A stretch of 64,000 nucleotides of DNA from contig QCQE01000001.1 of the NCBI GenBank assembly GCA_003212275.1, positions 62,001 to 126,000 on the forward strand, given 5' to 3'. The position numbers and the translations under genes are program-made. Below are positions 1 to 64,000 of this stretch, one piece after another. The stretch comes from Pelagibacteraceae bacterium AG-447-N18 (GTDB lineage Bacteria; Pseudomonadota; Alphaproteobacteria; Pelagibacterales; Pelagibacteraceae). Below the pieces are notes generated by a model. That model was given only the letters and a program-made list of their open reading frames with translations, was not told the DNA's origin and did not search any database. The stretch's first letter is position 1, and each line of letters opens with the position of its first letter.

Positions 1-1
1 T

Positions 2-319
2 TCAAACTGGTTAATTAGTTGGATTATTACTCTCCAATATGACACTTCGATTGATCAATTAAAAAATATTAGAGATCAAATTGAAGATCACATAAAAAAA
101 AGTGATGATTTTGACACTAACATAGGAATTGCAGTTAGGGTCGATAAGTTTTCAGATAGTTCTATAGATATGTATGTGCGTTGTTTCACAAAATCAGATA
201 GTTGGAACGAGTGGCTTTCAGTAAAAGAAAAACTTGCAATTGCAATAAAACAAATTGTTGAAAACAATAAGGCTTCTTTCGCATTTCCAAGCTCTTCGAT
301 TTATATTGAAAAAAAATGA
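2..319 (+). CDS. Mechanosensitive ion channel (MscS-like) protein, C-terminal part, truncated by window start
   Basis: Open frame 2 from the window edge: SNWLISWIITLQYDTSIDQLKNIRDQIEDHIKK...SSSIYIEKK*; MscS C-terminal domain pattern. The stop overlaps the next start. Confidence 0.65.
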   Translation, partial: SNWLISWIITLQYDTSIDQLKNIRDQIEDHIKKSDDFDTNIGIAVRVDKFSDSSIDMYVRCFTKSDSWNEWLSVKEKLAIAIKQIVENNKASFAFPSSSIYIEKK

Positions 320-606
320 TTGCTATCTTTTATTTAGTTTTACAATTATTAAAACTTTATTCTTATGTAGTGATAGCCAATGTTATTATCAGCTGGTTAA
401 TCGCTTTTAATGTACTGAATACCCAAAACAGATTTGTTTATGCAGTTTTAGATTTTACTTACAGATTAACAGAACCATTTTTAAGAAGAATAAGACGATT
501 TTTGCCAAATTTGGGAGCGTTGGACATTTCTCCAATTATTTTACTGCTATTGATTTGGTTTATAGAAATGTGTATGAAACTCTACATCGCACCAATGATA
601 TTCTAG
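316..606 (+). CDS. YggT family membrane protein
   Basis: 96 aa hydrophobic ORF with YggT-like 'YSYVVIANVIISWL...TEPFLRRIRRFLPNLGALDISPIILLLLI'. Confidence 0.9.
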   Translation: MIAIFYLVLQLLKLYSYVVIANVIISWLIAFNVLNTQNRFVYAVLDFTYRLTEPFLRRIRRFLPNLGALDISPIILLLLIWFIEMCMKLYIAPMIF

Positions 607-611
607 AATTT

Positions 612-1457
612 ATGATTTTAATTGATGGAAAAAAAGAAGCAGCATTATTAAGGGAACAGCTTAAAAAAGAAGTATCTGATCTTAAAGTCAAGTATAACAA
701 AGTTCCAGGTTTAACAGTAATTTTGATTGGAGATTTAACCCCTAGTCAGATTTACGTTCGAAACAAAGAAAAATCTGCTATTGAAGTTGGACTTAAATCA
801 GATGTAATTAAATATCCAGATAGTGTTGAAGAAAAAGTCATTTTAGAGAAGATAGATGAATTAAATAAAGATAACTCTGTGTCTGGTATTTTAGTTCAAT
901 TACCATTACCAAAACATATTGATAAACAAAAAATTATTGAAGCGATTGACCCATCAAAAGATGTAGATGGATTTCATCCAATGAATGTTGGAAATCTTTC
1001 ATCAGGTTATGAGAGTTCCGTTCCATGCACACCATTAGGATGTTATTTGTTAATTAAAAAGATAGAACCTAACTTAAATGGTAAAAAAGCAGTTGTTGTT
1101 GGTCGGTCTAACTTAAATGGTAAACCAATGACTCAACTTTTACTAAAAGAAAATTGCACTGTTACTATAACACACTCTAAAACAAAAGATTTAAAAGCAG
1201 AGTGTTTAGAAGCTGATATTATTATTGCAGCTGTTGGTATTCCCGAGTTAGTTAAAGGTGATTGGGTTAAAAAAGATACAATAGTGATCGATGTTGGAAT
1301 TAATAAAACTGAGAAAGGTATCGTTGGCGATGTTGCATTTGATGAAGTTTCAAAAAATGCTAAAGCACTCACGCCTGTTCCTGGTGGAGTTGGTCCAATG
1401 ACAATCGCTTGCTTGCTAAAAAATACGATTGACTGTTTCAAAAGATCGCAAGCATAA
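612..1457 (+). CDS. folD: Bifunctional methylenetetrahydrofolate dehydrogenase / methenyltetrahydrofolate cyclohydrolase
   Basis: Contains GILVQLPLPKHI, DVDGFHP, VVVGRSNLNGKP, PVPGGVGPMT motifs. Internal ATG at 612 (MILIDGKKEA) is preferred over the track start at 555. Confidence 0.95.
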   Translation: MILIDGKKEAALLREQLKKEVSDLKVKYNKVPGLTVILIGDLTPSQIYVRNKEKSAIEVGLKSDVIKYPDSVEEKVILEKIDELNKDNSVSGILVQLPLPKHIDKQKIIEAIDPSKDVDGFHPMNVGNLSSGYESSVPCTPLGCYLLIKKIEPNLNGKKAVVVGRSNLNGKPMTQLLLKENCTVTITHSKTKDLKAECLEADIIIAAVGIPELVKGDWVKKDTIVIDVGINKTEKGIVGDVAFDEVSKNAKALTPVPGGVGPMTIACLLKNTIDCFKRSQA

Positions 1458-1494
1458 TATTGAATTCCATAAATTTTTTTTGATAAGATAGGTT

Positions 1495-1698
1495 ATGAAA
1501 AAACCTAGATACCCCTATAGAATTGCACTTCTTATGCTCATACTGACAGTTCCACCAATTGGCGCGACACAATTAGGTTGGTATTTATATGATAAACAAA
1601 CTGGATTTGATTATGGTATGATAGTTGGAACATTTTCAGTAATTTATGCTGCATGGTTAATGTATGAAAAAAATTGGAGAGAAGATGATGAGGATTAA
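1495..1698 (+). CDS. Small two-helix membrane protein, unknown function
   Basis: 67 aa ORF with hydrophobic segments, tightly followed by the next gene. Confidence 0.6.
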   Translation: MKKPRYPYRIALLMLILTVPPIGATQLGWYLYDKQTGFDYGMIVGTFSVIYAAWLMYEKNWREDDED

Positions 1699-1701
1699 AT
1701 T

Positions 1702-1968
1702 GTGGAAAAAATAATTTTTTTCGGATTAGCGATACCAATTTTAGCATTTGTCCTTTACTTGGGCGGAACAGCTATCATGAAAGGCTTTGAGGCCAAAAGA
1801 GAAAATAAATCCAATGAGAGCTTAGAAGATCAGGACCATGAAGACAACTTATCTGATAATAATGATAAGTTAACAGATGAATTGGATAAATTAAATCAAC
1901 TCCTTAAAGATGGTGTTTTAACTGAAGAAGAATTTAAAAAAGCTAAAAAAAAAATTTTAGATAATTAA
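1702..1968 (+). CDS. Membrane-anchored protein with C-terminal SHOCT-like motif
   Basis: GTG start, N-terminal TM helix, C-terminus LDKLNQLLKDGVLTEEEFKKAKKKIL. Confidence 0.7.
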   Translation: MEKIIFFGLAIPILAFVLYLGGTAIMKGFEAKRENKSNESLEDQDHEDNLSDNNDKLTDELDKLNQLLKDGVLTEEEFKKAKKKILDN

Positions 1969-2969
1969 TTATAATTAAGTAATTTTTTTAAAGATCCAAA
2001 TTCACCTATTTTATAAATAATTGTATCTTCTTTTTTAAATCCATATTTTTCCGCTCCAGCTTTAAATCTTACAGGTGGCTCCATGATTGGTTCTAGGGAT
2101 AAAACAAACGTGCCCCAATGCATTCCAATCACTTTTTTGCTCTTTAAATTTTTTGCAACCTCCAAAGCTTCTTCTGGATTAGTGTGATAAACCGACTTAT
2201 CTTTATAAGGCATTATTGGATAAAAATTATAAGCACCAATATTTATAAATGTAAGATCAATTGGACCATACTTATTACCTATATCTTTATAAATATTTCC
2301 TACTCCAGTGTCACAACCAAATAATAACTTTATATCTTTATATTCGATCAAAAAATTTCCCCATAAAGTTTTATTAGTATCTGTTAGACTTCTTTTTGAC
2401 CAATGCACAGCAGGTAAAAAAGTAATTTTTAAATTTTTATTTATTTCAATTTTATCATACCAGTCCATTTCATTCACATTGCTATAACCATTTCTGGTAA
2501 AATATTTACCAAGTTTTAATGGAAGTAAAACTTTAGAATTTTTAAAAGGAAATCTCCGGATCGTCATCATATCTTGATGATCATAATGATTATGGGTGAG
2601 TAAAAAAATATCTGTTTGTGGAATTTCGTTTAATTTTAGTGCTGGTTCGGTAAATCTCTTAGGTCCAAAAATTAGCGGCCCAGCATTTTTTGAAAATACT
2701 GGATCTGTAATAATTGTTGTTTCACCAAGCTTAATTAAAAATGTTGCATGGCCAATCCATGCTACATAATCGTCTTCTTGAAATTTTTTTAAGTCTGTTA
2801 AAACTTTCTCTTTTTCAATAACATGTTCTTTGGGAATTGTCATATCAAGCTTTTTTCTCTCTCTATTAAAAATTTTGAAGGACCATTTAACATTAGGATC
2901 TGGTTTTGGTGAACCCTCAGGATTTCTAAAAGTACCGTCTGGTAAATGGTGATAAGGTTTTTTTTCCAC
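1965..2969 (-). CDS. MBL-fold metal-dependent hydrolase (NAPE-PLD / UlaG-like)
   Basis: Contains WIGHATFLIKLGETTIITDPVFS, LLTHNHYDHQD, GCDTGVG, GMHWGTF motifs. Confidence 0.88.
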   Translation of the reverse strand: MEKKPYHHLPDGTFRNPEGSPKPDPNVKWSFKIFNRERKKLDMTIPKEHVIEKEKVLTDLKKFQEDDYVAWIGHATFLIKLGETTIITDPVFSKNAGPLIFGPKRFTEPALKLNEIPQTDIFLLTHNHYDHQDMMTIRRFPFKNSKVLLPLKLGKYFTRNGYSNVNEMDWYDKIEINKNLKITFLPAVHWSKRSLTDTNKTLWGNFLIEYKDIKLLFGCDTGVGNIYKDIGNKYGPIDLTFINIGAYNFYPIMPYKDKSVYHTNPEEALEVAKNLKSKKVIGMHWGTFVLSLEPIMEPPVRFKAGAEKYGFKKEDTIIYKIGEFGSLKKLLNYN

Positions 2970-2974
2970 TAAAA

Positions 2975-3595
2975 CTAATTTTTTTTATTGTAAGTTTTTA
3001 TAATTGTCTCCTCTAAAGTTCCACTCATTATTATGGTGCCCTTTTCATTTGGATGTATACCATCACTTAGATTAAACTCCGGCTTCATAGCCACTCCCTC
3101 AAGTAAAAAAGGAATAAGCTCTATTTTAAATTTTTTGGCTAGATCAGGAAAAATTTTGTCAAATTTTTTTTTATAAGAAAAACCATGCGAGGTTGGAGCA
3201 ATCATCCCAGCTAGGATAATTTCAATATTTTTATCTTGAGCAATTTTTATAATTTTTTCTAAATTGCTTTTTGTTTCTTTTGGCTGGATGCCTCTTAACA
3301 TGTCATTAGCCCCTAAGCATAAAATTATTAGATCTATATTTGGCTCACTCAAAGTCCAATCAGCTCTATTTAATCCCCCTGACGATGTACTACCAGAAAC
3401 ACTGCCATCAACAACCTCAATATTATAACCCTTTGCCTCTAAATTCTCTTCTAAAACGACTGGTAAACTATTGTCATCAGACAAACCATAACCAGCCATC
3501 AAACTATCACCAAATAACACAATCTTTTCGATTGCATATGCATTAATGGTTAGTAGACAGATAATAATTATTTTAATAATAAAACTTTTGCTCAT
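2975..3595 (-). CDS. tesA: Arylesterase / lysophospholipase, SGNH (GDSL) hydrolase TesA
   Basis: IVLFGDSLMAGYGL, GANDMLRG, DGIHPNEKG blocks I/III/V; signal peptide MSKSFIIKIIIICLLTINAYA. Start corrected from 3784 to 3595. Confidence 0.88.
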   Translation of the reverse strand: MSKSFIIKIIIICLLTINAYAIEKIVLFGDSLMAGYGLSDDNSLPVVLEENLEAKGYNIEVVDGSVSGSTSSGGLNRADWTLSEPNIDLIILCLGANDMLRGIQPKETKSNLEKIIKIAQDKNIEIILAGMIAPTSHGFSYKKKFDKIFPDLAKKFKIELIPFLLEGVAMKPEFNLSDGIHPNEKGTIIMSGTLEETIIKTYNKKN

Positions 3596-4259
3596 GAGTA
3601 CTCTTCTTAAATTAAAAAAGATAAATCTTAAATACCAAACTGGTAAAGACAATATTAGTGTTTTAAAAGATATAAATTTGACCACAAAAAAAAAAGAAAC
3701 TATTTCAATAGTAGGTGAAAGTGGTTCAGGAAAAACAAGTTTAATCATGTTAATTGGTGGTTTAGAGCGTCCAACTTCAGGCAAGATATATTTTCAAGAC
3801 CACGAAATTACAAAATTAAGTGAGGATGAAGTATCAAAAATCAGAAAAAAAAATATTGGTATAATTTTTCAGTCTTTTTATCTAATCCCAAATTATACAG
3901 CCCTAGAGAACGTAACCTTAATTCTTGAATTGAATAAATTTAAAAATCCTGAAAAAGAAGCAAAATCTCTTTTAGATAGATTTGGCTTAAAACATCGACT
4001 AAATAATTTACCCAGTCAGTTATCTGGAGGAGAACAACAGCGTGTCGCTATCGCAAGAGCTATTGCTATGAAGCCAGAGCTAATTCTAGCTGATGAACCC
4101 ACAGGAAATTTAGATACAGAAAATTCCGATATGATTTCTAAAATTTTATTTAGGTATGTTAAAGAGGAGGGTTCTTCATTAATTATCGTAACACACGACC
4201 CAAAACTTGCTAACCGCGCAAGCAGAAAAATTAAAATTAAAGATGGAAAAATTAAATAA
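3594..4259 (+). CDS. ybbA: ABC transporter ATP-binding protein (YbbA/LolD-like)
   Basis: Walker A GESGSGKTS, signature LSGGEQQRVAIARA, Walker B LILADEPTGNLD; divergent from tesA and followed by a YbbP-type permease. Start corrected from 3546. Confidence 0.88.
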   Translation: MSTLLKLKKINLKYQTGKDNISVLKDINLTTKKKETISIVGESGSGKTSLIMLIGGLERPTSGKIYFQDHEITKLSEDEVSKIRKKNIGIIFQSFYLIPNYTALENVTLILELNKFKNPEKEAKSLLDRFGLKHRLNNLPSQLSGGEQQRVAIARAIAMKPELILADEPTGNLDTENSDMISKILFRYVKEEGSSLIIVTHDPKLANRASRKIKIKDGKIK

Positions 4260-6780
4260 TTTTTATCAATACAAGTTTATCTTAATATATGCTCTGCGAG
4301 ATTTAAAAAGGAACTATATAAAAATCTCTAGTATAATCATCACTTTGTTCATTAGTCTTTTTATATTAAGTGCAATATTTACTATTGAGGATAGTTTAAA
4401 AAAGGAACTCAAAGAAAATGCTAAAGAGCTTTTAGGTGGAGACTTAGAAATTGATTATAACAGAAATAAAGGAAATTTAGATTTATTAAATAAAGTTGAA
4501 GAGTTTACAACTATATCAGAGATGGTTGAATTCAGCACAATGCTTTCGACAACAAATCGAAAGAAAAATAAATCTTTATTTACTAGAATAAAAACAGTTG
4601 ACCAAAAGTATCCTTTATATGGTGAAGTAACTTATGAACCTGCTGATGCTTATGAAAGAATGCAAACTGAACCTTATACAATTTTAATTAATGAGAGTTT
4701 ATCAAAAACCTTAAATATCAAAACAAATGAAATTGTAAAAATTCAAGATCAAGAATTTCTTGTTATTGGTAAGGTAAGATCTGTTCCAGATGTAAGTGGA
4801 TTTGTGACTTTTGGAGATTGGGTTTTAACAGGTAAACAAACTTTAGATATCTTAAAACTTAACGGAATAGGAAATTTTTTAAATTATGAATATAAAGTAA
4901 AATTTAATACCAATGATAATCCAGAAACAATCATAAAAAAAATCGAAAGTATTTTTAAAGATGATCAAAAGGTAAAAATTAGATATCCAGAAAATGCAGC
5001 AAGTGGATTAAAAAGAGTAATTGGTAACTTTTCACAATTTTTATCCCTTGTCTCAATAAGTGCGATGCTTATTGCTGGTATTGGTATTGCCAATACTCTT
5101 TTGTCTTTTATAAATCAAAATAACTTGTCTATAGCAGTAAGAAAGGCCTTAGGTTTCTATTCCGGTAATATTAAAAAACTTTATTATCTTCAATTGGTAA
5201 TATTATTATTTATAATTACTATTTCAGCGTATTTAAGTAGTTTATTAATTGTGCCATTAGCTGACAAATATTTGTCAAGTAGCTTTGGACTTAAGATAAA
5301 TTTATTTTTTTCTTTTTTTAATTTTTTAAAAATATTTTTAATAGGTTTATTAGTTTTGATAATTTTTTCGATTCCTACAATTAGTTCTATCGATCAAGTC
5401 AAAGCTTCAAGTTTATTTAGAAATGTATTCCAAAACTTACAATTTTATTATTCAAAAAAATTAATTGGCATGAGTATTATAATGTTATCGATTTTGATTT
5501 TAATATTTACTTATAGATCAGAAAATTTTGTTTATAGTCTTGGGTATTTTGGGGCATTTTTTATTTGTTTGATTATCTTTTTTCTACTTTCAAAGTTAAT
5601 CATATTTTCTCTAAAAAAGTTTAAATTTAATTCAAGCACTCCTTTGAAAGTATCTATTAAAAATATTACACAATCAAAAAGTATTACACCTATTACAATT
5701 ATGTCTTTAGGCCTTGGTGTTACATTACTTTTGACTTTGGCATTAGTTGGAACTAATTTTAAAAGAGAGATAGCAAAATCAATACCTGACATCGCTCCTG
5801 ATTATTTTTTTGTGGGCATTCAAAATGGAGAGCGTGAAAAGTTTGAACAAAGAATTTTATCAATGGATCCTGGTGCAAATATTGAAATTGTGCCAATGGT
5901 TTCTTCAGGAATAGTAAAAATTAATGGTATAAATCCAAACACATATATTACACCTGAAAATGATAGTTATTGGGTAATTGGCAGTGAACGGAGATCATCT
6001 TGGACAAAAGAAGTTCCTGAGGACAATTTAATTATTGATGGTAAGTGGTGGGATTTGTCTAAACCAAATCAACTTCAGATATCATTAGACGCTAAGGTTG
6101 CAAAAGATTTTAATATTAAATTAGGTGATATATTTACTTTAAATATCTATGGTAGAGAAATTGATGGTGAAATAGTCAACTTTAGACAAGTTGATTATAG
6201 AGATCTAAATATAAATTTTGCAATGCTTTTTAATCCTGACTTTGCAAAAAATATTCCTCACGAATATTTAGCAACCACAAAGTTCTATAATTTAAATAAA
6301 TTTGATGAAACAAAAATGCTTGAAATTTTCCCTAGTTTATCAATGATTAAAATTGCTGATTATTTAAATAAAGTAACTAATGTTTTAAATAAAGTTTTCA
6401 TAGCAGTTATTGTAATTTCAACAGTCACTATCGTCATTGGTTTAATAGTAATATCAAGTGCAATAATGGTCCAAGGAAAAGTAAGAGAATACCAAAATTT
6501 GGTTTTTAAAATTTTAGGTTTTTCAAGAAAAGAGATTGTTTTTTCTTCGCTGATTGAATTTATGATTATTTTTATATCTGTAATAATGATTGCAGTTTTG
6601 TTTGCTGTAGTTGGTTCAAAATTTATTATTGAAAATATATTTGAGTTATTCTGGAAGTTTGATCTTAAAGTTTTGATTTATCTTGGTTTATCCATTGGTT
6701 TAGTAACGTTGGTGTTAATATTATTAACTAATATTAAATATTTAAATCCAAAGGTTTATCCTCTTATAAGAAATCAATAA
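4243..6780 (+). CDS. ybbP: FtsX-like ABC transporter permease (YbbP-like)
   Basis: About 845 aa, two FtsX-like permease units, overlaps the ATPase gene. ATG at 4243 (MEKLNNFYQYKF). Confidence 0.85.
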   Translation: MEKLNNFYQYKFILIYALRDLKRNYIKISSIIITLFISLFILSAIFTIEDSLKKELKENAKELLGGDLEIDYNRNKGNLDLLNKVEEFTTISEMVEFSTMLSTTNRKKNKSLFTRIKTVDQKYPLYGEVTYEPADAYERMQTEPYTILINESLSKTLNIKTNEIVKIQDQEFLVIGKVRSVPDVSGFVTFGDWVLTGKQTLDILKLNGIGNFLNYEYKVKFNTNDNPETIIKKIESIFKDDQKVKIRYPENAASGLKRVIGNFSQFLSLVSISAMLIAGIGIANTLLSFINQNNLSIAVRKALGFYSGNIKKLYYLQLVILLFIITISAYLSSLLIVPLADKYLSSSFGLKINLFFSFFNFLKIFLIGLLVLIIFSIPTISSIDQVKASSLFRNVFQNLQFYYSKKLIGMSIIMLSILILIFTYRSENFVYSLGYFGAFFICLIIFFLLSKLIIFSLKKFKFNSSTPLKVSIKNITQSKSITPITIMSLGLGVTLLLTLALVGTNFKREIAKSIPDIAPDYFFVGIQNGEREKFEQRILSMDPGANIEIVPMVSSGIVKINGINPNTYITPENDSYWVIGSERRSSWTKEVPEDNLIIDGKWWDLSKPNQLQISLDAKVAKDFNIKLGDIFTLNIYGREIDGEIVNFRQVDYRDLNINFAMLFNPDFAKNIPHEYLATTKFYNLNKFDETKMLEIFPSLSMIKIADYLNKVTNVLNKVFIAVIVISTVTIVIGLIVISSAIMVQGKVREYQNLVFKILGFSRKEIVFSSLIEFMIIFISVIMIAVLFAVVGSKFIIENIFELFWKFDLKVLIYLGLSIGLVTLVLILLTNIKYLNPKVYPLIRNQ

Positions 6781-6790
6781 TCACTAAGAT

Positions 6791-7858
6791 CTATTTAGCC
6801 TTCTCCATCAGCCAAAGGTTATCACTCGCCAAAAAGTAAATTTTTCCATTTTTCGGATGAACCTGGATATCTCTAATTCGCCCAATCTCATCTTTAAAAA
6901 TTACATCTTCTTTTATGTTGGACAAATCATTGAAGATTAGTTTTCTTAAGGATTGATCTTTTAATGATGTAATTAATGCATGACCATTCCATTCATTAAA
7001 CTCGTTTCCTTTATAAATTGTAATTGCACTTGTTGCAATTGAAGGCACCCAATATTGTATTGCTTTTGTAAAGCCAGGTTTCCATTTGGGACCAATAGGA
7101 AACCCAGAATAATTTTTTCCTCCCCAGCCTAATATTTTCCAACCATAATTTTCACCTTTTTTTACTTCACCAAACCAATCACCACCTTTGGCACCATGGT
7201 TGCTCATATAAATTTTACCATCGTATGATGATAAAGTTAGACCTTGAGGATTTCTGATACCAATTTGATAAATTTCAGGTAGCCAATCTGGCTTATCTAC
7301 AAATTTAGGATTGTCATTTGGAATACTTCCATCAAGTTTAATTCTTATAATACTCCCAGGATGTTTTGAGGGGTCTTGGGCAATCATGCCTTTACCTCTT
7401 TCACCAGCAGAGGCAAATAAGTGATTATCTTTGATCGCTAACCTTGAACCAAAATGATAACCAGAATCAATAGGAGGTTCAGCTTGAAAAATATTTTTAA
7501 AATTTAATTTTTTTTTATCAAAAATAGCTTTAGCGATAGAGGTACTTGTTTTCCCATTACCTCTGTTTTCAGAATATGAAACATAAATAAAATTATCTTT
7601 ATATAAGATATCTAAAAGACCACCCTGTCCGTGTTCTAGAAAATTTAGGTTATGATCAATTTCAACAGCTTTTTTTTGGCGTATATCTATGATCTTAATT
7701 TTTCCACCTTTTTCAGTAATAATTAGTTCTTTATTATTTAAAAAAGACGAACCCCATGGGTCGTTAAGAACAACTAGTTTTTTAAATTTTAAATTTTGAG
7801 CAAATAAATTAGTTGAAAAAAATATAAAAAATATAATTACAAAAAAAAGATTTTTCAC
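6791..7858 (-). CDS. PQQ-dependent sugar dehydrogenase (glucose/sorbosone dehydrogenase-like), exported
   Basis: Beta-propeller motifs EHGQGGLLDI, HFGSRLAI, GIRNPQGLT, NHGAKGGDWFGEVKKGENYGW; signal peptide after a GTG start. Confidence 0.85.
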   Translation of the reverse strand: MKNLFFVIIFFIFFSTNLFAQNLKFKKLVVLNDPWGSSFLNNKELIITEKGGKIKIIDIRQKKAVEIDHNLNFLEHGQGGLLDILYKDNFIYVSYSENRGNGKTSTSIAKAIFDKKKLNFKNIFQAEPPIDSGYHFGSRLAIKDNHLFASAGERGKGMIAQDPSKHPGSIIRIKLDGSIPNDNPKFVDKPDWLPEIYQIGIRNPQGLTLSSYDGKIYMSNHGAKGGDWFGEVKKGENYGWKILGWGGKNYSGFPIGPKWKPGFTKAIQYWVPSIATSAITIYKGNEFNEWNGHALITSLKDQSLRKLIFNDLSNIKEDVIFKDEIGRIRDIQVHPKNGKIYFLASDNLWLMEKAK

Positions 7859-7859
7859 C

Positions 7860-8570
7860 TTATGAAAGTTTAGATCTTCCACCATCTACTGCAATAATTT
7901 GACCTGTTATCCAAGAGCTATCTTCAGTTATTAAAAATCTAGCTAAAGAGGCAGAGTCTTTTCCCTCTCCCAATCTTTTTAAAGGATGGGCCTTTGCAAT
8001 ACCATCTGCTAGGGCTTTATTCTTTAACATGGGCTCAGCAATTTTTGAATTGGTTAAGCTTGGCGCAATACAATTCACTCTTATGTTTGGAGCAAATTCA
8101 GCTGCAAGTGAGACTGTTAAACCCTCAACAGCTGCTTTTGTTGATGCAATAATTGCGTGATTGGTAAATCCTCTTTGAGCAGCAACAGTTGAAAATAAAA
8201 CTATTGAGCCCTTATTTTTTTTCAAACTCTCTTGATAACCCTTAATAACTTCAACCGCAGAATAAAGATTTAATTTCATACATTTTACAAAATCTTGTTC
8301 TGTTACCATTTTCACAGGTTTTAAGTCAATTGACCCAACACAATAAGCAATACCTTTTACATCTGAAATATCATTTTTAACTTTTTCTATAAATCCCTCT
8401 TCCAAAACATCTGCGATAGTAAAAGGACACCCTAATCTCTCAGAAATATTTTTGACCTCGTTTTCATCTCTACCTACTAAATGTACACTATTTCCAGAAT
8501 TTACTAATTGTTCAGCCAAGCTTGATCCGATTGAACCTGTCGCACCAAAAATAAGATATTTTTCTGACAT
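7860..8570 (-). CDS. SDR family oxidoreductase
   Basis: IFGATGSIGSSLAEQL cofactor motif, NCIAPSLTNS, SWITGQIIAVDGG. Confidence 0.9.
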   Translation of the reverse strand: MSEKYLIFGATGSIGSSLAEQLVNSGNSVHLVGRDENEVKNISERLGCPFTIADVLEEGFIEKVKNDISDVKGIAYCVGSIDLKPVKMVTEQDFVKCMKLNLYSAVEVIKGYQESLKKNKGSIVLFSTVAAQRGFTNHAIIASTKAAVEGLTVSLAAEFAPNIRVNCIAPSLTNSKIAEPMLKNKALADGIAKAHPLKRLGEGKDSASLARFLITEDSSWITGQIIAVDGGRSKLS

Positions 8571-8597
8571 AAAAAATTTAATTAGTTATATTTAATT

Positions 8598-10088
8598 ATG
8601 AAGTTATTTTTTATACTGGGCAATCAATTATTTCCATTAAAATACCTAGACCGCTTCAAAAAAGACCACCTTTTTTTCATGGCTGAAGATTACGAGCTTT
8701 GTACTTATGAAAAACATCATAAACAAAAAATTCTTCTATTTTTATCATCAATGCGATCTCACGCGGATGTACTTAAAAAAGATAAATTTAAAATAGAATA
8801 CTCAAAAATAGAGGATAAAGAATTTAAGGAAAGTTATTTTAAAAAGCTTAAAAAATTAATTAGCACAAAAAAGATTAAGGAAATATCCAGTTTTGAAGTT
8901 GAGGATAAGTTTTTTGAAAAAAAAATTAATCAATTTGTCAATAAAGAAAAAATACAATGGAATATTATCCAGACGCCAATGTTTTTAAATTCAAGAGAGG
9001 ATTTTAAAAAATATTTATCTAAATCCAAAAAACCATTTATGGCAACTTTCTACAAAGATGTCAGAAAAAAATCTGGAATATTAATGGGTGCTGATGGGAA
9101 TCCTACAGGAGGTAAGTGGAGTTTTGATGAGGATAATAGAAATAAATTACCAAAAAATATTTCAATCCCAAAATTTCCAAAAATAAATGAAACTTCTCAT
9201 ACTAAAAAGCTAAAACCTATTGTTGAAAAGCTATTTAAGGATCATCCTGGCAGTACCAAAAATTTCTGGTTTGCTACAGAACACAATGATGTTTTGAAGC
9301 TTTTAAATTTTTTTATTAAAGAAAAATCAAATTTATTTGGTGATTACGAGGATGCAGTTGATCAAAAAGATAATATTTTGTTTCATAGTGCACTAAGTCC
9401 ATATGTAAATTTAGGTCTTATCACTCCAGAATTTATAATTAAAAAAATTTTAGAATTTCATAAAAGTAAAAAAATAAGACTAAATTCTTTAGAGGGATAC
9501 GTTCGTCAAATAATTGGTTGGAGAGAATTTATGAGAGGAATTTATCAAAGTTATTCTACTGAAATGGAGACAGGAAATTTTTTTAAACAAAATCGTAAGA
9601 TGAAAAAATCCTGGTATGATGGCACCACTGGATTACCACCATTGGATTATGCAATAAAGAACGCATTAAATCATGGATGGTCTCACCATATTGAAAGACT
9701 CATGATTTTATCAAACATAATGAACCTTTGTGAGATCAAACCCACAATTGTTTACAAGTGGTTTATGGAAATGTTTGTAGACTCCTCAGATTGGGTGATG
9801 GTTCCAAATGTTTATGGAATGGGATTGTTTAGTGATGGTGGAATATTTGCAACTAAACCATACATTTGTGGATCAAGTTATTTTATGAAGATGATGGATT
9901 TTAAAAGGGGTGATTGGTGCAATATAATGGATGGTCTTTATTGGAGATTTATAGATCGAAATAGAAAGTTTTTTTTAAAAAATCCAAGGCTATCAATGAT
10001 GGTGAGAATTTTCGATAAGATGAAAACTGATAGAAAAAAATTGATTTTGTCAGCTGCAGATAAATTCATTAAAGCAAATACAATTTAG
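8598..10088 (+). CDS. Cryptochrome/photolyase family protein of the FeS-BCP / (6-4) photolyase (PhrB/CryB) type, with atypical cysteine motif
   Basis: N-terminus ILGNQL...MAEDYELCTYEKHHKQKI, GGKWSFDEDNRNKLP, YVRQIIGWREFMRGIY, NVYGMGLFSDGGIFATKPY. The CxxC normally found after the 'KPY...RMSDY' block is absent. Confidence 0.88.
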   Translation: MKLFFILGNQLFPLKYLDRFKKDHLFFMAEDYELCTYEKHHKQKILLFLSSMRSHADVLKKDKFKIEYSKIEDKEFKESYFKKLKKLISTKKIKEISSFEVEDKFFEKKINQFVNKEKIQWNIIQTPMFLNSREDFKKYLSKSKKPFMATFYKDVRKKSGILMGADGNPTGGKWSFDEDNRNKLPKNISIPKFPKINETSHTKKLKPIVEKLFKDHPGSTKNFWFATEHNDVLKLLNFFIKEKSNLFGDYEDAVDQKDNILFHSALSPYVNLGLITPEFIIKKILEFHKSKKIRLNSLEGYVRQIIGWREFMRGIYQSYSTEMETGNFFKQNRKMKKSWYDGTTGLPPLDYAIKNALNHGWSHHIERLMILSNIMNLCEIKPTIVYKWFMEMFVDSSDWVMVPNVYGMGLFSDGGIFATKPYICGSSYFMKMMDFKRGDWCNIMDGLYWRFIDRNRKFFLKNPRLSMMVRIFDKMKTDRKKLILSAADKFIKANTI

Positions 10089-10216
10089 TGAGAAAAGAAA
10101 ATTTACCAATTAAGGTTTGTCCAATATGTCAAAGGCCATTTAAATGGAGAAAAAAATGGAAACTTAATTGGGAAAAAGTTAAGTATTGTTCAAAAAAATG
10201 TTCATCAAAAAAATAA
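10088..10216 (+). CDS. DUF2256 family small zinc-ribbon-like protein (42 aa)
   Basis: GTG start overlapping the photolyase stop: VRKENLPIKVCPICQRPFKWRKKWKLNWEKVKYCSKKCSSKK*. Two CxxC/CxxxC-type pairs and the RPFxWRKKW core. Not in the ORF track because of length. Confidence 0.88.
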   Translation: MRKENLPIKVCPICQRPFKWRKKWKLNWEKVKYCSKKCSSKK

Positions 10217-11643
10217 AAAATTTTAATAAATATTTAATTTTATTTTTATTCGTAATTCTTACAAATAATGTTCGTGCAGAATTTTTTGAGGATCTTTCAA
10301 AAATTATTGAGAATAATGAAAAAAGACTGAGCTATGGGATTTCAGTGACAGATTTTAATATGGATGGAAATAATGAGTTTTTAGTTACAGGTTTTGGTTT
10401 TCCGAATTTAGCGTTATCTTTTCAGGATGGAAAGTTAAAGAATATAAACCAACAAAAAATTTTTTCAGATATTTCAAAGAAAACCATTGGAGTTGCTGCA
10501 TGCGATATTGATAAAGATGGCTTTGAAGAAATCTACTTTTTAAATACCGATACATATAGTGGAGTTAAAAAATATTCAGACAGATTATTGGATATAAAAG
10601 ATAATAATTATTTTGATTTATTTGAATTAGAAAAAAATAAAGAAAATTTAAATTTAACAGCAGGAAGATCTGTTGTTTGTGTAGATAGAAAGGGAGATGG
10701 TGAATATGGTATTTATGTTGCAAACTACGGAGGACCAACAAGGTTTTATGAGATTGAAAATGAACTTATCAAAGATAAAGCTGAGAATTTAAATCTAGAT
10801 AATATTACTGGTGGAAGAGCAGTTGTATCTGGGCATATCTTGACAGAAAGAGCGGATATCTTTGCGGCTAATGAGAGAGGAGCAAATTATCTTTTTAAAA
10901 ATAATAATGGAAATTTTGATGAAGTTGCATTTGATTATAGATTAGATGATGCAATCCAAAATGGACGGGGTACAGCTTTATCAGACATATATTACCGGGG
11001 TAGATTGGATATTTTAAGTGGTAATTGGCTTGGATATCACAGAGCTTGGGTCTTGGAAAATAATGAGTTTAAAGACATTGGAAATAAAGATTTTGATGAA
11101 CCCTCTAGAATAAGAACAATTATTTCTGCAGATTTTGATAATGATGGTTTTGATGAAGTTTTCATGAACAATATAGCAGAACCAAATAAGTTATTTCGTA
11201 TTAAAGATAATGGAAAATTTGAGCAGATAAATTTTAACGTAGGACTTGAAGCTAATGGATATGGAACTGGGGCTGCAGTCGCGGATATAGATAATGATGG
11301 AATTTTAGAATTATTAGTTTCTCGTGGTGAAAGTAAAGCACAAACATTAACTTTGTATAAAGCAAAAGTTGATAAAGGAAGTAAATACTTAAGGATTAAA
11401 CCATTAAATAAATATGGTGCGCCAGCAAGAGGAGCCACTGTTACCTTAATAACTAATCAAAGAAAACATTCAAAAACAATTGATGCAGGATCCGGTTACT
11501 TATGCCAAATGGAACCTGTGGCACATTATGGAATTAGAAAAAAAGAAAAAAATTTTAAAGTAGAAATTAGATGGACAAATGGAAGTAAAGTAATGATTGA
11601 TATAGAGAAACTTAACCAAACAATTATTGTAAGGCAGAAATGA
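10198..11643 (+). CDS. FG-GAP/VCBS repeat protein with C-terminal ASPIC/UnbV-like domain (CRTAC1-like), exported
   Basis: Repeated D-x-D-x-D-G-type motifs (DFNMDGNNE, DIDKDGFEE, DFDNDGFDE, DIDNDGILE); C-terminal YLRIKPLNKYGAPARGATVTL. ATG at 10198 followed by a signal peptide. Confidence 0.85.
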   Translation: MFIKKIKNFNKYLILFLFVILTNNVRAEFFEDLSKIIENNEKRLSYGISVTDFNMDGNNEFLVTGFGFPNLALSFQDGKLKNINQQKIFSDISKKTIGVAACDIDKDGFEEIYFLNTDTYSGVKKYSDRLLDIKDNNYFDLFELEKNKENLNLTAGRSVVCVDRKGDGEYGIYVANYGGPTRFYEIENELIKDKAENLNLDNITGGRAVVSGHILTERADIFAANERGANYLFKNNNGNFDEVAFDYRLDDAIQNGRGTALSDIYYRGRLDILSGNWLGYHRAWVLENNEFKDIGNKDFDEPSRIRTIISADFDNDGFDEVFMNNIAEPNKLFRIKDNGKFEQINFNVGLEANGYGTGAAVADIDNDGILELLVSRGESKAQTLTLYKAKVDKGSKYLRIKPLNKYGAPARGATVTLITNQRKHSKTIDAGSGYLCQMEPVAHYGIRKKEKNFKVEIRWTNGSKVMIDIEKLNQTIIVRQK

Positions 11644-12329
11644 AAAAAATATTCAATATATTTTTAATTGTATTTTTAATATCATTTCAGCTTAAGTCAT
11701 TTGCTGAAGAAAAAAATTATCACAAAGAGCTTATTACTGATTGGTCTAGAATATTCCCAGATAAAAATAGAAATGCTGCAGGACCAAAATTTTTTAAATA
11801 CATCATAGATAAAAAAATAACTTACAAAGACTTTATTGAATTTAACAAATTATATTGCGCAGTTTCTGGATCTTTAATTGACCCAAATAGTGACTCAGAA
11901 TTCTTATTTATAAAAGAAAGTAAAACGAACAAAAAAATTTGTGGAAATTATTATAGGTGTTGTGTTCCATGTTCGTGTGACCTTATGAAGTATTCTGAAG
12001 CCCAAAAGATGAAACATAAATTTGAGGATGGTTTTAAAGAATTCTATGTTTTAACAATTAAAAATCCATGTTCTAAAAAAGATTTTCCCAATAGAGTAAA
12101 TAAAGATTATTTTTGTAATGGTGAAAAAATCAACAAATCAGAAGTGTATAGTCTTAACAATCGAATAGTAATAGGTTTATTGCACAATGGGAAAAATTGT
12201 GCGAAAGATGAGATAGACTTTGTTAAAAGCCATCAAGTGACGGGTAGATATTGTGAGTTGAGAAATAATACACCTTTAGAAAATTTAGATGCAGGTATGG
12301 GTGATATTTTCATAAAACTAGCAAGATAA
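11640..12329 (+). CDS. Exported cysteine-rich protein, unknown function
   Basis: Signal peptide; CGNYYRCCVPCSCD motif and further Cys; ATGA overlap with the preceding FG-GAP gene. Confidence 0.65.
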   Translation: MKKIFNIFLIVFLISFQLKSFAEEKNYHKELITDWSRIFPDKNRNAAGPKFFKYIIDKKITYKDFIEFNKLYCAVSGSLIDPNSDSEFLFIKESKTNKKICGNYYRCCVPCSCDLMKYSEAQKMKHKFEDGFKEFYVLTIKNPCSKKDFPNRVNKDYFCNGEKINKSEVYSLNNRIVIGLLHNGKNCAKDEIDFVKSHQVTGRYCELRNNTPLENLDAGMGDIFIKLAR

Positions 12330-12353
12330 TAAATTTTAAGAAAAACTTTTAGA

Positions 12354-13073
12354 TTGAACATAATTATTTTACAACACATTAAAATTGAAGATCCAGGTTA
12401 TATAAAGGATTTAATGATGGCTGATGGATTCAATCTTACTACAATTGAATTAGATGAGGGTCAAAAAATTCCAACAAATTTGAATGAATTCGATGGAATG
12501 TTTTGTATGGGAGGTCCGATGGATACTTATATGGAAAAAGAATTTCCTTGGTTAGTTGAGGAAAAAAAAAGAATTAAAGAATTTGTTATTGATTTAAAAA
12601 AACCATATTTAGGTTTTTGTTTAGGTTGTCAGTTATTAGGTGAAGTTGTTGGAGGTAAAATTGTTAAATCAAGGCCAGCAGAGATTGGAATGATGGATAT
12701 CAATTTCACCCAAGAAAAAAATAAAGACAATTTATTCTCAAAATTTCCTGACCAAATTAAAAGTTTACAATGGCATTCTTACGAGGTCCAAGAAATAGAA
12801 AATAATAATGATGTCACTTTATTAGCGTCATCTCCAATTACTAAATATCAAATTTTTAAATATCAAGATCATGCTTACGGTATCCAATTCCACATTGAGA
12901 TAAAAGACACAACTGTAAAAGAGTGGGGATGTGTACCAGAATATAAAAAAGCCCTTGAAGATCAGTTAGGAAATGGAGCGTTAGAAAAATTTGATCAATC
13001 TGCTAAAGATAATATGACAGATATGAATAATTATTCTAAGATTCTTTATAATAACTTTAAAAAACTTTTATGA
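12354..13073 (+). CDS. Type 1 glutamine amidotransferase-like protein
   Basis: FCMGGPMDTYMEKEFPWL, PYLGFCLGCQLLGEVVGG, QFHIE triad region; TTG start. Confidence 0.85.
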   Translation: MNIIILQHIKIEDPGYIKDLMMADGFNLTTIELDEGQKIPTNLNEFDGMFCMGGPMDTYMEKEFPWLVEEKKRIKEFVIDLKKPYLGFCLGCQLLGEVVGGKIVKSRPAEIGMMDINFTQEKNKDNLFSKFPDQIKSLQWHSYEVQEIENNNDVTLLASSPITKYQIFKYQDHAYGIQFHIEIKDTTVKEWGCVPEYKKALEDQLGNGALEKFDQSAKDNMTDMNNYSKILYNNFKKLL

Positions 13074-13291
13074 ATAATAAAATTTTTGAGTGGGCAGGTG
13101 TTATCACTGCAATAATGTACTCATTATTTGTGGCTATGAACATTGGTATAGAGTTTTTTGGTTTTTGTTTACTACTTATATCTGCAATTCTAATTGGAAT
13201 TTGGGCTTATCGAGGCGGTCATAGAGGAATATTATTTTTACAATTCTTTTATGCAACAGCCGGGATCATTGGCATGTTTAGATGGTTTTAG
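13070..13291 (+). CDS. Small membrane protein, unknown function
   Basis: 73 aa, two to three TM helices, 4-nt overlap with the upstream gene. Confidence 0.65.
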   Translation: MNNKIFEWAGVITAIMYSLFVAMNIGIEFFGFCLLLISAILIGIWAYRGGHRGILFLQFFYATAGIIGMFRWF

Positions 13292-14427
13292 TTAAGTGTT
13301 GAAATAATTTTTGGAATATAATTTTTAAAGTTAAAGAAACCTTTATTACAATATTGCCAAGAGTTTTGATCAAGTTCTCTATAAAGGAAATTGATTTTAA
13401 AAGTATTTGAATTCAAATAATCTAAATTTTCTCCAACAGTTGGATACAACCCGACTGCTTTTTCTATCTTTTTAATTTCGCTAATATCTATAACTTCACA
13501 ATCAATAGATTGATTTTTAAATCTTTGTTCCTGGTCTTGAATAAGTGAAGATTTAAATTTTAGAACTTTTTCACTAAGTTTGATGCATCTATTTTCATTT
13601 TTATTCGAAATTATATAAAATTTTTTAAATTTATTATTTTGAAAATCACTTGTTTCAAAACAGAGGTTATTCTCGAATATTATCAAATTATTTTGATCAA
13701 TATTTTCAGGATTAGTAAAATCCTGTTTTAAAATTGAGTATTTCTTTTCAGAAATCTTGGGTGGAGCGTTTTCATTTAATTTAATATTACTAAATCTATT
13801 ATTAGTAAATTTTTTGATATTCCACTCACTTGCTAAATAATGTTTTCCCTGTGTTTGAATACCTGCAACCCATCTCCATCCAAGAGTGTTTGATGCAGCG
13901 TCTCCATCATAAAGATGTTGCATAAAAAATTCCGCTCCCAATTGCCATGGCAAATTTAGCGTAAAAATCCAAATACTGGCAAACCACATTCTAGTATGAT
14001 TATGCAAATAATTATTTTCTTTGAGTTCGTTGACCCAATAGTTAAAGCACTCTACGTTTGTTTTTCCCTCAATCGCGTTTTTATAAGTTAGATTATTTTG
14101 AAAATCTTCTTTAATCTTTTTTAGTTCAATTAAAAAATCTGTCCAAACACTGGGTCTTAATTCTAACCAACCTTTCCAATATGTACGCCACAATACTTCT
14201 TGAATAAATTTTTCATTTTTTGTGAATGAAAATTTATTAAGAGATTTTTTGATAACCTCCTTTTCATTAATAATTCCGTGAGTAATATATGGAGATAAAC
14301 AAGAAATATTAGACCTGTTATCAGGTCCGTAATCAAAGTTTCTAAGTTTTGAATACTCTGAGAGATTGTTTTCCACAAAATAATTTAGTTTGTCTAAGGC
14401 CTTAGCCCTTGAAGCTTCAAAATTCAT
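13288..14427 (-). CDS. Photolyase/cryptochrome FAD-binding-domain protein lacking the N-terminal antenna domain, with an extra C-terminal domain
   Basis: SCLSPYITHGIINEKEV, EVLWRTYWKGW, LHNHTRMWFAS, LYDGDAASNTLGWRWVAGIQTQGKHYLASEWNI are FAD-domain motifs near the N-terminus; about 150 aa of unassigned sequence follow. Confidence 0.8.
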   Translation of the reverse strand: MNFEASRAKALDKLNYFVENNLSEYSKLRNFDYGPDNRSNISCLSPYITHGIINEKEVIKKSLNKFSFTKNEKFIQEVLWRTYWKGWLELRPSVWTDFLIELKKIKEDFQNNLTYKNAIEGKTNVECFNYWVNELKENNYLHNHTRMWFASIWIFTLNLPWQLGAEFFMQHLYDGDAASNTLGWRWVAGIQTQGKHYLASEWNIKKFTNNRFSNIKLNENAPPKISEKKYSILKQDFTNPENIDQNNLIIFENNLCFETSDFQNNKFKKFYIISNKNENRCIKLSEKVLKFKSSLIQDQEQRFKNQSIDCEVIDISEIKKIEKAVGLYPTVGENLDYLNSNTFKINFLYRELDQNSWQYCNKGFFNFKNYIPKIISTLN

Positions 14428-14433
14428 TTTTAA

Positions 14434-14814
14434 TTATTTCGATTTTTTTTTCTTTAGACCTAATTTATCGCTATGTCTTAATCTCAAGATTACAATAGCA
14501 CCTGCAATTAAAACTATTGCTACCGCCTCATATACTAACGCACTTGGATCCATTTCTTTTCCTTGTAAAATAATAAATCGTGCTAATGCTGTAATAGCTA
14601 TAAGTAGTGGTAATGTAATACTTATAGATTGCTGATTCCAAAAAACTCTTACCATCGCTAGCACTTCTAAGTAAAGAAACATTAGCAGCAAATCAGCTAA
14701 GGTTACTGATCGATTTTCAAACATTTTATAAATCTCTATTCCAACTGCAATTACAGTGCTTACTAGAATGATGCACATTAAAAGAAGTTGTAGGTTTTTA
14801 GCTATCTTTTCCAT
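14434..14814 (-). CDS. PsiE-family (phosphate-starvation-inducible-like) membrane protein
   Basis: 126 aa, four TM helices, LADLLLMFLYLEVLAMVRVFW and ALARFIILQGKEMDP pattern. Confidence 0.75.
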   Translation of the reverse strand: MEKIAKNLQLLLMCIILVSTVIAVGIEIYKMFENRSVTLADLLLMFLYLEVLAMVRVFWNQQSISITLPLLIAITALARFIILQGKEMDPSALVYEAVAIVLIAGAIVILRLRHSDKLGLKKKKSK

Positions 14815-15272
14815 TATTTATCTTTACTAAATGGTAACCATTTTTCAAATACTGATTTTGAGGAACCATCATACGGAATTGAATAAGAATATGGATTTGG
14901 ACTCGTCAACACTTCAATCCCTTTTGAAAACACGAATATAAAAACAATTACAAAAACGAGCACCATTATTTTAAATGGGTCAAAATTTTTTGTTTTAAAA
15001 ACGCTAGCAGAATTTTCCTCAGCTCTATGAAAATGTTTAAATGTCAAATATACCGCAAATATCAATCCAATGTGGGCTAAAAAAAGTCCGGTCCACCCAA
15101 ATACAAAAGTTGTATATGAGAATACGTACAAACTAAAAACAGTAGTCCAAATAAAACTTAACACCAATAGAATTTGTAATCTTACAGTTTTAGGTAATGA
15201 TCTAAGATCATTTTTGCTATCATCGAACAAAATGTTTGCTGTATCTTTCATCCAATTTTTAAACGATTCCAT
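14814..15272 (-). CDS. Membrane protein, unknown function
   Basis: 152 aa with TM helices; 1-nt overlap with the PsiE-like gene. Confidence 0.6.
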   Translation of the reverse strand: MESFKNWMKDTANILFDDSKNDLRSLPKTVRLQILLVLSFIWTTVFSLYVFSYTTFVFGWTGLFLAHIGLIFAVYLTFKHFHRAEENSASVFKTKNFDPFKIMVLVFVIVFIFVFSKGIEVLTSPNPYSYSIPYDGSSKSVFEKWLPFSKDK

Positions 15273-15332
15273 AAATTTAAATTAAGTTTTTTTCAAAAAT
15301 AAACAATCCCCAATTTGTCACCAAATAATTAG

Positions 15333-16520
15333 CTAGTTTCTTAACTTTTTTTTATGAAAATTTATAAATTTCTCTACATTTGATTTAATAAATGATTTAT
15401 TTTCCTCAAACGAAACTTTTTTCATTGAGTAGGCATTGCTTTTTGTCATTCTTGATTGAATTGTAATATTGCCTTTATAAAGTTTTAGTTTAACAGATCC
15501 ATTTATTTTATTTTTTTTTAAATCCACAATTTTTTGAAGTTTAAACCTTTCTTTTGAAAACCAATATCCATTATAGATCAATTCTGCGTACCTTGGCATT
15601 ATTGCATCTTTTTTGTGCATTGTTTCTTTATCAAGCGTAACTGACTCAATCGCTCTATGTGCATGGATTAACAATGTACCTCCTGGAGTTTCATAAACTC
15701 CTCTAGACTTGATGCCTAAAAATCTATTTTCAACAAGATCAACTCTTCCTATTCCATTTTTTCCCGCCAATTGATTAAGTTTTAATAATAATTTTGCTGG
15801 TCCAAATTTTTTTCCATTAAGACCAATGGGGTCACCATTTTTAAAATTAATTGTTACATGAGTAGCTTTGTTAGGAGCTTTTTCTGGAGAAACAGTTCTT
15901 TGAAAAATAAATTCTGGTGCGGAATTTTTTGGATTTTCTAGCAACTTACCTTCAGTTGATGTATGAAATAAATTATCATCTACTGAAAAAGGAGATGCAC
16001 CTTTTTTGTCTTTTGGGATAGGAATATTGCGTTTCTTCGCATAATTAATTAAATCTGATCGAGATTTTAAATTCCATATTCTCCATGGTGCAATAATTTT
16101 TATTTTGGGACCAAAATAATGATAACCAAGCTCAAATCTTATTTGGTCGTTTCCTTTTCCAGTAGCCCCATGAGATACTGCATATGCTTTGAATTTTTTT
16201 GCAACCTTAATTTGATCCTTTGCTATCAGAGGTCTGGCGATTGAGGTTCCTAATAAATAAACACCCTCATAAATTGCATGACCACGGATCATTGGAAATA
16301 CATAGTCTTTAACAAAAATATCTTTTAAATCATTTATAATTACTTTTGTGACACCAAATTTTCTTGCATTGGAAAAAATTTTTTTTCTATTTATTTCTTG
16401 TCCGATATCTGCGGTGTAACAAATTACTTCTGCATCATAATTTTCTTGAAGCCATTTAAGAATAATAGATGTGTCCAAACCGCCTGAGTAAGCTAATACA
16501 ATTCTTTTTTTTGATTTCAT
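15333..16520 (-). CDS. argG: Argininosuccinate synthase
   Basis: VLAYSGGLDTSIILKWL, YLLGTSIARPLIAK, SHGATGKGNDQIRFELG. Confidence 0.97.
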   Translation of the reverse strand: MKSKKRIVLAYSGGLDTSIILKWLQENYDAEVICYTADIGQEINRKKIFSNARKFGVTKVIINDLKDIFVKDYVFPMIRGHAIYEGVYLLGTSIARPLIAKDQIKVAKKFKAYAVSHGATGKGNDQIRFELGYHYFGPKIKIIAPWRIWNLKSRSDLINYAKKRNIPIPKDKKGASPFSVDDNLFHTSTEGKLLENPKNSAPEFIFQRTVSPEKAPNKATHVTINFKNGDPIGLNGKKFGPAKLLLKLNQLAGKNGIGRVDLVENRFLGIKSRGVYETPGGTLLIHAHRAIESVTLDKETMHKKDAIMPRYAELIYNGYWFSKERFKLQKIVDLKKNKINGSVKLKLYKGNITIQSRMTKSNAYSMKKVSFEENKSFIKSNVEKFINFHKKKLRN

Positions 16521-16523
16521 TAA

Positions 16524-17036
16524 CTAGCTACAAGCTTTTTTTGCAGTGTTATATGCTTTAGTGAATCCCAATAATGAATAATGATCGATTGTTTGAGAGC
16601 CTTTTTCATTGTATCCAGTTACCATTATTCTTGAACCTTTTTTCATAATCTTGACCATAATCTTTTCTTTTTTATTACTAGTCATCCATGCAAAACCTTG
16701 TTGCTTAATATCAAATTTAAATTTGTTATTTCCAGAGGTTGCTAATACAGTATTGTTTTTATTAAATTCATAACCAGCAGTAGTACTGATTTCATTCGCA
16801 ATTTTTTCACCAGGTCTAAATGTTACAAATAATCTAGCATCTCTTTTATTTGTTTTAGGAGATTGCAGAATTGGAGAAGACTGAGCGAAACATACTTTAC
16901 CAGATGCTCCTGCTAAAACCATTGTTTCCCAGTCTTTATATTTACCAATTTTTTTTAGATCTTCTCCAAAAGATTTTGATGTGAATAAAAAAGTAAAAAG
17001 TGTAAATATGAATAAAATCTTTTTAATCATGGACAT
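16524..17036 (-). CDS. Invasion-associated locus B (IalB)-like exported protein
   Basis: Signal peptide; KYKDWETMVL...KVCFAQSSP and KRDARLFVTFRPGEKIANEIS pattern. Confidence 0.75.
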   Translation of the reverse strand: MSMIKKILFIFTLFTFLFTSKSFGEDLKKIGKYKDWETMVLAGASGKVCFAQSSPILQSPKTNKRDARLFVTFRPGEKIANEISTTAGYEFNKNNTVLATSGNNKFKFDIKQQGFAWMTSNKKEKIMVKIMKKGSRIMVTGYNEKGSQTIDHYSLLGFTKAYNTAKKACS

Positions 17037-18067
17037 GGGTTTGGGAACATTTTTTGAATTTTATTAATCTCATTTAAAATTTCGCTTGTTAAACTTACAT
17101 TTACACTTTCTATGTTTGTTTTCAACTGCTCGATTGTCGTTGCCCCTATTATCACACTTGTCATAAATGGCTGAATTTCACAAAACTTCAATGACATTTG
17201 AGTAAAATCAATATTGAATTTTTGCGATAACTTATAATACTCTTCGATAGCTTTTTGACCATTTTCATTTTTATATCTTGTGAAATCTTTAAATAGTTTC
17301 ATTCTTGATTTTTCTGGTAAATTATTATTTCTATATTTTCCTGTTAAGTATCCGAATGCTAAAGGCGAGTAGGCTAACAAACCACTTTTCTCCCTAACAG
17401 AAATTTCTGCAAGTCCAACTTCATAAGTTCTATTAAGTAAATTGTATGGATTTTGTACCGACATCATTTTTGGTAAATCTTTTAATTTTGATATTTCAAG
17501 GAATTTTGATAAACCCCATGCAGTTTCATTAGATAGACCAATGTATCTAATTTTACCTTGTTCAATAAATTTTTTTAAACTTTCAAGTATTTCCTCAAAC
17601 GGTGTCCAATCATTATCGTTTTCGTCATGTTCATAACCATGTTTCCCAAAAAAATTTGTATTTCTCTCTGGCCAATGAAGTTGATAGAGATCGATATAGT
17701 CAGTTTTCAATCTTTTGAGACTTTCCTCTAAAGCTTCAGAAATTTTTTTTTTCCCAAAATTATAACCACCACCCCTGATATATTTGTTTGAAGTATTACC
17801 ACAAACTTTTGTTGCTATAATAACCTTGTCTCTTTTTTTAGTTTTTTGAAACCAGTTACCGATTATTCTCTCTGTTTCCCCATATGTTTCTTCTCTCATC
17901 GGTATGGAATAGATTTCTGCAGTGTCCCAGAAGTTTACACCATGATCTAAAGCATAATCCATTTGCTGAAATCCCTCATCTTGAGTATTTTGTTCGCCCC
18001 AAGTCATAGTACCGAGACAAATTGTACTCACATCCAGATCTGTATTGCCTAATTTTTTATAATTCAT
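17027..18067 (-). CDS. Aldo/keto reductase (Tas-like)
   Basis: GNTDLDVSTICLGTMTWGEQNT, NFWDTAEIY, LKTDYIDLYQLHWPER, VIIGATTIEQL. Confidence 0.92.
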   Translation of the reverse strand: MNYKKLGNTDLDVSTICLGTMTWGEQNTQDEGFQQMDYALDHGVNFWDTAEIYSIPMREETYGETERIIGNWFQKTKKRDKVIIATKVCGNTSNKYIRGGGYNFGKKKISEALEESLKRLKTDYIDLYQLHWPERNTNFFGKHGYEHDENDNDWTPFEEILESLKKFIEQGKIRYIGLSNETAWGLSKFLEISKLKDLPKMMSVQNPYNLLNRTYEVGLAEISVREKSGLLAYSPLAFGYLTGKYRNNNLPEKSRMKLFKDFTRYKNENGQKAIEEYYKLSQKFNIDFTQMSLKFCEIQPFMTSVIIGATTIEQLKTNIESVNVSLTSEILNEINKIQKMFPNPCP

Positions 18068-18149
18068 AGTGATTTTTAAAGTATAATTTTTTATTAATCT
18101 TTTAAGGTATCTTGAATATTTAGTAAAAGACTATATATCTATAGAAATT

Positions 18150-18905
18150 ATGGCAACAGACAAAAAAGGTATTCTAGCAAGAGCGAGAGCAGCAGCACGT
18201 GAAACCACAGCTGTTACTGATGAAGGCTTAAGAGCTTACATGTTAAAAGTTTATAACTACATGGGATCAGCTCTTTTAGTTACTGGAATAGTGGCATTAA
18301 TAACTTTCAAATTAGCTGTTGAATCTTTGTCTCCTTTAGACTTCACACCTTTCGGTGATTCAATTTATACTTCTGGTTTAGCTTGGGTAGTAATGTTAGC
18401 TCCTTTAGGAGTTGTGTTTTACATGAGTTTCGGAATTAATAAAATGAGCGCAGCAAAAGCGCAGACAGTTTTTTGGTTATTTGCAGCATTAATGGGGTTA
18501 TCTTTGTCGTCAATATTTGTTGTTTTTACTGAAACTTCAATCACGAGAGTGTTTTTTATAACTGCAAGTACTTTTGGAGCAATGAGCTTATATGGTTATA
18601 CAACTAAAAGAGATTTAACTAAGTTTGGATCATTTTTGATGATGGGATTAATAGGAATTATTATTGCATCATTAGTTAATATTTTTCTAAAATCTTCAAT
18701 GATGTATTTCGTGATATCAATTTTAGGAGTTTTAATTTTTGTTGGCCTTACTGCTTATGATACTCAAAAAATAAAAAACATGTACTCTGCTAGCGATACT
18801 GGTGAGTTAATGGGTAAAAAAGCGGTAATGGGTGCTCTAACTCTTTACTTAGATTTCATTAACTTATTTATTATGCTCCTTAGACTTTTCGGTCAAAGAA
18901 GATAA
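18150..18905 (+). CDS. Bax inhibitor-1/YccA family membrane protein
   Basis: 251 aa, seven TM-like segments, C-terminal GLTAYDTQKIKNMY...ALTLYLDFINLFIMLLRLFG. Confidence 0.93.
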   Translation: MATDKKGILARARAAARETTAVTDEGLRAYMLKVYNYMGSALLVTGIVALITFKLAVESLSPLDFTPFGDSIYTSGLAWVVMLAPLGVVFYMSFGINKMSAAKAQTVFWLFAALMGLSLSSIFVVFTETSITRVFFITASTFGAMSLYGYTTKRDLTKFGSFLMMGLIGIIIASLVNIFLKSSMMYFVISILGVLIFVGLTAYDTQKIKNMYSASDTGELMGKKAVMGALTLYLDFINLFIMLLRLFGQRR

Positions 18906-18912
18906 TTTTACT

Positions 18913-19254
18913 TTAAAGTTTTTTCCAATTAGTATTTTTTAGCAATAAATTAAGTTCTGAGGAATTCTTTAGTATTTTACCATTGGTATCAGTAATTAAA
19001 TATTTTAAATTATTATTTTTTGGCTTAAAGTTTTTGCAAATTTTATAAATAGCATTTTCAGCTGCATTTTTAAAAACACTAAATCCTACCTGTTTGCTTG
19101 AAATGTTAAGACCGTAATCTTTCCAAGAACCCTCTGAAACCATTTTTGCATATAAATCTAATATTATTTTAAGCTCATTTTTTTCAAAAAAATGATTTTC
19201 ATTAAATTTTTTTTTATCAAGATTATTAACAACTAGTCTTAAATTATTCTTCAT
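18913..19254 (-). CDS. DUF2794 family protein
   Basis: FFEKNELKIILDLYAKMVSEGSWKDYGLN...VGFSVFKNAAENAIYKI pattern. Confidence 0.75.
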   Translation of the reverse strand: MKNNLRLVVNNLDKKKFNENHFFEKNELKIILDLYAKMVSEGSWKDYGLNISSKQVGFSVFKNAAENAIYKICKNFKPKNNNLKYLITDTNGKILKNSSELNLLLKNTNWKKL

Positions 19255-19798
19255 GAGTTTTATATTTATTGATTAAACCGATTTGAAAGGCTGTAAAAAT
19301 GAAAGTTATTGGAAGTAAACCCCAAACTTTAAAGTTAACCCAAAATTCCTCAGATTGTGTTCTCCAAACTAATTCATTTAAAATAGCAAGTCCAAAGAAA
19401 AAGTATATCCATCTTTTACTTAATAATTCCCAACCTTCGTTTGTAAGTGGTATTGATTTTCCCATTAATTTTTTTAACACAGGTTCATTTGTAAAATATC
19501 TTCCAAATATTAAAGCCAGACCAAATAAAATATTAATGATTGTTGGCTTAATGTAAATAAAAACTGGATTATCAAAATAAATTGTAAGGCCACCAAAAAA
19601 AGTAATTAATATTCCGCTCAATAAAGGAACTTTAGGTATTTTTTTTTCTAAAAACCAAACAATCGCTAATGCTATAATTGTCGCAATTATAAACGGTGGA
19701 ATGGCTACTCTTAATTCTTTTCCACTATCGTAATAGTAGTAAAAAAAAATTACTAAAGGTCCAAAATCAGTAAAAAACTTTAAAAAAGATTTATTCAC
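19244..19798 (-). CDS. yciB: Inner membrane-spanning protein YciB / septation protein A
   Basis: FFTDFGPLVIFFYYY, VPLLSGILITFFGGLTIYFDNPVFIYIKPTIINILFGLAL, NELVWRTQSEEFWVNFKV. Confidence 0.92.
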   Translation of the reverse strand: MNKSFLKFFTDFGPLVIFFYYYYDSGKELRVAIPPFIIATIIALAIVWFLEKKIPKVPLLSGILITFFGGLTIYFDNPVFIYIKPTIINILFGLALIFGRYFTNEPVLKKLMGKSIPLTNEGWELLSKRWIYFFFGLAILNELVWRTQSEEFWVNFKVWGLLPITFIFTAFQIGLINKYKTHEE

Positions 19799-19886
19799 TG
19801 GAAGAATATTAACATAAATAATATTTTCACAAAAACTATAAATTTTTCTTATTGATTTTTGTTTTTAAATACCCATACTAATCTAA

Positions 19887-20207
19887 ATGGCAATTCAAAA
19901 AGCTAAATTCTCAATAGGCGATATTGTAAAACACAAACACTTTGAGTTTAGAGGTGTGATTTATGATGTAGATTTTGAGTTTAATAATTCTGAAGAATGG
20001 TATCAATCTATCCCTAAGAATGTTAGACCAAGAAAAGATCAACCGTTCTATCATTTGTTAGCCGAAAACGATGAAATAACTTATGAAGCATATGTATCAG
20101 AGCAAAATTTATTGATCGATGACTCTGATGAGCCAATAAAACATCCATTAATTGAGGAAATTTTCTCTGGTAAAAAAGGTTCAAGCTATTTTAAGCCGTC
20201 AAATTAA
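19887..20207 (+). CDS. hspQ: Heat shock protein HspQ
   Basis: KFSIGDIVKHKHFEFRGVIYDVD, RPRKDQPFYHLLAENDEITYEAYVSEQNL. Confidence 0.9.
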   Translation: MAIQKAKFSIGDIVKHKHFEFRGVIYDVDFEFNNSEEWYQSIPKNVRPRKDQPFYHLLAENDEITYEAYVSEQNLLIDDSDEPIKHPLIEEIFSGKKGSSYFKPSN

Positions 20208-20274
20208 GTAAATTCACTTTTTAAACACATTTAGCTCAAATCTTTGTCACAGGGCATTGTTAAATATAATTAAT

Positions 20275-20335
20275 TCTGATCAAGAGTGTTAAATTTTACC
20301 CTTCGTTATTATCTCCCTCTACATTCTTGATCAGA
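20275..20335. promoter_or_regulatory. Long inverted repeat / stem-loop upstream of ccmC
   Basis: TCTGATCAAGAGTG (20275-20288) and CATTCTTGATCAGA (20322-20335), complementary over 14 positions with one G-U as RNA, 33-nt loop. Confidence 0.55.
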
Positions 20336-20386
20336 TAATTATTTCGTACTAAATAACCCTAATATTAATTTTAAAAATAAAATTTT

Positions 20387-21094
20387 ATGTTTCAATTACT
20401 AGAACCTAATAGAATTTTTTCTATAACTTCTAAAGCACCAAAATATGTTTTATTATTATTCATTTTGGTAGTCTCTATAGGTTTAACTGAGGCTCTAATT
20501 CTCTCACCAGAAGATTATAAACAAAGTCACGCTGTAAGAATAATGTATGTTCATGTTCCCGCGGCATGGATCTCACTAGGTATTTTTTCTACTATTACTA
20601 TTCTCTCTATCGTTGGTTATATATTTAAGATTAAAAATTTCTTTTTAATTTCAAAAAGTTTGGCTCCGTCAGGATTTGTTTTCAATATAATTGCACTTGT
20701 AACAGGTTCTATTTGGGGAAAGCCTACGTGGGGAACATGGTGGGCGTGGGATGCCAGAATTACATCTATGCTAATATTGGCATTATTTTATTTGATGTAT
20801 TTAATTGCTTGGAGAATTTATGAAAATAAAGAACAAGTTTTTAAGGTAACCTCAATTATTACAATTTTAGGAATAATAAATGTTCCTATAATTAAATATT
20901 CTGTAGACTGGTGGAACACACTTCATCAGCCTGCATCAATTAACATATTATCAAAATCTACTATTCATTCTTCGATGCTCGTTCCTTTACTGATTATGAC
21001 TGCGTCATTTGCACTATTCTCATTGCTAATTTTTTTAATGAAATATAATACAGAACTGATAAAAATTAAAAATAAGGGTTTAGACAGATTATGA
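20387..21094 (+). CDS. ccmC: Heme exporter protein CcmC
   Basis: RIMYVHVPAAWISLG, GSIWGKPTWGTWWAWDARITSML, WWNTLHQPASI. Confidence 0.95.
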   Translation: MFQLLEPNRIFSITSKAPKYVLLLFILVVSIGLTEALILSPEDYKQSHAVRIMYVHVPAAWISLGIFSTITILSIVGYIFKIKNFFLISKSLAPSGFVFNIIALVTGSIWGKPTWGTWWAWDARITSMLILALFYLMYLIAWRIYENKEQVFKVTSIITILGIINVPIIKYSVDWWNTLHQPASINILSKSTIHSSMLVPLLIMTASFALFSLLIFLMKYNTELIKIKNKGLDRL

Positions 21095-21318
21095 TAAGTG
21101 AAATTTTTTACATGGACGGATACGGAATTTATGTTTGGGGTTCATTTGCTTTTACTTTTTTTAGTTTTATGTCATTGTATCTGGTAATTAAAAATCAATA
21201 TGAAAGAGAAAAAAATAAGTTTATTGTTAAATTTGGAAACCTAAACTCTGAAAGAGCTGCCTCTGCTAGACTACAAAGAATTAATAGAGAGATTCTATCC
21301 AACACTTCAACTATTTAA
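21091..21318 (+). CDS. ccmD: Heme exporter protein CcmD
   Basis: Small ORF between ccmC and ccmE; MDGYGIYVWGSFAFTF. Confidence 0.85.
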   Translation: MISEIFYMDGYGIYVWGSFAFTFFSFMSLYLVIKNQYEREKNKFIVKFGNLNSERAASARLQRINREILSNTSTI

Positions 21319-21328
21319 CTTTTAAACC

Positions 21329-21748
21329 ATGTATGGTCGTAAAGTTAAACTAAGATTTTTTTTTATATTCTTAATCGCTGTTACATTAAGTTTAACAATA
21401 TTCCTTATTCTAAAATCATTAGAGGAAAATGTTGTATATTTTAAATCTCCATCTGAAATAAAAACTTTATCTGAAATGCAGCAGAAAAAGATTAGAATTG
21501 GAGGAATGGTAAAAACTGACTCAATTTCTATTGTAAATAAAGAATTAAGTTTTGTTATTACAGACTTTAAAAGTGAAATTAATGTTGTTTACTCAGGATT
21601 AATACCCAATCTTTTTGAAGAAGGTAAAGGTGTGGTTGCAGAGGGATTTTTAAAAGATGAGAATTTTTTTTCAGCGACGAAAATCTTAGCTAAACATGAT
21701 GAAAATTATATGCCTCCTGAAGTAAAGGCTGCTTTAGAGGAGAAATAA
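21329..21748 (+). CDS. ccmE: Cytochrome c maturation protein CcmE
   Basis: [43 protein letters not shown] (heme-binding His). Confidence 0.95.
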
Positions 21749-21749
21749 A

Positions 21750-23627
21750 TTGTCGAGTTTAATTGGATATTATTCTTTAGTCTTTGGTGCCGGTGTTTCA
21801 ATTTTAGTTATATTTTTTTCAATTAAAAATTTTAATGATACTCAGAAGTTAGATACTAAAGTAATATCGTTAGTATTCTTACAACTTTTATTTGTAATAA
21901 TAAGCTTCTCAGGCTTAATTTTATCTTTTGTTATTTCAGATTTTAGTAATGAGACAGTTTTTAATAACTCCCATACAACTAAGCCGCTTTTTTATAAAAT
22001 CTCTGGTACCTGGGGAAATCATGAGGGCAGTCTATTATTATGGTTGTTAGTTTTAACATTATTCATATTTGTCTTTTTACTAAAGTCAAAAAATCAACCG
22101 AAACAATATAAAATTTTAACTTTATTATTCCAGCAGATAATAATAGTTGGTTTTTTTATTTTTCTAATACAAACCTCGAATCCTTTTAGTCATGTTTTTC
22201 CAGTTCCAAAAGAGGGGTTAGGTTTAAATCCTATATTGCAAGACCCTGCATTAGCAATTCACCCACCAATTTTATATTTAGGCTATGTTGGGACTTCAAT
22301 AATTTTTTCCTCAGCATTGGCAGCAGTTTGCTCCAATAATATTACAAAAATGTGGGCTTCACATATTAAAAAATGGGTTTTAGTTTCATGGATTTTTTTA
22401 ACTTTAGGAATTTTACTTGGATCTATTTGGGCTTACTATGAGTTGGGTTGGGGTGGTTTTTGGTTTTGGGATCCAGTTGAAAATGTATCTTTAATGCCAT
22501 GGTTTGCATTAACAACATTATTACATTGCGTATTAGTTTTAGAAAAAAAGCTAATTCTTACCTCGTGGGTTGTTGTGTTATCAATTGCAACTTTTACTCT
22601 AAGTATGTGTGGTACTTTTTTGGTTCGATCAGGTATTTTAAATTCTGTTCATACATTTGCCAACGATCCAGAAAGAGGTTTGTATATTCTAATATTTTTA
22701 TTTATTTTGATATTTCTATCTTTTTTTATTTTTTTAATTTTTCATAAAAGTGATAATAACAGTTCTAAAACTTTTTACTTATTAAGTAAGGAAACATCAA
22801 TTCTAGTTAATAATTGGTTTATGATGTATTTTTTGTCTGTTGTTTTAATTGGCACAATTTATCCAATATTTTTAGAGGTAATTTCGTCTCAAAAAATATC
22901 TGTAGGTCCACCATTTTTTAACAAATTGATACTACCATTTTTAATTCCATTTATGTTAGCGATGGCAATAGGACCTAAATTAAAGTGGATTAAATCGGAT
23001 ATTGAAGACAAAATTTATTTAATTTCATTTTTTGTTATTTCTTTAATTTTATCTGTATTGATAATTAGAAATTTAGATATTAATTTTCTTTATAATTCTA
23101 TTTTAATTACAGCAGCTTTTTATTTATTTTTTATAACTCTTAGAGATTTTTTTCATAGAAAATATAGAAACCTGTCGCAAATTACTGCTCATTTTAGTTT
23201 TAGCATTTTAATACTTAGTATTTTATTTAATAATATTTTTTCATCTGAAGTTATTACAAATTTAAAAATTAATGAAACTTACCAAGCTCAAAATTTGAAA
23301 ATTAATTTTGAGAGCATTGAGCAAGAAAATAAACAAAATTTTAAAGCAATTAGAGGTAGGTTTATTATAGAGGATCAAAGTGGATTAATTGAAGTCATGC
23401 AACCTGAACTAAGAATATATAATCAACCAAACATTGTTACAAGTGAAGCAGACATCAAAACTGATATATTCACTGATAAATTTATGACAATGAATTATGT
23501 CCAAAATCAAGATTATTTTAATATTCGTTATCAAGTAAAGCCATTCATGATTTGGATTTGGATTTCTACAATTCTATTGTGCTTTAGTGGCTGTTTATCT
23601 TTAATTAGAAAAAAATATGAAAACTAA
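21750..23627 (+). CDS. ccmF: Cytochrome c maturation/assembly protein CcmF
   Basis: WGNHEGSLLLWLLVL, LQDPALAIHPPILYLGYVG, WAYYELGWGGFWFWDPVENVSLMPW; TTG start. Confidence 0.95.
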   Translation: MSSLIGYYSLVFGAGVSILVIFFSIKNFNDTQKLDTKVISLVFLQLLFVIISFSGLILSFVISDFSNETVFNNSHTTKPLFYKISGTWGNHEGSLLLWLLVLTLFIFVFLLKSKNQPKQYKILTLLFQQIIIVGFFIFLIQTSNPFSHVFPVPKEGLGLNPILQDPALAIHPPILYLGYVGTSIIFSSALAAVCSNNITKMWASHIKKWVLVSWIFLTLGILLGSIWAYYELGWGGFWFWDPVENVSLMPWFALTTLLHCVLVLEKKLILTSWVVVLSIATFTLSMCGTFLVRSGILNSVHTFANDPERGLYILIFLFILIFLSFFIFLIFHKSDNNSSKTFYLLSKETSILVNNWFMMYFLSVVLIGTIYPIFLEVISSQKISVGPPFFNKLILPFLIPFMLAMAIGPKLKWIKSDIEDKIYLISFFVISLILSVLIIRNLDINFLYNSILITAAFYLFFITLRDFFHRKYRNLSQITAHFSFSILILSILFNNIFSSEVITNLKINETYQAQNLKINFESIEQENKQNFKAIRGRFIIEDQSGLIEVMQPELRIYNQPNIVTSEADIKTDIFTDKFMTMNYVQNQDYFNIRYQVKPFMIWIWISTILLCFSGCLSLIRKKYEN

Positions 23628-24135
23628 AATTTTTCCCATATTTTTAATATTTACATTCTCAATAATTTTCTTTGTTTTTTACAAAGGATTACAAAATACA
23701 AATGTTTATACACCATCACTAAAATCAGAAATTAAAATTCCAAATTTTGATGCAAAAGATTTTTTTTCAAAAGACAAAATAAATTCAGATCAGATTTTTA
23801 TAGGAAGTGATTATTATTTATTAAACATTTGGGCTTCGTGGTGTGTTCCTTGCAAAGAGGAACATAAGTATTTAATGGATTTAAGTAAAAAAGAGAATAT
23901 TAAAATTATTGGTCAAAATTACAAAGATAATTTTGAAAATGCAAAAAATTTTTTGATAAATTTAAATAATCCATATGACTTAATTTTTTTAGATAATGAT
24001 GGTACAATAGCAATTGAATGGGGTGCATATGGAGTACCTGAAACCTTTTTAATTCAAAACAATAAAATAATAAAAAAAGTAATTGGTCCCTTAGATGAAA
24101 AAATACTTTTTGAGATAAAAGAATTAACACAATGA
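23617..24135 (+). CDS. ccmG: Thiol:disulfide interchange protein (CcmG/DsbE)
   Basis: LLNIWASWCVPCKEEHKYL, GAYGVPETFLI. Confidence 0.93.
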   Translation: MKTKIFPIFLIFTFSIIFFVFYKGLQNTNVYTPSLKSEIKIPNFDAKDFFSKDKINSDQIFIGSDYYLLNIWASWCVPCKEEHKYLMDLSKKENIKIIGQNYKDNFENAKNFLINLNNPYDLIFLDNDGTIAIEWGAYGVPETFLIQNNKIIKKVIGPLDEKILFEIKELTQ

Positions 24136-24503
24136 ATATTTTAAAATTTTTAGTTTCTGTGATTTTCCTGATTTATTGTTTTTCTTCTGATTTAAAAGCT
24201 AAAAACTTAGAAATTGAAATAACAAAAAATTTAAGATGTTTAATTTGTCAAGGACAATCAGTGTACGATTCAGATTCTGAATTTGCTAATAGTTTAAAAA
24301 TTTTAGTAGAAAAAAAATTAAATGAAGGCTTAGATGAAAAACAAATTTATGTTTATCTTAAAGATAAATATGGAGATTGGATTCTGTATGATCCAGGATT
24401 CAATAAAAATACCTATTTTCTTTGGTTATTACCTATATTGATGTTTATATTTGGTGGTGCAATAATACTCAGGAAAGTTATATTAAAAAAAAAAAAATTA
24501 TGA
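24132..24503 (+). CDS. ccmH: Cytochrome c maturation protein CcmH
   Basis: LRCLICQGQSVYDSDSEFANSLK, YLKDKYGDWILYDPGFNKNTYFLW. Confidence 0.93.
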   Translation: MNILKFLVSVIFLIYCFSSDLKAKNLEIEITKNLRCLICQGQSVYDSDSEFANSLKILVEKKLNEGLDEKQIYVYLKDKYGDWILYDPGFNKNTYFLWLLPILMFIFGGAIILRKVILKKKKL

Positions 24504-25015
24504 ACTATCTAAGAATTTGTTACTTGGTAATATTATCTGTTTTTATTTCTTCATCGATATTTGCTGAAAATACTAAAGTTAGTAATGATAATACAAAGTT
24601 TAATATTTATTCAGGCATGTTTGACTTTAGTGATAATGGAAAAAGATCAACTTTAATTGGATTTCAACATCAAAATACAGATTTAAATAGAGATACTTTT
24701 CTCGGTAATCTTTCTCCCATAACAGGATTTATGTTTACTGCTGATAGTGCAGCTTATCTGTATACTGGCGTGCAGGCTCAATATTCATTAGGAGCATTAA
24801 ATATTATACCGAGTTTTACTCCAGGACTTTATAACAAGGGAGACGGAAAAGATCTTGGGCATCTATTAGAATTTAAAAGCGAAGTGCAGATTTCTTTAAA
24901 TTTATTCCAAAATACCCAATTAGGCTTATCATATAATCATTTGTCCAATGCAAGTTTGGGAGAAAAAAATCCTGGGGCAAATAGTTATATGTTTAATTTC
25001 CTTAAAACCTTTTAA
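24500..25015 (+). CDS. PagL-like lipid A deacylase / acyloxyacyl hydrolase family outer membrane protein
   Basis: Signal peptide from ATG at 24500; C-terminal GLSYNHLSNASLGEKNPGANSYMFN matches the PagL His/Ser region. Confidence 0.72.
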   Translation: MNYLRICYLVILSVFISSSIFAENTKVSNDNTKFNIYSGMFDFSDNGKRSTLIGFQHQNTDLNRDTFLGNLSPITGFMFTADSAAYLYTGVQAQYSLGALNIIPSFTPGLYNKGDGKDLGHLLEFKSEVQISLNLFQNTQLGLSYNHLSNASLGEKNPGANSYMFNFLKTF

Positions 25016-25026
25016 AAAAACATTCT

Positions 25027-26184
25027 ATGATAATGAGATTAAAAGATTGTCACAATTTTAGTGATTTTAGAAAACTTGCTAAGCTCAAGCTTCCATCGCC
25101 TATTTTTCATTATATTGATGGCGCTGCTGATGATGAAATTACATACGCTAGGAATACTAGTGCTTTTGACGATGTAGATTTAGTTCCAAATGTTTTAAGA
25201 GGTGTTGAGAATGTAGATTTGTCTACTACGATTTTTGGTAAAAAATTGGATTTACCATTTTATCTTTCACCAACAGCATTACAAAGACTTTTTCATTATG
25301 ATGGCGAAAGAGCAGTTGGAAAAGCAGCTAAAAAATTTAATACAATGTTTGGTGTTTCTGCATTAGCAACTGTTAGCGTTGAGGAAATATCCTCTTTGAT
25401 TGATACACCTAAAATGTTTCAGTTTTATTTTCACAAAGACAGAGGTTTAAATGACTCTTGTTTAGAGCGAGCTAAGGCCGCTAAATTTGATGTAATGGCT
25501 CTAACAGTCGATACCATTACAGGAGGAAATCGTGAAAGAGATTTAAGAACTGGTTTTACTTCTCCACCGAAATTGACTCTATCAAGCTTATTTAGTTTCG
25601 CGACCAAACCTATGTGGGGAATAAATTATTTAACAAAAGGAAAATTTGAATTACCTCATCTTCAAGACTTTGTAAAAGAGGGTACAAGTACAAACTCTTC
25701 GATAGGAAATTATTTTTCAACAATGTTAGATCAGTCTATGAATTGGAAAGATGCTGAAAAACTTTGTTCTCAATGGGGAGGTCATTTTGCACTAAAAGGT
25801 ATAATGAGTGTAGAAGATGCTAAAAAAGCAGTTGATATAGGATGTACTGGTATAATGGTTTCAAATCATGGTGGCAGACAACTTGATGGATCGAGATCAC
25901 CATTTGATCAACTCGCAGAAATTGTTGATGCAGTTGGAGATAAACTTGATGTTATATGTGAAGGAGGAATTCATAGAGGAACACATATGCTTAAAGCATT
26001 ATCTCTTGGTGCAAAAGCATGTTCTGGTGGAAGACTTTATCTATATGCGCTTGCAGCAGCAGGCCAACCAGGCGTCGAAAGAGCTCTTGAATTGTATAAA
26101 TCTGAGTTAGTAAGAGACATGAAACTAATGGGATGTACTAAAATATCGGACCTTAATAGAAATAATCTAAGATTTAGAAAATAG
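25027..26184 (+). CDS. FMN-dependent alpha-hydroxy-acid oxidizing protein (L-lactate dehydrogenase/glycolate oxidase family), copy 1
   Basis: FHYIDGAADDEITYARN, ALTVDTITGGNRERDLRTGF, LKGIMSVEDAKKAVDIGCTGIMVSNHGGRQLDG. Confidence 0.92.
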   Translation: MIMRLKDCHNFSDFRKLAKLKLPSPIFHYIDGAADDEITYARNTSAFDDVDLVPNVLRGVENVDLSTTIFGKKLDLPFYLSPTALQRLFHYDGERAVGKAAKKFNTMFGVSALATVSVEEISSLIDTPKMFQFYFHKDRGLNDSCLERAKAAKFDVMALTVDTITGGNRERDLRTGFTSPPKLTLSSLFSFATKPMWGINYLTKGKFELPHLQDFVKEGTSTNSSIGNYFSTMLDQSMNWKDAEKLCSQWGGHFALKGIMSVEDAKKAVDIGCTGIMVSNHGGRQLDGSRSPFDQLAEIVDAVGDKLDVICEGGIHRGTHMLKALSLGAKACSGGRLYLYALAAAGQPGVERALELYKSELVRDMKLMGCTKISDLNRNNLRFRK

Positions 26185-27347
26185 TGAGTTTACAAAATTG
26201 TTATAATTTTGACGACTTTAGAAAACTTGCAAAAAAAAAATTACCTTCTCCAATATTTCATTATATTGATGGTGGTGCGGATGATGAGATAACCCTCAAA
26301 AGAAATACAAAATCATTTGATGAATGCGATCTAGTTCCTAATATTTTAGCAAGTGTAGGTAAACCAGATTTATCAACAACTATTTTTGGAAAAAAAATTG
26401 ATATGCCACTATTTTTATCACCTTGCGCTATGCAAAGACTTTATCATCATGATGGTGATAAAGCGTCTGCTAGAGCAGCCGATAAGTTTGGAACATTTTA
26501 TAGTATGTCTACGATGGCAAATAATACTATAGAAGAAATTTCAAATATTTCGGGTGGACCAAAGTTATTTCAACTTTATGTTCATAAAGACCAATCAATC
26601 ACTGATGATCTAATTGATCGTTGTAGGAGATCAGGATTTGATGGAATGTGTTTAACGGTAGATACTTTAGTAGCGGGTAATAGAGAAAGAGATCATAGAA
26701 CAGGTTTCACAACCCCTCCAAAATTAACTTTACAAAGTTTAATGAGTTTTGCTCTTCATCCTAGTTGGGTATTTAATTATCTTACACACGGGAAATTTAA
26801 ATTAGCAAATGTGGCTACAAAAACAGACAAGGGTACCAATATTGCAAAATCAGTTATTGAGTATATTAATGAACAATATGATCCAGCAATGAACTGGAAG
26901 GATGCAGAATATTGTGTAAAGAAATGGAATGGACCTTTTGCACTTAAAGGTGTTATGTCAGTTGAAGATGCGAAAAGAGCAATAGATATTGGTTGTACCG
27001 CAATTATGATTTCAAATCATGGTGGAAGACAACTTGATGGATCAAGATCACCTTTCGATCAAGTCAAAGCAATCTCAGACGCAGTTGGAGATAAATTGGA
27101 AATTATTTTAGATGGGGGAGTGAGAAGAGGAACTCACGTATTAAAAGCAATCGCTGCGGGCGCAAAAGCCTGTAGTTTTGGTAAAATGTTTTTGTTCTCT
27201 TTAGCCGCAGGGGGACAACAAGGTGTTGAGCATTTACTTAAAAATATGCACGATGAAATAAATAGAAATATGGTTTTAATGGGATGTAAGAACTTAAAAG
27301 AGTTGAATAGTTCAAAATTAATTTATAGAACTTACAATAAAATATAA
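26184..27347 (+). CDS. FMN-dependent alpha-hydroxy-acid oxidizing protein, copy 2 (tandem paralog)
   Basis: Same family motifs (FHYIDGGADDEIT, LTVDTLVAGNRERDHRTGF, IMISNHGGRQLDG); GTG start overlapping the preceding stop. Confidence 0.92.
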   Translation: MSLQNCYNFDDFRKLAKKKLPSPIFHYIDGGADDEITLKRNTKSFDECDLVPNILASVGKPDLSTTIFGKKIDMPLFLSPCAMQRLYHHDGDKASARAADKFGTFYSMSTMANNTIEEISNISGGPKLFQLYVHKDQSITDDLIDRCRRSGFDGMCLTVDTLVAGNRERDHRTGFTTPPKLTLQSLMSFALHPSWVFNYLTHGKFKLANVATKTDKGTNIAKSVIEYINEQYDPAMNWKDAEYCVKKWNGPFALKGVMSVEDAKRAIDIGCTAIMISNHGGRQLDGSRSPFDQVKAISDAVGDKLEIILDGGVRRGTHVLKAIAAGAKACSFGKMFLFSLAAGGQQGVEHLLKNMHDEINRNMVLMGCKNLKELNSSKLIYRTYNKI

Positions 27348-27352
27348 AAGTT

Positions 27353-28519
27353 ATGGAATTAGCTAAGAGTTTAGATAGATTAGGAACAGAGTCTGCTTTT
27401 TCGGTATTAGCAGAGGCAAAGAAATTAGAGGCCCAAGGTAAGCCGATGATCCATTTAGGTCTGGGACAGCCAGATTTTAAAACACCTAAACATGTTGTTG
27501 AAGCGGCAAAAAAAGCTTTGGATGATGGTCATCATGGATACGTGATGTCAAATGGAATACCTGAGTGTCGACAAGCTGTAACAAGATGGATTAAGAAACG
27601 TTATAAAGCTGAGGTAGATCCTGAAAGAATTTTAATCATGCCAGGTGGTAAACCTACAATGAGTTACGCGATACAATGTTACGGAGAACCTGGAGTAGAA
27701 ATAATCCATCCTACACCTGCATTTCCAATATATGAGTCTATGATTAATTATACAGGTTCAACGCCTGTACCTTATGATTTAACTGAGGATAAAGATCTTA
27801 AATTTGATCCGGATAAAATTTTATCTCTTATAACTAAAAAAACTAGATTATTGATTTTAATAAATCCAAATAATCCAACAGGAAGTTTTGTTGAAAAACC
27901 TGTAATTGACTATTTTGCAAAGGAGTTAGAAAAACATCCTCATGTTACTATTTTAAGTGATGAAATTTATAGTAGACAAATTTTTGACTACAAAGAAATG
28001 CCTTCTTTTTTTCATTATCCAAATTTAAAAGATAGGTTAATTGTATTAGAGGGTTGGAGCAAAGCTTATTCGATGACTGGATGGAGATTAGGTTGGAGTT
28101 ATTGGCCTAAAGAACTTATTGAGCACGTAAACAAATTATTAATTAATAGTGTATCATGTGTAAATGCTGCTGCACAATATGCCGGCATTGCTGCACTAGA
28201 TGGCCCTGATGATTCCATCAAAGATATGTTAGATAAGTTTACTTTGAGAAGAAATTTAATTCATCAGGGGTTAAATGATCTACCAGGAGTAGAGTGTAGT
28301 TTACCTGGGGGAGCCTTTTATGCGTTCCCAAAAGTAATTGGTACAGGAATGAATGGATCTGAATTCTGTAAAAAAGCAATGCATGAGGCTGGAGTAGCAA
28401 TAGTGCCAGGAACTGCTTTTGGTAAAACTTGTAATGATTACGTAAGATTTAGTTTTGCAGCATCAAGAGATAACATTTTACAGGCCTTAGAAAACATAAA
28501 GAAAATGCTTACTAAATAA
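27353..28519 (+). CDS. PLP-dependent class I/II aminotransferase
   Basis: LGLGQPDFKTPKHV, INPNNPTGSFV, SDEIYSRQIFD, GWSKAYSMTGWRLGW (PLP Lys). Confidence 0.93.
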   Translation: MELAKSLDRLGTESAFSVLAEAKKLEAQGKPMIHLGLGQPDFKTPKHVVEAAKKALDDGHHGYVMSNGIPECRQAVTRWIKKRYKAEVDPERILIMPGGKPTMSYAIQCYGEPGVEIIHPTPAFPIYESMINYTGSTPVPYDLTEDKDLKFDPDKILSLITKKTRLLILINPNNPTGSFVEKPVIDYFAKELEKHPHVTILSDEIYSRQIFDYKEMPSFFHYPNLKDRLIVLEGWSKAYSMTGWRLGWSYWPKELIEHVNKLLINSVSCVNAAAQYAGIAALDGPDDSIKDMLDKFTLRRNLIHQGLNDLPGVECSLPGGAFYAFPKVIGTGMNGSEFCKKAMHEAGVAIVPGTAFGKTCNDYVRFSFAASRDNILQALENIKKMLTK

Positions 28520-28557
28520 GCTGTATTTTTGATAAAATTTTTACTAATATTCTTTTA

Positions 28558-29931
28558 ATGAACGAGCAAGTCCAAGCAGAGTTTAAAAAAATTTTTAACG
28601 GAAGATTTTCTACCTCTGAGTCAACAAGGGCAAATTATGCTAGAGGGGAGGATACCTATGATCCCGTTTTGTCTAAAGCTGTAGTTTTTCCTGAAACAAA
28701 TGAAGAGGTCTCTAAAGTGCTCCGTTTATGTAATGAGCACAAAATTCCTGTTGTACCTTTTGGAACAGGAACATCTTTAGAAGGTAATGTTGTCGGTAAT
28801 GAAAAAGGCATAACCATTTGTCTTGAAAAAATGAATAAAATTTTAAGTGTGAATGTTGAGGACTTTGATTGTCGAGTTCAGGCATGTGTAACTAAAGAGC
28901 AATTAAATGATTATTTGAGAGAAGATGGAGTTTTTTTCCCGATTGATCCTGGTGCTAATGCAGCAATTGGAGGAATGGCTTCAACATCAGCTTCAGGGAC
29001 AATGGCTGTAAAATATGGAACAATGAAAACTGTAATCAGCGGACTTACAGTTGTTTTGCCTAATGGAGATATTGTAAATACTGGTAGCAGAACTAAAAAA
29101 ACATCAGCAGGTTATAATTTAACCAATTTATTTATAGGTTCAGAGGGAACGTTAGGCATAATTACAGAAGTTCAATTGAGATTATCGCCAATCCCAGAGA
29201 GTATTATGTCTGCAGTTTGTCATTTTCCAACTTTAGAAAATGCAGTTCAAACTGCTCAACAAGTTGTTCAATATGGAATTCCTATCGCTAGAATTGAGAT
29301 GCTAAACAAAGATCAAATGGGTATTAGTATTAATTACTCTAAATTGAAAGATGTCGAAGCAGTGCCAACTTTATTTTTTGAGTTTCATGGATCCGAGGCA
29401 TCTAATAATGAAAATATTAAAATTGTTGAGGAAATATCAAAAGATAATAACGGAAGTTCTTTTAAATGGGCAAAAGATTTGGAAGAGAGAAATAAGCTAT
29501 GGAAAGCACGTTGGGATGTTTATTATTCTGTAAAAGCATTGATAAATAATGGAAGAGTTTATTCGACTGACGTGTGTTTACCAATTTCAAATATAACTGA
29601 ATGTGTAAATTACGCAGAAGAGCAAGCAAAAAAGTTTGGATTAAGAGCTCCGATGGTAGGTCATTTAGGTGATGGAAACTTTCATGTGCTTTTGCCTTTT
29701 GACCCTGAAAACAAAGAGACATACAAAAAAATAAGAGAATTTAACGACTTATTAATTAACAAAGCGCTTGAATTGAAAGGTACAATCACCGGAGAACATG
29801 GAGTTGGGTTACATAAAAAAGAATATCTTTTGAAAGAACATGCTGACAACATTCCATTAATGAAATTGATTAAGAGGAGCATTGATCAAAATAATATAAT
29901 GAACCCTGGGAAGATATTCGATCTAAACTAG
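28558..29931 (+). CDS. FAD-binding oxidase, GlcD/D-lactate dehydrogenase family
   Basis: VPFGTGTSLEGNVVG, DPGANAAIGGMASTSASGTMAVKYG, GHLGDGNFHVLLPFD, GEHGVGLHKKEYL. Confidence 0.93.
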   Translation: MNEQVQAEFKKIFNGRFSTSESTRANYARGEDTYDPVLSKAVVFPETNEEVSKVLRLCNEHKIPVVPFGTGTSLEGNVVGNEKGITICLEKMNKILSVNVEDFDCRVQACVTKEQLNDYLREDGVFFPIDPGANAAIGGMASTSASGTMAVKYGTMKTVISGLTVVLPNGDIVNTGSRTKKTSAGYNLTNLFIGSEGTLGIITEVQLRLSPIPESIMSAVCHFPTLENAVQTAQQVVQYGIPIARIEMLNKDQMGISINYSKLKDVEAVPTLFFEFHGSEASNNENIKIVEEISKDNNGSSFKWAKDLEERNKLWKARWDVYYSVKALINNGRVYSTDVCLPISNITECVNYAEEQAKKFGLRAPMVGHLGDGNFHVLLPFDPENKETYKKIREFNDLLINKALELKGTITGEHGVGLHKKEYLLKEHADNIPLMKLIKRSIDQNNIMNPGKIFDLN

Positions 29932-29947
29932 TTAATTCTATCTTTTA

Positions 29948-30901
29948 ATGAAAAAAATTCTAATCACTAGAAAATTAATTAAGGAGAGTGAGGACAAAGC
30001 CAATAAAACTTTTGATCCAATATTCAATAATAATGATGAGCTATACTCTCAGTCAAAAGTAATATCAATGAGTAAAGGATGTGATGGAATTTTATCTTCT
30101 CTCACAGATAAAATGGATAAAGAAACAATCAACAAATTGCCAGACACGATAAAAATTATTTCAAATTTTGCAGTTGGATTTGGAAATATTGATTTAGATG
30201 CTGCAAAAAAAAGGGGCATTGCAGTAACAAATACTCCTGAGGTTTTATCTGATGCGACAGCTGAAATTGGGATACTTTTAATTTTAGGCGCATGCAGAAG
30301 AGCCTCTGAAGGAATAGTATCTGCTCAAGAAGGTGGATGGAAGTGGTCAGCAGACTATTTAATAGGTAAGCAATTGACAGGCTCCAGACTTGGTATTCTA
30401 GGCATGGGAAGAATAGGACAAAAAATTGCAAAGATTGCAAAGTCTTTAGGCATGATAATTCATTATCACAATAGATCAAAGTTAAGTGATGAAAAAGAAC
30501 AGGGAGCAATTTATCACGATAATATTAAAAGTCTTTTTTCAGTTTCTGATGTCCTATCAATTTGTTGTCCTGCGACTAAAGAAACAGAAAACATGATTAA
30601 CAAAGAAACAGTTGAATATTTTCCTAAAGGAGCAGTAATTACTAATGTCGCTAGAGGAGATATAGTCGATGATGAAGCTTTAATTGATGCATTAAACCGG
30701 AGAAAAATATATGCAGCTGGATTAGATGTTTATAAAAATGAGCCAAACTTAAATCCCGGTTATAATAAAATTAAGTCAGCATTTATTCTTCCACACCTAG
30801 GAAGTGCAACAAAGGATACAAGAATTGCAATGGCAAACTTAGCAATCGATAATATTGATGAGTTTTTCAAAACTGGAAATTGTAAAAACCAAGTAAATTA
30901 A
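29948..30901 (+). CDS. D-2-hydroxyacid dehydrogenase (glyoxylate/hydroxypyruvate reductase-like)
   Basis: LGILGMGRIGQKIAKIAK, NVARGDIVDDEALIDAL, GLDVYKNEP, LPHLGSATKDTR. Confidence 0.93.
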   Translation: MKKILITRKLIKESEDKANKTFDPIFNNNDELYSQSKVISMSKGCDGILSSLTDKMDKETINKLPDTIKIISNFAVGFGNIDLDAAKKRGIAVTNTPEVLSDATAEIGILLILGACRRASEGIVSAQEGGWKWSADYLIGKQLTGSRLGILGMGRIGQKIAKIAKSLGMIIHYHNRSKLSDEKEQGAIYHDNIKSLFSVSDVLSICCPATKETENMINKETVEYFPKGAVITNVARGDIVDDEALIDALNRRKIYAAGLDVYKNEPNLNPGYNKIKSAFILPHLGSATKDTRIAMANLAIDNIDEFFKTGNCKNQVN

Positions 30902-31019
30902 TTCTACTCTGGATTGAATCTAATTCAACTATTGCGACATCTACGCCTTTTTTTAGAAAGACTCTAATCTGATTCTATGTTTTAATTAATCAAGTTAATT
31001 AACTTTAATAGGAGTAATA

Positions 31020-32174
31020 ATGACTAAAGAAAATAAATCATTGAAGGTGAAAACATCTTCAAGACGTAAGTTCTTTAAAACTGCTGCTAAGACTGGTGCT
31101 ATAGCTGCAGCCGCTGTTGCAATGCCATATGTGAAGGCAAATGCAGCAACAACTTTAAAGATGCAAGCTGCATGGCCAAGTGGAGCTAACATCTTTTTCG
31201 AAATGGCTGGAGACTATTGTAACATGGTAAAAGAAATGTCTGGAGGATCTCTTCAGATTGATCTTCAACCGGTTGGAGCAGTTGTAAAGACTTCAGAAAT
31301 CGGACAAGCGGTTAGTTCCGGTGTAGTAGATATGGGTCACTGGGTGACTGCATATTGGTATGGTAAAAACCCTGCTGCATCATTATTTGGAACTGGTCCT
31401 TCATATGGAATGTCATCTCAAGAAGTTATGGGATGGATGGAGTATGGTGGAGGAAGAAAATTATATGACGAAACACTTGCAAAAGTTGGTTTTGATTATG
31501 TTGGTTTTTTCCATATGCCTATGCCAGCGCAGCCTTTTGGTTGGTTCAAAAAGAACGTAACTAAAGTGTCTGATGTTAAAGGTATGAAGTACAGAACCGT
31601 TGGTTTAGCGACTAACGTTTTAACTGCAATGGGAATGGTAGTTAGACAATTACCAGGTGGTGAAATTCAACCAGCGATGAAAACTGGTTTGATTGAAGCT
31701 GCTGAGTTTAACAACCCAACTTCAGACTCTCAGTTTGGTATGCAAGATGTTTCTAAGCACTATCACTTAGGAAGCTTCCACCAATCTCAAGAGATGTTTG
31801 AGATACCAGTTAACAAAAAAACATATAATAGTTTGTCACCTGCGCACCAAGCAATATTGAAAAATGCTGCTTATGCTGCAAATAGTGATAACTACTTTAA
31901 AGCTTTAGTAAGATACTCAGCTGACTTAGCCAAGTTAATGAATGAGCATAAAGTAAATGTTTACCAAACTTCTGATGAAATCTTAGCTCAACAATTAAAA
32001 GGTTGGGATAAGGTAATCGGTGATTTTAATAAGAAAGATCCTTTCTTTAAGAAAATCGTAGATTCTCAGAAAGCGTACGCGAAGAGGGTAATGAAATACT
32101 TGCTGATGAATCAGCCGAATTACAAACTTGCGTATGAAAATGAGTTTGGTCCAATAGCAAAAGTTAAGTTATAA
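31020..32174 (+). CDS. dctP: TRAP transporter substrate-binding protein (DctP/TakP-like) with Tat-type signal
   Basis: SSRRKFFKTAAKTGAIAAAAVAMPYVKANA twin-Arg signal; GMKYRTVGLATNVLTAMGMVVRQLPGGEIQPAMKTGLIEAAEF; strong SD AGGAG upstream. Confidence 0.92.
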   Translation: MTKENKSLKVKTSSRRKFFKTAAKTGAIAAAAVAMPYVKANAATTLKMQAAWPSGANIFFEMAGDYCNMVKEMSGGSLQIDLQPVGAVVKTSEIGQAVSSGVVDMGHWVTAYWYGKNPAASLFGTGPSYGMSSQEVMGWMEYGGGRKLYDETLAKVGFDYVGFFHMPMPAQPFGWFKKNVTKVSDVKGMKYRTVGLATNVLTAMGMVVRQLPGGEIQPAMKTGLIEAAEFNNPTSDSQFGMQDVSKHYHLGSFHQSQEMFEIPVNKKTYNSLSPAHQAILKNAAYAANSDNYFKALVRYSADLAKLMNEHKVNVYQTSDEILAQQLKGWDKVIGDFNKKDPFFKKIVDSQKAYAKRVMKYLLMNQPNYKLAYENEFGPIAKVKL

Positions 32175-32198
32175 TTAACTTTTTATAAATTTTAATGA

Positions 32199-32219
32199 GG
32201 GGGCCTCGGCCCCCTTTTT
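32199..32219 (+). terminator. GC-rich hairpin plus T-run between dctP and dctQ (intrinsic terminator/attenuator)
   Basis: GGGGGCCTCGGCCCCCTTTTT: self-complementary GC-only stem followed by T5. Confidence 0.88.
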
Positions 32220-32259
32220 ATTTGATTAATTCAAAACAATTCAATAAGAGTCTATATCT

Positions 32260-32853
32260 ATGATGAGATCTTATATAAAATTTGCCGACCGATTAAGCGT
32301 CTCAATGGGTAAAGCATTTTCCTGGTGTATTGTAATTTTAATGGGTGGAACGTGCTATGAAGTTTTTATGGCATATGCTTTAAACGCACCAACTTTATGG
32401 AATTTTGATTTTAGTCTTCAAATGTATGGTGCGATTTTTATGATGGCTGGTGCATATACTTTATGTACCGAGGCACATGTAAGAGGAGACGTCATTTACA
32501 GATTATTTTCTCAAAGAGTACAAGCTTGGATAGATATAGTTTTATATTTTATTTTCTTTTTCCCAGGCGTAATTGCGTTAGCCTTTTATGGTTACGAGTA
32601 TGCTGCGCTAGCTTGGAAAATAAAAGAAACAAGTTGGAATAGTCCAGCTCAAATTCAAATTTATATGGCTAAATCTTTAATACCTTTATCTGGAAGCCTG
32701 TTAACCCTTCAGGGAATAGGTGAAGTGTTCAGATGTATTATATGTATAAAAACTGGTAGTTGGCCAGAAAGAGGAACAGAACGTGATGCCGAAGAAACTG
32801 AAAAAGTATTAATGAGAACTTCACAAGAAGGAAATAAAGAAGATGTTATTTAG
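32260..32853 (+). CDS. dctQ: TRAP transporter small permease subunit
   Basis: About 197 aa membrane protein between dctP and dctM; GAYTLCTEAHVRGDVIYRLFS, DctQ-type. Confidence 0.9.
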   Translation: MMRSYIKFADRLSVSMGKAFSWCIVILMGGTCYEVFMAYALNAPTLWNFDFSLQMYGAIFMMAGAYTLCTEAHVRGDVIYRLFSQRVQAWIDIVLYFIFFFPGVIALAFYGYEYAALAWKIKETSWNSPAQIQIYMAKSLIPLSGSLLTLQGIGEVFRCIICIKTGSWPERGTERDAEETEKVLMRTSQEGNKEDVI

Positions 32854-34204
32854 TCTGACAAATCCTGAAGTGGCAATTATGATGATGGGTATATTTTTAT
32901 TTGCCGTACTATTAGGTTTTCCGATTGCCTTCACTTTAATGGCGATGGGACTAGGTTTTGGATATTATGCTTACTTTGATCCAACTAAGATGGAACATCT
33001 TTTTGATAATAGGATATTCCAACTTTTTGTTCAAAACACCTACACAGTCATGGATAATAATGTCCTTACTGCTGTCCCGCTCTTTTTATTCATGGGATAT
33101 TTAGTTGAAAGAGCAGGTATTGTAGCAAAACTATTTTTTGCAATTAGATTAGCATCTCATAAGCTTCCTGCATCAATGGCAGTAGCAGCGCTGATTACTT
33201 GTGCCCTATTTTCAACAGCAACAGGTATTATAGGTGCAGTTGTCACTTTAATGGGACTATTGGCATGGCCTGCTATGATTAAAGCTGGTTATGATAAAAA
33301 ATTTGCATCTGGAATAATTTGTTCAGGTGGGTGTTTAGGAATTTTAATTCCACCTAGTATTATGTTGATCGTTTATTCCGTAATTGCTCAACTATCACCA
33401 CTAAGATTATTTGCAGCCGCTATTTTTCCAGGATTGATGTTAGCAGGACTTTACATTGCATACGCAGTGTTTAGAGCTTGGTTAAATCCTTCGATAGCAC
33501 CAAAACCTGCAGCTGAGGAAATACCTCCTACAGCAGTAATTCTTAAAGAGGTTCTTGTTTCCTTCTTACCTTTATTTTCATTGATAATTTTAGTTTTAGG
33601 CACAATTTTAGCTGGAATAGCAACACCTGCTGAAGCTGCAGCCGTTGGTGCATTTGGATCGTTGGTGCTTTCATATTTTTATAAAACTCTTAAATGGAAA
33701 AATTTTAAAGAGTCTGTTTTTTTGACAGCTAAAACAACTGCAATGATTATGTGGCTATTCATAGGATCTTGGACATTTGCTTCTGTATTTTCTTATCTTG
33801 GAGGTCACGAGGTTTTCGAACATTTCTTTAAATCTCTAAATTTACAACCTTGGCAATTTTTAGTAATTACACAATTGATTATATTTTTATTAGGTTGGCC
33901 ATTGGAGTGGACGGAGATATTAATTATTTTTGTACCAATATTTTTACCATTAGTCGAATTTTTTGGAGTAAATCCATATTTCTTTGCAATGTTGATTGCT
34001 CTAAATTTACAAACCTCATTTTTGACACCACCCATGGCAATGTCTGCTTACTATCTAAAGGGAGTTCAATCAAAGAATGTTGAATTGATGCAGATCTTTG
34101 GAGGAATAATGCCATTTTTAGGTATTGTCATTTTAGCTATGGTTCTAATGTATTTATTTCCAGGTATAGCACTTTGGTTACCAGAGACATTATTTGCAAA
34201 TTAA
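32843..34204 (+). CDS. dctM: TRAP transporter large permease subunit
   Basis: CSGGCLGILIPPSIMLIVYS, GIATPAEAAAVGAFGSLV, LNLQTSFLTPPMAMSAYYLKG. Confidence 0.95.
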   Translation: MLFSLTNPEVAIMMMGIFLFAVLLGFPIAFTLMAMGLGFGYYAYFDPTKMEHLFDNRIFQLFVQNTYTVMDNNVLTAVPLFLFMGYLVERAGIVAKLFFAIRLASHKLPASMAVAALITCALFSTATGIIGAVVTLMGLLAWPAMIKAGYDKKFASGIICSGGCLGILIPPSIMLIVYSVIAQLSPLRLFAAAIFPGLMLAGLYIAYAVFRAWLNPSIAPKPAAEEIPPTAVILKEVLVSFLPLFSLIILVLGTILAGIATPAEAAAVGAFGSLVLSYFYKTLKWKNFKESVFLTAKTTAMIMWLFIGSWTFASVFSYLGGHEVFEHFFKSLNLQPWQFLVITQLIIFLLGWPLEWTEILIIFVPIFLPLVEFFGVNPYFFAMLIALNLQTSFLTPPMAMSAYYLKGVQSKNVELMQIFGGIMPFLGIVILAMVLMYLFPGIALWLPETLFAN

Positions 34205-34210
34205 TTTTAA

Positions 34211-35539
34211 ATGACAGATATATTTTCTTTAAGTCTTGAAGAACTTGCTACAAAGATTAAAGATGCTCAACTCACTTCTGTTGATGTTTGTGAAAAGTAT
34301 ATCGAGAGAATCAATAAATTTGACAAAGATATAAAGGCTTGGGCCCATTTTGATAAAAAAGTTTTATTAGAGAAAGCTACGGAAGCTGACGATCATAGAA
34401 GATCTGGTAAACCAATTGGTCCACTTCATGGAGTGCCTATTGCGGTTAAAGACATTATCGGGACAGTTGATATGCCAACCGAATGTGGAACAGTTATTAG
34501 AAAAGGTAAATCATATTCGCAAAATGCTGAAATAATTGATCTGCTTCATGCATCTGGAGCGATTGTAATGGGTAAAACAGCAACTTCAGAACTTGCTTAT
34601 TTAGGACCTCCGGCAACCACAAATCCACATGATAAAACAAGAACACCAGGTGGTTCTTCAAGCGGATCTGCTGCTTCTGTAGCTTCTTTTATGGCACCTG
34701 CATCAATTGGATCACAAACCGGAGGATCCATTATTAGACCAGCATCCTATTGTGGAGTTGTGGGTTATAAACCTAGTTATGGTTTAATATCTAGAAATGG
34801 TGTTTTAAGAACTTCTTACAGTCTTGATCACATAGGAATTTTTGGTCGAAAAGTTGAAGATGTGGCCATGTTAGCAAAAGTATTGATTAAAAAAGATAAA
34901 TTTGATCCATCAACTATACATTACTCAACAGAAAATATTTTATCTGAAACAAAAAAAGGACCTTTGTTTGATCCTAAATTTATTTTTTATAAAACTGAAC
35001 ATTGGAAATTAATAGATAAAAAATCTAGAGAATCATTTGAATATTTCATTAATTCGTTTAAAAAAAATATTGAGATTTTTGATACACCCTCTTATTTCAA
35101 GGATATTCACAAGTACCACCAAATTATTCATGAGACTGATTTAGCCAATAATTTTTCAGTGTATTTTAAAAAATTTAAAAAGAAATTATCGAAGTATATG
35201 CAAGATGCAATTACAAAAGGTAATAAACATTCGGCGAAAGAATACGCGGAAGCAATTGATTTTATGAAAAGAAGCTATGAGTCTTACGAGGAAGTTTTTG
35301 AGGATTATCATGGAGTTTTGTCACCAGCTAGTCCAGGTGTTGCGCCAAAGGGTTTAAAAAGTACAGGAACAGCAGAATTTAATAAAGTTTGGTCTTATCT
35401 TGGCACACCATGTATTTCGTTACCTTTACTTGAAGGTGAAAATAATTTACCATTAGGAGTACAATTAATTGGCAATAAATATGATGATCATAGATTTCTA
35501 GGGGTTGCCAATTGGTTAGAAAAAGAATGTCAGGAATGA
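34211..35539 (+). CDS. Amidase (amidase signature family)
   Basis: GPLHGVPIAVKDIIGT, GGSSSGSAASVASFMAPASIGSQTGGSIIRPASYCGVVGYKPSYG. Confidence 0.95.
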   Translation: MTDIFSLSLEELATKIKDAQLTSVDVCEKYIERINKFDKDIKAWAHFDKKVLLEKATEADDHRRSGKPIGPLHGVPIAVKDIIGTVDMPTECGTVIRKGKSYSQNAEIIDLLHASGAIVMGKTATSELAYLGPPATTNPHDKTRTPGGSSSGSAASVASFMAPASIGSQTGGSIIRPASYCGVVGYKPSYGLISRNGVLRTSYSLDHIGIFGRKVEDVAMLAKVLIKKDKFDPSTIHYSTENILSETKKGPLFDPKFIFYKTEHWKLIDKKSRESFEYFINSFKKNIEIFDTPSYFKDIHKYHQIIHETDLANNFSVYFKKFKKKLSKYMQDAITKGNKHSAKEYAEAIDFMKRSYESYEEVFEDYHGVLSPASPGVAPKGLKSTGTAEFNKVWSYLGTPCISLPLLEGENNLPLGVQLIGNKYDDHRFLGVANWLEKECQE

Positions 35540-35540
35540 A

Positions 35541-35717
35541 ATGAATAAAATTACTACAATCATAGGATTATCTTTTGCAGTTTTCTTTTTAATTGGTTTA
35601 GCAACAACTTTAACGAGATCAATGATGATAGGCTTCTTGGATGTTATTCCAGTTTATCTTTTAATGGGTGCAGCTATCATCATGATGATATACGAAGCCT
35701 TTTTTGATAAAGATTAA
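35541..35717 (+). CDS. Small two-TM membrane protein (58 aa), unknown function
   Basis: MNKITTIIGLSFAVFFLIGLATTLTRSMMIGFLDVIPVYLLMGAAIIMMIYEAFFDKD*; ATG immediately after the amidase stop; absent from the ORF track. Confidence 0.65.
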   Translation: MNKITTIIGLSFAVFFLIGLATTLTRSMMIGFLDVIPVYLLMGAAIIMMIYEAFFDKD

Positions 35718-35728
35718 TATCAATTAAA

Positions 35729-36634
35729 TTGAAAAATATTAAGACAGATATATTTCCATTATCATTACTATTTATACAACCAATCTTTATGGCTAGTAAC
35801 TTAGTTGTTGCTAGAGGTGGTGTTGAATTTGTTCCGCCTATTTCACTTGCATTTTGGCGTTGGACAGTAGTTTTTTTGATTTTATTACCATTCACTTATG
35901 TAACTTTAAAAAATAATTTTCATATAATTAAAAAGGAATGTAAAAAATTATTTTTTTTAGGGTCAATGGGATGTGGTGTATGTGGCGCTTTCCCTTTTTT
36001 AGCTGGTGAGACAACAACTGTAACTAATATGGGGATAATTTACACATCCTCTCCAGTTTTTATTATTTTGATTTCATATTTCTTTTTTCAAGAAAAAATA
36101 AATTTGACAAAGGTAATTGGTTTAATTGCTTGTTTGATTGGTGTTTTTGTCATTATTATTAAAGGTGATATTGATTTATTAATTAATCTTAGATTTACAA
36201 TTGGTGATTTATGGATGTTAGCTGCTGCAGTTGGTTGGGCTTTATATTCTATTTATTTATTTTATTGGAAATCAAAATTAAAAATTTTCGATAGATTTGC
36301 TATGATTTCCTTTTTTGGTGCTTTAAGTTTGTTACCCTTTTATGTTGGTGAGGAATTATTTTATAAAGAGACTATTTTTGTAACAGAATTCTATTTATGG
36401 GTGATTTTTGCTGCTATATCGCCAGGGATAATTGCCTTTACACTTTATACTATAGCTCAAAAAAAATTAGGTGCATCTTTAACTGGCTTTACGCTTTATG
36501 TCTTTACAGTTTACGGTGCTATTTATGGATACTTTTTATTTGACGAAAAATTTGAAAATTACCACATTATTGGGACTATTCTGGTATTTTTTGGCGTATA
36601 TTTAGCAAAGAAAAATAATGTTAAAAAGGTTTAG
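35729..36634 (+). CDS. EamA/DMT-family transporter
   Basis: About 300 aa, ten hydrophobic segments, two EamA repeats (ISLAFWRWTVVFLILLP..., YGAIYGYFLFDEKFENYHIIGTILVFFGVYLA). Confidence 0.9.
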   Translation: MKNIKTDIFPLSLLFIQPIFMASNLVVARGGVEFVPPISLAFWRWTVVFLILLPFTYVTLKNNFHIIKKECKKLFFLGSMGCGVCGAFPFLAGETTTVTNMGIIYTSSPVFIILISYFFFQEKINLTKVIGLIACLIGVFVIIIKGDIDLLINLRFTIGDLWMLAAAVGWALYSIYLFYWKSKLKIFDRFAMISFFGALSLLPFYVGEELFYKETIFVTEFYLWVIFAAISPGIIAFTLYTIAQKKLGASLTGFTLYVFTVYGAIYGYFLFDEKFENYHIIGTILVFFGVYLAKKNNVKKV

Positions 36635-37436
36635 GAATAGTTTGTTATTATTTTTACAACTAACAATTTTAGTTTACCTATTTCTCTTAGTATTTCTTTA
36701 TTTTTATCAAAGGAACTTAATGTATCATCCTGATGAAAATAATTATTTTGATGACAAACTCTCAGTTTATATTGAAAAAGTAAAAGTCCCAACCCAAGAT
36801 GGATTAGATTTATTGGGTTGGTATCATGAAAAAGATATAAAAAAAAATAAAACAATTCTATTTTTTCATGGAAATGCTGGATCTTTAGAAAATAGAATTC
36901 ATAAATTAAATCATTTTAGAGACATGAGTGTTAATTTTTTAATAATTGCTTGGAGAGGTTTTAGTGGTAACGAGGGTAAACCATCAGAGTCTGGATTATA
37001 TGAGGATGGTGAAAGTGCAATTAAATGGTTGGTAAAAAAAGGTGTAGATGAAAAAAATATAGTAATTTATGGAGAGTCATTAGGAACAGGAGTTGCAACA
37101 CATTTATCCCAGAACAAAGATTTTGCAGGTGTTATTTTAGAAACTCCATTCACATCAATGATTGATGCGGCTAAAAAATTTTATCCATATATACCCGTTG
37201 GTCTTTTACTCAAAGATAAATTTGAAAATAAAAACAAAATTAAAAATATTAAATCTCCAATTTTGATAATGCATGGTGAAAAAGATCAAATTGTTCCTTT
37301 TGAGATGGGTAAAAAGATGTTTGAGATAGCTAATGAGCCCAAATATTCATATTTTACCAAATATGACAATCATATGATGGAGTATGACGAGAGTCTTGTA
37401 AAAGCACTAAACTCTTTTTTGATTAATTTAAATTAA
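36618..37436 (+). CDS. Alpha/beta hydrolase (BEM46/ABHD13-like)
   Basis: ILFFHGNAGSLENR, WRGFSGNEGKPSESGL, IYGESLGTGVATHL, ILIMHGEKDQIVP. Confidence 0.9.
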   Translation: MLKRFRNSLLLFLQLTILVYLFLLVFLYFYQRNLMYHPDENNYFDDKLSVYIEKVKVPTQDGLDLLGWYHEKDIKKNKTILFFHGNAGSLENRIHKLNHFRDMSVNFLIIAWRGFSGNEGKPSESGLYEDGESAIKWLVKKGVDEKNIVIYGESLGTGVATHLSQNKDFAGVILETPFTSMIDAAKKFYPYIPVGLLLKDKFENKNKIKNIKSPILIMHGEKDQIVPFEMGKKMFEIANEPKYSYFTKYDNHMMEYDESLVKALNSFLINLN

Positions 37437-37485
37437 GCCATATTCTAAACAAATATTTTTCAAGATTTAAGATTAAGTTTAAAAA

Positions 37486-38049
37486 GTGAAAAATGTTTTT
37501 ATTATTATAATTTTATTCATAACTTTAAAAAGCTTTGCTTTTTCGAAAGATAATTCATTTTATCCTGACGATTTATTTCACATAGATCATATGGACTCAC
37601 ACAATAAAAAATTTGCGTTATATTTTAAGGGGCGAGAGAAATCGATTTTAGCTAGAGGTGAAGAAAGTAATTATATAAATGACTATCCAAAAGATCTTTA
37701 TATCTATAATTATTCAACAAAGTCTTCTTCACCATTGATCTCTTATGATTGGTTTCCCTCTCAAGCCAAGTTTCATTTAGAGGAATATGACTTTCCTGTA
37801 TTTCCAGACGACTTTGCTTATTATCTTTTAAAAGATGATAAAACACTGGTGATGATTAGTGCAGTTAAAAGTTTAAATGCAAACTTTAAATATGATATTT
37901 TTAATAAGAAACTTGAACTTTACCCCACTACAGGAAAATTTGATTTTATTATTTCATCTTTTTCTAAAGATTGTGGGCATTATAAATTTAAAGATAATTA
38001 TAAGTGTAGTATTTATAAACCTTTAATCTCGAGTAATTTAATCAATTAA
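37486..38049 (+). CDS. Exported protein, unknown function
   Basis: 187 aa ORF with GTG start and signal peptide; converges on ftsY with an 8-nt overlap. Confidence 0.55.
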   Translation: MKNVFIIIILFITLKSFAFSKDNSFYPDDLFHIDHMDSHNKKFALYFKGREKSILARGEESNYINDYPKDLYIYNYSTKSSSPLISYDWFPSQAKFHLEEYDFPVFPDDFAYYLLKDDKTLVMISAVKSLNANFKYDIFNKKLELYPTTGKFDFIISSFSKDCGHYKFKDNYKCSIYKPLISSNLIN

Positions 38050-38959
38050 CCTGCGTAAAAGCCTCAGCAAATTTTTCTGCATTAAATAATTGTAAGTCGT
38101 CTTCTTTTTCGCCCAAGCCTAAAGCAATAATAGGTAGTTGATATTTTTTTGCTATCGCCAGTAAAATACCACCTTTGGCAGTTCCATCTAATTTGGTCAT
38201 GATTAAACCAGTTAATGGAATAATTTTGTTAAATTCTTCCACTTGATTAATTACATTCTGTCCCGATGTTGCGTCTAAAACTAAAATAATGTTATGAGGG
38301 GCATCCTGGTCAATTTTTTTTGTTACATTAGCTATCTTTTTATATTCTTCCATTAAATTTTTTTTATTTTGTAGTCTCCCAGCAGTATCGATTAATACTT
38401 GGTGAAAATTATTTTTGATTGCTTCTTCAACTGCTTTATATGCTACTGATGCTGGATCAGAACCTTGAGATGATTTAGTTATTTTAACATCAATTTTATT
38501 TGCCCAATTTTCTAATTGTTCAATAGCTGCTGCTCGAAAAGTATCAGAAGCGGCAAACATAACTTTGTTTCCTTTAGTTTTTAAAATTTTACCTATTTTG
38601 CCAATAGTTGTTGTTTTGCCAACACCATTTACTCCTGAAATTAATGTTGCATTGAGTTTATCTTTTTTTTCAAAAAAAGAATTATTCTCTAAAGGCTTCA
38701 TTAGATTAATAATATATTCTTTCAAAATAAAATTTATCTCGGTTGATAAATCTTTATTTGGATCGATTTTTTTACTTGAAATGATATCTTTGATCTCAGA
38801 TGCAGCCTCGACACCTACATCTGACTCAATTAAAAATTCTTCAATTTTATTTAAATTTTTATCATCAATCTCTTTTTTTATTATTATTTCTTTTAGTCCA
38901 GATGTCAGTGCAGATGCACTTTTTTTAAAGCCTATCTTAAATTTATCAAAAATACCCAT
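38042..38959 (-). CDS. ftsY: Signal recognition particle receptor FtsY
   Basis: SGVNGVGKTTTIGKIGK, FAASDTFRAAAIEQLENWA, VLIDTAGRLQNKKNLMEE, TKLDGTAKGG. Confidence 0.97.
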   Translation of the reverse strand: MGIFDKFKIGFKKSASALTSGLKEIIIKKEIDDKNLNKIEEFLIESDVGVEAASEIKDIISSKKIDPNKDLSTEINFILKEYIINLMKPLENNSFFEKKDKLNATLISGVNGVGKTTTIGKIGKILKTKGNKVMFAASDTFRAAAIEQLENWANKIDVKITKSSQGSDPASVAYKAVEEAIKNNFHQVLIDTAGRLQNKKNLMEEYKKIANVTKKIDQDAPHNIILVLDATSGQNVINQVEEFNKIIPLTGLIMTKLDGTAKGGILLAIAKKYQLPIIALGLGEKEDDLQLFNAEKFAEAFTQVN

Positions 38960-39783
38960 TATAGTTTGAACTCAATTTCTTTTATTTCTGAAACAGGTCC
39001 TTTCATGTGGATTGAATTTTTATCATCTATAAGAATTGATAATTTACCTGTTTGAAATTCTATGTCTGTTTTATTTTCAGTAAGATTATTTAATTTACCA
39101 GCAAATGCTGTTGCACATGCAGCTGTTCCACATGCTTTGGTCAGCCCCGCTCCTCTCTCCCATACCTTCACTTTAATTAAATTTTTATTAATTATTGTAG
39201 CAACTGTAACATTACATTTTTCTGGAAAAATTTTATGATTTTCAACTTCGGGTCCAATTTTTTCAATATTAAAATTTTCAATTTCGTTTACAAAAAAAAC
39301 AATATGTGGATTTCCAACATTAACCGCCGTCCCACCTGAATGTTCTTTGTTATTTGAGTCAATAATCTTAATATTTAAATTTTTCGTATCTAGTTTTTCT
39401 GATAAAGGAATTTCGTTCCATTGTAATTTAGCTTTACCAATTTCAGTCGTAACAATATTTTTATCTAATATTTTTGACTCTAAATTTCCATTTGAGGTTG
39501 ACAAAATGATGTTTTTAGATTTTGTCTCCTCAGAGATTAATTTTGCAACACATCTAGTACCATTTCCGCACGCACCAGACTCTCCTCCATCAGAATTAAA
39601 AAATTTTAAATTTGCATGACTTGATTTGCTAGATTCAATAAATATTAATTGATCACAGCCAATAAAATTTCTATCACAAATTTTTATGATTTGACCTTTA
39701 GTCAAATTGGTAATCTTTTGTCTATTATCAATTATTACAAAATCATTACCTAATCCATCCATTTTAAAAGCCCTTATATCCAT
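38959..39783 (-). CDS. dapF: Diaminopimelate epimerase
   Basis: FKMDGLGNDFVIIDNR, ESGACGNGTRCVA, VWERGAGLTKACGTAACATA. Confidence 0.97.
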   Translation of the reverse strand: MDIRAFKMDGLGNDFVIIDNRQKITNLTKGQIIKICDRNFIGCDQLIFIESSKSSHANLKFFNSDGGESGACGNGTRCVAKLISEETKSKNIILSTSNGNLESKILDKNIVTTEIGKAKLQWNEIPLSEKLDTKNLNIKIIDSNNKEHSGGTAVNVGNPHIVFFVNEIENFNIEKIGPEVENHKIFPEKCNVTVATIINKNLIKVKVWERGAGLTKACGTAACATAFAGKLNNLTENKTDIEFQTGKLSILIDDKNSIHMKGPVSEIKEIEFKL

Positions 39784-39833
39784 ATATAGTTATTTAACTT
39801 ATTTATTGACTTTTTGAACCTCTATTATAGTTT

Positions 39834-39931
39834 GTGGCAGTTTCCGCAAAAACGTTAAATTTGCGGTGTCTTTGGAAACAAAGAGATCGACACTAGTCAG
39901 CGAGGGTTCGCCCACTAGTGCGATTACTGCT
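39834..39931 (+). ncRNA. Candidate structured RNA (ffh 5' leader or small RNA)
   Basis: Three consecutive hairpins: CCGCAAA/TTTGCGG (39844-39866), TCTTTG-GAAA-CAAAGA (39869-39884), CACTAGT..GGG-TTCG-CCC..ACTAGTG (39891-39920), with possible closing pairing GCAGT (39837-39841)/ACTGC (39926-39930). Confidence 0.6.
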
Positions 39932-39944
39932 GTGTGAAATAAAT

Positions 39945-41303
39945 ATGTTTGAAAATTTAACAAATAAATTTGAGGAAGTTTTTTCCTCTTTGAAAAAAGC
40001 CCCTTCGCTTGATGAGAGCCAAGTTGATGAGGGCCTTAAAGCTATTAGACAAGCCTTATTAGAGGCTGATGTATCACTTGAGGTCGCAAAAGATTTTATT
40101 GAAAAAGTTAAACCTAAAGCTTTAGGGCAAGAAATTATCAGATCTACATCTCCTGGTGATATGGTTGTAAAAATCGTTTATGACGAATTAGTTAATTTAT
40201 TAGGTGAAAAAAACATTGATGTAAATTTAAACGCTGTTCCTCCAGTGCCAATGATGTTAGTTGGTCTACAAGGTTCAGGTAAAACTACCACTACTGCTAA
40301 ACTTGCAAGATACTTAGAAAATACAAAGAAAAAGAAGGTAATGATGGTCAGCTTAGATATTTATAGACCAGCTGCACAAGAACAGTTGAAATCTTTAGGT
40401 GAGCAAAATGATATCTTAACTTTACCAATTATAGAGGGTCAACAACCAGCAGATATTTGTCAGAGAGCAATAAGTGCTGCAAATTTAAATGGTGCCGACA
40501 TTATCTTGTTCGATACAGCTGGCAGAACACAAATAGATCTTCAAATGATGAGTGAAATAAAGCAGATTGAAAATATAATCAATCCTGCCGAAACTTTTTT
40601 AGTTGCAGATTCTTTAACTGGTCAGGTAGCAGCATCAGTTGCAAAAGAATTTAAAAATACTGTAGGTTTATCAGGAATTATTTTAACAAGAGCTGATGGT
40701 GATGCCAGAGGTGGGGCCGCGGTAAGTATGAAGTTTGTATCAGAGGTTCCAATTAAGTTTTTAGGGGTAGGAGAAAAAATTGAAAATTTTGAGGTGTTTC
40801 ATCCCGATAGGATTGCAAACCGAATTCTTGGAATGGGAGATATTGTATCTCTAGTTGAAAAAGCAGCACAAGATTTAGGTGAAGAAAATATTAAAAAGAC
40901 AGAAGAGAATTTAAAAAAGGGACAATTTTCAATGCAAGATTATTTAACTCAACTAAGACAGATGAAAAAAATGGGTGGAATAGAGGGAATTATGTCTTTT
41001 ATGCCAGGTATTTCTAAAGTTAAATCACAAATGGATGCTGCTGGTATTGACGAGAGTGTTATCACTAAGAACGAGGCTATAATTTTATCGATGACAAAAA
41101 AAGAAAGAGAGAACCCAAAAATAATTGATGGTTCTAGAAAAAGAAGAATTGCTAATGGTTCTGGAACTGATCCAGCCACTATCAATAAATTGTTAAAACA
41201 ATTTAAAATGATGTCTGAAATGATGAGAAAGATGTCTAAAGGAAATCTGAAAGGTATGTCAGACAAAGGAATACCACCAGAATTATTTAATCAATTAAAA
41301 TAA
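39945..41303 (+). CDS. ffh: Signal recognition particle protein Ffh
   Basis: MLVGLQGSGKTTTTAKLA, SLDIYRPAAQEQL, LFDTAGRTQID, TRADGDARGGAA, Met-rich M domain. ATG at 39945 (MFENLTNKFEEVF). Confidence 0.97.
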   Translation: MFENLTNKFEEVFSSLKKAPSLDESQVDEGLKAIRQALLEADVSLEVAKDFIEKVKPKALGQEIIRSTSPGDMVVKIVYDELVNLLGEKNIDVNLNAVPPVPMMLVGLQGSGKTTTTAKLARYLENTKKKKVMMVSLDIYRPAAQEQLKSLGEQNDILTLPIIEGQQPADICQRAISAANLNGADIILFDTAGRTQIDLQMMSEIKQIENIINPAETFLVADSLTGQVAASVAKEFKNTVGLSGIILTRADGDARGGAAVSMKFVSEVPIKFLGVGEKIENFEVFHPDRIANRILGMGDIVSLVEKAAQDLGEENIKKTEENLKKGQFSMQDYLTQLRQMKKMGGIEGIMSFMPGISKVKSQMDAAGIDESVITKNEAIILSMTKKERENPKIIDGSRKRRIANGSGTDPATINKLLKQFKMMSEMMRKMSKGNLKGMSDKGIPPELFNQLK

Positions 41304-41316
41304 AAAAGGAGAGTAA

Positions 41317-41769
41317 ATGTTAAAACTTAGATTATCAAGAGGTGGAACAAAGAAAAGACCAGTTTACAAAGTTGTTGTAGCTGATAGTCGTTTTGCAAGA
41401 GATGGACGTTTCATAGAAAAAGTTGGTTTTTTTAATCCTCTATTACCTAAAGAAAAAAAAGAAAGAATAGGATTAGAGGCTGAAAGAATTAAATATTGGT
41501 TAGGCCAAGGTGCACAACCGACTACAAGAGTAGCAAGAATCTTGGGTGAAAATGAGTTAATGCCAATGCCTGCTAATGGTAATAATCCTCAAAAAGCTAT
41601 TCCAAAAAAAGATAGAAAAAAAGAAGGGTCTGATGATGCTAAAAAGGAAGAGGTAGCAAAAGCAGACGCAGCACCGACAGATGGAGCTAAAAAGGAAGAA
41701 GCTCCAAAAGCAGAAGCTAAAAAGGAAGAAGCTCCAAAAGCAGAAGCCCAAAAAGAGGAAAAAAAGTAA
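41317..41769 (+). CDS. rpsP: 30S ribosomal protein S16 with Lys/Glu/Ala-rich C-terminal tail
   Basis: [50 protein letters not shown] upstream. Confidence 0.97.
41686..41745 (+). repeat. Two perfect tandem copies of a 30-bp unit in the rpsP tail
   Basis: (GCTAAAAAGGAAGAAGCTCCAAAAGCAGAA)x2 encoding [10 protein letters not shown]; a degenerate copy lies just upstream. Confidence 0.92.
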
Positions 41770-41783
41770 TTTAAGGTTTACTT

Positions 41784-42470
41784 ATGTTAAAGACACAAGT
41801 GTTAACACTTTATCCAGAAATTTTCCCTGGTCCGCTTAACAAAGGATTATATGGAAAGGCCATGGCTAAAAAGATATGGAGTCTTAATGTAGTAAACATA
41901 AGAGATGCAGCAACAGATAAACACAAAACTGTTGATGATACTCCATATGGTGGTGGATCAGGTATGCTGTTAAAACCAGACATACTAGCAAAATCAATTG
42001 ATAAAAATATCCAGAAGGGGGAAAGAATTTTTTATCTTTCACCAAAAGGTAAAAAATTTGATCAAAGACTTGCTCAAGATTTATCAAAAGAAAAATCATT
42101 CAGTTTAATTTGTGGACATTTCGAAGGTGTTGATGAAAGAGTATTATCCACAAGAAATATTGAGGAGATAAGTATAGGAGATTATGTGCTTTCTGGAGGG
42201 GAAACAGCTGCTCTTGTAGTTCTTGATAGTGTGTTAAGACTTTTGCCTGGAGTTTTAGGTAATGATAAATCATCTTCGGAGGAAACTTTTGAAAATGGTC
42301 TTTTAGAGTATCCTCAATATACAAAACCTCAAATTTGGGAGGAAAAATCAGTACCAGATGTCTTATTATCAGGGGATCATAGCAAAATTAAAGACTGGCG
42401 TTTATCTCAATCTGAGGCTATAACACGCGTCCGAAGACCAGATTTGTGGCAAAAATATAAGAAGGATTAA
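41784..42470 (+). CDS. trmD: tRNA (guanine-N1)-methyltransferase
   Basis: [68 protein letters not shown]. Confidence 0.97.
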
Positions 42471-42471
42471 C

Positions 42472-43065
42472 TTGATAAATATTGAAATGAAAACGATTGA
42501 AGAAATAAATCAATATAATGTAAAAAAAATTCTTTCGGAAAAAAAGATTCCAGAATTCTTTCCAGGTGATGTTGTAAAAGTTGGTGTAAGAATTACAGAG
42601 GGAAAAAAAGAGAGAATTCAGTATTTTGAAGGAGTATGTATTGCAAAAAAGAGCAGAGATTTAAACTCTTCTTTTACGGTTAGAAAGATTTCTTTTGGTG
42701 AAGGTGTTGAGAGAACATTCCCACTATTTGGTACAGTAATTGACTCAATTAAAGTTATTCGTTCAGGAAAAGTTAGAAGAGCTAAACTATATTACTTAAG
42801 GGATAGAACTGGTAAATCAGCTAGAATTGCCGAAAAAATAAGAAAGAAGATTGGTATTGATATAGATGTAAAACCAGAAACAGTAACTGAAGAAAATTTA
42901 GCTCCTGTTTCAACAGAAGCATATGATAATAAGGAAGATGTAACTAAGGCAGATGCTAAGAAAGAAGAAATTCCTAAGGAAGAGCCAAAAAAAGAAGAAA
43001 CAGCCAAAGTTGAAACAAAACCTAAAACTGAAGAAAAACTTGAAACTTCTCCAGAAAAAAAATAA
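42472..43065 (+). CDS. rplS: 50S ribosomal protein L19 with Lys/Glu-rich C-terminal tail
   Basis: [62 protein letters not shown]. Start may be TTG 42472 or ATG 42487. Confidence 0.96.
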
Positions 43066-43076
43066 TTTTTTTTTCA

Positions 43077-44480
43077 ATGTCTAATACTCTTTACGACAAA
43101 ATTTGGAAAGAACACTTAGTTGATCAACAAGATGATGGAACAGCTTTATTATTTGTTGATAGGCATCTTGTTCATGAAGTGACCAGCCCACAAGCATTTG
43201 AAGGTTTACGAAATTCTAAAAGAAAAGTAAGACATCCAAAGCTTACATTGGCCGTTGCAGATCACAACGTCCCAACTACTGATAGAACCAATGGTATTTC
43301 AGATAAAGAATCTAAAATTCAAGTTGATACATTAGAAAAGAATTGCAAGGAATTTGATATCCAACTCTTTGGAATGGAGGACAAGCGTCAAGGCATAGTT
43401 CATATAATTGGTCCTGAACAAGGATTTACTCAACCTGGAACAGTTATAGTTTGTGGAGATAGTCATACAGCTACACATGGAGCATTTGGTGCTTTAGCAT
43501 TTGGCATAGGTACCTCAGAGGTTGAACACGTACTAGCAACACAAACTTTAGTGCAAAAAAAAGCAAAAAATTTCAGAATTAATGTTAATGGAAAACTTCC
43601 ATTAGGTGTTACTTCAAAAGATGTAATTTTACAAATAATTGGAAAAATAGGAACAGCAGGTGGAACAGGATGTGTTATTGAGTATGCTGGTGATTTAATC
43701 AGATCATTGAGTGTTGAGCAAAGAATGACTATATGCAACATGACTATAGAGGGTGGAGCAAGAGCAGGTTTGATTGCACCAGACGAAAAAATTTTCAAGT
43801 ATTTGGAGGGAAAACCTATGTCACCCAAAGGTGAAAAATGGGATAAAGCTTTAGCGTACTGGAGAAGTTTAAAATCTGATGATGGTGCAAATTTTGATAA
43901 AGAAATAAGTCTTCAAGCTAATGAAATTTCACCGATGATTACCTGGGGAACTTCACCTCAAGATGTAATTACAATTGAGGATAAAGTACCAAACCCAAAC
44001 AATGAAAAGGATGAGGATAGAAAAAATTCTATTGAAAGAGCTTTAAAATATATGGGTTTAAAACCTGATATGGCCGCTAAAGATATTAAGATAGATAAGG
44101 TTTTTATAGGAAGTTGCACAAATGGAAGAATTGAGGATTTACGAGAAGCAGCAAAGATTTTAAAAGATAAAAAAATTGCCTCTCATGTTCATGCAATGGT
44201 TGTTCCAGGATCTGGTTTAGTGAAAGAACAAGCAGAGCAAGAAGGTTTACATAAAATATTTGAAGAGTCTGGTTTTGAATGGAGAGAACCAGGATGTTCT
44301 ATGTGTTTGGCAATGAATGCTGATAAATTAAAACCAGAGCAAAGATGTGCATCAACATCAAACAGAAACTTTGAGGGAAGACAAGGCAGAGGTGGAAGAA
44401 CACACCTTGTGAGCCCAGGAATGGCAGCTGCAGCAGCAATTTCTGGAAATTTGGATGATGTTAGAAAGTATCAAAATTAA
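43077..44480 (+). CDS. leuC: 3-isopropylmalate dehydratase large subunit
   Basis: [75 protein letters not shown]. Confidence 0.97.
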
Positions 44481-45085
44481 TGCAAAAATTTTCTACATTA
44501 AAAAGTATTCCAGCATATTTACCAATAGTAAATATCGATACTGATATGATTATCCCAAAGCAGTTTTTAAAAACTATTAAAAGAACTGGACTTGGAAAAA
44601 ATTTGTTTTTTGAAATGAGGTATGATGATAATGGAAATAAAATACGGGATTTTATATTAAATCAAGATCCATTTACAAATTCGAAAATACTGATAGCAGG
44701 AAAAAACTTTGGTTGTGGATCCTCAAGAGAACACGCTCCTTGGGCATTATTAGATTTTGGTATTACATGTGTAATTAGCTCCAGTTTTGCTGATATTTTT
44801 TATAGCAATTGTTTTAAAAATGGAATTTTACCAATTATTGTTGATGAGGAAAAAATTAAAGAGTTGTCTGAATATGCTAATAGAAAAGAGGAAATTTCAG
44901 TAGATCTTAAAGAAGAAAAAATAGTTTATGGTAATAATGAAATTAAATTTAAAATAGACTCCTTTAAAAAGAAATGTCTTCTCGAAGGTTTAGATGATAT
45001 TGCGCTATCTTTAAATAAGTCTGATAAGATAAAAAGTTTTGAGCAAAAATTAAAAAGCTCTAAGCCATGGATTATAAGTGATTAA
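44480..45085 (+). CDS. leuD: 3-isopropylmalate dehydratase small subunit
   Basis: [48 protein letters not shown]. Confidence 0.97.
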
Positions 45086-46184
45086 GGTAAAAAAGAGAAA
45101 GATACTATTACTTCCCGGAGATGGTATTGGTCCCGAAGTTATTGGTGAAGTAAAAAAAATTATCAATTGGTTCAATGATAAAAAGTCTCTAGATTTTGAG
45201 ATGGATGAAGATTTAGCGGGAGGATGCTCTTACGATAAGCATGGTACACCGATTACAGATGAGGTTTTTTATAAAGCATTAGAAAGTGCAGTTGTTATGT
45301 TAGGCGCTGTAGGAGGACCAAAGTGGGATAATGTTGAGTTTTCCAAAAAACCTGAGAGAGCACTTTTAAAACTAAGAAAAGAATTAAAACTATTTGCTAA
45401 TTTGAGACCAGCGATATGTTTTAAACAATTAGTTGATGCCTCAACATTAAAACCTGAAATTGTCTCAGGTTTAGATATTATGATTGTAAGAGAGTTAACT
45501 GGAGGAATATATTTTGGTGAGCCTAGAGGAATTAAACCAATAGAAAATGGTGAAAGAAAAGGGATTAATACTCACACTTACACAAGCAATGAGATTATAA
45601 GAGTTGCTAGAGTTGCCTTTGATTTAGCAAAAAAAAGATCAAACAAAGTAACTTCTTGTGAAAAATCTAATGTTATGGAGGCAGGCCAACTATGGAAAGA
45701 AGAGGTCCAGACATTACACGATAAAGAATTTAAAGACGTTGAACTAAGTCATATGCTTGCAGACAATTGTGCTATGCAGTTGTTGAGAAATCCAAAGCAA
45801 TTTGATGTAATTGTAACAGATAATTTGTTTGGAGATATGTTATCTGACCAAGCCTCAATGTTAACTGGATCATTAGGTCTTTTACCTTCTGCGTCTTTAG
45901 GTGCAAAAAATAAAGATGGAGAGATGAGGGCTATGTATGAACCTATTCATGGTTCGGCTCCAGATATAGCTGGTAAAAGTATTGCTAATCCAATAGCTAC
46001 AATTTTAAGTTTTGCTATGGCTTTGAGATATTCATTAGATTTAGATAAAGAGGCAGAAGCTCTGGAAAAAGCTGTACAGGATGTATTAAATGATGGTTTA
46101 AGAACTAAAGATATTTTATCAAAAGGTACAAAAGAGGTGACTACATCACAAATGGGTGATGCGATCATTTCAAAATTGCAATAA
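45078..46184 (+). CDS. leuB: 3-isopropylmalate dehydrogenase
   Basis: [57 protein letters not shown]. Confidence 0.97.
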
Positions 46185-46210
46185 TTAATTAATTATTTTA
46201 GAATCAAATT

Positions 46211-47974
46211 ATGCCAACTTATACTGCACCCGTTGAAGATATGATGTTTCTTTTTGAAAAACTAAGAAACAACAAAGAGTATAATGAATTGGAAAAATAT
46301 AAAGAAGTTACCCCAGATTTAGTAAAAGATATTCTACAGGAAGCAGCAAAAATAAATCAAAATTTAATTTTACCATTAGCCAAAGTTGGAGATGAAAATC
46401 CTGCAATTTTAGAAAACGGAGTTGTTAGAACGCCTCCGGGTTACAAAGAGGCTTATAAAAAATATATTGAGGATGGTTGGACATCTTTATCATGTGATCC
46501 AAAATATGGGGGTCAAGGCATGCCAAAAACAGTGAGCGCATTTTTTGATGAAATGCTATCCTCTGCTAGCCTTTCTTTTAAACTCTATAGCGAACTTAGT
46601 ATTGGTGCTTATAATTGTATTAACCATCATGCTAGCGATGAAATAAAAAATAAATATTTACCAAAAATTGTAGAAGGTAAGTGGAGTGGAACAATGTGCT
46701 TAACTGAGCCAGTATGTGGTACTGATTTAGGGCTACTAAAAACAAAGGCTAAAAAACAATCTGATGGTACATTCAAATTAACTGGACAGAAAATTTTTAT
46801 TACCTCTGGTGATCACGATTTAACTGAAAATATTATTCATTTGGTTTTAGCAAGAGTGGAAGACTCTCCGGCTGGTACCAAAGGTATCAGTCTGTTTTTA
46901 GTTCCAAAGTTTATTGTAAAAGAAGATGGGAATGTTGGTCCAAGAAATGGAATATCAACTGGTTCTATCGAAACAAAAATGGGAATTAAAGGATCAGCAA
47001 CTTGTGTTCTTAATTTTGATGAAGCAACTGGTTACATGATTGGTGATAAGGAAAAAGGTTTGAGCGCAATGTTTACGATGATGAATCTTGAGAGGATCGT
47101 TGTTGGGATACAGGGTTTGGGTATATCAGAGATTGCTTATCAAAATTCACTTTCATACGCAAAAGAGAGAAAGCAAGGTAAGTCGAATAATTCAAAATCT
47201 AAAAATGGTGCTGATTTTATAATTGAACATGCAGATATTAGAAGATCGTTGTTAAATATGAAATCTATTATTGAGGGCGAGAGAGCCTTATGTTTTTGGT
47301 TATCTCAACAAACTGAGGTAAGCTTATATCATCCAGATGAAAAAGCTCGGCAGGAGGCATCTGATTATGTCTCATTAATGACTCCGGTAGTTAAATCCTT
47401 GTTTACAGATTTAGCAATGGAAATCACTAGTGATGCAATGCAAATTTATGGTGGATATGGTTATACTAAAGATCAAGGAATAGAGCAGTTGTATCGAGAT
47501 AATAGAATCACACCAATTTACGAGGGCACGAATTCTGTACAAGCTGCTGATTTAGTTTTTAGAAAATTATCAAATAAGAACGGGAATGTAATTTATAAAT
47601 TTTTAGATCAGGTTAAAAATGAATGTAATTCTAACAACGAAAAAATAAGACCATTCATCTCAGATTTTAATAATTATTTAGATGTATTAAAAAAATTTAG
47701 TGATTGGATGATTGAGAAATCTAAAACAGATAAAGATGATGTAAGTGCTGCTGCTAATGATTATCTTAAAACTCTCGGATTTGTTTCGATTGCTTACGCA
47801 TGGATAAAAGTACTAGAGGTAAGCTTTAAAGATTATAATGAAAATAAAAATTTTTATGAGGACAAAATCAATACCGCTAGGTTTTATTTTGATAAAGTGC
47901 TACCAAGAGCTGAACAACATTACAAATCAGCAATTTCTGGAAGCTCCAATATTATGAATTTTAAATTCAATTAA
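46211..47974 (+). CDS. dmdC: Acyl-CoA dehydrogenase, probable 3-methylmercaptopropionyl-CoA dehydrogenase (DmdC-like)
   Basis: Long acyl-CoA DH (587 aa) with MCLTEPVCGTDLGLLKTKA, YGGYGYTKDQGIEQLYRDNRITPIYEGTNSVQA; in cluster with dmdB-like and dmdA. Confidence 0.78.
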   Translation: MPTYTAPVEDMMFLFEKLRNNKEYNELEKYKEVTPDLVKDILQEAAKINQNLILPLAKVGDENPAILENGVVRTPPGYKEAYKKYIEDGWTSLSCDPKYGGQGMPKTVSAFFDEMLSSASLSFKLYSELSIGAYNCINHHASDEIKNKYLPKIVEGKWSGTMCLTEPVCGTDLGLLKTKAKKQSDGTFKLTGQKIFITSGDHDLTENIIHLVLARVEDSPAGTKGISLFLVPKFIVKEDGNVGPRNGISTGSIETKMGIKGSATCVLNFDEATGYMIGDKEKGLSAMFTMMNLERIVVGIQGLGISEIAYQNSLSYAKERKQGKSNNSKSKNGADFIIEHADIRRSLLNMKSIIEGERALCFWLSQQTEVSLYHPDEKARQEASDYVSLMTPVVKSLFTDLAMEITSDAMQIYGGYGYTKDQGIEQLYRDNRITPIYEGTNSVQAADLVFRKLSNKNGNVIYKFLDQVKNECNSNNEKIRPFISDFNNYLDVLKKFSDWMIEKSKTDKDDVSAAANDYLKTLGFVSIAYAWIKVLEVSFKDYNENKNFYEDKINTARFYFDKVLPRAEQHYKSAISGSSNIMNFKFN

Positions 47975-49591
47975 ATGAGTCATTACGATACTAATTTAGA
48001 TAAGAATAGTGCAAATTATGTTCCTTTAACTCCTTTGACTTTTTTGAAGAGAGCAAAAGAGATTTATCCTGATTATGAAGCAATTATCTATGAAGATCGT
48101 AAATACACCTGGGCTGATGTTTACAAACGTACTATTAAATTTGCAAGCGCCCTTAATAAAATTGGAATTAAAAAAGGAGATACTGTCTCATTTTTAGCTT
48201 TCAACACACCTGAAATTTTTGAGGGACATTACTCTGTTCCTATGTCTGGTGCAGTATTAAATACAATTAACATAAGATTAGATGCTAAAACTATTGCTTA
48301 TATTTTAGAACATAGTGATGCTAAAGCTCTTGTTGTTGATAGACAATTACACATAGAAGTTAAAAAAGCGTTAAGCACTTTAAAAAAGAAAATCACAATT
48401 ATTGATATAGTTGATAAGTTTGCAGACCAATCAAAGTGTGAAAAAATTGGTGATCTAGAATACGAAAGTTTTTTAAATACTGGTGATGATAATTTTGATT
48501 GGAAAATGCCAGAGGACGAGTGGCAAGCAATATCATTGAGCTATACATCCGGAACTACTGGAAACCCTAAAGGTGTTGTTTACCATCATCGGGGATCATA
48601 TTTAATGTCCACGGGTAGTGCAGTTGCCTGGAACATGCCAAACAGACTTAATTTTTTAACTATCGTACCAATGTTTCACTGCAATGGATGGGGTTATCCT
48701 TGGACTATACCCATGTTAAATGGAAGAACAATTTGTTTGAGAAATATAGATGTAAAAAAAATATTTGAATTAATAGATAAACATAATGTTACTCACTTTG
48801 GTGGAGCGCCTATTGTACTAAATATGATAACTGGTGCACCAGAGACTGATAGAAAAAAATTAAAGCAAAAAGTATACGTCCTTACTGCAGGAGCCCCACC
48901 GCCAAGTATAATTTTCAAAAAAATGAAAGAACTAGGTTTTGAAGTTATGCATGTTTATGGATTAACTGAAACTTATGGGCATGTAACTCAATGTGCGTGG
49001 AATGATGCTTGGAATGACTTCGATGAGGAAAAGCAGAACGAAATTAAAGCAAGACAAGGAGTTAGATACCCAAATACAGAAGGGATTGCTGTGATGAATC
49101 CAGAAACAATGACTGAAGTTCCAAAAGATGGAAAGACGATTGGTGAAATAATGATTAAAGGAAATGTAGTCATGAAGGGTTATTTTAAGGATAAGGATGC
49201 TACAAATAAAGCGATGGCTGGTGGCTGGTTTCATTCTGGTGACTTAGCTGTCATGCATCCAGATGGATATGTAAAAATCCAGGATAGGTCTAAAGATATA
49301 ATAATTTCTGGAGGTGAAAACATATCCTCTATAGAAATAGAAAATACTCTTGCAAAACATCCTTCAGTATCTATTGCAGCCGTTGTAGCTAAACCAGATG
49401 AAAAATGGGGAGAGGTACCTTGTGCATTTATTGAGATGGTAAAGGATAAACCAACAACCGAGAAAGAATTAATTGGTTTTTGTAAAGAAACTCTCGCAGG
49501 TTTCAAGGTGCCAAAACAAGTTGTTTTTTGTGAACTACCTAAAACATCGACAGGAAAAATTCAAAAATTTGAATTGAGAAAAAAATTTTAG
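47975..49591 (+). CDS. dmdB: AMP-dependent acyl-CoA synthetase, probable methylmercaptopropionate-CoA ligase (DmdB-like)
   Basis: SLSYTSGTTGNPKGVVYHHRG, HVYGLTETYGH, GWFHSGDLAVMHPDGYVKIQDRSKDIIISGGENISS; genomic context. Confidence 0.78.
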   Translation: MSHYDTNLDKNSANYVPLTPLTFLKRAKEIYPDYEAIIYEDRKYTWADVYKRTIKFASALNKIGIKKGDTVSFLAFNTPEIFEGHYSVPMSGAVLNTINIRLDAKTIAYILEHSDAKALVVDRQLHIEVKKALSTLKKKITIIDIVDKFADQSKCEKIGDLEYESFLNTGDDNFDWKMPEDEWQAISLSYTSGTTGNPKGVVYHHRGSYLMSTGSAVAWNMPNRLNFLTIVPMFHCNGWGYPWTIPMLNGRTICLRNIDVKKIFELIDKHNVTHFGGAPIVLNMITGAPETDRKKLKQKVYVLTAGAPPPSIIFKKMKELGFEVMHVYGLTETYGHVTQCAWNDAWNDFDEEKQNEIKARQGVRYPNTEGIAVMNPETMTEVPKDGKTIGEIMIKGNVVMKGYFKDKDATNKAMAGGWFHSGDLAVMHPDGYVKIQDRSKDIIISGGENISSIEIENTLAKHPSVSIAAVVAKPDEKWGEVPCAFIEMVKDKPTTEKELIGFCKETLAGFKVPKQVVFCELPKTSTGKIQKFELRKKF

Positions 49592-49599
49592 GTAATTGA

Positions 49600-50376
49600 T
49601 TGATATTTGAAATAGAAAATAAAACTATTCATGCATCTGATGCAGGTCAAGGCATAGATCCGAAAAAACAAACAATAGTATTTCTTCATGGAAGTGGCCT
49701 TTCACACATAGTTTGGTCATTAACTGAACAATTTTTTTCGAATAAGAATTTTAATGTATTGTCTATCGATCTTCCTGGTCATGGAAATTCAGATGGACCA
49801 TGCTTAGATACCATAGAAAAAATTACTGATTGGTTAGAAAGTGTATTTAAAAAATTACAATTAAAAAATTTGATTTTAGTTGGTCATTCTCAAGGATGTT
49901 TAGAAATACTTGAATATGCTTTCAAATATAAAAGCAGGTTAAATAAATTAGTTTTTGTTGGAGGTTCAAATAGAATGCCAGTTCATCCTGATTTAATAGA
50001 ACTTGCAAAAAATGGCGACTCTGATGCTGTAAAATTAATGATGAAATGGGGTTATGAAGGCTCAAAAAAATTTATTGGTGGGAATCCAGTAGAAAAAATA
50101 ATTCAGTCTCCGAGAGATATTAGTGAAGTTTTAGCAGTCGATCTAAATGCGTGTAATAATTACTCAAATGGGTTAGAGGCAACAAAAGTTTTAGATCTTC
50201 CCACATTACTTATTTTTGGAGAGTTAGATAAAATGATCAATTTAGATGCAGGGAAAAAATTTTCAAATTTAGTAAAAAACTCATCTACTCATGTAATTAA
50301 AGGTTGTGGCCATATGATAATGATTGAAAAAGCATTTGAAATGAGAGAAAAGATTTTAGAATTTTTAATTAAATGA
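49600..50376 (+). CDS. Alpha/beta hydrolase in the dmd cluster
   Basis: [52 protein letters not shown]. Confidence 0.88.
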
Positions 50377-51482
50377 AAAGTTATCCGATAGCAAAATCAA
50401 GAAGAGTTAGAAGTACACCCTATACTTCTAGAATAGAGAATCAAGGTGTTACCGCTTATACCGTTTATAATCATATGCTTTTACCAGCAGCTTTCGGTTC
50501 CTTGGAAGAGTCTTGTGATCATTTAAAAAAGAATGTTCAGATATGGGATGTAGCTGCAGAAAGACAGGTTGAAATTTCAGGCAAAGATGCTGCAAAACTT
50601 GTACAACTCATGACTTGTAGAGATTTATCGAAATCCAGAGTAGGAAGATGTTATTATTGCCCTTTGGTCGATGAAAATGGAAATTTGGTAAATGATCCTG
50701 TTATTTTAAAATTAGCTGAAGATAGATGGTGGATTTCAATTGCTGATTCTGATGTAATTTTTTTTGCAAAAGGTCTTGCTTCAGGAAATAAATTTGATGT
50801 TAAAATTTTTGAACCAATCGTAGATATCTTAGCAGTTCAAGGTCCTAAATCTTTTGATTTAATGGAAAAAGTTTTTGGTGAAAAAATAAAAGAGTTAAAA
50901 TTTTTTGGATTTGATTATTTCACTTTTAATGGGGCAAAACATTTAATAGCTAGATCTGGTTGGTCAAAACAAGGTGGTTTTGAAATTTATGTTGAAAACA
51001 CCGACTCAGGTTTGAAGTTATACGATCATCTTTTTGAAATCGGTAAAGAATTCAATGTTAGACCTGGATGTCCAAATTTAATCGAAAGGATTGAGAGTGG
51101 TTTACTTTCTTATGGGAATGATTTTGATAACAATGATAATCCATTTCAATGTGGTTTTGATAAATATATCGATTTAGAGACCGATATAAACTTTTTAGGT
51201 AAAGATAAACTTAAAAAAATCAAAGAAAAAGGAATTGATAGAAAGCTAATGGGTGTTCAGATAGATTTAACCAAGATTCTTTTAACTAGTTCTTTAGACA
51301 TCAAGAATATTGAAGGGAATATAATTGGAGAACTAAGATCCGCTTGTTACTCGCCACATTTTAAAAAAGTTATTGGTATTGCAATGATAAAAGAACCATA
51401 TTGCAAAGCATCTTCGTCCGGAACAATAGAAATTGATGGAAATTCTTTAGCTCTTAAAGTTTGCGATTTACCTTTCATCTAG
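50373..51482 (+). CDS. dmdA: Dimethylsulfoniopropionate demethylase (GcvT-like)
   Basis: 369 aa GcvT-family protein with [45 protein letters not shown]-type region and the dmdB/dmdC-like neighbours; recognised as DmdA. Confidence 0.9.
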
Positions 51483-51497
51483 TATAAAACTTAGATC

Positions 51498-52505
51498 ATG
51501 AATATTGCAATTGTAGGAGCAACAGGAAATGTTGGTAGGAAAACATTGGAAATTTTGGAGAGAAAAGAATTTTCTATAGATAATTTATATTTAGTTGCGT
51601 CCTCAAAAAGTGTTGGAAAAAAAATTGGTTTTAGAGGTAAGGAAATGGATGTCCTTGATTTAGAAAATTTTGATTTCTCAAAAGTTAATATTGCTTTTTT
51701 TGCAGCTGGTGGAAAAATTTCTGAAAAATTTGCTGAAAGAGCAGCAAAAAATTGCTTGGTAATTGATAACTCTAGTTTTTTTAGAATGGATCCAGAAGTA
51801 CCTTTGATAGTTCCACAAGTAAATTCAGATGATCTAAAAAAAATTAAAAAAAATATTATTGCAAATCCGAATTGTTCAACAGCTCAATTAGTGATTGCTC
51901 TTAAACCTTTACACGATCTATTTATTATCAAAAGAATTGTCGTGTCTACTTATCAATCAGTTTCTGGAGGTGGAAAAGCTCCCATGGATGAACTTATTGA
52001 GCAAACTAAATTAGTTTTAGATGGTAAAAAAGTATCATCTAAAAATTTTACAAAACAAATAGCTTTTAATGCCATCCCTCATATCGATCAATTTGCAGAT
52101 GATGGTTATACTAAGGAAGAGTTAAAAATGATGAACGAAACTAAAAAAATTTTAGATACCGAAATTGATTTAACAGCAACATGTGTGAGATTACCAATCT
52201 CTGTTTCTCATTCTGAGTCAGTCAACTTACAATTTGAAAAACCTTTTACTCTGGAAAAGGTAAGAGATGCTTTGAATAATTTTGAAGGTTGTAAAGTTAT
52301 TGATGAAAGAAATGATGGCGGTTATTCAACTCCAATTGAAGCAGAAGGAATGGATGAAACTTTTATTTCAAGGATAAGAGAAGATAAAACAATTAAAAAT
52401 GGATTAAATTTATGGATCGTTTCAGATAATCTTTTGAGAGGCGCGGCTTTGAATGCAGTAGAAATTGCAGAAACAGTAATTAAAAACAATTACCATGGAA
52501 AATAA
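51498..52505 (+). CDS. asd: Aspartate-semialdehyde dehydrogenase
   Basis: IAIVGATGNVGRKTLEILE, NPNCSTAQLVIALKPLHD, STYQSVSGGGKAPMDEL. Confidence 0.96.
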   Translation: MNIAIVGATGNVGRKTLEILERKEFSIDNLYLVASSKSVGKKIGFRGKEMDVLDLENFDFSKVNIAFFAAGGKISEKFAERAAKNCLVIDNSSFFRMDPEVPLIVPQVNSDDLKKIKKNIIANPNCSTAQLVIALKPLHDLFIIKRIVVSTYQSVSGGGKAPMDELIEQTKLVLDGKKVSSKNFTKQIAFNAIPHIDQFADDGYTKEELKMMNETKKILDTEIDLTATCVRLPISVSHSESVNLQFEKPFTLEKVRDALNNFEGCKVIDERNDGGYSTPIEAEGMDETFISRIREDKTIKNGLNLWIVSDNLLRGAALNAVEIAETVIKNNYHGK

Positions 52506-52878
52506 AAAACCATTATCTCCTCACATACAAGTTTATAAATGGCATATTTCGTCTTTAGTATCCATTTCACACAGAATTACGGGCATAATAAATATAATTG
52601 GAATAACGTTAATTTGTTTGTGGGCATCTTTATTATTATTAGGAGAAAATAGTTATGAGGCTGTTAATTTACTATTAAATTCTCAAATTGGAAAATTTAT
52701 TACTTTAGGTTTGACCTGGTCTTTTTGTTTTCAAATTTTAAGTGAGATAAGACATTTGATAATGGATTTAGGTTATGGATTTGAACTTAAGACAACTAAA
52801 ATAACTGGTCTTTTAGTAATTATAGGGTCAATCTTTTTAACTATAATTTTATATTTGATCGGAAAAAATTTATTTTAA
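52495..52878 (+). CDS. sdhC: Succinate dehydrogenase cytochrome b556 subunit
   Basis: KPLSPHIQVYKWHISSLVSISHRITGI, EIRHLIMDLGYG heme ligand region. Confidence 0.95.
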   Translation: MENKKPLSPHIQVYKWHISSLVSISHRITGIINIIGITLICLWASLLLLGENSYEAVNLLLNSQIGKFITLGLTWSFCFQILSEIRHLIMDLGYGFELKTTKITGLLVIIGSIFLTIILYLIGKNLF

Positions 52879-52879
52879 A

Positions 52880-53203
52880 ATGATTACTGCAACAAAAAAA
52901 TGGATTTTTTTAAAAATAAGTGGAGCAATATTAGTTCCATTAATGGCCTGGTTTATTCTAAGTTTTATTAGTATTTATGATCAGAGTTATTCGGAAGTAT
53001 TGGAATTTTTTACGAATCCATTATCTAAGTTTTTATTTAGTTTATTTATTATTACTGCATATTTCTTTTCAGCATTAAGTATTAGTGAGGTTTTTGAGGA
53101 TTATATAAAAGATTATAAAATCAAAAATGTCGCAAATGGTTTTTTGTACCTATCAGCTGTGGTAATTCCATTAATTACAATTATATTATTAATTAACTTA
53201 TGA
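52880..53203 (+). CDS. sdhD: Succinate dehydrogenase membrane anchor subunit
   Basis: Three-TM protein between sdhC and sdhA. Confidence 0.9.
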
Positions 53204-54975
53204 ATTCTTACAAAATAATCGATCATGAATACGATGTGGTAGTCTTGGGAGCGGGTGGTTCTGGTCTAAGGGCCGCAGTTGGTTTAAGTGAGGCTGGTTT
53301 AAAAACAGCTTGTATTTCAAAAGTCTTTCCAACTAGAAGTCACACCTCTGCAGCGCAAGGTGGTATTTCCGCTGCTTTAGGAAATATGGGTGAGGATGAT
53401 TGGCGTTGGCATATGTACGACACAGTTAAAGGAGCTGATTGGTTAGGTGATCAGGATAGTATTGAATATCTCTGTAAGGAGGCACCAAAGGCTGTAATAG
53501 AGCTAGAAAAATATGGTGTTCCATTTAGCAGAACTGAAGATGGAAAAATTTATCAAAGACCATTTGGTGGTATGACCAAAAATTACGGCAATGGAATTGT
53601 ACAAAGAACTTGTGCAGCCGCTGATAGAACAGGTCATGCAATTTTACATACTTTGTATGGACAAGCTTTAAAACATAATACAGAATTTTTTATTGAGTAT
53701 TTTGCATTAGATTTATTAATGAAAGATGGAGCGTGCAAAGGTCTTATTGCTTGGAATTTAAATGATGGAACTATTCATAGATTTAGAGCTCACACTGTTA
53801 TAATCGCAACAGGTGGTTATGGAAAAGTATATTATTCTGCAACATCAGCCCATACTTGTACGGGTGATGGTAATGCGATGGTATTAAGAGCAGGTTTACC
53901 ATTGCAAGATATGGAATTTGTTCAATTTCATCCAACAGGAATTTATGGTCATGGCACATTGATCACAGAGGGTGCAAGAGGTGAAGGAGGATATCTTACA
54001 AATTCTAAGGGTGAAAGATTTATGGAAAGATATGCCCCTAAAGCGAAAGATTTAGCATCAAGAGATGTTGTGAGTAGATCGATGTCAATTGAGATTAATG
54101 AAGGAAGAGGAGTTGGAAAAGATCAAGATCATGTTCATCTTAATTTAAGTCACTTAGATAAGGATATTATCGAAAGTAGATTACCTGGTATAACTGATGC
54201 TGCAAGATTATTTGCTAATGTAGATGTTACCAAAGAACCAATTCCTGTTGTTCCAACAGTTCATTATAATATGGGTGGAATTCCAACAAATTATAAAGCA
54301 GAAGTATTAACTGTAAATGGTTCAGAAAAAACTGTTCCAGGTTTAATGGCAATAGGTGAAGCAGCGTGTGTTTCAGTTCATGGCGCAAACAGACTTGGTT
54401 CAAACTCATTAATTGATTTAGTTGTTTTTGGTAGAGCAGCTGCTAAACGTGCAGCAGAGCTAATAAAACCAGGAACTCCACACGAGGAAATCAGTGAAAC
54501 AGAAACCCAAAAATGCTTAGATCGTTTTGATAAAATAAGAAATTCACAGGGTGACATTGGAACAGCTGAACTAAGGTTATCAATGCAAAAAACTATGCAG
54601 TCCAAGTGTGCTGTTTTTAGAACTGAAAAAACTCTTAAAGAAGGTGTTAATGAAATAAGAAAAACTTATGATGGGCTAGACTCTTTATCAGTTAAAGATA
54701 AATCTTTAATTTTTAATACTGATTTAGTTGAAACTTTAGAATTTGATAATTTAATAAGACAAGCTGTAGTAACAGTTGATTCAGCATATAACAGAAAGGA
54801 AAGTCGAGGAGCACATGCGAGAGAAGACTTTCCAAAAAGAGATGATAATAAATTTATGCAACATACTCTTGCCTGGTGTGACGGAAAAGATACAAAAATT
54901 AGTTATAGAGAAGTTCACAAATCAACATTGACTAATGAAGTGCAATATTTTCCACCTCAGGAAAGAGTTTATTGA
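53200..54975 (+). CDS. sdhA: Succinate dehydrogenase flavoprotein subunit
   Basis: [80 protein letters not shown]. Confidence 0.98.
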
Positions 54976-55754
54976 TGGCTCAAATAGGTTTACCTGACAA
55001 CTCAAAAGTAAAAAAAGGTAGATATTTTAAGGATAAAACTGGTTCAAAAAATCTTAGAAAAGTAAACGTTTATAGATGGGACCCGTCGACAGAGGAAAAT
55101 CCTAGAATTGATACCTATGAAGTTGATATGGATAATTGTCCCTCAAAAGTTTTAGATATTTTAAATAAAATTAAAAATGAAATAGATCCGACTTTGGCTT
55201 ATAGAAGATCTTGTGCTCATGGAGTTTGTGGTTCGTGTGCGATGAATATGGATGGAAAAAATGGCCTTGCCTGTACAACTCCCCACAAAGAAATAGATGG
55301 TGATATCAATATTTATCCATTACCGCACCTTAAGGTCAAAAAAGATCTAATAGGCGACTTGGATGGTTTATATAAACAGTATCAATCAATTGAGCCCTGG
55401 TTAAAATCAAATTCAAAGTCAGAAACTAAAGAAATTTTTCAATCTAAAGAAGATAGAGCTAAACTAGATGGCGCATATGAATGTATAATGTGTGCGTGTT
55501 GTTCAACTTCTTGCCCAAGTTATTGGTGGAATGGTGATAAATATCTAGGACCAGCAGTACTTTTACAAGCCTATCGATGGATCATAGATAGTAGAGATGA
55601 AGAGAGAAATTCAAGATTAAAAAAGGTAGCAGATGAACTTAAACTTTATAGGTGTCACACAATTTTAAACTGTACTAGCGCTTGTCCAAAAGGTTTAAAT
55701 CCTGCAAAAGCAATTGCTGAAATAAAAAAAATGTTAGCAACAGCTAATATTTAA
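54975..55754 (+). CDS. sdhB: Succinate dehydrogenase iron-sulfur subunit
   Basis: [62 protein letters not shown]. Confidence 0.97.
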
Positions 55755-55784
55755 ACAATAGACTAATAACAATTTTTAATCTAA

Positions 55785-59430
<3,646 letters not shown>

Positions 59431-59431
<1 letters not shown>

Positions 59432-60306
59432 TGTCAGTTCTTGTAAATAAAGAAACTAGGTTAATTTGTCAGGGTTTTACTGGTTCGCATGGAACATTTC
59501 ACTCTGAGCAAGCAATTAAATATGGAACAAAATTAGTAGGTGGAGTCACTCCTAAAAAAGGAGGACAAAAACATTTAGGATTACCAGTTTTTAATACAGT
59601 TAAAGAGGCTAAAAACTCTGAGGGCGCCAACGCCACGATGATATATGTGCCAGCGAAGTTTGCTGCTGTAGCAATCATTGAGGCAATAGAGGCATCAATC
59701 GAGTTAATTGTTTGCATTACTGAAGGAATCCCAATTCAAGATATGTTGAGAGTTAAACAGAAATTACTAAAATCAAATTCCAGATTAATTGGACCTAATT
59801 GTCCAGGAATAATAACTCCTGATGAATGTAAAATTGGTATTATGCCAGGCAATATCCACAAAAAAGGTTCAGTTGGTATTGTCTCTAGATCTGGGACTTT
59901 AACCTATGAGGCAGTTGCTCAAACCACAGAAAATGGATTAGGTCAATCTACTTGTATAGGTATTGGTGGAGATCCAATAAATGGTACAAATTTTATTGAT
60001 TGCTTAGATTTATTTTTGAATGATGACGAAACAGAGTCTATTTTAATGATAGGAGAAATCGGAGGAACAGCCGAAGAGGAAGCAGCAGAATTTATTCAAA
60101 ATCACAAAATAAAAAAACCAATTGTTGGCTTTATAGCTGGTATAACAGCACCACCAGGTCGTAGAATGGGCCATGCTGGTGCAATCATTTCTGGGGGCAA
60201 AGGTGGTGCTAAAGATAAGATTAAAAAGATGGAAGATTGTGGAATAACAATGGCAAATTCTCCCTCCAAAATTGGAAAAACATTGTTCGATAAATTGTCT
60301 GATTGA
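59431..60306 (+). CDS. sucD: Succinate-CoA ligase subunit alpha
   Basis: [71 protein letters not shown]. Confidence 0.97.
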
Positions 60307-60341
60307 AAAATTTCTTAGTCAGTTTATATTGATTAAACATA

Positions 60342-63215
60342 ATGTCTTCCTCTAAAAATTTAGAATTTAAAAAAACAGCCTTTCTCAATAAATCAAACAG
60401 CACTTTCATCGAAGAAATGTACTTAAAATTTGTAAATAATGATCCTGAATTACCTGATAGCTGGAGAAAATATTTTAAAGAAGTTGGAGATGAAGACGAT
60501 ATAATTGTAAATGAAATCAATGGTCCTTCGTGGAGTCCTTCTAAGAAAGTTTCAATAAATAAAAAGGAAAATTTTGAAAATCAAATCACAGAACAAAATA
60601 ATGATGATATAATTAAATCAAACACAAATTCAATTAAAGCCGTTGCGATGATCAGATCATATAGACAAAGAGGTCATTTAATTGCAAAGCTTGATCCATT
60701 AGGATTGTTAAAATCAGATTATTTAGAGGAACTTCATCCAGAGTCTTATGGATTTAAAAAAGAAGATTATCAAAAGAAAATTTTCTTAGACAATGTCACT
60801 AATAAGCAATACTCAAATATTAATGAAATATTAAAATTCTTAAAAGAAAAGTATTGTGGTTCTTTAGGTTATGAATATATGCATATTTCAAATCCTACTG
60901 AGAGAAAGTGGTTTAGAGATCGTGTTGAAAAGGCAGATGATTTTAATTTTACACAAAATGGTAAAGAGGCAATTCTTAACAAACTGATTCAAGCTGAGGG
61001 TTTTGAAAAATTTCTTCATACAAAATATGTTGGGACTAAAAGATTTGGTCTTGATGGCGGTGAAAGCTTAATTCCTGCACTTGAACAAATAATTAAAATC
61101 GGTGGTCAGTCAAATGTTAAAGAAGTTAAAATCGGGATGTCTCATAGAGGTCGACTAAATGTATTAGCTAATGTTCTTCAAAAATCTTACAAAAGAATAT
61201 TTAATGAGTTTGCAGGAGAAATAAGTTCAAAGTCTAAAGATGATACTGGAGATGTTAAATATCATTTAGGTGCTTCATCTAATAGAGAGTTTGATGGAAA
61301 TTCAGTTCATGTGAGTTTGACAGATAATCCTTCACATTTAGAAGCAGTCAATCCAGTCGTTTTAGGTCAAACTAGAGCAAAACAATTTTTTCATAAAGAT
61401 AAAGAGAGAAAAAAAGTAATTCCGATTCTTATTCATGGAGATGCAGCCTTCGCTGGACAAGGAGTGGTAGCCGAATGTTTTGCAATGTCTGGTCTTCCAG
61501 GACATAATACAGGTGGCACAATTCATATTATAGTAAACAACCAAATAGGTTTTACAACAAGCCCAAGATTTGCAAGATCTTCGCCATATCCTTCTGATAT
61601 AGCAAAAATGGTTGAGGCACCGATTATTCATGTGAATGGTGATGATCCAGAGGCGGTTGTTTATGCAGCAAGAATTGCAACAGACTTTAGATTAAAATTT
61701 AATAGAGACGTTGTCATTGATTTGATTTGTTATAGAAGATTTGGACATAATGAGGGAGACGAGCCTTCGTTTACTCAGCCTTTAATGTATAAAAAGATAA
61801 GATCTCATCCCTCAACTATCAAAGTTTATGGTGAAAAACTGGTAAGCGAAGGATCAATTACAAATGATTATTTAAATAATTCCATTAAAAAATTTAAAGA
61901 TCTATTAGATGACCAATTTAAAAATGCAAAAAATTATAAACCAAAAATAGAGTGGTTTGAGGGAACATGGTCAAGATATAGACCAGAACGAGGAAAAGAC
62001 AAAAGAGGAGTTACAGGCTCTGACACCAAAAAATTAAGAAATATCTCTGATAAAATAAATACAATACCGTCTGAAATAAATATTCACAAAACAATTACAA
62101 AAATATTAGATAATCGTAAAATTTCAGTTTCAAAAGGCAAAGGCATAGACTGGTCTACCGCGGAATCTTTAGCATTTGGGTCATTGTTGGAGGAGGGTTA
62201 TCCAGTAAGACTTGTAGGTCAGGATTCAGGAAGAGGAACATTTAGTCAAAGACATTCTGTTTTAAGAAATCAAATAGATAATTCGAGATATATCCCTTTA
62301 AATAATATTTCTAATAAACAAAAAAATTTTGAAATAGTAGATAGTTTTTTATCTGAATTAGCTGTTCTAGGATTTGAATATGGATATAGTTTGGTGGAAC
62401 CTAATACACTTACTATCTGGGAGGCCCAGTTTGGAGATTTTGCTAATGGTGCGCAAGTAGTTATTGATCAATTCATAGCTTCTGGTGAACGAAAATGGTC
62501 AAGAGCCTCTGGTTTAGTAATGTTGTTACCACATGGATATGAGGGTCAAGGACCTGAGCATTCATCAGCAAGGCTAGAAAGGTTTTTACAATTATGTTCA
62601 AATGATAATATGCAAGTCATGAATTGCACAACTCCTGCAAATTATTTCCATGCTTTAAGAAGACAAATGCATAGAGATTTTAGAAAACCATTAATTATTA
62701 TGACACCAAAATCTTTATTACGTCATAAATATTGTGTTTCTAATTTGGATGACTTTAGTAAAAAAAATTCTTTTCATAGAGTTTTATGGGATCATGCTAT
62801 TGATCCGAAAATAAAAGGATTTATCAAACTTAAAAAACCAAAAGATATTGAAAAAGTGATTCTTTGTTCTGGAAAAGTCTACTTTGATTTACTTGAAGCG
62901 AGAGAAAAAATAAAAAAAGATAACGTAGTTTTATATAGGATTGAACAACTTTACCCTTTTCCTGCAAAAGCACTTGCTAATGAGCTTAAACCATATGCTA
63001 AAAAAGCAAAATTTTATTGGTGTCAAGAAGAGCCCAAAAATATGGGTGCTTGGTTTTCAGTCAGAGATTATATCCAATGGACATTAGATAATATAAAGGC
63101 TAAGAATAGTATGATTTCTTATATTGGAAGAAGTCCAGATGCATCACCTGCAACAGGATATGCCAAAAGACATATTTCTCAACAACAAGAAATTATAAAG
63201 AAAGTTTTTGAATAA
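60342..63215 (+). CDS. sucA: 2-oxoglutarate dehydrogenase E1 component
   Basis: RQRGHLIAKLDPLG, IGMSHRGRLNVLANVL, HGDAAFAGQGVVAECFAMSGL, SGLVMLLPHGYEGQGPEHSSARLERFLQL. Confidence 0.97.
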   Translation: MSSSKNLEFKKTAFLNKSNSTFIEEMYLKFVNNDPELPDSWRKYFKEVGDEDDIIVNEINGPSWSPSKKVSINKKENFENQITEQNNDDIIKSNTNSIKAVAMIRSYRQRGHLIAKLDPLGLLKSDYLEELHPESYGFKKEDYQKKIFLDNVTNKQYSNINEILKFLKEKYCGSLGYEYMHISNPTERKWFRDRVEKADDFNFTQNGKEAILNKLIQAEGFEKFLHTKYVGTKRFGLDGGESLIPALEQIIKIGGQSNVKEVKIGMSHRGRLNVLANVLQKSYKRIFNEFAGEISSKSKDDTGDVKYHLGASSNREFDGNSVHVSLTDNPSHLEAVNPVVLGQTRAKQFFHKDKERKKVIPILIHGDAAFAGQGVVAECFAMSGLPGHNTGGTIHIIVNNQIGFTTSPRFARSSPYPSDIAKMVEAPIIHVNGDDPEAVVYAARIATDFRLKFNRDVVIDLICYRRFGHNEGDEPSFTQPLMYKKIRSHPSTIKVYGEKLVSEGSITNDYLNNSIKKFKDLLDDQFKNAKNYKPKIEWFEGTWSRYRPERGKDKRGVTGSDTKKLRNISDKINTIPSEINIHKTITKILDNRKISVSKGKGIDWSTAESLAFGSLLEEGYPVRLVGQDSGRGTFSQRHSVLRNQIDNSRYIPLNNISNKQKNFEIVDSFLSELAVLGFEYGYSLVEPNTLTIWEAQFGDFANGAQVVIDQFIASGERKWSRASGLVMLLPHGYEGQGPEHSSARLERFLQLCSNDNMQVMNCTTPANYFHALRRQMHRDFRKPLIIMTPKSLLRHKYCVSNLDDFSKKNSFHRVLWDHAIDPKIKGFIKLKKPKDIEKVILCSGKVYFDLLEAREKIKKDNVVLYRIEQLYPFPAKALANELKPYAKKAKFYWCQEEPKNMGAWFSVRDYIQWTLDNIKAKNSMISYIGRSPDASPATGYAKRHISQQQEIIKKVFE

Positions 63216-63221
63216 ATATTG

Positions 63222-64000
63222 ATGAGTGAAAAGATATTAGTTCCAGTTCTTGGGGAAAGTATCACAGAGGCTACTGTCTCTAAGTGGTTAAAAAATGAAG
63301 GTGACCCCGTTGAAGCTGATGAACCACTTGTTGAACTAGAAACTGACAAAGTAAATTTAGAGGTTCCTTCTCCAGTATCTGGTGTTCTTACAAAAATAAA
63401 TTCAAAAAATGGATCAGTCGTTGAAGTTGGTGCTGATTTAGGATCTGTTTCCGAGAGTGAGACTAAATCTAAAGAAAATCAGGAAATTAAAAAGATACAA
63501 CCTACTGTGAAAGTTGATAAGGAAAATTTGATAGATGAAGATGATAAAGATGAGGAGATGGAAGTTTTTCAAGATAATGTTGAAGAGGAGAAACCATTAG
63601 TTCTTACTAAAGAGGTAGAACCTTTAAAAGTAGAAGCTGAATTAAAAATCGATGAAACTTTATCTCCAGCAGTAAGAAAAATTGTAACTGAAAATAAGAT
63701 AGATATCAGCTCTGTCAAAGGTTCAGGAAAAGATGGCAGAGTTTTAAAAGGCGATCTAATAAATTTAATGGGTGTCAATCCCCCTCCATCTCAAAGAAAA
63801 ATAAAATATGGTCAAGAAGAGAGAATTAAAATGACCAGATTAAGACAAACTATTGCTAAGAGATTAAAACAAGCACAGGATAATGCAGCCTTACTCACAA
63901 CATTTAATGAAGTTGATATGTCAAATGTAATGGCAATGAGGAAAGAAAATCAAGATGATTTTCAAAATCGCTATGGTGTAAAATTGGGGTTTATGTCCTT
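63222..64000 (+). CDS. sucB: Dihydrolipoyllysine-residue succinyltransferase (E2 of OGDH), truncated by window end
   Basis: MSEKILVPVLGESITEATVSKWLKNEGD, ELETDKVNLEVPSP (lipoyl Lys), peripheral subunit-binding domain SPAVRKIVTENKID; open to the window edge, absent from the ORF track. Confidence 0.95.
   Translation, partial: MSEKILVPVLGESITEATVSKWLKNEGDPVEADEPLVELETDKVNLEVPSPVSGVLTKINSKNGSVVEVGADLGSVSESETKSKENQEIKKIQPTVKVDKENLIDEDDKDEEMEVFQDNVEEEKPLVLTKEVEPLKVEAELKIDETLSPAVRKIVTENKIDISSVKGSGKDGRVLKGDLINLMGVNPPPSQRKIKYGQEERIKMTRLRQTIAKRLKQAQDNAALLTTFNEVDMSNVMAMRKENQDDFQNRYGVKLGFMS

Follow-up and report, generated by a model that had tools for sequence, protein, structure and literature searches.

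The 64,000-nucleotide stretch of DNA analysed here (the window) comes from an alphaproteobacterium whose small genome (1.12 Mb in 36 contigs) points, by its size and gene content, to SAR11, and encodes what is, with a probability of roughly 0.86, a NewPHL-type photolyase, in which a FAD domain is followed by a domain homologous to the photolyase antenna domain, and which would repair CPDs by means of reduced FAD and owe its domain order to a gene fusion. The protein fits the already known NewPHL class, an assignment made by the described features of the class. The features of the gene and of a linked second photolyase are compiled in Table 1.

Table 1. Positions within the window of the inverted photolyase gene, its parts, and the linked photolyase gene.
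Feature	Positions	Strand	Basis or size
Inverted-order (NewPHL-type) photolyase gene	13288..14427	(-)	379 aa + stop
FAD/catalytic domain, residues 1-215	13783..14427	(-)	Pfam, profile match, all-helical model
Residues 174-189, DGDAASNTLGWRWVAG	13861..13908	(-)	mapping to E. coli photolyase
Linker, residues 216-245, without regular secondary structure	13693..13782	(-)	AF2
C-terminal alpha/beta domain (Z-domain position), residues 246-379	13291..13692	(-)	AF2, Foldseek, profile-profile
Linked photolyase of the prokaryotic 6-4 type, with the DPRP N-domain in front	8598..10088	(+)	Pfam, cysteine columns

The reading frame runs uninterrupted through 379 codons from an ATG at 14427, and the stop codon of a PsiE-family gene (14434-14814) lies 6 nt upstream of this start. 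This narrow spacing and an in-frame stop upstream of the ATG leave no room for an undetected N-terminal antenna domain, and both an overlooked upstream exon and a frameshifted N-domain were ruled out on the same grounds. Furthermore, start and length are the same in 17 full-length relatives. The first-pass annotation, made from the letters alone, had noted that FAD motifs begin near residue 1 and that the N-terminal antenna domain is missing, which is borne out by the spacing, the conserved start, and the Pfam results given below. Convergent with the photolyase gene is a small ORF (13071-13289) that encodes a membrane-protein-like product of ~70 aa.

The sole Pfam domain in the protein is FAD_binding_7 (residues 74-197, E 9e-16), and the photolyase FAD domain was also the only NCBIfam hit; neither PF00875 nor the DPRP N-domain was found by Pfam. 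In a profile-profile comparison, the FAD part matched the class I FAD domain with P 1e-34, and the relatives found by sequence in the PDB are class I/III photolyases, covering residues 4-197. With the class I CPD photolyase of E. coli (PhrB, 1dnp), the protein shares the FAD domain and the catalytic residues: equivalents of E274, W277, R278, N341, R344, M345, D372, D374, N378, W382, and W384 were all found, as was that of W359, and these residues are nearly invariant among 116 relatives, whereas R342 is replaced by His. Within DGDAASNTLGWRWVAG, D174, D176, and N180 map to FAD positions, W184 to the proximal Trp, and W186 to the residue stacking on the CPD; the last is kept in 115 of the 116 family members and the other four in every one. 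W184 and W161 make up a Trp dyad, the distal W306 being represented by D108 and not conserved among the 116 relatives. Taken together, the conserved residues predict that the protein is a CPD photolyase and that its Trp chain is a dyad. PhrB, in contrast, has its antenna domain first, a complete C-terminal helical bundle, and a Trp triad, and the FAD domain of the window protein is shorter at its C-terminal end than those of class I photolyases. The protein thus lacks the N-terminal PF00875 that marks a canonical class I enzyme, and it has neither the DPRP N-domain nor the four Fe-S cysteines of a prokaryotic 6-4 photolyase (FeS-BCP), a CxxC...C tail downstream of the FAD domain being absent from the family alignment.

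The NewPHL class, with its inverted order, was described by Emmerich et al. 2020, according to the papers citing it (PMC9426592, PMC13274461, PMC8948257), and CPD repair in ssDNA is attributed to NewPHLs in two of these (PMC9426592, PMC13274461). Characterised members are those of Dinoroseobacter shibae (A8LJA9), which has a Trp dyad (PMC8948257), and Methylobacterium mesophilicum (M7YZC8). Phr7, described by Haney et al. 2022 (PMC9426592) with reference to Emmerich et al. 2020, likewise has an N-terminal FAD domain and a C-terminal Z-domain. Common to NewPHL/Phr7 and the window protein are the N-terminal FAD domain, the C-terminal Z-domain, the lack of Fe-S cysteines, and the Trp dyad; moreover, NewPHL/Phr7 are common in alphaproteobacteria, the group of the window protein. 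None of the tested features differ, and the difference lies in the source, the characterised members being those of D. shibae and M. mesophilicum and the window protein that of a small SAR11-like genome.

As a NewPHL, the protein would bind fully reduced FAD in its FAD domain. A CPD, probably in single-stranded DNA, would be flipped against W80 and W186 and split by an electron that the flavin donates under light, and photoreduction of FAD would proceed via W184 and W161. The C-terminal domain of NewPHL, in the 2020 work of Emmerich, reportedly seals the flavin pocket. By analogy, the C-domain of the window protein would pack on the FAD domain and close this pocket, not necessarily carrying an antenna dye; both this sealing role and the specificity for ssDNA are carried over from the characterised relatives.

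The AF2 model of the whole protein is of high confidence (pLDDT 95.3, pTM 0.92, no residue below 70). After residue 246, it comprises five strands alternating with helices, and folded alone the C-domain still reached pLDDT 86 and pTM 0.76. A disordered tail or chance extension was ruled out by the pLDDT of 95.3 and by pN/pS, which shows purifying selection on both domains, with values of 0.11-0.14 in the FAD part and 0.03-0.27 in the C-terminal one. In a Foldseek search with the whole model, photolyases were matched via the FAD domain. When only the C-domain was used as query, the top three and most of the other high-probability matches were prokaryotic 6-4 photolyases and CryB (9hnk, 9q8f, 8ijy, 4dja, 3zxs; TMq 0.52-0.56, prob 0.94-1.00), the non-photolyase folds among the matches listed reaching TMq <=0.40. 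The corresponding E-values (0.009-0.12) are not strong taken alone. Since the FAD domains of the matched enzymes are all-helical, the matched part must be their N-terminal antenna domain. A sequence search of the PDB with the C-domain gave nothing useful, and hmmscan against Pfam with 50 members of the family yielded no domain for the window sequence and scattered weak matches for others; of these, BLH_phosphatase (5/50 members, best 9e-5) was taken as generic alpha/beta similarity. The alternating beta-like and helical stretches that had been read from the letters are thus present in the model, and neither of the findings named beforehand as speaking against a moved domain, C-terminal disorder or an unrelated known domain, was seen in the AF2 model or in Pfam on the 50 members.

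That the nearest folds belong to enzymes binding 6,7-dimethyl-8-ribityllumazine or 8-HDF may also suggest a variant of the NewPHL reading, namely a reversed antenna-bearing photolyase in which a chromophore held by the C-domain passes its energy on to FAD, in place of the C-domain only closing the flavin pocket. We consider this variant unlikely, as the most conserved residues of the C-domain are G332, D353, W357, G363, and F365 and as the class has been described with an atypical short domain (PMC9426592).

An antenna-type origin of the C-domain, as preferred here, does not depend on fold likeness alone. In profile-profile tests, whose P-values are those of single comparisons, the window-family profile aligned collinearly with the class I N-domain over 119 columns at a modest P 1.8e-4 (Prob 48), as compared to P 0.02 or worse for reversed and shuffled controls; the accepted equivalents class I N-domain and DPRP N-domain reached only P 0.025 in the same test. 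Stronger links were obtained via a bridging set of standalone alpha/beta proteins encoded beside alphaproteobacterial SPL genes and their Deinococcus relatives, which matched the photolyase N-domain over 135 columns (P 1.2e-10) and the window-family C-domain over 131 columns (P 1e-7), the alphaproteobacterial set giving bridge scores of 46-57 vs <=18 for shuffles. In one Deinococcus protein (L253), PF00875 itself was picked up after the FAD domain, with an E of 7e-4 below the Pfam cut-off. These comparisons of sequences support the C-domain as a true homologue of the photolyase antenna domain. They likewise favour, together with the Foldseek matches to photolyase antenna domains, one of the two readings offered by the first-pass annotation, that is, a permuted architecture with an antenna-type alpha/beta domain moved to the C-terminus, over the other, a novel domain.

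Alternatively, the C-domain could be a Rossmann/HUP-like (e. g., Usp-like) domain that was recruited independently and resembles the antenna domain at the level of fold only. Indeed, a Usp profile matched the window-family C-domain with P 1.3e-4 and a local score similar to that of the photolyase N-domain. The match, however, spans only 68 columns vs 119, the bridging sequences prefer the photolyase N-domain over Usp in both comparisons (P 1e-10 vs 5e-5 and 1e-8 vs 8.5e-4), and no Usp chain appears among the best 50 PDB fold matches, so that independent recruitment is quite improbable. A Usp identity was rejected, being both weaker and shorter than the photolyase N-domain once the bridging sequences enter, and an ETF profile did not match the C-domain.

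The bridging sequences are also informative about SPLs. These FAD-domain-only proteins (Xu et al. 2021) have been regarded (PMC9649867, PMC9178010) as lacking an alpha/beta domain and as possible antenna-less ancestors of photolyases; a 2026 paper (PMC13274461) uses ‘NewPHLs or SPLs’ for proteins of inverted topology. SPLs have a FAD domain related to that of the window protein and, like it, near the N-terminus with no antenna domain before it. The SPL reading frame, however, ends soon after this domain, whereas the window protein continues for ~165 residues that include an alpha/beta domain and is therefore not of the FAD-domain-only type. In a survey covering Alphaproteobacteria (289 genomes) and Deinococcus, all 8 alphaproteobacterial SPL genes (L052-L059) were directly followed by an alpha/beta gene of 131-179 aa homologous to the photolyase antenna domain, and when the profile of the alpha/beta proteins was in turn used as query, it returned exactly those 8 genes plus two canonical photolyase N-domains. 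The same two-gene state is found in Deinococcus QL22 (L257, 1228-2519), where the genes overlap by 4-8 nt as they do in 7/8 of the alphaproteobacterial pairs.

Three further Deinococcus loci (L253:1384-2754, L254:1408-2826, L256:1110-2483) encode a FAD domain with Fe-S-type cysteines and then an alpha/beta domain, apparently an Fe-S-type SPL fused independently, in the same order, to an antenna-type domain. In a tree of FAD domains, the window family forms one clade (100/100) apart from the SPLs, and FeS-BCPs form a separate one (100/100). The Deinococcus fusions are nested within the SPLs, with long branches and an unsure deep order, and therefore the fusion of FAD and alpha/beta domains probably arose at least twice. 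As judged from gene order and sequence likeness, an SPL may represent one half of an enzyme encoded by two genes and not a photolyase without an alpha/beta domain. We lean towards the broader reading that an SPL is the catalytic half of such an enzyme with its antenna-type domain in the next gene, that NewPHLs and, separately, the Deinococcus fusions derive from this pair, and that the Z-domain is a true antenna homologue and not new. Since the two-gene arrangement is still present in relatives, the inverted order of the window protein would probably stem from fusion of two adjacent genes, the FAD gene first and the alpha/beta gene second. The alpha/beta domain in the next gene also bears on the claim that SPLs, for want of it, are ancestral.

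A heterodimeric photolyase in Synechococcus had been considered earlier (PMC3441193), and Haney et al. 2022 (PMC9426592) described reversed-order Phr4/Phr5 (split) and Phr6 (fused) with Fe-S cysteines. These proteins of marine Synechococcus/Cyanobium resemble the window protein in that the FAD domain is followed by a photolyase alpha/beta domain; Phr4/5 is, however, split over two genes and Phr4 and Phr6 carry Fe-S cysteines, whereas in the window protein the domains are joined in one chain and such cysteines are absent. The NewPHL Z-domain, the Phr4/Phr5 pair, and the SPLs can accordingly be viewed as variants built from one pair of modules, the FAD domain preceding the alpha/beta domain, either on one chain or in separate genes.

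The inverted domain order is real and widespread in bacteria. It recurs in many families among the 289 alphaproteobacterial genomes, and a GTDB scan revealed at least 593 relatives, 80 of which were extracted and inspected; in answer to the domain-order survey proposed at the outset, all 80 proved to be full-length (~365-435 aa), with a FAD domain followed by the C-terminal domain. They stem from Alpha- and Gammaproteobacteria and Actinobacteria (Frigoribacterium, Curtobacterium, Cryobacterium), as well as from single MAGs labelled Verrucomicrobia and cyanobacterium, and include Rhodobacterales and Hyphomicrobiales, the orders of the characterised NewPHLs. In RefSeq, such proteins are named ‘FAD-binding domain-containing protein’. 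Viral contigs contained no relatives, phage matches being limited to the FAD domain. A Persicobacter plasmid (Bacteroidota; L255) encodes a FAD domain with a divergent C-terminal extension that resembles the same domain with a weak score. On a Halorubrum plasmid (L143:3290-4888), a photolyase is apparently split in the canonical order, with a short photolyase ORF followed by a FAD-domain ORF.

The second photolyase of the window is a separate enzyme and a conserved neighbour. All four of its Fe-S cysteines are absent, as in the marine PromaPL/Phr2 group (PMC9426592). Inverted photolyases lie within ~6 kb of a DPRP-type photolyase in 8 SAR11-like genomes, and in other species the commonest neighbours are canonical photolyases (9/94 genes, 36 loci). 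A class I-type photolyase is encoded elsewhere in the host genome (contig 14), so that repair by a further enzyme could seem redundant, yet a cryptochrome-like light sensor or non-repair flavoprotein is hardly to be expected given the conservation of the CPD-contacting residues across the 116 relatives, the ssDNA repair ascribed to characterised NewPHLs in the papers cited above, and the frequency of photolyases among adjoining genes. Besides the inverted photolyase, HL Prochlorococcus carries a 6-4-type enzyme without Fe-S cysteines (PMC9426592), and the SAR11-like genomes suggest that one more kind of abundant ocean bacterium carries the two types, here near each other.
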